Part shown: one piece after another, positions 1 to 36,206 of the stretch | How positions within the stretch are numbered: the stretch's first letter is position 1 | Layout: every line of letters starts with the position of its first letter | Assembly (NCBI GenBank): GCA_016873735.1 | Contig: VGWD01000003.1 | Location: 1 to 36,206, forward strand | Reading direction: 5' to 3' | DNA: 36,206 nucleotides | DNA from: Ignavibacteria bacterium | GTDB lineage: Bacteria; Bacteroidota; Ignavibacteria; Kapaibacteriales; UBA961 | Notes under the pieces: generated by a model | What the model was told of the DNA's origin: nothing | What the model saw: the letters and a program-made list of their open reading frames with translations, nothing else | The model's database searches: none | Program-made: the position numbers and the translations under genes

Positions 1-1628
1 CTGATGCAGACTGCATCGTTTTATATTCGCCCAAAGATCGGGATCTGATGGACTTTTTCATATCATGCACATATCCTGAGAAAGAAGATATCATTTCTGT
101 TTATAATGTGTTGTTTGGCCAAACACCCCTATATGGATATTTAACTCAGCCAATTCTCCTTACTCTTGAACAGATTGGAAATGCATGTGGAGTTCATGCC
201 CTAAAAGTGAGTACAATCGTTCAGCTCATGGAACGCAATGGAATATTGTCCAATGGTGGTAGACATGTAAGCAATAAGACAATTCGCATACTAGCTCAAA
301 GTGATGAACTGAAACAGCGAATAGTTAGTATGCAGGATCATGATCGTGGAATCATGATGGCGATGTTGCGGACCATCGGACCTGAAGCCATGCTTAGACA
401 TGTACCTTTCGACATACAAAAAATGATTCGAACGCATCATTTGCAGAGTGTCTATGTTACGGAGGCAATTTCCAGATTTTCAGCCGTTGGGCTTATCGAA
501 ACTGGGCAATCTGCCCAACATTCAGGAATCACTTTGTTGCAACAAAGGCTTCCAATTGATGAAATCCCAATTGATTTCGAGCAATTGAACAAGCGCCATC
601 TACATGCTATTTCCAAATTGGATAGTGTTATTGAATATATGGTAACACCAACTTGTAAACAGCGCTTCTTATTGGACTATTTCCGTGATGAATCATCAAC
701 TATGCTTTCATGTGGAACATGCTCTTCATGCAAGGATCATACACCTGAACTTGATGATACTCTTCATGCACGCGACCTGGTAATAAAACAATCATTATTG
801 TCTCAAATCGCGGAATTGAGCGGGCACTTTGGTAAGAAAACCATCATTTCTTGTATCAGGGGAGATATCGGTGATTATAATGTCAAAAAATATGCACTCA
901 ATCGTTCCAAATATTTTGGCATTCTCAAAGGATATGCTTCATTCATGATACGCGAAGCTCTTGAGGATTTGATCAATCACCATTATGTATCTATGAAGTC
1001 GGGTGAATATCCGATTATAAGCATTACAAAAGAGGGCGAGTCTCAATTGCTTGAACCCGTAAATCCAATGCCTATCCAACTTCATTCAACACCACAAGAG
1101 ACCTTGCTGAAAACATTGAAAAAGACACGTTCTGAATTTGGGAAGAATGATGCATTGATTCATACATTTTTCAGTGATCCTATGTTGAAGCTCATGATGA
1201 ATGCTCGGCCGAGTAATGAAGAAGAGCTCCAATCATTATGTGCTATACCCATGGACATTGCACAGAAATATGGTGCTACCTTCATTGCCACAATCGCTGC
1301 ATTCAATAAAGTGGATGATGAAGTGGAATTATCACAAACTGTGAAAACGACACTTGCATTCATTGAGCGAGGATACTCATTGTTTCGTATTGCTGAAACT
1401 CGCCAGGCAACAATCGGTACGATTGCAAAACACATAGAGCAACTTATTGAATCAGGGTATCAGTCTGAATGCATGAGTATGGTTCCACAAGATTTGCTCG
1501 AACAAATGAGAGCGCTGTATAAGCGCATGCCTTATGGTTTGTTGAAACACTTCAGAGCAGAGTTGGGCGATGGATATGAATATGCGGAATTACGCATAGC
1601 ATTGGCATTAATAAAAAAATCTGGATGA
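1..1628 (+). CDS. recQ: RecQ-family ATP-dependent DNA helicase, C-terminal part (5' truncated by window edge)
   Basis: A 3'-5' DNA helicase of the RecQ family, acting in recombination and repair. The frame is open from base 3; the first ATG in it (48) is internal, because the preceding codons read DADCIVLYSPKDRDL, the segment that follows helicase motif VI in RecQ proteins. The ATPase core therefore lies upstream of the window. Visible in order, numbering from the ATG at 48: a long linker/winged-helix stretch, the zinc-binding module (C203 in TPTCKQRFLLDYF, then C222, C225 and C228 in CGTCSSC), an RQC-type winged helix at about 240-340, and a C-terminal helix-turn-helix at about 440-475 (SLFRIAETRQATIGTIAKHI) like that closing many long bacterial RecQ proteins. 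There is no clear HRDC domain. The gene ends 1 nt before the stop of the convergent glycosyltransferase gene, with no terminator between them. Confidence 0.88.
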   Translation, partial: DADCIVLYSPKDRDLMDFFISCTYPEKEDIISVYNVLFGQTPLYGYLTQPILLTLEQIGNACGVHALKVSTIVQLMERNGILSNGGRHVSNKTIRILAQSDELKQRIVSMQDHDRGIMMAMLRTIGPEAMLRHVPFDIQKMIRTHHLQSVYVTEAISRFSAVGLIETGQSAQHSGITLLQQRLPIDEIPIDFEQLNKRHLHAISKLDSVIEYMVTPTCKQRFLLDYFRDESSTMLSCGTCSSCKDHTPELDDTLHARDLVIKQSLLSQIAELSGHFGKKTIISCIRGDIGDYNVKKYALNRSKYFGILKGYASFMIREALEDLINHHYVSMKSGEYPIISITKEGESQLLEPVNPMPIQLHSTPQETLLKTLKKTRSEFGKNDALIHTFFSDPMLKLMMNARPSNEEELQSLCAIPMDIAQKYGATFIATIAAFNKVDDEVELSQTVKTTLAFIERGYSLFRIAETRQATIGTIAKHIEQLIESGYQSECMSMVPQDLLEQMRALYKRMPYGLLKHFRAELGDGYEYAELRIALALIKKSG

Positions 1629-1629
1629 G

Positions 1630-2835
1630 TTACATATTCACAGCAGTTTTGAATAATGTAATCATCTGTTGCGCGCTCTTTTCCCATGAATGATGTTCCA
1701 AGATGAAAGACCGAGCATTTCCTCCCAGTCTATTTGCTTCCTCTGGATTCATGATAAGACCCGAAATTTCCTTGATGAATTGATCGGCATCATCGCAGAT
1801 TATGAGTCCATCTTCCCTATTTGCTTGAATCCCCTCAGCAGAGATCCTGCTTGCAATTACCGGTAATCCTGTGGCCATTGCTTCCAAAATCTTTATGCGG
1901 ACGCCGGCTCCAACGAATAAAGGAGCTATATACATTGATGCCGTGTTCAGCATTGCATTCATGTCTTCAACAAAACCATGACCAATCAATCCGGCTGTGG
2001 AATTATTTTTATATCGTTCGGGCATATGTTTGCCCAACAAATGCAATTCGGCCCCATGCGATGTATTGATTGATGGGAGTACGTTTGTTATGAACCAGTC
2101 GACAGCTTCCACATTGTGAATCCAATCATAGGTGGTGGCATGGATCAATCTATTGTGAATGGACTTCTCTTGTTCCTTAGGATAAAAAGTCAGAGTATCC
2201 ACACCAACGGGAATATGTATTGCATTGATATTTCTTTCCATTGAATGCAAAACGTCAACATCATGAGAGGTTATCATTGCACAATAATTCATCGATGCAG
2301 CAAATTGAATTTCCTTTTGTTTCAGCTTTGCTGCCTGGGACTGAATATAGAGTCTGCGCGGGTCAAGTTCGTGAAAACGATCTGCATAACGCTGCCAAAT
2401 CACATGTTCGATATTATGCATCCGCATAATCACAGGAATGCCACATATGCGAGATGCCTGTAATCCATATTCAGCCATTGCACTGTGATCACATATAATT
2501 CCATCGATAGTGTTTTGTTGCAAATGCTGCATGATAGCCTGCTCAAAAAGCTTATTTCGGTGCTTTCTCACATATAATGGATTGGTTCCATCAAACAATG
2601 ATGACATGATTGCTCTGAATGAATTGCCGGTATCATGCTGTATGCACTGGATGTCAGCCCCTGTATATGCTTCAAATTGTATAATCAATTCAGACTCGGG
2701 CATCTGCTTTGTAAGACAGAAAACATCAACCGCACAACCCTGTTCCACCAATGCTTTCGACATATTGGCAATACTGATTTTTCCTCCATCGGTCAGAGGA
2801 AATGGAAACTGAGGTGACAATTGAAGTAATCTCAT
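1630..2835 (-). CDS. GT4-family glycosyltransferase (GT-B fold)
   Basis: Predicted cytoplasmic glycosyltransferase that moves a sugar from a nucleotide-sugar donor, probably in polysaccharide or cell-surface glycan synthesis; donor and acceptor cannot be told from sequence. The 401-aa length is normal. The N-terminal half starts MRLLQLSPQFPFPLTDGGK, the N-lobe start with a glycine-rich acceptor loop. The C-terminal half has GAGVRIKILEAMATGLPVIA at about 313-332, the donor-binding E(x7)-type segment of GT4 enzymes, followed by the usual C-terminal helix (HSWEKSAQQ). It resembles the Stp1-like sugar transferases in which a new coordinate or name is read from an N-terminal LxxxP..P. It stands alone here, convergent with the helicase gene and divergent from the CAP-protein gene. 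The shared 129-bp upstream gap holds promoter-like boxes for both directions. Confidence 0.85.
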   Translation of the reverse strand: MRLLQLSPQFPFPLTDGGKISIANMSKALVEQGCAVDVFCLTKQMPESELIIQFEAYTGADIQCIQHDTGNSFRAIMSSLFDGTNPLYVRKHRNKLFEQAIMQHLQQNTIDGIICDHSAMAEYGLQASRICGIPVIMRMHNIEHVIWQRYADRFHELDPRRLYIQSQAAKLKQKEIQFAASMNYCAMITSHDVDVLHSMERNINAIHIPVGVDTLTFYPKEQEKSIHNRLIHATTYDWIHNVEAVDWFITNVLPSINTSHGAELHLLGKHMPERYKNNSTAGLIGHGFVEDMNAMLNTASMYIAPLFVGAGVRIKILEAMATGLPVIASRISAEGIQANREDGLIICDDADQFIKEISGLIMNPEEANRLGGNARSFILEHHSWEKSAQQMITLFKTAVNM

Positions 2836-2882
2836 TGATTATTAAGCAGTTAAGGATATTGGAATTAATTGGAGCATGTGTT

Positions 2883-2912
2883 TTGTGATTGTAAAAACTA
2901 TCACTAATTTTG
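2883..2912 (+). promoter_or_regulatory. Bacteroidota-type promoter of the CAP-protein gene
   Basis: TTG at 2883-2885 and TAATTTTG at 2905-2912 are separated by 19 nt. This matches the known Bacteroidota consensus of a -33 TTG and a -7 TAnnTTTG box. Transcription would start near 2919, leaving about 45 nt of leader before the ATG at 2965. It is the best-formed promoter of this type in the window. Confidence 0.65.
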
Positions 2913-2935
2913 AAATGCAGCAAAAACACGATATC

Positions 2936-2943
2936 CAAATTTA
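2936..2943 (-). promoter_or_regulatory. -7 promoter box of the glycosyltransferase gene
   Basis: Minus-strand TAAATTTG fits TAnnTTTG and lies about 100 bp upstream of the glycosyltransferase start. No TTG stands at the expected -33 distance, so support is partial. It sits back to back with the plus-strand promoter at 2883-2912. Confidence 0.4.
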
Positions 2944-2964
2944 CACACATAAAGGTAGTTTACC

Positions 2965-5118
2965 ATGAGTAGATCTTTTATACATTCCAAGATCCCCACA
3001 ATGTTGAGCATATTGCTTTTGAGCATGTGCTTGCACATTGTGTTGCAGGCACAGTCATTCAAAGCTCCTGCCTTGAACCCACCAACTGTGACAAGAAATA
3101 CTACACTTAATACCGATAAAACCCCAAAGACACAAAAAGTATTGGTGCAGTATAGCCATGGTGATCCAACGGTAGAGGAACAGTATACATTGGAATTGAT
3201 AAACAGAGCAAGAGCAAATCCAACGGCAGAAGGCATTCGCTTGGTAGATAATCCCGATGCGGATGTGCAAGGAGCAATCTCATTCTTTAAAATCAGCAAG
3301 TCCCTTGTCAAGTCACAGTTTAGTTCATATCCGGCTCGTCCACCACTGGCTTTTCACCCTCGTTTGATTGATTGCGCCCGCGGTCATTCTGGTGATATGC
3401 GTGCAAATGATTTTCAAAGTCATTCAGGTTCCAATGGAAGCAGTATGACGCAGAGAGTCAATCTGGCAAATTATTCCGGCTGGAGTGGTATTGGTGAAAA
3501 TGTGTTTTCTTATGCAAAAAGCATGTGGCATGCTCATGCCGGATTCAATATTGATTGGGGTGAAGAAAATCAGATTTCTCTTGGGCATCGTCAGAATATC
3601 ATGAATTATTCCGGTACATTATTTACTGAGATTGGTGTTGGTGTATTGGAAGATAATAATCCCGGTACACAAGTTGGAAGATATATCATAACTCACAATT
3701 TTGGTGCTAGAAATGATCGATATATCACTGGTGTAGCTTATAAAGACAATAACAATAATGGTTTTTATGATATGGGGGAAGGTCTCCCAAATGTGAAAAT
3801 CGAATTGTCAAAAGGCAATAATTTTGCTGTGACTTCTACTTCAGGTGGATATGCCGTACCCGTTACAGGTCTTACAGGATCTGTAACTGTTACCGCTACG
3901 GGACCAGGGCTTGGCGGCGTTGTGACCAAGACAGTTTCATTGCAAGGGCAAAATGTAAAAGTTGACATCACATCGGCACTTCCCGGTATGGTTGCACTTA
4001 TTACACCTCCCAATGAGCAGACTGAAGTTACTAAAGACATCAGCTTTGCATGGTATAAAAGCATGGGTGCAACATTATACAATTTCGTGCTTGCAGACAA
4101 TGAAGCGTTTGATTCACCCATTCTTGATATTGAAACTACCGATACTTCACGTGCGGTGTTTGGGTCTTTAAAGAATGCAAAAGATTATTACTGGAAAGTT
4201 CGCGCAAAAACGCAGGCAGGATGGGGAGATTTTTCTGAAACATACATGTTCCAGATTCGCATTTATCCCAAGGATTGTGAAATCGTATATCCCAAGAATT
4301 TTGAGGCGATATACAGAGATACATTGTCTTTGACTTGGAAAAAGAATGATCCAACCGCAGTGCGCTATTGGGTTCAATTGGCAGGAAATGAATATTTCGA
4401 AGAAATCCTATTCGAGGATTCAACGATCATTGATACCACAAAGAAGTTAAAGGTTGATTATGACATGACATATTATTGGCGTGTAAAATCATTCAATGGT
4501 GATTTGTGGAATGAGTATACGGAGCCCGGTATTTTCTACACAGTTCAAGTTCCGGCAGGAATTGTTCCTGTAGCTCCCGTGAATGGGTTCTCTACTGCCA
4601 ATAGAAATATTCGTTTCATTTGGCGCAAAGATTATATGGATACAGAGGAATTGAAGAATAATCCATTCCTCCCAAAAGGTTTGTTTTACTGGTTTGAATT
4701 GTCCGAAGACAATGAATTCAAAACATTATTCAAACAAGACACCGTCTTACGAGACACATCAATCTTTGTAGGTAACTTAAAGGTTGGAGCAACATATTAT
4801 TGGCGTGCAAAGGCCTATCATGAAATGGGTTATGGACCATTCGGTCCGACTTCAACTTTAACCATTTCATCACCAAGCAGTATTTCTGATGATCTGCTAA
4901 AATCCGGAATAGTAATGAATATCGTTAATGGTGGCATACTTCTTTCATCAAATCAACAAGAGATTGAAGTCACTACATATAGTATTGATGGAAGATTGCT
5001 TGGGATGTCGAAAGCTAATGGTTCATTGATGATCCCGTGCGATCAGACCGGATTGCGATATGCTCTGGTGAAAATCGGAAATGCACATCATATGATACCG
5101 CTACAATGCATCAAATGA
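2965..5118 (+). CDS. Secreted CAP-domain (SCP-like) protein with fibronectin-like domains and T9SS-type C-terminal domain
   Basis: Predicted secreted or cell-surface protein of 717 aa. Domains in order: signal peptide about 1-30 (hydrophobic core, cut after LQAQ); CAP domain about 72-250 with the family's H153, E178 (GIGENVF) and H208 (LGHRQNIMN), which form its cavity; SdrD_B/carboxypeptidase-regulatory-like beta domain about 255-340, opening with an Asn/Asp-rich stretch DNNNNGFYD; three fibronectin-III-like repeats about 345-425, 435-530 and 540-635, each with the recurring YYWK/RVKA signature; and a C-terminal domain from about 645 ending LRYALVKIGNAHHMIPLQ, like Por secretion sorting domains. 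CAP proteins act in adhesion, lipid binding or proteolysis; the role here is unknown. It is monocistronic, with its own promoter and terminator. Confidence 0.88.
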   Translation: MSRSFIHSKIPTMLSILLLSMCLHIVLQAQSFKAPALNPPTVTRNTTLNTDKTPKTQKVLVQYSHGDPTVEEQYTLELINRARANPTAEGIRLVDNPDADVQGAISFFKISKSLVKSQFSSYPARPPLAFHPRLIDCARGHSGDMRANDFQSHSGSNGSSMTQRVNLANYSGWSGIGENVFSYAKSMWHAHAGFNIDWGEENQISLGHRQNIMNYSGTLFTEIGVGVLEDNNPGTQVGRYIITHNFGARNDRYITGVAYKDNNNNGFYDMGEGLPNVKIELSKGNNFAVTSTSGGYAVPVTGLTGSVTVTATGPGLGGVVTKTVSLQGQNVKVDITSALPGMVALITPPNEQTEVTKDISFAWYKSMGATLYNFVLADNEAFDSPILDIETTDTSRAVFGSLKNAKDYYWKVRAKTQAGWGDFSETYMFQIRIYPKDCEIVYPKNFEAIYRDTLSLTWKKNDPTAVRYWVQLAGNEYFEEILFEDSTIIDTTKKLKVDYDMTYYWRVKSFNGDLWNEYTEPGIFYTVQVPAGIVPVAPVNGFSTANRNIRFIWRKDYMDTEELKNNPFLPKGLFYWFELSEDNEFKTLFKQDTVLRDTSIFVGNLKVGATYYWRAKAYHEMGYGPFGPTSTLTISSPSSISDDLLKSGIVMNIVNGGILLSSNQQEIEVTTYSIDGRLLGMSKANGSLMIPCDQTGLRYALVKIGNAHHMIPLQCIK

Positions 5119-5131
5119 TGAAAATGATTAA

Positions 5132-5156
5132 GCCCTCCAATTTGGAGGGCTTTTTT
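5132..5156 (+). terminator. Intrinsic terminator of the CAP-protein gene
   Basis: A 7-bp stem, GCCCTCC with GGAGGGC (5132-5138 and 5144-5150), extendable by two A-T pairs, is followed by six T residues at 5151-5156. The T run overlaps the stop codon of the convergent trmD gene. On the minus strand no T run follows the hairpin, so it serves mainly the plus strand. Confidence 0.85.
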
Positions 5157-5859
5157 ATTGATTGTCAGTATAGTGTTTGTAAAGATCGGGTCTGAGTTTT
5201 TTTGTTTTTTCAATCGACTGATTCTTCCGCCATTGCTCAATCAAGGCATGATTTCCGCTCCTTAGCACTTCAGGAACTTCCATATCGCGGAATACTGCCG
5301 GGCGTGTATAATGTGGACAGTCCAATAGTCCGTCATTCATGAAAGCATCAGACAAGGAAGATTCTGAATCGCCAAGTACGCCAGGAATAAGGCGAACTAT
5401 AGCATCAGTGATCATTAGAGCAGGTAATTCTCCCCCACTTAGGACAACATCTCCTATTGATAATTCACGCGTGATCAAAAAATCGCGTACACGTTGATCG
5501 ATACCTTTATAATGGCCTGCAAGGATGATGATATTTCCCTTCAGTGACAATTCATTCGCAATATCTTGATTGAATACCTCACCATCAGGACTTGTGTATA
5601 TAATGTCATCATAGGTTCTTTCACTGATCAGTTTCTCTATGCACTCAAAAATCGGTTCACATTGAAGTATCATTCCAGCTCCGCCTCCAAATGGAGTGTC
5701 ATCAATGTGTCGATAAGTGTCTTTTGCATAGTCATGAAGATTATGCACATGAATTGAAACCAGTTCTTTTTCTTGAGCTCGTTTCAATATACTTGAATCA
5801 AGTGGAGACTGAAAAATGTCAGGGACTGCTGCAATTAGATCAATGCGAAGGAGTGACAT
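5155..5859 (-). CDS. trmD: tRNA (guanine-N1-)-methyltransferase TrmD
   Basis: Transfers a methyl group from SAM to N1 of G37 in tRNAs, next to the anticodon, which prevents +1 frameshifting; it is essential in most bacteria and acts as a dimer. The 234-aa length is standard. Family signatures are all present: the N-terminal [23 protein letters not shown] at about 57-66, the trefoil-knot SAM site with [10 protein letters not shown] and [20 protein letters not shown] (which includes the catalytic Asp), and the C-terminal [19 protein letters not shown]. The usual partners rpsP, rimM and rplS are absent from this locus. Instead it is the last gene of a three-gene minus-strand run and follows the membrane-protein gene after 2 nt. 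Confidence 0.97.
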
Positions 5860-5861
5860 GA

Positions 5862-6494
5862 TTAAGATAAGTAAGTGAATAAATGGAAGAGCGCTTCTGC
5901 ATTACTTGAAATAATATGGAGAAACAATAGAACAAGTAAGGCATCCCACACATTATTGCTTTGCAATCTGATTGCTATTGCAAAAGCGATTGAACTAAAG
6001 AGTAATATTATATCTCGAATGCCCGGAATTTCCGAAAGAAGGATGAATATGAAAGAACACATGATGATTGAAGAACATATCACAATGATCCAATCACTGA
6101 AGCCTCTTCTTCGCATGAATTCAGCAAAATATCCGGCAGAAAAAAATATGCTTGCAGTCAATGGTAGTAAAATATTGACCGATTGCAGAATTGATATCTG
6201 TATATCATCATAAAGGAATCCATAGCAAAATCCAAAAAGAAACCCTCGGAATACAGTTGCAGGAAATGCTTGATCAAAAGCATTTTTTTGAATCCCAATG
6301 ATCGAGGGGTGCATGACAATTGACATCAACAATAATTGGATAATGATTGAATAGTATAATAGTTCAGGAGTAAGCCATGCAATCGATAACTGCAAGAGTA
6401 TGGAGATGAGACCCCAGAACACCTCATGAGCCATTACATGAAAGCGCATTGATTGAATGCGAGTAGTATGAACCGTGGTTGAACCCTGTGACAA
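5862..6494 (-). CDS. Hypothetical polytopic membrane protein
   Basis: Not recognised. The 210-aa protein has about six hydrophobic segments: [17 protein letters not shown], the [14 protein letters not shown] region, [51 protein letters not shown], and a long C-terminal pair ending [14 protein letters not shown]. Size and topology are loosely like MreD (rod-shape) or ECF-transporter S components, but no diagnostic motif supports either. It lies between the HicB-like gene (3-nt gap) and trmD (2-nt gap), so the three are surely co-transcribed. The start has a short soluble N-terminus, and a later start at the Met of [14 protein letters not shown] is possible. Confidence 0.7.
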
Positions 6495-6497
6495 GCG

Positions 6498-6692
6498 TCA
6501 ATCCTTTTTGTCTTGAAGTGCAGCAATATGCTGCAAAACATGCTCTTTCATCGCATTTTCCACCTCTTCATGGGCTGTGCCCTTAATCATATGTGCCAAT
6601 TGAGGACAATAACTGGCATAATTTGCCCCATTATCATAACGGCGAATCAATATGTCATAATCAGCAGGATTTGTGCTTGTAATCGTATTCAT
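6498..6692 (-). CDS. HicB-like small protein (orphan)
   Basis: A 64-aa protein with the core of the HicB/UPF0150 fold: YDILIRRYDNGANYASYCPQL, then a Gly, then the THEE-like TAHEEVENAMKEHV helix, matching the family pattern of a beta strand, CPxLxxxxxxG and an E-E helix. HicB antitoxins usually add a DNA-binding domain and pair with a HicA toxin. Neither is present, so toxin-antitoxin function is doubtful and a structural or regulatory role is equally likely. It is the first gene of the run leading to trmD and is divergent from the M14 peptidase gene across a 102-bp gap. What is seen is the motif; the family call is from memory. Confidence 0.68.
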   Translation of the reverse strand: MNTITSTNPADYDILIRRYDNGANYASYCPQLAHMIKGTAHEEVENAMKEHVLQHIAALQDKKD

Positions 6693-6753
6693 GTAACATT
6701 CTCATAAGTTTCAAAAAACGGATTCAACCCAATAAAATTACGGTAATTACGCG

Positions 6754-6761
6754 TAAATTTG
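6754..6761 (+). promoter_or_regulatory. -7 promoter box of the M14 peptidase operon
   Basis: TAAATTTG fits the Bacteroidota -7 box and lies 33 nt before the ATG at 6795. No TTG is found at the standard -33 spacing. The box overlaps a small palindrome, TTACGCGTAA, just upstream, which could be a regulator site. Confidence 0.45.
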
Positions 6762-6794
6762 TTGTAATAACCATAACAAACAGATACTTCTTCC

Positions 6795-9242
6795 ATGACT
6801 TCTCCATATGCTCAATTTCGGGGTTTTGCACAAAACTACTTGTTCAAGGCTATTTGCCTTGGTTTTGTTTATGTATTCCTTTGTTCTGACAGCCAAGCTC
6901 AGCAGCAGAACACGTATTCATTGATTCGAATTCCCATAGCAACCTCACCAGACATTCAGGTATTGCAAGATCTGGGTCTTGATGATGATCATGGTATTCA
7001 CAAGAATGGAACATACTATGAGAGTATTGTCAGCAAATATGCTCTTTCTCAATTGAGCAAGAATGCAATTCCATTTGAAGAAATTCATTCAGATATGGAA
7101 GCATTCTATGAATCAAGACTCAAAAGTGAATATTCCGCATTCTTGAAACAGCTTCAGACCGAATCAAAACTTGCTCCAAAAAATTTTGTCACAGGAAGCA
7201 TGGGTGGTTATTATACTCTGGAGGAAATCTACAAAGAAATGAACAGATTGGTTCAATATTCCAAAGGGTATTTCATTTCATTGGACACGATTGGCATTAC
7301 GCATGAAAATAGACCGATCATATCTTGGACATTTGGCTCGCAAAAAGACCTCAAAAAACCGGCAACATTATTGACCGCATTACATCATTCACGAGAACCC
7401 GGTGGAGTTACCACTTTGCTCTATTTCTTGTGGGACTTATTGGAAAGAGCAAATGACGATGATAAGGAAGCACAATATCTATTGACAGAGCGTACCCTTG
7501 TTATTGTACCATGCCTCAATCCTGATGGGTATGCCTTCAATCAATCACAAAAGCCTGAAGGCGGTGGTTTATGGCGAAAGAACAGACGCATCATAGATGC
7601 CAAAACATTTGGTGTGGATCTTAATCGTAACTATGGACCGGAATCATTTTGGAATGCCAATAATGGTGGTTCATCTACGGACCCCAATAGCGATCTATAT
7701 CGTGGTACAGTTCCCTTTTCGGAACCTGAAACCAAAGCAATACAGTCACTTTGTGAGAAATATGCATTTGGTTGCATTTTCAATTATCATACATATAGCA
7801 ATCTATTGATCTATCCTTTTGCTGCATTGAGTCGTGAAACTGAAGATTCATCAACGTTCAGAGGTTTTGCTGCGGATGCCACTCGATTCAATGCATATTC
7901 TGCCGGACGTGATTTGGAGACAGTCGGATATACCACCAGAGGAAATTCTGATGATTGGGCATATCTTGAGCACAATGCACTGGCATTCACTCCGGAAGTA
8001 GGAGCAATAACCGATGGGTTCTGGCCATCTCCAACGCGCATTCTTCCACATGCAAAAGAGAACCTTCATATGAATTATCAAGCATTGTGGAGTTCGGGGT
8101 CAAATCTATGTATACGTCTCGCTGAGAACAATATAGACACAATAGTCATGAATAATGCTTCCATTGGTAGTTTGACCATTGATGTACAGAATATAGGAAG
8201 ACTCCATCTTAAAGAGATTGGAACAGTGAGAATATCTTCTTTAAGAGAAGATGTAATTGTTCTTGATTCAGTCATAAACATCGATAGTATTTCCTCAGGA
8301 GAAAGAATATCTCATAATATTCAATTCCGGGTTCAAAAAAATTACAGAAATGGTGATCCAGCTCGTTTTCTTATATCTAGAGTTCAGCATGGTATATCTA
8401 GAACAGATACTGCGGTCATCATATTGTATAGACCAACAGTATATGACCTGTTTGTAAAAGAGTCCGATAGAACTTCATTTGATTTGGATAATTGGAATAT
8501 GACAACTTCAGCATCCATTCCATATTTGGAAGATAGCCCCGGATTCATGTATAAACCAAAGACTGATAATTATGCTGTTTATGCAAAAGATTTGGACTTG
8601 TCTGAATATCGTCGCGCAATTTTACAATTAGAAACTCAGTGGAATATCGAGCCCATGGGTGATTTTGGGGTCATCCAAGTCAGTACAGATAAAGGAGTAA
8701 CCTGGGACTTTCTTCGAACATCTAGAATGGTGAAGGGCAGTGGTATCTCAGGAGCCAAACAGCCAAGCAATGGTTTTGGATTTCAAGGAAATATGCCGGA
8801 ATGGGAATTTCAAAAGGCTGATCTTTCAGGCGTTCTCAAGCCACATGTCCGTTTTCGTTTTGGTATGCTTTCAGATGAAGGAGCTGAATTCAATGGATTT
8901 GCAATCAGAAATGTCAGAGTACTTGCATATGCCGATTCATTCAATTCCATAGATGATAAAAGTGAAGTATTGTTCAAAACAAGTTTGCATCCATTGCCGG
9001 CCAATGGTAATTATCTTTATGTTACCATTGAGCGCATCAATCAAGGGTCACCTCTTGATTTTACGGTTGAAATATATGATCACATTGGTAGAGCTGCCGC
9101 AGATGATATGCAATTCACACTCTTTGAAAAACAATGCATGATCCCAATTCCCATTTCTTCTATTTCTGCTGGTGTGTATCATGTCCGAGTTAGAAATAAT
9201 CATGGAATCAATCAAGTGATAACTATTCCTGTTATTCGATGA
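6795..9242 (+). CDS. Secreted M14-family zinc carboxypeptidase with T9SS-type C-terminal domain
   Basis: Predicted extracellular zinc metallocarboxypeptidase of 815 aa. A signal peptide covers about 1-36 (hydrophobic LFKAICLGFVYVFL, then SQAQ). The M14 domain covers about 138-430. Zinc ligands are H198 and E201 in HHSREPGG and H332 in NYHTYSN; N277/R278 in GVDLNRNYG bind the substrate carboxylate; E401 in FTPEVG is the general base. All expected catalytic residues are therefore present. Beta-rich regions follow, including an immune-inhibitor-A-like segment about 550-715, and the last 75 residues end ISAGVYHVRVRNNHG, as in Por secretion sorting domains. It is the first gene of a run whose next gene starts inside its stop codon (ATGA at 9239-9242). 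It probably digests external peptides for nutrition. Confidence 0.93.
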   Translation: MTSPYAQFRGFAQNYLFKAICLGFVYVFLCSDSQAQQQNTYSLIRIPIATSPDIQVLQDLGLDDDHGIHKNGTYYESIVSKYALSQLSKNAIPFEEIHSDMEAFYESRLKSEYSAFLKQLQTESKLAPKNFVTGSMGGYYTLEEIYKEMNRLVQYSKGYFISLDTIGITHENRPIISWTFGSQKDLKKPATLLTALHHSREPGGVTTLLYFLWDLLERANDDDKEAQYLLTERTLVIVPCLNPDGYAFNQSQKPEGGGLWRKNRRIIDAKTFGVDLNRNYGPESFWNANNGGSSTDPNSDLYRGTVPFSEPETKAIQSLCEKYAFGCIFNYHTYSNLLIYPFAALSRETEDSSTFRGFAADATRFNAYSAGRDLETVGYTTRGNSDDWAYLEHNALAFTPEVGAITDGFWPSPTRILPHAKENLHMNYQALWSSGSNLCIRLAENNIDTIVMNNASIGSLTIDVQNIGRLHLKEIGTVRISSLREDVIVLDSVINIDSISSGERISHNIQFRVQKNYRNGDPARFLISRVQHGISRTDTAVIILYRPTVYDLFVKESDRTSFDLDNWNMTTSASIPYLEDSPGFMYKPKTDNYAVYAKDLDLSEYRRAILQLETQWNIEPMGDFGVIQVSTDKGVTWDFLRTSRMVKGSGISGAKQPSNGFGFQGNMPEWEFQKADLSGVLKPHVRFRFGMLSDEGAEFNGFAIRNVRVLAYADSFNSIDDKSEVLFKTSLHPLPANGNYLYVTIERINQGSPLDFTVEIYDHIGRAAADDMQFTLFEKQCMIPIPISSISAGVYHVRVRNNHGINQVITIPVIR

Positions 9243-10069
9243 AATTGACAAACATATATGATTCCTGGATCGTGAGAATACTCTTGGTAGTGATGCTACT
9301 GTCACTTGGCATATTTTCGGAATATGTAGTTCAGGATATCATTCCTATTCAAGGTTTGATTACATTGGTGATTCTTTTTGCAGGCATGATTTTGATTGAA
9401 CATGCTCGAGGTGGTTCTTTTCATACAGCGGGTTTCCCTCTCGACTCCATGACATTTCAAGAATTGATCATGGCTATTGCTCTTGGCTTGATACCTATTG
9501 TCTGTCTGATTATTGCAATGTCCCTGTTTGATTTAGCGCGCATATCATATAGATCAACATTCCTTTTGAGTGGAATTGTACCAATTATTATATATGCTGT
9601 AATTGAAGAATTGATTTTTCGTGGAATGATGTTTCAGGCATGCATAGATCGCTTTTCATTTGTTCCGACTGCATTGCTCTTTTCTGCCTTATTTGCATCG
9701 GCGCATATTGCTAATCCTTCTTTTGATACGCTATCCATGATTAATACATTCCTTGCAGGCTTGCTTTTTTCTTTTGCTCGATATCATATGCATTCACTTT
9801 GGTTACCTATAGCTTTGCATGTTTCTTGGAATGGTACATTGTTCATGACAGGCATGACCCTCTCAGGACTCGAAATATCTGAATCATTCATGAAAGTCAC
9901 TCTTTCACATGATATACCTTCCCCATGGTTTATGAGTCCATATGGTATTGAAGGAACAGCTTATTGCACTTTGGCGTTAATTGCAATGGGAATATTCATA
10001 TCAACAATACATGTACCTCCACAGAGACAGGCCCGGATTTTCAGGATGGAATATGCTATCACTCAATAA
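9239..10069 (+). CDS. CPBP-family intramembrane metalloprotease (CAAX/Abi type)
   Basis: A 276-aa polytopic membrane protein with the conserved CPBP (Rce1-like) motifs: EE123-124 and R128 in YAVIEELIFRGMMFQ, H156 in FASAHIANPS, and H194 and N198 in IALHVSWNG. These form the glutamate-activated protease site within the membrane. Around 7-8 hydrophobic segments are visible. Bacterial members cut leader peptides or membrane proteins, and some give immunity to self-made peptides; the substrate here is unknown. The start codon overlaps the stop of the M14 gene (ATGA), suggesting coupled translation. It could process something encoded nearby, but nothing in the sequence shows this. Confidence 0.9.
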   Translation: MKLTNIYDSWIVRILLVVMLLSLGIFSEYVVQDIIPIQGLITLVILFAGMILIEHARGGSFHTAGFPLDSMTFQELIMAIALGLIPIVCLIIAMSLFDLARISYRSTFLLSGIVPIIIYAVIEELIFRGMMFQACIDRFSFVPTALLFSALFASAHIANPSFDTLSMINTFLAGLLFSFARYHMHSLWLPIALHVSWNGTLFMTGMTLSGLEISESFMKVTLSHDIPSPWFMSPYGIEGTAYCTLALIAMGIFISTIHVPPQRQARIFRMEYAITQ

Positions 10070-10082
10070 TGATTTAAAGAAC

Positions 10083-11279
10083 ATGATTCACCATAGGATG
10101 ATATCCAATATGTGTAAGAAGATAATGCGCCATTATCTGACAATGGTGTTCTTTGCGCTTTTTGCGCACTGTGTTCCCATGAAATCACAATGGATCATGA
10201 TGCGTTCAGATGCGGATTCGCTTGTGCAGATGGGTGCTACAATGATCTATAATATGGAATTCGATGCCGCATCTGCTTTATTTGGAAAAGTCATAGATAT
10301 GTATCCCAAGCATCCTGCAGGATATTTTTTAGATGCCATGGTGGAATGGTGGCGAATCCAAGCAGATAGAAGAAAGAAAAACAATGATGAAGTATTTCTC
10401 AATAAATGTGCGAAAGTCATCGTGCATTGTGATGAATTGCTTGCCGAAAATCCAAAAGATTTGTCTGCACTATTTTTCAAAGGTGGTGCACTAGGATTTC
10501 GAGGACGGTATTATGCAGGACGGGAATCTTGGATAAAGGCAGCAGATGATGGACATGTCGCTTTCAAAATTTTGCAGCAATGTCAGCAATTGGCTCCCGG
10601 TAATCATGATATCATGCTGGGGACAGGACTATATAATTACTATGCATCAGCTCTTCCTGAACAATATCCCGCTCTTAAGGCAGTGATGATGTTCCTTCCA
10701 AAAGGTGATAAGAATCTCGGGATCATGCAATTGCAAGCTGCAGGCCGAGGTGCACGATATGCTGCCACAGAAGCGAAAGTATCACTTCTTCAAGTGTGGT
10801 ATCAATTCGAGAAAAATGCTATAGAAGCCTTGCCTGTAGCAATGGATTTGTATACGCGTTATCCTAAAAATCCATATTTCCATAGATATGTCGGAAGGTG
10901 TCAAGTAATGCTCGGGCAATGGACCGAATTGGAACAGACATGGAGAAGCATTGTCAATCGCTGCATCAATAAACATGTAGGATATGATCAGCAAACAGCA
11001 AGAGAAGGATTGTATTATGTGGGATTAGCCCTAATGAACAGAAAACAGCTGGATTCGGCACTCACGTATTTTTACAAATGTGATGAGGCAGGACGTTTTC
11101 TTGATGAGGATGTGTCTGGCTTCACAATTAAAGTCAATATGAAAATCGGTAATATCTATGATGTTCAAGGAAAACGATCCATGGCAATTGAACAATACAA
11201 GAAAGTTTTGAAATGGGATGATAGACAGCAATCTCATGAAGAAGCAAAACGATATATCAGTAAACCTTTCTCATTTTGA
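10083..11279 (+). CDS. Secreted/periplasmic TPR-like repeat protein
   Basis: A soluble helical-repeat protein of about 398 aa. The open frame reaches back to 9981 inside the CPBP gene, but the peptide there (MQWEYSYQQY...) is a shadow of that gene. Likely starts are ATG 10083 (13 nt after the CPBP stop) or ATG 10110, which gives a clean signal peptide, [18 protein letters not shown], cut near MKSQ. Tetratricopeptide-like helical pairs are recognisable, for example [20 protein letters not shown] near the N-terminus and [20 protein letters not shown] near the C-terminus. Such proteins are scaffolds; no enzyme motif is seen. Its last codons overlap the mcm start (ATGA at 11276-11279), so it is translated together with the mutase. 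Confidence 0.8.
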
Positions 11280-13420
11280 TTCGGAGACATCTCGTGAGTG
11301 ATTTATCATCATTTGAGCAATGGCAGCAATTAGCCGAAAAAGAATTGAAAGGTGTATCAACCGACACTCTGCATAAGCATTCGGCAGAGCAGATTGTCAT
11401 AAAGCCCGTTTATTCTTCGCAAGATCTTCCCGCTCAATTGTCCGGTGAAGAAATGCCCGGTGTTTTTCCCTATGTGCGAGGTCCATATGCCACAATGTAT
11501 GCAAATAGACCTTGGACTATTCGTCAATATGCCGGTTTCTCAACTGCTGCTGAATCAAATGCCTTCTATAAAAGAAATCTTGCTGCCGGTCAAAAAGGTC
11601 TTTCTGTTGCATTCGATCTTGCAACACACAGAGGATATGATTCGGATCATCCTCGAGTAGTTGGAGATGTAGGAAAGGCAGGGGTTGCAATCGATTCCGT
11701 AGAAGACATGAAGACATTGTTTGATGGAATACCACTTCAAACGATGTCGGTTTCCATGACGATGAATGGTGCAGTGATTCCCGTATTAGCAATGTTTATT
11801 GTTGCCGGTGAAGAACAAGGTGTTTCGATGAATGAATTGTCTGGTACAATTCAAAATGACATACTCAAAGAATTCATGGTAAGAAATACGTTCATCTATC
11901 CACCTGAATCTTCAATGCGAATAGTCGCCGACATTATTGAATTTACAAGCAAGCATATGCCTAAGTTCAATAGCATCAGCATAAGCGGTTATCATATGCA
12001 TGAGGCAGGCGCAAGTGCTGTTCAGGAAATTGCATATACGATTGCCGATGGTTTGGAATATGTGAAAAGTGCTCTTGCACGAAATCTTCACATTGATGAC
12101 TTTGCTCCGCGCCTCTCATTTTTCTGGGGCATCGGCATGAATTTCTTCATGGAGATAGCCAAAATGCGGGCGGCACGTAAGTTGTGGGCAGAAGAGATTA
12201 AAAGATTCAATCCAAAGAAACAAATTTCTTTATTGCTCAGAACGCATTGTCAAACTTCTGGATGGTCACTAGCAGCACAGGATCCATATAATAATGTGAT
12301 TCGCACAACCATCGAGGCTATGAGCGCTATTCTTGGTGGTACACAATCTTTACATACAAATTCATTTGATGAAGCGCTCGGCCTCCCCACTGATTTCTCG
12401 GCATGCATTGCTCGCAATACGCAATTGATCTTGGCAGAGGAATCACATATCATCGATGTGGCAGATCCACTTGGTGGCTCTTATTATGTGGAATCACTTA
12501 CGGATTCACTCTATCAAGAAGCCAAGAAAATCTTGTCAGAGATTGATCAATTGGGTGGCATGACAAAGGCCATTCAACAAGGAATTCCAAAGAGGCGCAT
12601 CGAAGAATCCGCGGCGAGAAGACAAGCTCTGATTGATCAGAAAAAGGAGATCATCGTCGGTGTGAATAAATATGCGCCCGAAGAAGAAATGGATGTGGAT
12701 GTATTGGACATTGACAATACAGCCGTTTTACATTCACAGATGCAATCTCTTGAACAAATCAAAAATCATAGAAATACAGAACTCGTGGATGCATCACTGA
12801 AATCGATTCACGACATTGCAAAGTCAGGAAAAGGTAATCTATTAGATGCAGCAATCATTGCAGCAAGACATCGCGCAACATTGGGCGAGATTTCTGAAGC
12901 GATGGCACAAGCATTTGGAAGATATGAGCCAACTGTTTCAATCATCAGCGGTGTCTATGCTTCCTACAATAAAGAAAATACAGGATTTGCCATGGTGCAA
13001 GATGAGATAATCGCTTTTGAGCAAAAGCATGGAAGAAGGCCACGCATCATGGTGGCAAAACTTGGACAGGACGGACATGACAGAGGAGCACATGTAATTG
13101 CAACGGGCTTTGCCGATGCCGGATTTGATGTTGATCTTGGTCCCCTCTTTCAAACTCCTGAGGAAGCTGCAAGACAAGCCATTGAAAGTGATGTGCATGT
13201 GATTGGCGTGTCGAGTCAGGCGGCAGGACATAAAACATTGATTCCTCTTTTGATTGAATCACTCAAACAACAAGGCGCTGGCGATATCATTGTGATTGCA
13301 GGTGGCGTGATTCCTCCAAAAGACTATGAAGAGTTATATTCGGCAGGTGTGAAGGCGATATTCGGTCCCGGAACAAATGTCACCGAAGCCGCGATGAAAG
13401 TGGTACAACTGATCGAATAA
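11276..13420 (+). CDS. mcmA: Methylmalonyl-CoA mutase, large (catalytic) subunit
   Basis: Adenosylcobalamin-dependent enzyme that interconverts succinyl-CoA and (R)-methylmalonyl-CoA, linking propionate metabolism to the TCA cycle. The 714-aa length is that of a full catalytic chain. The N-terminal TIM barrel shows [21 protein letters not shown] and [20 protein letters not shown]. The C-terminal cobalamin-binding domain has [13 protein letters not shown] (D-x-H-x-x-G, His ligand at about residue 600), GVSSQAAGH and VIAGGVIPP. No small subunit, epimerase or MeaB chaperone gene is in the window, so the partner subunit either lies elsewhere or the enzyme works alone. It starts in the stop of the TPR gene; a GTG at 11294 is an alternative start. 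The downstream hairpin has no T run on this strand. Confidence 0.97.
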
Positions 13421-13428
13421 TACACTAA

Positions 13429-13452
13429 AAAAGCGGCCTCCCGAGGGAGGCC
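13429..13452 (-). terminator. Intrinsic terminator, now used by the CobW-type GTPase gene (ancestrally of gap)
   Basis: A G+C-rich hairpin, GGCCTCC (13435-13441) with GGAGGCC (13446-13452). Read on the minus strand it is followed by GC and then six T residues, so it terminates leftward transcription coming from the GTPase gene. On the plus strand only ATTAAAAAG follows, so mcm is poorly served. Its right arm and flank are repeated at 16270-16285 next to gap. Confidence 0.8.
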
Positions 13453-13457
13453 ATTAA
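13442..13457 (+). repeat. 16-bp direct repeat, left border of the zinc island
   Basis: CGAGGGAGGCCATTAA, identical at 15 of 16 positions to 16270-16285 in the same orientation. It is part of the terminator hairpin here. The two copies bracket the zinc genes exactly. Confidence 0.7.
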
Positions 13458-13486
13458 AAAGTAAGTCACTATTTGGGGCATTTTTA

Positions 13487-14698
13487 TCAATATATTTCTT
13501 CAGGAAATGGATCTTTTAAACTCTGATTATAATAAGATTCGATTTCATCTTGTTTAAGCAAGCATTGCTGAAGTTCAGCCATTGCCTTCTCCTTATCTAC
13601 AGACATTCCAATGAATACAAGTTCATTGAGTCTGTCTCCCCATTGTGAATGCCATTTATCTTCGATATACTCTCTATTCTCAATAAATGATGGAAACTGT
13701 AACCGTTCATCGAGTGCCATGCTACACCACCATCTTCCGGCAAGTCCAATTCGGGTGGAGCCACCTGCTTGTGAAAATGTAATTGCATAACTCGGTCTAG
13801 AAGCCAACCAGAATAATCCTTTTGCTCGAATAACCCCTTTAGGATATTGATGATTGAGAAAATCCCATAATCTTTCAGGATGAAACGGCAAACTACTCCG
13901 AAATACAAAAGAACCAATACCATACTCTTCTGTTTCAGGAGTATGACGATCGGCATTTAGTTCAATTTGCCAGCCGGCAGAAGTTTGGGCTTCTTCAAAA
14001 TCAAATAGTCCTGTATTCATAATTTCAGAAATAGGTACCCTCCCAAATGTTGAATGAACTATGGTTGCACCTGGATTGAGTTTTTTAATTGTTGAATGTA
14101 AAAGTCCAAGTACATGGTCATCAACCAAGTCAGTTTTATTTAATATAATTACATTTGCAAATTCAACTTGATCGGTAAGCAGGTTCACTATTGTTCTATC
14201 ATCACCTTGAATATCTGTCAACTTTCTATCTTGTAGCAATTGAGCTGATCCAAAATCTGCAAAGAAGTTTAAGCAGTCAACAACTGTAACCATAGTATCA
14301 ATATAACTGAACTTTGATAGATCTATACCTTGTTCCTCGTCAGCAAATGAAAATGTTTGTGCTACTGGAACCGGCTCGCTGATTCCTGTACTTTCAATTA
14401 ACAAATAATCGAATCTCCCCTCTTTAGCCAATTTTTCAACTTCAATCATCAAGTCTTCACGAAGTGTACAACAGATACATCCATTACTCATCTCTACTAA
14501 TTTTTCTTCTGTTCTGGATAAGGTATTTTCATTTTCAATTAACCGTGCATCTATATTCACTTCGCTCATGTCATTTACTATCACCGCGACTTTCATTCCT
14601 TCTTTATTGTGTAAAACATGATTCAGAAGAGTAGTTTTACCTGCTCCCAAGAATCCGCTTAGAACCGTGACTGGCAATTTCTTTATTTTTTTCTTCAT
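13487..14698 (-). CDS. CobW/COG0523-family GTPase, YciC/ZNG1-like zinc metallochaperone
   Basis: G3E-family P-loop GTPase of 403 aa, predicted to deliver zinc to client proteins when zinc is scarce. Visible: Walker [10 protein letters not shown] at residues 15-23, the metal-binding CxCC motif at C74/C76/C77 ([11 protein letters not shown]), ESTGISEP, the guanine-specificity NKTD, and a full CobW C-terminal domain with the [12 protein letters not shown]...SQAGG pattern and Trp pair typical of the zinc-linked (YciC/ZinU) subfamily rather than of cobalamin CobW. Its neighbours, a Zur-like regulator and a DUF1826 gene, support the zinc role. It lies 179 nt downstream of DUF1826; no clear promoter or second operator was found in that gap. 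A true intrinsic terminator lies 34 nt past its stop. Confidence 0.92.
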
Positions 14699-14877
14699 CT
14701 TTGTTTCTACTAGTATTAGTTTGATAAATAATCTTTAATCAATATTTAGAGACATTTGCTACTATTTTTGACTAATATCACCTTGATCTTAATCGTTAAT
14801 TTCTCGACAAACTTGGTTCATAAGTAATATTGTATCCGTTTTGATTTATTGATGCAAGTTTTCAGAAGTATATCTCC

Positions 14878-15519
14878 TCAAATAGCCCCCCTAAATTTAT
14901 CAGTGTCTATGCGTAATAAAAGTCTGATTTCTTGATCATTTTCAATCTCTGGACTTCGATGTACCAATGCCATTGATTTGCTCTGCGGATATTCTTCTCC
15001 TTTCAGAATCGCAATATGACCAACACTGATTTCATGAATGTCATTTTGGTCAATGACTATATCATCATTTGTGCTATGTGAATATAATGCATCTCTATTT
15101 ACATTGTCTTCCGATAGCCATAAAGTTCCTCGTCCCACATAAGTACTCAATAGTCTCAAATCATGAATATCGGTGTGGAATCGCTTGCACATATCTGATT
15201 CAACTCGCTCAAATGTCAGACTGTACATAGTAGAAGATGATAATTTCGAGAAAACGTGTAATGTTGAAATGATGTCCTCACATACTCGTGGACACTGCCA
15301 GTTATGTATAATGGTATGCTTATTCAATTGATCAATGATTTCTTCAATTGAACCTCTGTAATTGAATTTGATTTTATGTTGTATCAATTGTATAAGTTCA
15401 GTTTTTAAAAAGTCAATATCTCTTTGCAGAATCGCAATGCTTTTATTAGATTCAGATATTCTGTGTAGTATTTCTGGAGTATCTCCATACACATAACTCG
15501 CCTTTGTATTCTGTTCCAT
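14878..15519 (-). CDS. DUF1826-family protein, possible non-heme iron oxygenase fold
   Basis: A 213-aa soluble protein matching the DUF1826 signature FHTDIHDLRLLSTYVGRGTLW, a family often encoded beside Zur-controlled CobW-type GTPases (known association, from memory). The function is unknown. The sequence shows H115-x-D117, a later H187 in LVHRSPEI and R199 in EIRLLLRID. This order and spacing is that of the 2-His-1-carboxylate facial triad plus 2-oxoglutarate-binding Arg of cupin-fold dioxygenases, preceded by GHIAILKG (168-174), a typical GD-x-hydrophobic strand. That reading is inference. The gene is the first of the minus-strand zinc genes and faces the Zur-like gene across 99 bp holding the operator. 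Confidence 0.82.
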   Translation of the reverse strand: MEQNTKASYVYGDTPEILHRISESNKSIAILQRDIDFLKTELIQLIQHKIKFNYRGSIEEIIDQLNKHTIIHNWQCPRVCEDIISTLHVFSKLSSSTMYSLTFERVESDMCKRFHTDIHDLRLLSTYVGRGTLWLSEDNVNRDALYSHSTNDDIVIDQNDIHEISVGHIAILKGEEYPQSKSMALVHRSPEIENDQEIRLLLRIDTDKFRGAI

Positions 15520-15561
15520 GAATTATTCTATAATAATTAAGACTCATCTTTACTACTGATA

Positions 15562-15569
15562 CAAATATA
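15562..15569 (-). promoter_or_regulatory. -7 promoter box of the DUF1826-GTPase genes
   Basis: Minus-strand TATATTTG (TAnnTTTG) lies 43 nt before the DUF1826 start. A minus-strand TTG 16 nt further upstream (15586-15588) falls inside the palindromic operator. The spacing is a little shorter than the usual 19, but a repressor bound there would cover the -33 region. Confidence 0.5.
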
Positions 15570-15582
15570 TCAATTTTTGATA

Positions 15583-15599
15583 ATGCAACAGTGTTGCAT
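15583..15599. promoter_or_regulatory. Perfect 17-bp palindromic operator, Zur-box-like
   Basis: ATGCAACAGTGTTGCAT: two 8-bp arms around a central G, with no mismatch. It lies between the divergent DUF1826 gene and the Fur-family regulator gene, 20 nt before the regulator's ATG. The form TGCAAC-n3-GTTGCA is like Zur operators described in several phyla. It should be bound by the adjacent regulator and control both directions. Confidence 0.75.
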
Positions 15600-15618
15600 G
15601 TATATTTTTTTAAAAAAC

Positions 15619-16005
15619 ATGAAAAAGTCACGAAACACTTTAGCAAAGACTGAAGTACTAAAACTAATTAGTGAATCTGAGACCGCTTTATCTCATACTG
15701 AAATTCATGAGTTTCTTCATGATTTTTGCGATAGGGTGACTATTTACAGAGTATTGGAGAGATTAAATGAAGAGGGGTTAGTACACAAGGTAATTAACAG
15801 AGACGGAATTCTCAAATATGCAAAGTGTAGAGATTGCTCAGATATTCACAATGATGAGCATTTACATTTTAGTTGTTTGAAATGTGATGGGGTTACTTGC
15901 TTAAATCATAAAATGCCCAAGTACAAATTACCAGATGAGTATGTTGTAACAGAAACACATTTTTTGTTGACTGGTATTTGTCCGAACTGCTCCTGTAAGG
16001 CGTGA
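15619..16005 (+). CDS. zur: Fur-family transcriptional regulator, Zur-like
   Basis: A metal-sensing repressor of 128 aa. The N-terminal winged helix is about 5-65 (HTEIHEFL, then the recognition helix DRVTIYRVLERLNEEGLV). The C-terminal dimerisation domain carries the structural zinc site C86-x2-C89 and C121-x2-C124, and the sensing-site HLHF at 81-84. The zinc assignment, rather than iron or peroxide, comes from its divergent partners and the operator type. The frame is open back to a TTG at 15577, but that would translate through the operator; ATG 15619 gives the normal Fur start (MKKSRNTLAKTEVLKLI). It is probably autoregulated through the palindrome 20 nt upstream. Confidence 0.9.
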   Translation: MKKSRNTLAKTEVLKLISESETALSHTEIHEFLHDFCDRVTIYRVLERLNEEGLVHKVINRDGILKYAKCRDCSDIHNDEHLHFSCLKCDGVTCLNHKMPKYKLPDEYVVTETHFLLTGICPNCSCKA

Positions 16006-16142
16006 TTACAATTAATCGGAGATAAATCCCATACCCTACGATTGAAATCAAGTATAACAAAAAGGATAATAGCTATATTTAATGCCAAGTAATAAAATAG
16101 TAGCATTTAATATTCTTTTTCCCAACTTTCAAGTCCCTGGTT

Positions 16143-16284
16143 GACAGAAATATAGTTTTAATGCGGACAGACTGAGTGAGGGTGTTGAAGAAAACAAAAC
16201 AACGACAAACACGTGGACTCCCCTAGGTATACTGCCCCCAAAAATGTCAAACTTTTGGGGTGCAGTCCACGAAGGAGGCCATTA
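16143..16284 (+). other. Gene-free stretch with a possible mobile-element remnant
   Basis: The 283 bp between the Zur-like gene and gap hold no convincing gene. An open frame without a good start runs from 16143 through the hairpin, with residues NTWTPLGILPPK and then MSNFWGAV before a stop just ahead of gap. Such translations are typical of the terminal inverted repeats of IS3-like elements, but no transposase domain is recognisable. Confidence 0.3.
16231..16266. repeat. IS-end-like inverted repeat / hairpin at the right border of the zinc island
   Basis: Arms ACTGCCCCCAAAA (16231-16243) and TTTTGGGGTGCAGT (16253-16266) pair over 13 bp with one bulged T around a 9-nt loop. An alternative outer pairing GTGGACT/AGTCCAC joins 16213-16219 with 16264-16270. 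The arm resembles the terminal inverted repeats of IS3/IS150-type elements (from memory). No T run follows on either strand, which argues against a normal terminator. Confidence 0.45.
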
Positions 16285-16285
16285 A
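16270..16285 (+). repeat. 16-bp direct repeat, right border of the zinc island
   Basis: CGAAGGAGGCCATTAA, one mismatch to 13442-13457. It abuts the inverted-repeat hairpin on its left and lies 3 nt from the gap stop codon on its right. It looks like half of a terminator hairpin whose other half is at the left border. Confidence 0.7.
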
Positions 16286-16288
16286 CAC

Positions 16289-17323
<1,035 letters not shown>

Positions 17324-17394
17324 CAAATTCAGGATGCCTCGAAAAACTCCTTGGAAAAATATCATGAAACTCTCGTTTTGGCATGAATTTCCTG

Positions 17395-17402
17395 TAATTT
17401 TG
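17395..17402 (+). promoter_or_regulatory. -7 promoter box of the methyltransferase-DUF2279 pair
   Basis: TAATTTTG lies 45 nt before the ATG at 17447, on the opposite strand to the gap promoter. TTG is present upstream at 17378-17380, but 14 nt away rather than 19. Confidence 0.4.
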
Positions 17403-17446
17403 CCATAGAACAAGTTAATGCCACCATTTAATTCCCTATCATCTCC

Positions 17447-18292
17447 ATGGCAATTCATCCCCTACTGGCAAATGCTGTCGATTTTGAACTTCGCTTCTGC
17501 TTGGAAGTTCTCAAGTTGGAGTCATTTCATCTTGGATATTCTCATTCCGAAGAAGAAGTCATTGATTCTTTGGCAGCATTGAGATTGGCACAAGCTTCAT
17601 ATACCCAAACCATTGTGGAATGGATGCCGAATGGTTCAATAACCGTACTTGATGTAGGCTGTGGAATCGGAGATGTTGATTTGGCATTGGAAAAGTCCGG
17701 ATATGTTGTACATGGTCTTTCACCTGAACAACAGCACAAACAATATTTCAGAAATACTCATCCGGAAAGCAGATTCATTCAGTCAGGCATAGAATCGTTT
17801 ATGCCTACAATGCGATATGATATATTGCTCATGAGTGAATCCAATAATTATTTCTCATTGCAAGATGGGATGTCAGCAATTGAACGATGCGTCAAACCGG
17901 GTGGTCATGCTTTGATATCCGGTTTCTTCAGAACAAGTGATAATCCTTTGATCAATTCAAATATGGTATATCGAAGTGAGCTTGAACAAGAATGCACACG
18001 TAGAGGATATCGCATTATTCGATCAGAAAATATGAGTCATCGAATTATACCTACATTGAGATTTACAGAATATCTGTTCCGTCAATATATGCTTCCTACT
18101 TTGCGTATAGTACAGGACTTGATGACTGGATTCTCTCCAACCCTGCGTTTTCTTCTTGGGACTGTGTTTAAACGTATGGGAGCTTTTCTTGATACACTTG
18201 AAAAATGGTATGATGCAAATCTGAGTGAAGGTTTTTTTCGTGAAAATATGACGTATCATACGTATCTCATACAAGTTCAGGAAAAACAGTGA
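17447..18292 (+). CDS. Class I SAM-dependent methyltransferase
   Basis: Predicted methyltransferase of 281 aa. Motif I is VLDVGCGIGDVDLAL at about 67-81, followed by the post-I YVVHGLSPEQQH, motif II YDILLMSESNNYF and CVKPGGHALISGFF (motif III). The N-terminal FHLGYSHSEEEV stretch, before the Rossmann fold, is the arrangement seen in small-molecule or lipid methyltransferases such as UbiE/sterol types. The helical insert at about 200-255 (three aromatic, hydrophobic helices) may cap the substrate pocket. The substrate is unknown. Its TGA overlaps the GTG start of the next gene, so the two are coupled. Confidence 0.85.
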   Translation: MAIHPLLANAVDFELRFCLEVLKLESFHLGYSHSEEEVIDSLAALRLAQASYTQTIVEWMPNGSITVLDVGCGIGDVDLALEKSGYVVHGLSPEQQHKQYFRNTHPESRFIQSGIESFMPTMRYDILLMSESNNYFSLQDGMSAIERCVKPGGHALISGFFRTSDNPLINSNMVYRSELEQECTRRGYRIIRSENMSHRIIPTLRFTEYLFRQYMLPTLRIVQDLMTGFSPTLRFLLGTVFKRMGAFLDTLEKWYDANLSEGFFRENMTYHTYLIQVQEKQ

Positions 18293-19314
18293 AAAATGCA
18301 TGTGTGATATTGGGTGTATGTATGTTCCTGTTCCATTCTCTTACGGCGCAGGATTCGGTACCCAGAGTTTCAGACTTGGCTGACATCCGCATGACTGATT
18401 TGACATTCAACGAGACTCCTTCACCATCTCCCTATGTATCTCCATCGGAGTTTACATATGCCGGATTTCAACGTACCACGTTAATGGGAACACCTCCATT
18501 CCGAGAAACAACGATAAAAACAACCCCATTTGCAATATTGACCGGTACATATGTTGCCGCGATCACCGCCTTGCATATTTATCAAGTGAATACAATTTGG
18601 GATTCCACAACTTCATTTCGTGTAATTGAAGATGGAGATTATGGTTTATATGTCGATAAGTTAGGTCATGTATGGGGTGGATACGTGAATGCTTATATTC
18701 TTTCTGAATTCCTCATGGGTTCTGGTCTGAATCATGATGCTGCAACACATTGGGGTGCAGCAATGTCATTTGCTTATCAATCATATGTAGAAATTCTAGA
18801 TGGTTTTGGAACAAATTGGGGTTTTTCTCCATCGGATATGTATTCGAATATGCTAGGTTTGGGATTCTTTCTCGGACAACATCATATACCCTTTCTCCAA
18901 AATTTTACTCCGAAAGCAAACTATATTCCACCTTCTTGGTATGGTTCAAAACAAAGAGATCAATCATCTTCATTCATTGATGATTATAGCGGATACACAT
19001 TCATGTTGAGTGCAAATGTGAATAATCTATTACCCAATGACCTTGATCCATATTGGCCTGATTGGTTGAATATAGGATTTGGTTATACCGCAAGAAATCT
19101 AACATATAAAGATGGTGATAGAAAATACTTGATCGGACTAGACATTAATCCTGCAATGGTATTGCCGGATGGCGGAACAACATGGAATTGGTTCAAACAA
19201 TCGTTGAATTTCATATTGCTTCCTTTGCCAATGCTGGAGTTAAGTCCAGATGGACCCCCGGTGTTCAGATTGATGTATCCTTTTCACTTTTCCATAGGTT
19301 CTATCAATTTTTAG
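18289..19314 (+). CDS. DUF2279-family envelope protein
   Basis: A 341-aa protein of unknown function. The signal peptide is MKNACVILGVCMFLFHSLTAQ, with a GTG start at 18289 that overlaps the upstream stop (GTGA). The family core is at about 120-200: DKLGHVWGGYVNAYIL, then YQSYVEILDGFGTNWGFSPSDMYSNMLG. These are the DUF2279 hallmarks, shared with the YfiM-type lipoproteins, and suggest several membrane-dipping helices. The C-terminal third is strand-rich with aromatic pairs (LNIGFGYTARNLTYKDG), compatible with an outer-membrane location. It is next to tmRNA only by position; the coupling with the methyltransferase suggests a shared envelope-lipid task, which is inference. Confidence 0.82.
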   Translation: MKNACVILGVCMFLFHSLTAQDSVPRVSDLADIRMTDLTFNETPSPSPYVSPSEFTYAGFQRTTLMGTPPFRETTIKTTPFAILTGTYVAAITALHIYQVNTIWDSTTSFRVIEDGDYGLYVDKLGHVWGGYVNAYILSEFLMGSGLNHDAATHWGAAMSFAYQSYVEILDGFGTNWGFSPSDMYSNMLGLGFFLGQHHIPFLQNFTPKANYIPPSWYGSKQRDQSSSFIDDYSGYTFMLSANVNNLLPNDLDPYWPDWLNIGFGYTARNLTYKDGDRKYLIGLDINPAMVLPDGGTTWNWFKQSLNFILLPLPMLELSPDGPPVFRLMYPFHFSIGSINF

Positions 19315-19366
19315 GAGTATGCAATAATAAGATCATTGGCTCGTTACATAGAGTCACTTCGTTTTT

Positions 19367-19732
19367 GGGGATGAAATGGTCTCGACGGGGTGAATGCAGT
19401 ACGAAGAAGCATGCCGAGCTACGCTGGTGGAGCTCGTTAATACAACTGGCGAAATCATATGTGGCAACACTATGAACTATCGTTTAGCTGCCTAATCAAT
19501 ACGATCTGGGTCTAAACCATCTGACCATCGTTCGCTCTTTGGCGATGAATCGGGTGTCACTTTAGAAGAGCTGCTTTTTGGACAGTGGGTTTGTACCAAA
19601 ATCAAGATTACTACTCATCGTGCAATTGGCCTGTCATCCGGCGTACGATTGCATTAAATCCATTGAATGACTGAGCATGGAGAGGCTTCGACTTCAGCAC
19701 TTCGGACGCGGGTTCGACTCCCGCCATCTCCA
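19367..19732 (+). ncRNA. ssrA: Transfer-messenger RNA (tmRNA)
   Basis: One-piece tmRNA that rescues stalled ribosomes with SmpB. The 5' end GGGGATG (19367-19373) pairs with CATCTCC (19725-19731) as the acceptor stem, with one G-U pair and discriminator A at 19732. The start has the tmRNA signature GGTCTCGACGGGGT, and the 3' part has the T arm GCGGGTTCGACTCCCGC. CCA is not encoded. The tag frame reads GNTMNYRLAA with stop TAA at 19493-19495 (GGC resume codon at 19463, preceded by the charged Ala). The C-terminal LAA fits degradation tags for ClpXP/AP. The total of 366 nt is normal. Confidence 0.96.
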
Positions 19733-19739
19733 CATATAC

Positions 19740-19773
19740 ATCCGTATGATAGGGTTCATGCGGATTTTTTTTT
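19740..19773 (+). terminator. Intrinsic terminator of tmRNA
   Basis: A 10-bp stem ATCCGTATGA with TCATGCGGAT (19740-19749 and 19756-19765; one G-U pair), a 6-nt loop and nine T residues (19765-19773). It is the strongest terminator in the window and begins 8 nt after the tmRNA end. Confidence 0.92.
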
Positions 19774-19790
19774 GATTCAAAGGGGATACT

Positions 19791-20273
19791 ATGAAAAGAA
19801 ACGGGGTCATCAATGTATTGAGATTATGGTTATTACAGATCATTGGGGATGATAAACAGTATTTTGAGATCGTTCCGAGAAATTATTTTCATGCTTTGCA
19901 GATGAATTCATTCCGTATTGAATTACGTGAAGAATGCGAAGGTGCACATGCAGTCAATGATGCTTACGGATATATTATCCTCCCCTTCGATGAGCAATAT
20001 GAAGTACTTGATAATCAAACACTGTTGCTGATCATCAAAGAATGGTTATCAGACTATAGAAATGAAATTCAGCTCATGAGAATTGGAGCATGTGTCCGGG
20101 GAGCATATATATCGGATTCAGGAGAGGTATTCAATGAGCGCTCAATATCCTTGATTACGGATAAAGCAATGCTGGAAACAATGATATCTATTGCAAAAAG
20201 ACTCAAACTGAAAATAGGCTGTACCATGATTATCATCAAGGTTGAAAATTCGCCTAAGATATGGGGAATTTGA
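19791..20273 (+). CDS. Hypothetical protein, 160 aa, directly downstream of tmRNA
   Basis: Not recognised. A soluble, mixed alpha/beta protein of 160 aa with no signal peptide or membrane segment. It contains an acidic stretch FRIELREECEGAH, then GYIILPFDEQY, LLLIIKEWLSDY and a C-terminal lysine-rich strand-helix (IAKRLKLKIGCTMIIIKVE). Coding is supported by a full-length open frame without overlap and by a start (ATG 19791) 17 nt past the tmRNA terminator. No promoter box was found in that short gap. The site behind ssrA is a frequent integration point for islands, so it could be acquired cargo, but no integrase or second attachment site is visible. Confidence 0.6.
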   Translation: MKRNGVINVLRLWLLQIIGDDKQYFEIVPRNYFHALQMNSFRIELREECEGAHAVNDAYGYIILPFDEQYEVLDNQTLLLIIKEWLSDYRNEIQLMRIGACVRGAYISDSGEVFNERSISLITDKAMLETMISIAKRLKLKIGCTMIIIKVENSPKIWGI

Positions 20274-20316
20274 AAACTTCTACTTTCTAACTGTGGAATG
20301 GCGATGAGGCATAATG

Positions 20317-20333
20317 TATGGTACTTTACCATA
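20317..20333. terminator. Weak hairpin between convergent genes
   Basis: TATGGTA and TACCATA pair perfectly over 7 bp around CTT. No T run follows on either strand. It lies between the 160-aa gene and the broken DUF302-like gene, so a terminator role is possible but unproven. Confidence 0.3.
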
Positions 20334-20357
20334 TTCAACATTACTACTCAACTCTGA

Positions 20358-20774
20358 TCAAATATGAAATAAACCACTGCCCTTTCTACATTTGTGAGTG
20401 AGTGTCTCCATAAATTTCAATAACTGATTAAAGAGTGTATGCGCTTCATTGTACAACTCTTCATTATTATTAAGTGATTCGAGTAGTGGTACCATACGTA
20501 TGTCACCAAATACGTTTTGCCTTCTTGCTCAAACGTTGATATTCTGCATGGCATCATAGCCGAAAAGATTGGATGATGTGTGAGTATTTTTGAAGTCATA
20601 GAAGCTCTACAAATCTTACAAGTAAACGCTTTGCGTTCAATCGGGAATCCTTTTTTCCAATAATGCATGAAAATCATAAAAAAATAAGAGTGAAAACTCG
20701 TGATTTACAATTGTTTGTTCTAGCGATGTATGAACAGATTCAATAGAATTCAAGTTATTTTTTACAATGAACAT
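20358..20774 (-). pseudogene. DUF302-like protein gene broken by two homopolymer frameshifts
   Basis: Three consecutive frames on the minus strand join into one 138-residue protein with net zero length change. Frame one runs from ATG 20774: MFIVKNNLNSIESVHTSLEQ to FFYDFHALLEK. It shifts at an A6 run (20651-20656) into GFPIERKAFTCKICRASMTS to HHPIFSAMMPCRISTFEQEG, and shifts again at an A3/T3 run (20508-20510) into GDIRMVPLLESL to KCRKGSGLFHI, with stop at 20358-20360. Removing one A and adding one T restores an open frame. The middle segment with AMMPCRISxxExxGKTY matches the DUF302 core. It follows the repeat-protein gene by 11 nt, as the third gene of that run. It is either a real recent pseudogene or two homopolymer errors in the assembly. 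Confidence 0.78.
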
Positions 20775-20785
20775 AAGGATGCCAT

Positions 20786-21187
20786 TTACAGAAGTAATAA
20801 ATATACTGCGGCGGCAGCTCCACTCATTCTACCACCATTTGTTGTTGCGATGATTGTTCCAGAGGATGAATTTCCTTTTCGGATACGTGTACCATCAATA
20901 AATGCAATGATTTTACCGCTTGATGAATTACCTTCCCTCACAAGATTGCCTACTACAGTTGCAATGATTTTTCCGGAGGGTGAATTACCACTTCGAATGC
21001 GTTCACCATCAATTGTTAATACTATTTCTCCTGAAGGTGAATTACCTCTTCTAATCTTGTTTTTATCCATAGTAAGTATGATTTGTCCGGATGAAGATTG
21101 ACCCATCCGCATAACTTGAGCATCAAGTTCAATAGTTGTACAAGTACATAAGATGAGAATTATAAAGAGTACATTATTCATGTTCAT
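20786..21187 (-). CDS. Secreted protein of five 19-residue tandem repeats
   Basis: A 133-aa protein. The signal peptide is about 1-24 (VLFIILILCTCTTIELDAQ). Five consecutive 19-residue repeats then cover 27-121 with the pattern R-x-G-N-S-x-S-G-x-I-I-x-T-x-D-G-x-x-I, for example RRGNSPSGEIVLTIDGERI. A short tail SGAAAAVYLLLL ends the chain. The strand-turn-strand pattern and exact five-fold number fit a closed toroid or propeller-like beta fold; Bacteroidota databases contain proteins named five-fold beta-flower with similar repeats (memory, not checked). The function is unknown. Its start lies inside the end of the serine-hydrolase gene (14-nt overlap); ATG 21181 is an alternative. Confidence 0.82.
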   Translation of the reverse strand: MNMNNVLFIILILCTCTTIELDAQVMRMGQSSSGQIILTMDKNKIRRGNSPSGEIVLTIDGERIRSGNSPSGKIIATVVGNLVREGNSSSGKIIAFIDGTRIRKGNSSSGTIIATTNGGRMSGAAAAVYLLLL

Positions 21188-22499
21188 GCTGCTGATACTC
21201 TAGAATTAAGGACATAAGCTCTTTTTCACATTTTAGAAAACCATGGTCTGAGGGTGGAAGTGTTTGAATGCCATTCAGAAAGATAATAAATCCTTTATGT
21301 GTTTGCTTATTGAAGAACATAGTGGAATAAGCTCCATTTGCTCTCCCAATATGTCCAATATATCGCTTTTCAAGTCCATTGATTGCATCTTTTCCGGGTG
21401 TATTTGTTAGAATCTGTACCCCTAAACCCCAAGACTGAAATAAATCATTGAATTGATGTCGAGAATTGTTTGTTTCGGATCTCCAAGTTTCTGAAAACAT
21501 TTCATCTTTTGATATTGATGTGAGAAATGTTTCAGAGGAGAGCAAGTTTTGCAAGAGAATAGCTAAATCCTTACCTTTTATGCGTAATCCAGCTTGAGGA
21601 GAAAATCGGAATGGATTATGACCGGCTTTATATGAAGTAATTGGTTTATAAATCAATGCAAATGGTTTGGTAGAGCCATCACCTTCAGCAACCCATTGTT
21701 TTTTTGAATATCGATACTGAGTTGAAATCACTGCATCTTTTGGTAGGTCTTGAACTAAAAAACCGGCTTTAATTTTGATCGGATGGAATATATATCTCTG
21801 TACATATTCAGCAAATGAAAGTCCGGATGCTCTTTCCAAAATCCATGCTAATATCACAAAGTTGATATTGGTATAGTTGAAAAATGTTCCAGGGATTGCT
21901 TTGACCGATGTCCCATTGTTTAATGATATGGTCTTTGGCAAGAATGCTTCATGCTGAATAAATTGATGTGTAAACAACGTTTGTATTGAGGGAATGATGC
22001 TATCTTGAGTAATTGTATCAATCAATATTGACCTTTTGGCAAATTCAAAAGCTCTATCTGAGTCTTTGATCGTACTCGTATGATTGAGAAGCATGCGAAC
22101 GGTGATAGGTATATCACGATAAGCCGGATTTCTCAATGTGATCGGCAATAATGTTGAAATATCAGTGTCAAGTGAAAAATACCTTTGTTCAATCAATTGC
22201 ATGATGGCAATTGTGGTGATAAATTTTGAAATACTTGCAATGCGAAAATATGTGGAGTCATTCCATTCCTTTTTCTGGTCCAATCTGGCCGTACCAAATG
22301 CATATTGTGTAATATCAGATGTATTGAAACAGATAATAGTCCCACCAAGTATGCCGTGTTTTTTAATGATGGAATCGATTGAGGATATTGTACTTGATGA
22401 AAATGCAACATTAGTATCTTCTTCAGAATAGAGCGAACATCCTTCTATTAGTGATATAATCACAATCACGAGAAATGATCTTCTTCCAATCAACCCCAT
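21174..22499 (-). CDS. Beta-lactamase-like serine hydrolase (class C/PBP fold), likely lipoprotein
   Basis: Cell-envelope serine hydrolase of 441 aa, related to class C beta-lactamases, D-alanyl-D-alanine peptidases and esterases (Pfam Beta-lactamase). The N-terminal hydrophobic segment ends in a possible lipobox, LIEGC21, with an unusual Glu at -2. Catalytic motifs are S89-x-x-K92 in RIASISKF, Y209-x-N211 in FNYTNINF, and H383-I-G385 in GHIGRANG, which replaces the KTG triad as in many esterase-like members. All three are present, so the enzyme should be active; the substrate is unknown and it is not a clear resistance gene. It heads a minus-strand run with the five-repeat protein and the broken DUF302-like gene. 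Confidence 0.9.
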   Translation of the reverse strand: MGLIGRRSFLVIVIISLIEGCSLYSEEDTNVAFSSSTISSIDSIIKKHGILGGTIICFNTSDITQYAFGTARLDQKKEWNDSTYFRIASISKFITTIAIMQLIEQRYFSLDTDISTLLPITLRNPAYRDIPITVRMLLNHTSTIKDSDRAFEFAKRSILIDTITQDSIIPSIQTLFTHQFIQHEAFLPKTISLNNGTSVKAIPGTFFNYTNINFVILAWILERASGLSFAEYVQRYIFHPIKIKAGFLVQDLPKDAVISTQYRYSKKQWVAEGDGSTKPFALIYKPITSYKAGHNPFRFSPQAGLRIKGKDLAILLQNLLSSETFLTSISKDEMFSETWRSETNNSRHQFNDLFQSWGLGVQILTNTPGKDAINGLEKRYIGHIGRANGAYSTMFFNKQTHKGFIIFLNGIQTLPPSDHGFLKCEKELMSLILEYQQHEHE

Positions 22500-22520
22500 T
22501 TCTCACTCCTGAAGATACTT

Positions 22521-22549
22521 AAAAAAAAAGAGGCACATATAGTGCCTCT
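22521..22549 (-). terminator. Intrinsic terminator of the small outer-membrane barrel gene
   Basis: Minus-strand hairpin AGAGGCAC with GTGCCTCT (8 bp, loop 22537-22541) followed by a run of nine T residues (A run 22521-22529 on the plus strand, whose last base also pairs). It lies 22 nt past the barrel gene's stop and ahead of the serine-hydrolase start. Confidence 0.88.
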
Positions 22550-22570
22550 CGTGACTATTGCAGAAATCAA

Positions 22571-23221
22571 TTACAAGGTATAATGTAATTGAATAATGAA
22601 TGGTGAAGGTCCGCTGTTTGAATTGATCAAATTGATGCCCAGACCGGCTTTCATATTTGGTGAAATGGCATAATCTGCTCCAAGATTCAATCCATTCATC
22701 CAGTGTTCTCCGGACATAAATTCAGCTTTGAATCTGATTTTGTCATTAATCACTGGATAATCGAATCCTGCCATCAATCCAAAAGTAGATAATCCAAACA
22801 TCATATCATTCCCATAATATAGACCAGCATTGATATTTGCTTTCGGGACCAATTTATTTGCTGTCACAAGTGCATATGCATAATAAGCTCCACCTGAATT
22901 GAGGTAATATGTACCACCAATTGTAAGATTATGCTCTGCAGTCAATACTTCTCTGTGCTGCACACCCAAACCTATCCAGCTGTCTCCTGAATTATAATGT
23001 AAGATATTGGCACCTACTTCCGTGTCTTTATTGACTCCGTACATCCCATTGATTTGAGTCCTATCAAGGGTATTCGTTAAAAAAGCATTGGCTTGTACGT
23101 AAAAATCACTTTTAGGCGTAACTTTTGAGTTCGGCACATTGAAATATGTCTGCTGCGCCATGAGAGATGATCCCGCCATCCAAGTACAGATGATCAGAAA
23201 AAGTCGTGCGATGTGTTTCAT
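22571..23221 (-). CDS. Small outer-membrane beta-barrel protein
   Basis: Predicted outer-membrane protein of 216 aa from the ATG at 23221. The in-frame region reaches back to 23275, but MKHIARLFLIICTWMAGSSL is a proper signal peptide (cut near MAQQ), and the promoter box TACTTTTG at 23278-23285 would put the transcript start inside the longer version. The mature part is a series of alternating aromatic/polar strands with glycine-rich turns (YGVNKDTEVGANILHY, IGGTYYLNSGGAYYAYAL, AGFDYPVINDKIRFKAEF, NLGADYAISPNMKAGLGIN) and ends LHYTL with an aromatic penultimate strand residue. Around ten strands fit. The function is unknown. It is monocistronic, with its own terminator. Confidence 0.8.
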   Translation of the reverse strand: MKHIARLFLIICTWMAGSSLMAQQTYFNVPNSKVTPKSDFYVQANAFLTNTLDRTQINGMYGVNKDTEVGANILHYNSGDSWIGLGVQHREVLTAEHNLTIGGTYYLNSGGAYYAYALVTANKLVPKANINAGLYYGNDMMFGLSTFGLMAGFDYPVINDKIRFKAEFMSGEHWMNGLNLGADYAISPNMKAGLGINLINSNSGPSPFIIQLHYTL

Positions 23222-23277
23222 AAAACTTCCCATAGATATGTAAACTTCGGGATTCTTGATCCCTGTTTGCTGCATGG

Positions 23278-23285
23278 CAAAAGTA
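23278..23285 (-). promoter_or_regulatory. -7 promoter box of the small barrel gene
   Basis: Minus-strand TACTTTTG fits TAnnTTTG. The transcript would begin near 23271, after the first in-frame ATG (23275), so it supports the start at 23221. No TTG at the -33 position. Confidence 0.5.
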
Positions 23286-23354
23286 GAAAAAAATGACTGC
23301 TTTGTAAAGAAATTATAAATATGAAACTTTTGGTCATGTATGAAATAATCATTA

Positions 23355-23367
23355 ATTTAGACTAAAT
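23355..23367. promoter_or_regulatory. Palindromic operator before the iron-type operon
   Basis: ATTTAGACTAAAT is a perfect inverted repeat (6-bp arms around A), 20 nt before the lipoprotein ATG at 23388. Similar TTTAGnCTAAA-type sites precede iron-controlled genes governed by Fur or DtxR-like repressors (general knowledge). Position and downstream genes suggest iron control, but the regulator is not in the window. Confidence 0.5.
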
Positions 23368-23387
23368 ATAAATAAGGATTCATTCAT

Positions 23388-24464
23388 ATGAAGAGCAAAT
23401 TATCTCTTAAAATCATGTTTCTGACTTTGCTTGTGTGCTTATTGTGTGCTTGTTCCGAACATGCGACTCATATACATAATACACCTGCTTATTATGACAC
23501 AAATGGTTATGCATCGGCAATAACTCAGGAACAACTTCTCATTACTCAGCATTTGGAATTTGCCTCATTATTGAAAACTGCCAGAACTACATCAGTTTCA
23601 TTGACTTTGAATAATGTGATTCCGAAGATGGAACAAGTCATGGTACATGGCTCTCAATCATTGAAAGATCAATGGAATATATCAGTACGAGAACTTTGCA
23701 AATCATCAGGTAGAACATATAATCCTTTTGACTTAGTACAAAATGAAGGAGGAACATTCGGTGGTTATCTTTTTGATGAAAACGGAATGGAGCAAGAACA
23801 ACTCCTTGACAAATCGGCATTTGTCGGTGTTTTTTATCGATGCGCAAAGCAAGTTGAATTGAATAATGCAATGCCTCATAAGTTTATCGCTCTTTTTGGA
23901 GCAACTCCTGCATTTGTCAATAGCGATATCACATCAACCAATCGCGACAGATTAACTGCTGCATATGCTGCCAGAAGAGATAAAAATGATGGAAGAGGGT
24001 TATATGTCGGATTCAAACATGTGGTCACTTCACTTCAAGGACATATTTCAGCCGGTGCTTCACATAATGACATGTCACTGGATGATAAACAATCAATCTT
24101 TCTCCTATGGGAAAAAGCAATCATGGCCACGGTGGTCAATTATTGTCTTACCGCTTATGATAAATTCACCTTGACAAATCCCTCTGAACAGGATCTTGGA
24201 GCCGGTCTACATGCAGTTGGTGAGGCAATCGGATTCATGAAGGGATTGGAGTTTGTGGAAGATAAATATATTCAATCAATGCAACTTGAAGCATTATTGA
24301 AACTGCTTCAATCTGGTAAACCATCAGTTTTTGTAACGGATGCATTTGCAACCGTTCCCACTTTGCAAGCAGCAGTAAAGAACATTCAATCCATCTATGG
24401 ATTTTCCGATCAAGAAATACAAGATTTCAAAATGAATTGGGTTATCGTTCAAAACAGACAATAA
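23388..24464 (+). CDS. DUF4856-like lipoprotein of the iron-type operon
   Basis: Predicted outer-membrane or periplasmic lipoprotein of 358 aa, signal MKSKLSLKIMFLTLLVCLLC ending in lipobox LCAC22. The body is helical. Stretches at about 155-290, including LWEKAIMATVVNYCLTAYDKF and LHAVGEAIGFMKGLEFV, resemble the DUF4856 family, whose members accompany imelysin genes in Bacteroidota iron-responsive clusters; similarity is by eye and moderate. It has the HxxGE-type patch H-A-V-G-E at about 275-280 that resembles the imelysin GxHxxE site. The role is unknown, likely metal or heme capture. It is the first gene of a four-gene run, 2 nt before the imelysin gene, behind the palindrome at 23355-23367. 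Confidence 0.7.
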   Translation: MKSKLSLKIMFLTLLVCLLCACSEHATHIHNTPAYYDTNGYASAITQEQLLITQHLEFASLLKTARTTSVSLTLNNVIPKMEQVMVHGSQSLKDQWNISVRELCKSSGRTYNPFDLVQNEGGTFGGYLFDENGMEQEQLLDKSAFVGVFYRCAKQVELNNAMPHKFIALFGATPAFVNSDITSTNRDRLTAAYAARRDKNDGRGLYVGFKHVVTSLQGHISAGASHNDMSLDDKQSIFLLWEKAIMATVVNYCLTAYDKFTLTNPSEQDLGAGLHAVGEAIGFMKGLEFVEDKYIQSMQLEALLKLLQSGKPSVFVTDAFATVPTLQAAVKNIQSIYGFSDQEIQDFKMNWVIVQNRQ

Positions 24465-24466
24465 TC

Positions 24467-25570
24467 ATGAAAAAGATTGTACCCTCAATATATACTTTGA
24501 TTTTTCTCTTTGTGATTTCATCATGTGATGAACCCGCAGGTCCTGCCGGGAAAGCATATGATAGAAGATCAATGCTTGAATTCACTGCCAAGCAAACGAT
24601 CATCCCATTATATGGAGATATGTATGAAGAGGCAAAGAAATTTGATTCCACTTTGCAGGTATGCGCGATTTCGCCATCGAATGAACATATACAAAAACTT
24701 CGCGATCAATGGCGAGCATTGTCATTCTCTTGGCAATATGTAGTTATGTTTGATTTTGGACCTGCGCAAATGAGTGATGGTTCCCTGTTTCAAAACATTG
24801 GAACATTCCCTGTTTCTGCAGATAAGATTGAATCATATATTACTGAAAAAGATACACTGTTCAAAAACTTTGACAGGGATACAAGGGGTATATATGCACT
24901 TGAATATTTGTTATTCAAAGATTCAAATGCTACCATTCAGACATTAATTGATCAACCATTTAGAATCGCCTATGCACAGGCATTAAGCAAGAACATTGTT
25001 AAAAGAATTGAAACAGTGTTGAATCAATGGCAAGGAAGCTTTTCGATGACATTTATCGAAAATGATGGAGCACAAGCCGGATCTTCTATATCCGATTTGT
25101 ACAATGCATTTGTGTATCATTATGAAATACTGAAGAATTATAATCTTGGGCTACCAATCGGAAAAAGAGCAGGGCAATTAACAAGTGAACCAATGAAAGT
25201 AGAAGGATATTATAGTGGATATTCGACTGCTTTATTAAAAGCAAAATTTGAGGCCATAAGAAATTTATGGTTTGGATATGCCGGACTATCATTATTGACT
25301 TCCCTTTCAGCCAAGGGCTTTAAAGAGTATCTCAATTCAGTGGAAAATGGACCTCGATTGATTATCGATACAGAAGAACAGTGGAATCGCATAGGTACGG
25401 TTTTACAATCAATTGATGCAAATCTTCCATTTCAAAACATGATCATGTCTAAGGACCCTCAATTGGAGCAATTGTACAATGAGATGACCAAACATACTCG
25501 CTTCATAAAAAGTGAAATGTCCTCATTGCTTGGCATTTCCATCACATTTGCCAGTAGTGATGGAGATTGA
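24467..25570 (+). CDS. Imelysin-family (peptidase M75) lipoprotein
   Basis: Envelope lipoprotein of 367 aa in the imelysin-like family, which binds iron or heme complexes at the cell surface and is iron-regulated in many bacteria. The signal is MKKIVPSIYTLIFLFVI with lipobox ISSC20. The family's two four-helix bundles are visible: QWRALSFSWQYVVMFDFGPA (about 81-100), and G141-I-Y143-A-L-E146 in RGIYALEYLLF at the GxHxxE position, with the usual His replaced by Tyr. The C-terminal half has YNAFVYHYEILKNYNLGLPIGKR and ends with an Asp/Ser tail. ATG 24467 is preferred over ATG 24437, which lies inside the upstream gene, because it gives the lipoprotein signal. It is coupled to its neighbours on both sides. 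Confidence 0.88.
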   Translation: MKKIVPSIYTLIFLFVISSCDEPAGPAGKAYDRRSMLEFTAKQTIIPLYGDMYEEAKKFDSTLQVCAISPSNEHIQKLRDQWRALSFSWQYVVMFDFGPAQMSDGSLFQNIGTFPVSADKIESYITEKDTLFKNFDRDTRGIYALEYLLFKDSNATIQTLIDQPFRIAYAQALSKNIVKRIETVLNQWQGSFSMTFIENDGAQAGSSISDLYNAFVYHYEILKNYNLGLPIGKRAGQLTSEPMKVEGYYSGYSTALLKAKFEAIRNLWFGYAGLSLLTSLSAKGFKEYLNSVENGPRLIIDTEEQWNRIGTVLQSIDANLPFQNMIMSKDPQLEQLYNEMTKHTRFIKSEMSSLLGISITFASSDGD

Positions 25571-26916
25571 TTGAAAACCAAATGAAAGGATTGATTCACT
25601 TACTTCAACAACCTGCATCTGCCTATACCCTCGCATATTTTCGCATGGGAATAGGAATGCTCATTCTTATGAGCACATTACGATTTCTGATTCTCGGATG
25701 GGTAGACCTGCAATATATTCAACCATTATTTCACTTCCCATATTTTGGTTTGGAATTCCTATCCGCTCCAACCTCCACAATGATCTATGCAACATTTGGG
25801 ATTTTGATTCTTTCATCGATTGGCGTGATCTTGGGATATAGATTTCGTATCATGTCCATTCTTATGTTTTTCAGTTTCACCTATATCGAATTATGGGACA
25901 TTGCATTTTATCTCAATCACTATTATGCTGTGAGTTTATTTGCATGTATTCTCAGCATGCTTCCCGCACATGTTGCTGCATCTATCGACGCTTCGGCAGG
26001 TCGCGTGAAAAAAGTAAATGAAGTACCCTTTTGGACGCACTTCATTGTTTACCTTCAGATCGGCATCATCTATGTTTATGCGGGCATTGCCAAAATCAAT
26101 GGTGATTGGCTCTTCTTGGCTTTACCTCTCAAGATCTGGCTTCCCGCGCATGCATCTTTTCCCGTGATTGGACCAATGTTTGCTCTGGATTTAACGGCTT
26201 ATGTATTTGCTTGGTTTGGAATGTTGTATGATCTCTTCATCATTGCATTCTTGATTTATCCCAAAACAAGATACTATGCTTTTGCAACAGTTGTGATCTT
26301 TCATTCGATGACTGGCCTTCTCTTTCAAATTGGAGTTTTTCCTATTGTAATGATATTCATGGCAACTTTGTTCTTCGAAGCAAGAATACATGAATCTATC
26401 CTTCATCTGTTTTTTGAAAAAATCAATCATCAAGAAAACAATACTACACATGAGCTGTCCACCTATGGACTTTCATTGATTGGCATATTTATATTCATTC
26501 AATTGGTTCTTCCTTTTCGATATCTACTCTATCCCGGGCAATATCAATGGACAGAACAAGGCTATCGATTTGGTTGGCGAGTAATGTTGACTGAAAAATC
26601 AGGAATTGCACAGTTCAGTATTACGGATAAACTCACTGGAAAAAAAGGGTATGTGAATAATGCTGAATGGCTTACTCCACATCAAGAAAAGCAAATGTCA
26701 TTTCAACCGGACATGATACTGTCATTTGCACATTTCCTTCATGATGAATATCAGAAAAAAGGAGTTCAAGATCCCATTGTTAATGTTGATTGTTGGGTTA
26801 CGATGAATGGTCGGCCATCGGCAAGATTGATCGATCCAACAGTTGATTTGGCGCTTCTTCATGATGGAATCTTTGCAAAGCCATGGATATCTGCATATCC
26901 GGGAGCAATTCCTTGA
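25567..26916 (+). CDS. HTTM-domain membrane protein (vitamin K-dependent gamma-carboxylase-like)
   Basis: A polytopic inner-membrane protein of 449 aa (445 from the ATG at 25582; a TTG start at 25567 overlaps the imelysin stop as TTGA). The N-terminal HTTM domain covers about 10-280, with eight or so transmembrane helices and the hallmark ELWDIAFYLNHYYAVSLF, GIIYVYAGIAKINGDWL and LIYPKTRYYAF. The soluble C-terminal part (about 330-449) is WRVMLTEKSGIAQFSITD followed by short beta stretches, as in gamma-carboxylase relatives. HTTM genes recur in imelysin/TonB-receptor clusters of Bacteroidota. The activity of the bacterial members is not established. The stop overlaps the TonB-receptor start (TTGA at 26913-26916). 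Confidence 0.88.
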   Translation: MIENQMKGLIHLLQQPASAYTLAYFRMGIGMLILMSTLRFLILGWVDLQYIQPLFHFPYFGLEFLSAPTSTMIYATFGILILSSIGVILGYRFRIMSILMFFSFTYIELWDIAFYLNHYYAVSLFACILSMLPAHVAASIDASAGRVKKVNEVPFWTHFIVYLQIGIIYVYAGIAKINGDWLFLALPLKIWLPAHASFPVIGPMFALDLTAYVFAWFGMLYDLFIIAFLIYPKTRYYAFATVVIFHSMTGLLFQIGVFPIVMIFMATLFFEARIHESILHLFFEKINHQENNTTHELSTYGLSLIGIFIFIQLVLPFRYLLYPGQYQWTEQGYRFGWRVMLTEKSGIAQFSITDKLTGKKGYVNNAEWLTPHQEKQMSFQPDMILSFAHFLHDEYQKKGVQDPIVNVDCWVTMNGRPSARLIDPTVDLALLHDGIFAKPWISAYPGAIP

Positions 26917-29363
26917 GATTCCTTCAGTATATATTATTGTTCTTTGCCACTCAGTCGGCTTTTTCGATTGAACATGTACTCACACCGCCAAAACCTGTCA
27001 TAGTTTCTTTGGATATACGTGATAATGGCACAAAATATCCGATCATAGGTGCAAAGATTTTCTTTTTTGATGATCAATTCAGTATTCGTTCCAATAAATC
27101 AGGTATAGCAATACGCCCCATGACAACAGTCAAGGAGACAATCACAGTTCGTGTTTCTGCAGAAGGTTTTTCATCAGAGATTGTTTCGGTTTTAGTGAAT
27201 AATCCTTCAACAATCATCTATTTAAAGAGAAAAGACATCATATTGGACGATGTATTCGTGCAATATGAAGCCTCAAATAATGGTGTATTGGCAAGTTCAT
27301 TGGAAAATGTCCAGATTTCAGCAATATTTGAAGGTAAGAAGACTGAACTGATCAATATGAATCAAATCATGTCCAATAAGTCGAATGCTCAAGCACGACA
27401 GATATTTTCAAGAGTTCCGGGTCTGAATATTTGGGAAAATGATCAATCAGGTTTGCAATTGAGCATAGGTGGTAGAGGTATGAATCCAAATCGCACCGCT
27501 CATTTCAATACCCGAATAAATGGTTATGATATGGCTGCAGATGCACTTGGATATCCCGAAAATTATTATACACCACCAATGGAGTTTGTGGATAGAATCG
27601 AAATTGTCCGTGGCGCAGCATCAATGCAATATGGACCTCAATTTGGAGGTATGATAAATTTCAAGTTGAAGTCCGGACATGATACCATACCATTTTTGAT
27701 CAATAGTCGACTCTTTGGTGGTACATATGGATTCATGAATGCATTCACATCCATTCAGGGTGCTTCTCGTGATAATCTGACCTATTATGCCGGTCTATCG
27801 TACAAAAGAGGTGATGGTTGGAGACCAAATGCTGATTATTCTGCGATGACTGCATATGTAAATGTGGGATATAGACCTTTAGACCAATTGTCATTAACAT
27901 TCGAATCCACTTTCCATACTTCCCTACAACACTTGCCCGGTGGTCTTACAGATAGGCAATTCGAAGAAGATGCTTCAATGTCATATAGAGCTTTTAATTG
28001 GTTCGGTGTTGACTGGAATATTAATGCCTTGCAGATTCTTTATGAATTTTCTCCTATGTCGCGCATTCAGTCAAGATTCTTCAATGTAAATGCCATTCGT
28101 TCTTCACAAGGTAATCTTCAAAACACTACCATCATTGATGATATTGTTTTGCCCACATTGATTAAAGGTGAATTCACGAATTTCGGCAATGAAACAAGAC
28201 TTATGCATACATATTTTTTAAATGAGAATCCTTCCAATGTATTGATAGGTTGGAGAGTTTATCATGGAGATGCTTTATCTATGCAAGGCGTGCCCAGCGA
28301 TAGGCATTCACCAAGATTTTCATATGAAAACAATGATTATCCCGAACATCTAAAGATTGAAAATCCAGGAAGAAATTATTCATTCTTTGCAGAAACCGCA
28401 ATAAGACCAACAGAATATTGGACCATATTGCCGGGAGTGAGATATGAGTTTGTTGAAACCGGCAGCAATGGAAGATTTTCAGAAAGAGTTCTTGATTTGG
28501 CAGGGAATCTTGTTAGTACAAATGATAATTATGAAGATAGAACGGTTTCGCGATCAATCATGCTATATGGAATCGGTACATCTTTCAGGATTGACAAAGA
28601 ACGTGAAGTATATGCGAATTATGCCAGAAACTATAGGGCTATCACTTTCAGTGATATTCGTGTAAACAATCGGAATCTTATCATTGATTCCACATTGGAA
28701 GATGAAAAAGGCTTTAATGCAGATATAGGAATCAAAGGTATCGCTTTCTCAGGAATGCTCTACATTGACTTCAGTGCATTTTATCTTTCATATGAAAATC
28801 GTATCGGAACAATATTGCAAAGCGACAAACCTCCATTGTATTTACCGTATAGATATAGAACAAATATTGGTGCAACCAGAACAATTGGCATTGAGTCAGT
28901 CATTGAAACCGATCTTTTGAAAGTATGCGATGTCACAACAAGCAATGTTTTGCGCGCTTATCTAAACATATCCGTGATTGAAGGCGCATATGTGCAATCT
29001 ACATTACCCGGAATTCAAGGGAAGAACGTTGAATATATTCCTACAGTTACCCTGCGGTCAGGTTTAGAATATTCCACAAGTGAAATGAATATAGGTTTGC
29101 ACCTTTCATATGTTGGAAGCCAATTTTCCGATGCAAGCAATGCCATAAGATCTTCTAATCCGATTGTTGGTCAAATTCCGGCTTATACTGTTCTTGATAT
29201 TGCTTTTGGGTATAAATTGCATTCCACCCTTTCGATGGAATTCCATGTGAATAATGTTTTGGATGTTCGCTATTTCACGCGCAGAGCAGAATCTTATCCC
29301 GGTCCCGGAATTATACCTGCTGAACCCCGAATGATGACATTAGGTTTTGCATGGCAATACTGA
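26913..29363 (+). CDS. TonB-dependent outer-membrane receptor, FecA-like
   Basis: Outer-membrane receptor of about 816 aa for ferric chelate or another scarce nutrient, powered by TonB-ExbBD. The in-frame ATG at 26883 lies in the HTTM gene; a TTG at 26913 overlapping the HTTM stop gives a good signal peptide (LRFLQYILLFFATQSAFS). Parts in order: a carboxypeptidase-regulatory-like N-domain about 25-110, plug domain about 130-255 with IFSRVPGLNIWENDQ, IGGRGMNPNRTAHFNTRING and VDRIEIVRGAASMQYGPQFG, then a 22-strand-type barrel ending in LGFAWQY, with the terminal aromatic. Substrate is inferred from the operon as iron-related. The stop abuts the convergent gene's stop (TGATCA, zero gap). Confidence 0.93.
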   Translation: MRFLQYILLFFATQSAFSIEHVLTPPKPVIVSLDIRDNGTKYPIIGAKIFFFDDQFSIRSNKSGIAIRPMTTVKETITVRVSAEGFSSEIVSVLVNNPSTIIYLKRKDIILDDVFVQYEASNNGVLASSLENVQISAIFEGKKTELINMNQIMSNKSNAQARQIFSRVPGLNIWENDQSGLQLSIGGRGMNPNRTAHFNTRINGYDMAADALGYPENYYTPPMEFVDRIEIVRGAASMQYGPQFGGMINFKLKSGHDTIPFLINSRLFGGTYGFMNAFTSIQGASRDNLTYYAGLSYKRGDGWRPNADYSAMTAYVNVGYRPLDQLSLTFESTFHTSLQHLPGGLTDRQFEEDASMSYRAFNWFGVDWNINALQILYEFSPMSRIQSRFFNVNAIRSSQGNLQNTTIIDDIVLPTLIKGEFTNFGNETRLMHTYFLNENPSNVLIGWRVYHGDALSMQGVPSDRHSPRFSYENNDYPEHLKIENPGRNYSFFAETAIRPTEYWTILPGVRYEFVETGSNGRFSERVLDLAGNLVSTNDNYEDRTVSRSIMLYGIGTSFRIDKEREVYANYARNYRAITFSDIRVNNRNLIIDSTLEDEKGFNADIGIKGIAFSGMLYIDFSAFYLSYENRIGTILQSDKPPLYLPYRYRTNIGATRTIGIESVIETDLLKVCDVTTSNVLRAYLNISVIEGAYVQSTLPGIQGKNVEYIPTVTLRSGLEYSTSEMNIGLHLSYVGSQFSDASNAIRSSNPIVGQIPAYTVLDIAFGYKLHSTLSMEFHVNNVLDVRYFTRRAESYPGPGIIPAEPRMMTLGFAWQY

Positions 29364-31139
29364 TCAATGAATGATCTCCACTCTAATTGCTTGCTCATAT
29401 TCTTGTCCCCAACTCCATTGTTGATCATATAGTAGGACCCTCTCCCCTTTGAATACTATCTTAGGATTCTTCATAGTAGTTTTGTGATATTTTCTTGCAA
29501 ATTCATCGATATACGTTGAAATCATGATAATTCTCTGCTGATCGACTACTTCTCGATTTTTGTTTGCTACTATGAGTATCTCATCACCTTCTCGAAATGA
29601 TTGTGATAAGTCTTTTCTGAGTGTATTTATGATAGCCGAATCACTCCAATTCTTCGGATAAACAAAACTATTCCCATGCATCTTACTTTCGGGAGTCATT
29701 TGTATGGAAAATTGCTTCTGTATTGTGCGTGATATTTGATTGCTATCTTGAATCCTCAATGAGCACGTGTATAATCCTATTCCTGCCTCACCTTGCAATA
29801 ATTCACTTCCGTCAATATATATTCTTGACTGAGTGAAGGGGCCAATTGAATAACTGAATTCTTGAGGTCCGCTAATATTCATATTCCAAGTTGGTAAACT
29901 CTGTAAATTCTGAACATTGCACTCAATGATATTTTCAGAAGGCGATACACTTTCCAATTCAATTGATGCATATACAGGTTCCCCACTTTTAAGATTCCAG
30001 TGCAATAGTTCTGCATGATGCACATGATGATCACAGGGTAGCATTAGTAATTTGGAAGAAGGAATATGCAATGTAGAATGTAGAAAGTCCCTTAATTCTT
30101 TACCAATATTGATACTATCTTTTGAACATATCTGTATGATAAGTGTATCATCCTTCTTTTTTATGTAATGCGCCAGATAATGAAAGACCCTCTTTTGAAT
30201 ACACATTCTCTGTTCTGAATGAAGATTCTGAATAAATAATGGATCTATTTCTGAGCAGACAATACTTGGAGAGTATTTTCTGGATTGCGGAGTTTGTTTA
30301 AGATATTCAATGATTTGTTGAGTCTCTTTTACCGTTAATGACATGAGCATTGGCACTGTCTCAGTCATTGCTCGTTTTCCTGATAATTCACTTGGGATCA
30401 TCAAACTAAATTGATCGTTTGGTGATACATCGATTTGTTCTTTTGCAGAAATTGACAATCTGAAACCCAATCTACATGACGCGGTTGACCATATATTATC
30501 AAATCCATCTTGATTTTCAGGAAATTCTCCGATTCTTTGATTAAATAATAATGAAGTCTCGATATAAGGAGCAATCGATACCGGAATATCAAGAATGCTT
30601 TGATTAATGGATAGATTGCCGGTTATACCGGCAAAGATTCCGGGAATTGGCGAGTTCATACCGGAGAATGTTTTGTCTATAGTCTTATCTCCAATCGAAC
30701 CAATAGAATTATCCAGTAAGAAAGATAAAGAAGGTCCTCCATAAGCAAAGATATTGTTCCAGGGTTCAATCATGATCGCACTTTCTATTGTTATATAGGA
30801 TATCAGTGGTTTCATTATGAATGAACTAGGTGTGAATTCATCTTGTATTATACCGGAACGATCATCATATGTCAATCTTCCCAGAAATAGAAAAGGGTCT
30901 TGTTCTAGCATGACAGAACATCCAAAATATGGATGGAATATAGAAAACTCAGGTTGCCCTTTGTTAATGAAATTGGTTCCCATACCCAATGATTCAAAAT
31001 TCTGATATCCGACACTGATTGCATTGATTGAATTACCAATATCGATACCATAGGAATGAATCTGTAATTGGGCAGACAATCTTTGGGGTGCAATGAAGAG
31101 AAAAAATGATGTAAACCATATGAATATCTTCAGTTTCAT
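29364..31139 (-). CDS. Outer-membrane barrel plus OmpA-like domain protein
   Basis: A 591-aa envelope protein. The signal peptide is about 1-24 (KIFIWFTSFFLFIAPQRLSAQ). Residues about 30-235 look like a small porin-like barrel (alternating aromatic strands, for example YGIDIGNSINAISVGY, FGCSVMLEQDPFLFLGRL, CRLGFRLSIS). The C-terminal part holds two stretches of degenerate OmpA-like alpha/beta order: TLIIQICSKDSINIGKELRDF at about 335-355, and NTLRKDLSQSFREGDEILIV at about 510-530. Clear OmpA peptidoglycan-binding residues are not evident, so the assignment is tentative. Its ATG overlaps the recG stop (ATGA, 31136-31139), so it is translated right after recG. The function is unknown. Confidence 0.65.
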   Translation of the reverse strand: MKLKIFIWFTSFFLFIAPQRLSAQLQIHSYGIDIGNSINAISVGYQNFESLGMGTNFINKGQPEFSIFHPYFGCSVMLEQDPFLFLGRLTYDDRSGIIQDEFTPSSFIMKPLISYITIESAIMIEPWNNIFAYGGPSLSFLLDNSIGSIGDKTIDKTFSGMNSPIPGIFAGITGNLSINQSILDIPVSIAPYIETSLLFNQRIGEFPENQDGFDNIWSTASCRLGFRLSISAKEQIDVSPNDQFSLMIPSELSGKRAMTETVPMLMSLTVKETQQIIEYLKQTPQSRKYSPSIVCSEIDPLFIQNLHSEQRMCIQKRVFHYLAHYIKKKDDTLIIQICSKDSINIGKELRDFLHSTLHIPSSKLLMLPCDHHVHHAELLHWNLKSGEPVYASIELESVSPSENIIECNVQNLQSLPTWNMNISGPQEFSYSIGPFTQSRIYIDGSELLQGEAGIGLYTCSLRIQDSNQISRTIQKQFSIQMTPESKMHGNSFVYPKNWSDSAIINTLRKDLSQSFREGDEILIVANKNREVVDQQRIIMISTYIDEFARKYHKTTMKNPKIVFKGERVLLYDQQWSWGQEYEQAIRVEIIH

Positions 31140-33406
31140 GCTATGCTCATATAATGTGCATCAGTTGTTTTTAGTCTGAGATACTCTTTATATACATGAC
31201 TATGTTCAGGCAAGCGCAATTGTGGATCTTTTGCTATGATTTGTGCTGCATCGTTTTTTGTCAATTGAATCATCGGTATGTCATTGACAAGATCAGTAAA
31301 CATGAAGTTTGGAATTCCGGATTGGCGTGTTCCTAGATAGTCTCCGGGTCCTCGTAACTTCATATCGGCTTCTGCGATTGCGAATCCATCATTTGTAGAA
31401 ACCATAGTCTGTAACCGAACTATTGCTGATTTTCTTTCCATTTGATGCTGCTGATCATCTTTTTGCTTCACATGATAGCGAAAGTGATCCTTCGTGGCTA
31501 GAAAGCAATAAGATTGTGATGTTCCTCTACCAACTCTGCCACGTAATTGATGCAATTGTGCCAATCCAAATCGTTCTGCATTTTCAATAAGAATCACATT
31601 TGCATTTGGAATGTCTATGCCAACCTCAACTACAGTAGTAGCAATCAGAACCTGATATTTCTTTTCTTTAAAATCCTGCATGATTGTTTCTTTTTCATTC
31701 CAATACATTTTCCCATGAAGAAGTCCGCATGAATAATCCGGAAATACCTCTTGCTTAAGAAACTCATAATGTTCTGTTGCCGATTTTGCAGCAACTTTAT
31801 CCGAAGGATCGACCAAAGGATAGATGATATATGCTTGAAATCCTGAATCCAATTGAGATGATATGAATGTAAATGCATCATCCAAAGTACTTTCAAACAC
31901 TATTTCTGTTTGAATAGGTTTTCTACCTTTTGGCATTTGCTTTATGATGGTATTATCCAGATCTCCATACAGTGTCATGGATAATGTGCGAGGAATGGGC
32001 GTTGCACTCATGACGAGCATATGAGGAATCAAGGTGGAATCAGACAATGATGCAGAAGCCATCTTTTTTATTCTTGCTCTTTGCTCTACGCCAAAACGAT
32101 GTTGTTCATCTATGATGATGAGTCCGAGATTATTATATCGGATCATGTTCTTTGATTGTTCGCTTTGTGAAAATACAGCATGAGTACCTATGATGATTTG
32201 TGCTTTTCCATTCTCAATGGACTGCAATACTTCCTTTCTCTCGATTGTGCTTTGTCCCCCAAGTAATTGCACTATATGGATTCCATGAGTCTCTAGCAAT
32301 GCGGAAAATGAAGCAGCATGTTGTTCAGCCAATATTTCTGTTGGCGCCATGATTACGGATTGATATCCTGCATCGACAGCTTGCAGCATTGTCAAGATTG
32401 CCACAATGGTCTTTCCGCTACCCACATCGCCTTGTAAAAGCCGATTCATGGGCTTTCCTGATGTGAGATCACGCGATATGTCCCATAATGCCTGAATTTG
32501 ATCTTGTGTCAATTGATATGGTAAAGCATCATGAACTTTGCGAGCGGTTGGACTTTTTTGTGGAAAGATGGGTCCTGATTCGGAGAGATGAACATGTGAT
32601 CTTTTGGTTTCAAGAAACAATTGAAAGTAAAAGAGTTCTTCATATTTCATTCGATCCCGCGATATCTTGAGTTCTTCCTGATTTGCCGGAGAATGCAAAG
32701 CAAATATTGCTGTATGTTTTTCGGGATATGCATATGCTTCTCGTATATTGATTGGAAGTGTTTCAGGAATCTCTTCCATGAGATCTTCGGCAATCACATC
32801 GATGAGCTTCCTCATGATTTTCATGGAGATATGTGCTTGCTTCATTGATTGTGATAGACGATATTTCGGTAGGATTCTCCCTTGTTTGTATTCTTCTTGT
32901 TCTTCTTCATCCAATACAATGATATCCGGGTGATGAAAACATAGTTTTCTCCATTTTACATCATAATCGGGTATCCCGCTGATGCTAATCAATGAACCTT
33001 TAATAAGTATGTTCTTGAAATATGGCACCATATTGAAGAATACACAGTCTGCCTGAACATTCGAATCATCTCTTACAGTGACGATCAGCATTGAACGTTT
33101 TCCTGCACCAAATTTCTTTTCTTTCACCGAGACGATGGTTGCTGTGACTGTATATTCGGACTTGATGGATATATCAGAGAATTGCTCAGGTATTGCATCA
33201 TTTGATAATTCTTCTTTGCGTAACCTAGCCAATATATCCGCTAGTGTATTGATGCTGGTTCTATCGATATATGAAAAGGGTATATAATGCAATAAATCAT
33301 GAACGGTATGCAAACCTTGGGATGCGAATGCCTCCGCTCTTTTGGGTCCAACCGATCGCACGAATTGCAATGGTGATTGAAGCAAGAGTTTTCGACTCTC
33401 TGACAT
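31136..33406 (-). CDS. recG: ATP-dependent DNA helicase RecG
   Basis: Branch-migration helicase that processes stalled forks and Holliday junctions. It is 756 aa, slightly longer than the usual ~690. The N-terminal wedge/OB domain covers about 60-190. Helicase motifs: LLQGDVGSGKT (motif I), APTEILAEQH, IIIDEQHRFGVEQRARI (motif II, DEQH), MSATPIPRTLSMTLYGDL (motif III), TTVVEVGIDIPNANV and LHQLRGRVGRGTSQSYCFL (motifs V-VI), then the TRG-type C-terminal segment (KLRGPGDYLGTRQSG). All core elements are intact. It follows rfbA by 21 nt, and the downstream envelope gene starts in its stop codon, so recG sits in a mixed operon with envelope genes. Confidence 0.97.
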   Translation of the reverse strand: MSESRKLLLQSPLQFVRSVGPKRAEAFASQGLHTVHDLLHYIPFSYIDRTSINTLADILARLRKEELSNDAIPEQFSDISIKSEYTVTATIVSVKEKKFGAGKRSMLIVTVRDDSNVQADCVFFNMVPYFKNILIKGSLISISGIPDYDVKWRKLCFHHPDIIVLDEEEQEEYKQGRILPKYRLSQSMKQAHISMKIMRKLIDVIAEDLMEEIPETLPINIREAYAYPEKHTAIFALHSPANQEELKISRDRMKYEELFYFQLFLETKRSHVHLSESGPIFPQKSPTARKVHDALPYQLTQDQIQALWDISRDLTSGKPMNRLLQGDVGSGKTIVAILTMLQAVDAGYQSVIMAPTEILAEQHAASFSALLETHGIHIVQLLGGQSTIERKEVLQSIENGKAQIIIGTHAVFSQSEQSKNMIRYNNLGLIIIDEQHRFGVEQRARIKKMASASLSDSTLIPHMLVMSATPIPRTLSMTLYGDLDNTIIKQMPKGRKPIQTEIVFESTLDDAFTFISSQLDSGFQAYIIYPLVDPSDKVAAKSATEHYEFLKQEVFPDYSCGLLHGKMYWNEKETIMQDFKEKKYQVLIATTVVEVGIDIPNANVILIENAERFGLAQLHQLRGRVGRGTSQSYCFLATKDHFRYHVKQKDDQQHQMERKSAIVRLQTMVSTNDGFAIAEADMKLRGPGDYLGTRQSGIPNFMFTDLVNDIPMIQLTKNDAAQIIAKDPQLRLPEHSHVYKEYLRLKTTDAHYMSIA

Positions 33407-33427
33407 GCGTTCTACCCTCTAATCGGA

Positions 33428-34309
33428 TTATTCAGATTGAAATTCATTAAGAACTCTTTTGCAATACTCACGATATGATGAATTTGGAAGGTGATTCAGC
33501 ATTATTTCAAACATCTCTGCATTGATGTAATTCATGCGAAGTGCTATTTCCTCGAGACAAGCAATTTTAAGATTTTGTCTTTTTTCGATTGCATGAATGA
33601 ATTCCCCTGCTTCCAATAAACTTTCAGGCGTTCCGGTATCAAGCCAAGCTATGCCACGTCCCATTTTTTCAACGCGTAATGCATGTAAGTTGAGATATTC
33701 CTTTTGAACATCGGTGATCTCCAATTCTCCTCTTTCGCTTGGTTTCAGATGTTCAGCAATGGATATCACGCGATTATCAAAGACATACAGTCCCGGAATG
33801 GCATATTGAGACTTCGGTTGTAATGGTTTTTCTTCAATGCTTAGCACTGTGCCATCCGGGCTGAATTCAACGACTCCATAGCGTTCAGGATCTTGGACGG
33901 GATAGCCGAAAATAGTCGCTCCCTTATTTGATTGTAGGGCATTTCGCAAGAAATCTAGTTTTCCATAAAAAAGATTATCTCCCAAGATCAAACATACTTG
34001 ATCTGAACCAATGAATTCTTTTCCATAGATGAATGCTTCGGCAATTCCTTTTGGGGCTGATTGTTCGGCATAAGAAATAGAAATGCCCCATTGAGAACCA
34101 TTGCCAAGCAATGAATTGAAGTGAGGTGCATCATGTGGAGTTGTGATGAGTAAGACATCTTGAATGCCCGACAACATCAAAGTAGCCAATGGATAATAAA
34201 TCATCGGCTTATCATAGACCGGCTGAAGTTGTTTGCTGATGATGGAGGTCAAGGGATAGAGTCTACTTCCATTACCTCCAGCTAGAATGATGGCTTTCGT
34301 TCTTTGCAC
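33428..34309 (-). CDS. rfbA: Glucose-1-phosphate thymidylyltransferase
   Basis: Makes dTDP-glucose from dTTP and glucose-1-phosphate, the first step of dTDP-rhamnose and related deoxysugar synthesis for surface polysaccharides. Signature AIILAGGNGSRLYPLT at the N-terminus, QLQPVYDKPMIYYPLATLMLSGI, LGDNLFYG and IEEKPLQPKSQYAIPGLYVFD, and ELEITDVQKEYL. The chosen start is GTG 34309 (VQRTKAIILAGG, about 293 aa). The frame is open upstream to a TTG at 34348, but that stretch contains a -7 promoter box (TATCTTTG), so it is leader DNA rather than protein. No rfbB, rfbC or rfbD is nearby, so the pathway is split in this genome. Confidence 0.95.
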   Translation of the reverse strand: MQRTKAIILAGGNGSRLYPLTSIISKQLQPVYDKPMIYYPLATLMLSGIQDVLLITTPHDAPHFNSLLGNGSQWGISISYAEQSAPKGIAEAFIYGKEFIGSDQVCLILGDNLFYGKLDFLRNALQSNKGATIFGYPVQDPERYGVVEFSPDGTVLSIEEKPLQPKSQYAIPGLYVFDNRVISIAEHLKPSERGELEITDVQKEYLNLHALRVEKMGRGIAWLDTGTPESLLEAGEFIHAIEKRQNLKIACLEEIALRMNYINAEMFEIMLNHLPNSSYREYCKRVLNEFQSE

Positions 34310-34331
34310 AGTAATACTCGAAATTTGAGTG

Positions 34332-34339
34332 CAAAGATA
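34332..34339 (-). promoter_or_regulatory. -7 promoter box of rfbA-recG
   Basis: Minus-strand TATCTTTG matches TAnnTTTG and is 22 nt before the GTG start at 34309. A transcript starting about 7 nt further on would have a leader of roughly 15 nt. No TTG at the usual -33 spacing. Confidence 0.5.
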
Positions 34340-34378
34340 CAAAATCAATCATTGGTCTTGGGGATGAATGCTACGGAA

Positions 34379-35068
34379 TTAGCCCTGATCATCGCCTGCA
34401 AGAGGGTCTTCTTCCAAATGTCTGTGGCGAACCATCTTGGCTTCAAAGAGAAAAATGACATTTTCTGCAATATTTGTGGCATGATCGGCCATTCTTTCGA
34501 TATTACTGAGAATGGAAATCAATTCAACTCCTTGAGGAATAATCTCGGGTTTTTCTCGCATGAGAGCGATGATATCTGATTTAAACTGGCGTTCCAAACC
34601 ATCAACGGTTGAATCCGTAGGTAAGACATGCTTGGCCAGATCAGCATCATTATTGACAAATGCATCGAGAGATGCTTTAACCATTGTGTATGCAGCAGTC
34701 GTGATTTTGTCCAAACCAAACTCTTTCACAAGCAAGCAAACACCGGGGTCGTGGATTACCGGATGTGAGATGTTTGTGGCCATATCACCAATTCGTTCTA
34801 ATTCATTATTGATTTTTATTGAGGCCAGTAATAATCGTAAATCGCTGGCAACGGGTTGTTGCAAAGCAAATATTCTTTGACATTGTTTGTCGATTTTGAT
34901 GTCGAGCTTATCTACTTTGTCATCTCTTTCAATAACAAGTTTTGCAAGACCTTCATTGCATTCAAGCAATGCTTTAAATGCAAATTCAACTTGTTCTTCT
35001 ACAAGACTTCCCATACGGATGAGTCTTGTACGTAATTTGTCCAAATCATCTTCAAATGATCTATGCAT
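34379..35068 (-). CDS. phoU: Phosphate transport regulator PhoU
   Basis: Peripheral regulator that links the Pst phosphate transporter with phosphate signalling and limits phosphate uptake. 229 aa, the usual two three-helix-bundle repeats: first repeat about 1-110 with LRTRLIRMGSLVEEQVEFAF and LLLASIKINNELERIGDMATNI, second repeat about 118-215 with VELISILSNIERMADHATNIAENV. The E-R-I/M-x-D-x-A-T-N-I metal-binding motif is present in both. It lies 42 nt downstream of pstB on the same strand, as in most bacteria. The 69-nt gap to the rfbA start contains the -7 box of the next unit. Confidence 0.95.
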   Translation of the reverse strand: MHRSFEDDLDKLRTRLIRMGSLVEEQVEFAFKALLECNEGLAKLVIERDDKVDKLDIKIDKQCQRIFALQQPVASDLRLLLASIKINNELERIGDMATNISHPVIHDPGVCLLVKEFGLDKITTAAYTMVKASLDAFVNNDADLAKHVLPTDSTVDGLERQFKSDIIALMREKPEIIPQGVELISILSNIERMADHATNIAENVIFLFEAKMVRHRHLEEDPLAGDDQG

Positions 35069-35110
35069 ATTGATGCTCCTCTTTTTGCTAATGCAAATCT
35101 ACGACAAATA

Positions 35111-35875
35111 TCAACCGAATCTTCCGGTGATATAATCTTCGGTTTCTTTCTTTGATGGACTAGTGAATAATGTTCTTGTCTTATCGAATTCGATTAAATC
35201 ACCCATATAAAAGAAACCTGTACTATCACTCACTCTTGCAGCCTGCTGCATATTATGGGTGACAATGACAATGGTATATGAATCTTTTAATTCTTCAATC
35301 AATTCTTCAATTTTTGCTGTTGATATTGGATCCAATGCAGAACATGGTTCATCCATGAGCAAAATCTCAGGATTTACAGCAACTGCACGTGCTATGCACA
35401 AGCGTTGTTGCTGTCCACCTGATAAGCCGGTGGCCGAATCATGAAGCCGATCTTTGACTTCATCCCACAATGCTGCTTTCTTGAGACTATACTCAACGAT
35501 TTCATCAACTTCTGTACTTGGAGGAGTTTGATTTAGGCGTAGTCCATAAGCAACATTTTCGTAAATGGATTTTGGAAATGGTATTGACTTTTGAAAAACC
35601 ATTCCCACTTTTTTTCTCAATTCAACAACATCTATGTCAGGATCATAAACATTTGTTTCATCGATGGTGAGTTTTCCATTTGCTGAAAATGTATAGATAA
35701 GATCATTCATGCGGTTGATTGAACGCAATAATGTCGATTTACCACAACCGGAAGGACCAATGAATGCCGTCACTTTATTGATTTGTACATCCAAGGTGAT
35801 ATCGTTCAATGCTTGTTTCTCACCATATAACACATTGAAATTTCTGATTTTGATTTTAACTGAGTCTTTAGCCAT
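35111..35875 (-). CDS. pstB: Phosphate ABC transporter ATP-binding protein PstB
   Basis: ATPase of the high-affinity PstSCAB phosphate importer, on the inner face of the cytoplasmic membrane. 254 aa, standard. Walker [10 protein letters not shown] (about 36-44), Q loop [20 protein letters not shown] (the P-F-P-x-S-I form is PstB-specific), signature [17 protein letters not shown], Walker [15 protein letters not shown], and switch His in [11 protein letters not shown]. It follows pstA by 18 nt and precedes phoU by 42 nt. The pstS and pstC genes are presumably upstream, beyond the window. Confidence 0.98.
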
Positions 35876-35893
35876 GATGGATTGTTCTCAATA

Positions 35894-36206
35894 TCAGTAT
35901 TGTTGTTTACGGATTCTCATGCGTATGAGACCCGCCGTTAGATTTAAACTGAATGCCAAAAGCAATAATACCAATGTCGATGCATATTGTAAAGGCAGTG
36001 CCTCAGCTGCATTTGGGGATTGTGTAGCCAAAACATAAATATGGTAGCCCATATGCATGAATTGATCAGTAAGTGAACTTGGAAGTTCGGGTAATGAATA
36101 TACTGCTCCAACAAATATCACAGGCGCAACCTCGCCCGCTCCTCTGCCAATCGCAAGAATTGAACCTGTTAAGATACCGGTCAATGAATTCGGTAGCACA
36201 ACTTTC
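35894..36206 (-). CDS. pstA: Phosphate ABC transporter permease PstA, C-terminal part (cut by window edge)
   Basis: C-terminal ~104 residues of the inner-membrane permease PstA; the start lies beyond 36206. The visible part begins KVVLPNSLTGILTGSILAIGR and continues GAGEVAPVIFVG, the EAA-loop region and following helix typical of PstA, and then a last transmembrane helix (LVLLLLAFSLNLTAGLIRMR) with a basic end, RKQQY. The in-frame GTG at 36199 is not a real start. Between the EAA loop and the last helix is a ~45-residue outside loop (SLPELPSSLTDQFMHMGYHIY), normal for PstA. Confidence 0.95.
   Translation of the reverse strand, partial: KVVLPNSLTGILTGSILAIGRGAGEVAPVIFVGAVYSLPELPSSLTDQFMHMGYHIYVLATQSPNAAEALPLQYASTLVLLLLAFSLNLTAGLIRMRIRKQQY

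Follow-up and report, generated by a model that had tools for sequence, protein, structure and literature searches.

DUF1826, a protein family of zinc loci, is predicted to be a so far undescribed group of Fe(II)- and 2-oxoglutarate-dependent oxygenases

DUF1826 proteins, whose function has been listed as unknown since 2009 or earlier, very probably constitute an undescribed family of Fe(II)/2-oxoglutarate (2OG)-dependent oxygenases. The member analysed here is encoded in a stretch of 36,206 nucleotides from an Ignavibacteria bacterium (GenBank assembly GCA_016873735.1, contig VGWD01000003.1), called the window below. The enzyme class, a double-stranded beta-helix (DSBH) oxygenase, had been suggested by a sequence-only reading of the window and is strongly supported by the fold, by family-wide invariance of residues and by their register with known enzymes. 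DUF1826 is induced by loss of zinc in Pseudomonas and Francisella, lies beside zinc genes in several phyla and is one of just three direct Zur targets reported for F. novicida. Its assignment to the oxygenases implies that bacteria answer zinc starvation partly through iron- and oxygen-dependent chemistry, and it makes the function of the family open to standard assays (2OG turnover, +16 Da products). DUF1826 would add one more family, with an unusual role in physiology, to a superfamily already known; the kind of system is not new. No claim that it is an oxygenase was found in the literature searched; most subscription papers and database-only annotations (for example Pfam clans) lay outside this search, and an earlier assignment is possible.

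The open reading frame had been read as a DUF1826 gene, and its coordinates proved correct; it reads on the minus strand (Table 1). Its product matches DUF1826 (PF08856) with E=9.1e-37 and 127.4 bits, the gathering cut-off being 22, and covers positions 2-202 of the 202 in the profile. Downstream on the same strand, after a gap of 179 bp, follows a gene for a ZigA-like GTPase, with which the DUF1826 gene forms a probable operon; the GTPase scores 552 bits with the ZigA model NF038288, under the cut-off of 600. The divergent gene codes for a regulator with 29.6 bits to the FUR profile PF01475 (cut-off 23.1), and the best named NCBI model for it is Zur (2.4e-6, under the curated cut-off). Elsewhere in the window, the minus strand of 20786-21187 encodes an ordinary 133-aa protein with a match to PF21786 (6-fold beta flower) and short internal repeats.

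Table 1. Positions in the window of the genes, putative operator and predicted active-site codons
Feature	Position	Strand	Basis or remark
DUF1826 gene, 213 aa, predicted Fe(II)/2OG oxygenase	14878..15519	minus	PF08856, AlphaFold2 model, fold matches
ZigA-like COG0523/G3E GTPase gene	13487..14698	minus	cobW 5.6e-56, CobW_C 1.7e-23
Fur/Zur-type regulator gene, start ATG 15619	15619..16005	plus, divergent	PF01475
Perfect palindrome TGCAACAGTGTTGCA, putative Zur box	15584..15598	no strand	between DUF1826 and regulator genes
Codons H115-T116-D117, predicted iron ligands (HxD)	15169..15177	minus	invariant; register with EFE, DAOCS
Codon Y127, candidate second 2OG-carboxylate contact	15139..15141	minus	invariant; analogy with PHD2-type enzymes
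Codon H187, predicted distal iron ligand	14959..14961	minus	invariant; own strand 186-188
Codon R199, predicted 2OG 5-carboxylate-binding arginine	14923..14925	minus	38/40; register with EFE, DAOCS

An AlphaFold2 model of the DUF1826 protein, built from 22 aligned sequences, reached pLDDT 91.4 and pTM 0.88. The fold search that had been proposed as a check gave a clear answer: a double-stranded beta-helix is predicted, and the top 50 PDB matches of the full model (Foldseek) are all dioxygenases of the Fe(II)/2OG superfamily, with a best E of 1.2e-6. In VIA-align comparisons, PHD2 (Z 11.6, rmsd 3.4 over 157 aligned residues), P. putida prolyl-4-hydroxylase (P4H; Z 11.4, rmsd 3.0 over 147) and AtDAO1 (Z 11.4, rmsd 3.7 over 183) score as ties. 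GHIAILKG had been named as the strand preceding the distal histidine; in the model its IAILK part is a strand (169-173), followed by a strand with H187 (186-188) and by the last strand (199-206), which starts with R199. The fold also speaks to a zinc-dependent hydrolase resembling succinylglutamate desuccinylase, a function mentioned in PMC5786701 from annotations in other bacteria. With a DSBH fold such a hydrolase is next to impossible, and none of 22 members matched AstE/AspA or M14, even with hits allowed up to E=10. A canonical cupin (HxH...E...H) was likewise rejected: the invariant motif is HxD, with no conserved Glu after it.

Sequence comparison gives no such picture. We found no Pfam match of DUF1826 sequences to a 2OG family, and 22 members searched at E up to 10 returned DUF1826 and single-member noise only. 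A profile search of the PDB returned nothing besides coiled-coil noise, and no sequence profile or solved structure linking DUF1826 to the 2OG-oxygenase superfamily was found. Presumably the family is still a DUF because sequence methods alone miss the superfamily.

The residues H115-x-D117, H187 and R199, which drew attention to the protein, stand in the reading frame at the positions given for them. The pattern HxD-(40-110)-H-(8-16)-R occurs, however, in 34.7% of 20,000 composition-preserving shuffles of the 213-aa protein; its presence in a single protein is therefore weak evidence and was dropped as an argument for the class. The family alignment comprised 40 relatives, 32 core and 8 distant (L011-L018), from Bacteroidota and allied groups, from Alpha-, Gamma- and Epsilonproteobacteria plasmids and from a scan of 84,980 genomes. 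H115, D117, H187, Y127, G129, G174 and P190 are kept in all 40. R199 is present in 38 and replaced by Ser in the remaining two, so that the invariance sought for the four residues holds for the three predicted iron ligands but not strictly for the arginine. The two members with Ser (L010 and L045, motifs GP-S-ILLRLD and PG-S-LVLKLD) both adjoin ZigA genes, and two ZigA copies flank the latter; they may be a divergent subtype or one with an altered cosubstrate. Y127 may correspond to the strand tyrosine found in enzymes of the PHD2 type, and on this analogy it is a candidate second contact of the 2OG carboxylate.

Residues 112-206 were also modelled separately (pLDDT 86.3, pTM 0.73), and the register was read from the first and last aligned residues of the matches. 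Fragment positions 1..95 align with 186..284 of the ethylene-forming enzyme (EFE) and with 180..265 of DAOCS, which places H115/D117/R199 on H189/D191/R277 and on H183/D185/R258, respectively, provided that no gap falls in the first six or the last eight positions. EFE holds its iron by H189/D191/H268 and 2OG by R277 (PMC11025135); the corresponding residues of DAOCS are His183/Asp185/His243 and Arg258 (PMC6097109). The fragment serves for the register only and not for fold assignment, because its Z values are low (DAOCS 5.2, EFE 4.2) and cupin-fold non-2OG proteins score alike. H187 is positioned by its strand assignment together with a non-significant hhalign alignment to PF03171 proteins (E=0.03, probability 1.6%), which pairs all four residues and sets H187 on the distal histidine; hhalign against PF13640/PPHD-like proteins was uninformative. 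HxD and the arginine have the dioxygenase order and spacing claimed for them. A check for non-conserved or misplaced residues, made through conservation and through strand and register placement, did not refute the pattern, the placement of H187 being tentative. The points against the oxygenase class are the lack of a 2OG sequence-profile match, the tentative position of H187 and the two members without R199.

The same two members are also consistent with an Fe(II)-dependent oxygenase or oxidase that has this fold but works without 2OG, as isopenicillin N synthase or ACC oxidase do, in which R199 would bind a substrate carboxylate. ACC oxidase is found among the structural neighbours (5tcv, 1w9y), and DUF1826 has RLL in place of the RxS of the DAOCS subfamily. 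We nevertheless consider this reading very improbable: the great majority of the fold neighbours use 2OG, and so do PHD2 and P. putida P4H, the matches with the best Z. These two are not known to have an RxS motif either.

C111, four residues N-terminal of H115, is present in all 32 core members. Together with R122 and DNVNR (138-142, an insert between core strands) it belongs to the best candidates for substrate recognition, because these are core-specific invariants that are missing in the sister group described below. C111 could instead complete a zinc site with H115, D117 and H187, in which case DUF1826 would be a metal-binding DSBH protein without oxygenase activity, serving as a zinc store, a sensor or a chaperone partner of ZigA. 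The location of the gene in zinc loci agrees with this, and in PMC11761036 a zinc-sparing paralog or a chaperone was proposed. The reading is improbable, since the sister group lacks C111 and yet retains HxD...H...R, a zinc store needs neither R199 in the register of the 2OG arginine nor the invariant Y127, and the 2-His-1-carboxylate site of the DSBH fold is typically occupied by Fe(II).

The zinc-starvation setting read from the letters is supported by gene context, by a shared palindrome and by published work on homologues that are under zinc or Zur control. In F. novicida, the DUF1826 protein FTN_1758 increases over 30-fold both when zur is mutated and when TPEN is added, and a Zur site is located at 56 bp (PMC5786701); PA5534 of P. 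aeruginosa is up together with known zinc-starvation genes (PMC9431628; PMC11761036). We infer zinc control of the gene in the Ignavibacteria host as well. In the genome scan, a ZigA-type gene lies no further than about 3 kb away at 13 of 21 loci; this count takes in a partial frame (L033) and a protein of just 50-52% identity (L045). AztABC genes lie beside DUF1826 in Azospirillum and, with a COG0523 gene, in Skermanella; zigA is near it in Roseivivax, and ZnuABC, a QueD-like gene and pyrC are near it on an Aliarcobacter plasmid. In Ekhidna (L031) it is surrounded by genes for a dCTP deaminase-like protein, GTP cyclohydrolase I, MerC, YidD, phosphoribosyl-AMP cyclohydrolase and ZigA, a zinc-sparing cluster of the kind described by Haas et al. 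(PMC2770081). Several homologues in AztABC or ZnuABC loci have no adjacent ZigA, and the suggestion that the GTPase supplies the metal is therefore unsupported. At two loci a gene for a 64-aa protein (MIPKTFEEWKNCIVYDCKINL...; L030:6603-6797 and L033:3449-3643), for which no Pfam family was matched, is inserted between DUF1826 and ZigA. DUF6525 adjoins the DUF1826/ZigA pair in Roseivivax and Komagataeibacter.

The palindrome TGCAACAGTGTTGCA, a putative operator of the neighbouring regulator, precedes the start of DUF1826 by about 65 bp and that of the regulator by 20 bp. Besides the window, 11 related zinc loci carry TGCAAC-N3-GTTGCA or a sequence close to it: ten belong to the Bacteroidota group, and the eleventh is on the Aliarcobacter plasmid (L025-L042 and L021:4363). 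This makes the palindrome a candidate cross-phylum Zur box. In its strict form it is present as a single copy in the 2.26-Mb host genome. Degenerate copies elsewhere in this genome are inside coding frames and were taken as chance.

From these observations we infer how the predicted oxygenase might work. H115, D117 and H187 would bind Fe(II), and R199, probably with Y127, would bind the 5-carboxylate of 2OG. O2 would be used to convert 2OG into succinate and CO2, while a specific substrate would be hydroxylated or otherwise oxidised; this substrate is expected in the cytosol, because an evident signal peptide is absent. The protein would be made when zinc is short, because its gene stands in a probable operon with the ZigA-like gene next to a divergent Zur-type repressor. 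The purpose would most likely be zinc economy, iron chemistry either making a zinc-requiring step dispensable or freeing zinc from a ligand. The analysis gave no support to the targets suggested from the letters, namely a ribosomal protein, a tRNA or a zinc ligand.

Two more specific versions of this mechanism can be considered. By analogy with PiuC/CciO, the enzyme might process a zincophore or another metal-ligand complex in an iron-dependent manner and so free zinc in the cytosol. PiuC is among the neighbours of fragment 112-206 (9qn0, Z 4.5), the 2OG oxygenase CciO, encoded next to a TonB receptor, contributes to iron homeostasis (PMC11870441), and some DUF1826 genes adjoin zinc ABC importers; but metallophore synthesis genes were not recognised nearby and the commonest partner is ZigA rather than a TonB receptor, and we regard this version as possible but on balance unlikely. 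More doubtful is a zinc-starvation-induced protein hydroxylase acting with ZigA, by which a zinc protein, once oxidised at one of its residues, would give up its zinc or no longer need it. If true, this would mean that the metalloproteome is edited enzymatically by an iron enzyme.

The genes for DUF1826, the ZigA-like GTPase and the regulator (13487-16005) are absent from six genomes of the same genus and six of the same family, and the missing of all three from these 12 relatives suggests that the three-gene zinc cassette was acquired jointly. The closest relatives found in the scan of 84,980 genomes are in other lineages, and the viral contigs searched yielded no relative.

The eight distant members, all from Bacteroidota genomes, form a sister group of proteins of about 230-250 aa, approximately 20% identical to the window protein and scoring about 20-28 bits with PF08856. 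They keep HxD...Y...HRAP...R but have lost C111 and R122, and no zinc genes were recognised around them within the 3.6 kb examined. As this group has the same residues without recognised zinc genes, the fold alone implies no zinc role. The sister group appears to be another, likewise uncharacterised, family of oxygenases.

Among known systems, PHD2/EGLN1 and P. putida P4H (4iw3, a structure with EF-Tu) resemble DUF1826 in its predicted fold and predicted HxD...H...R layout, at about 6-10% sequence identity. Unlike them, DUF1826 has its own invariant C111, R122 and HRSP, the DNVNR insert and ties to zinc loci. Enzymes of the PF03171 type such as DAOCS and EFE share with it the register of HxD and arginine; compared with DAOCS, EFE and AtDAO1, DUF1826 is about 70-130 residues shorter and lacks the RxS motif. 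PiuC/CciO of iron uptake are, like the predicted DUF1826 enzyme, 2OG oxygenases of the same fold under a metal-starvation regulator (9qn0), but they belong to Fur and iron and have a TonB receptor as partner, whereas DUF1826 is tied to zinc and probably Zur, with ZigA as partner. Physiological counterparts are the DUF1826 proteins PA5534 and FTN_1758 themselves, both induced by zinc depletion and both annotated as hypothetical; the papers found do not assign them to the oxygenases.
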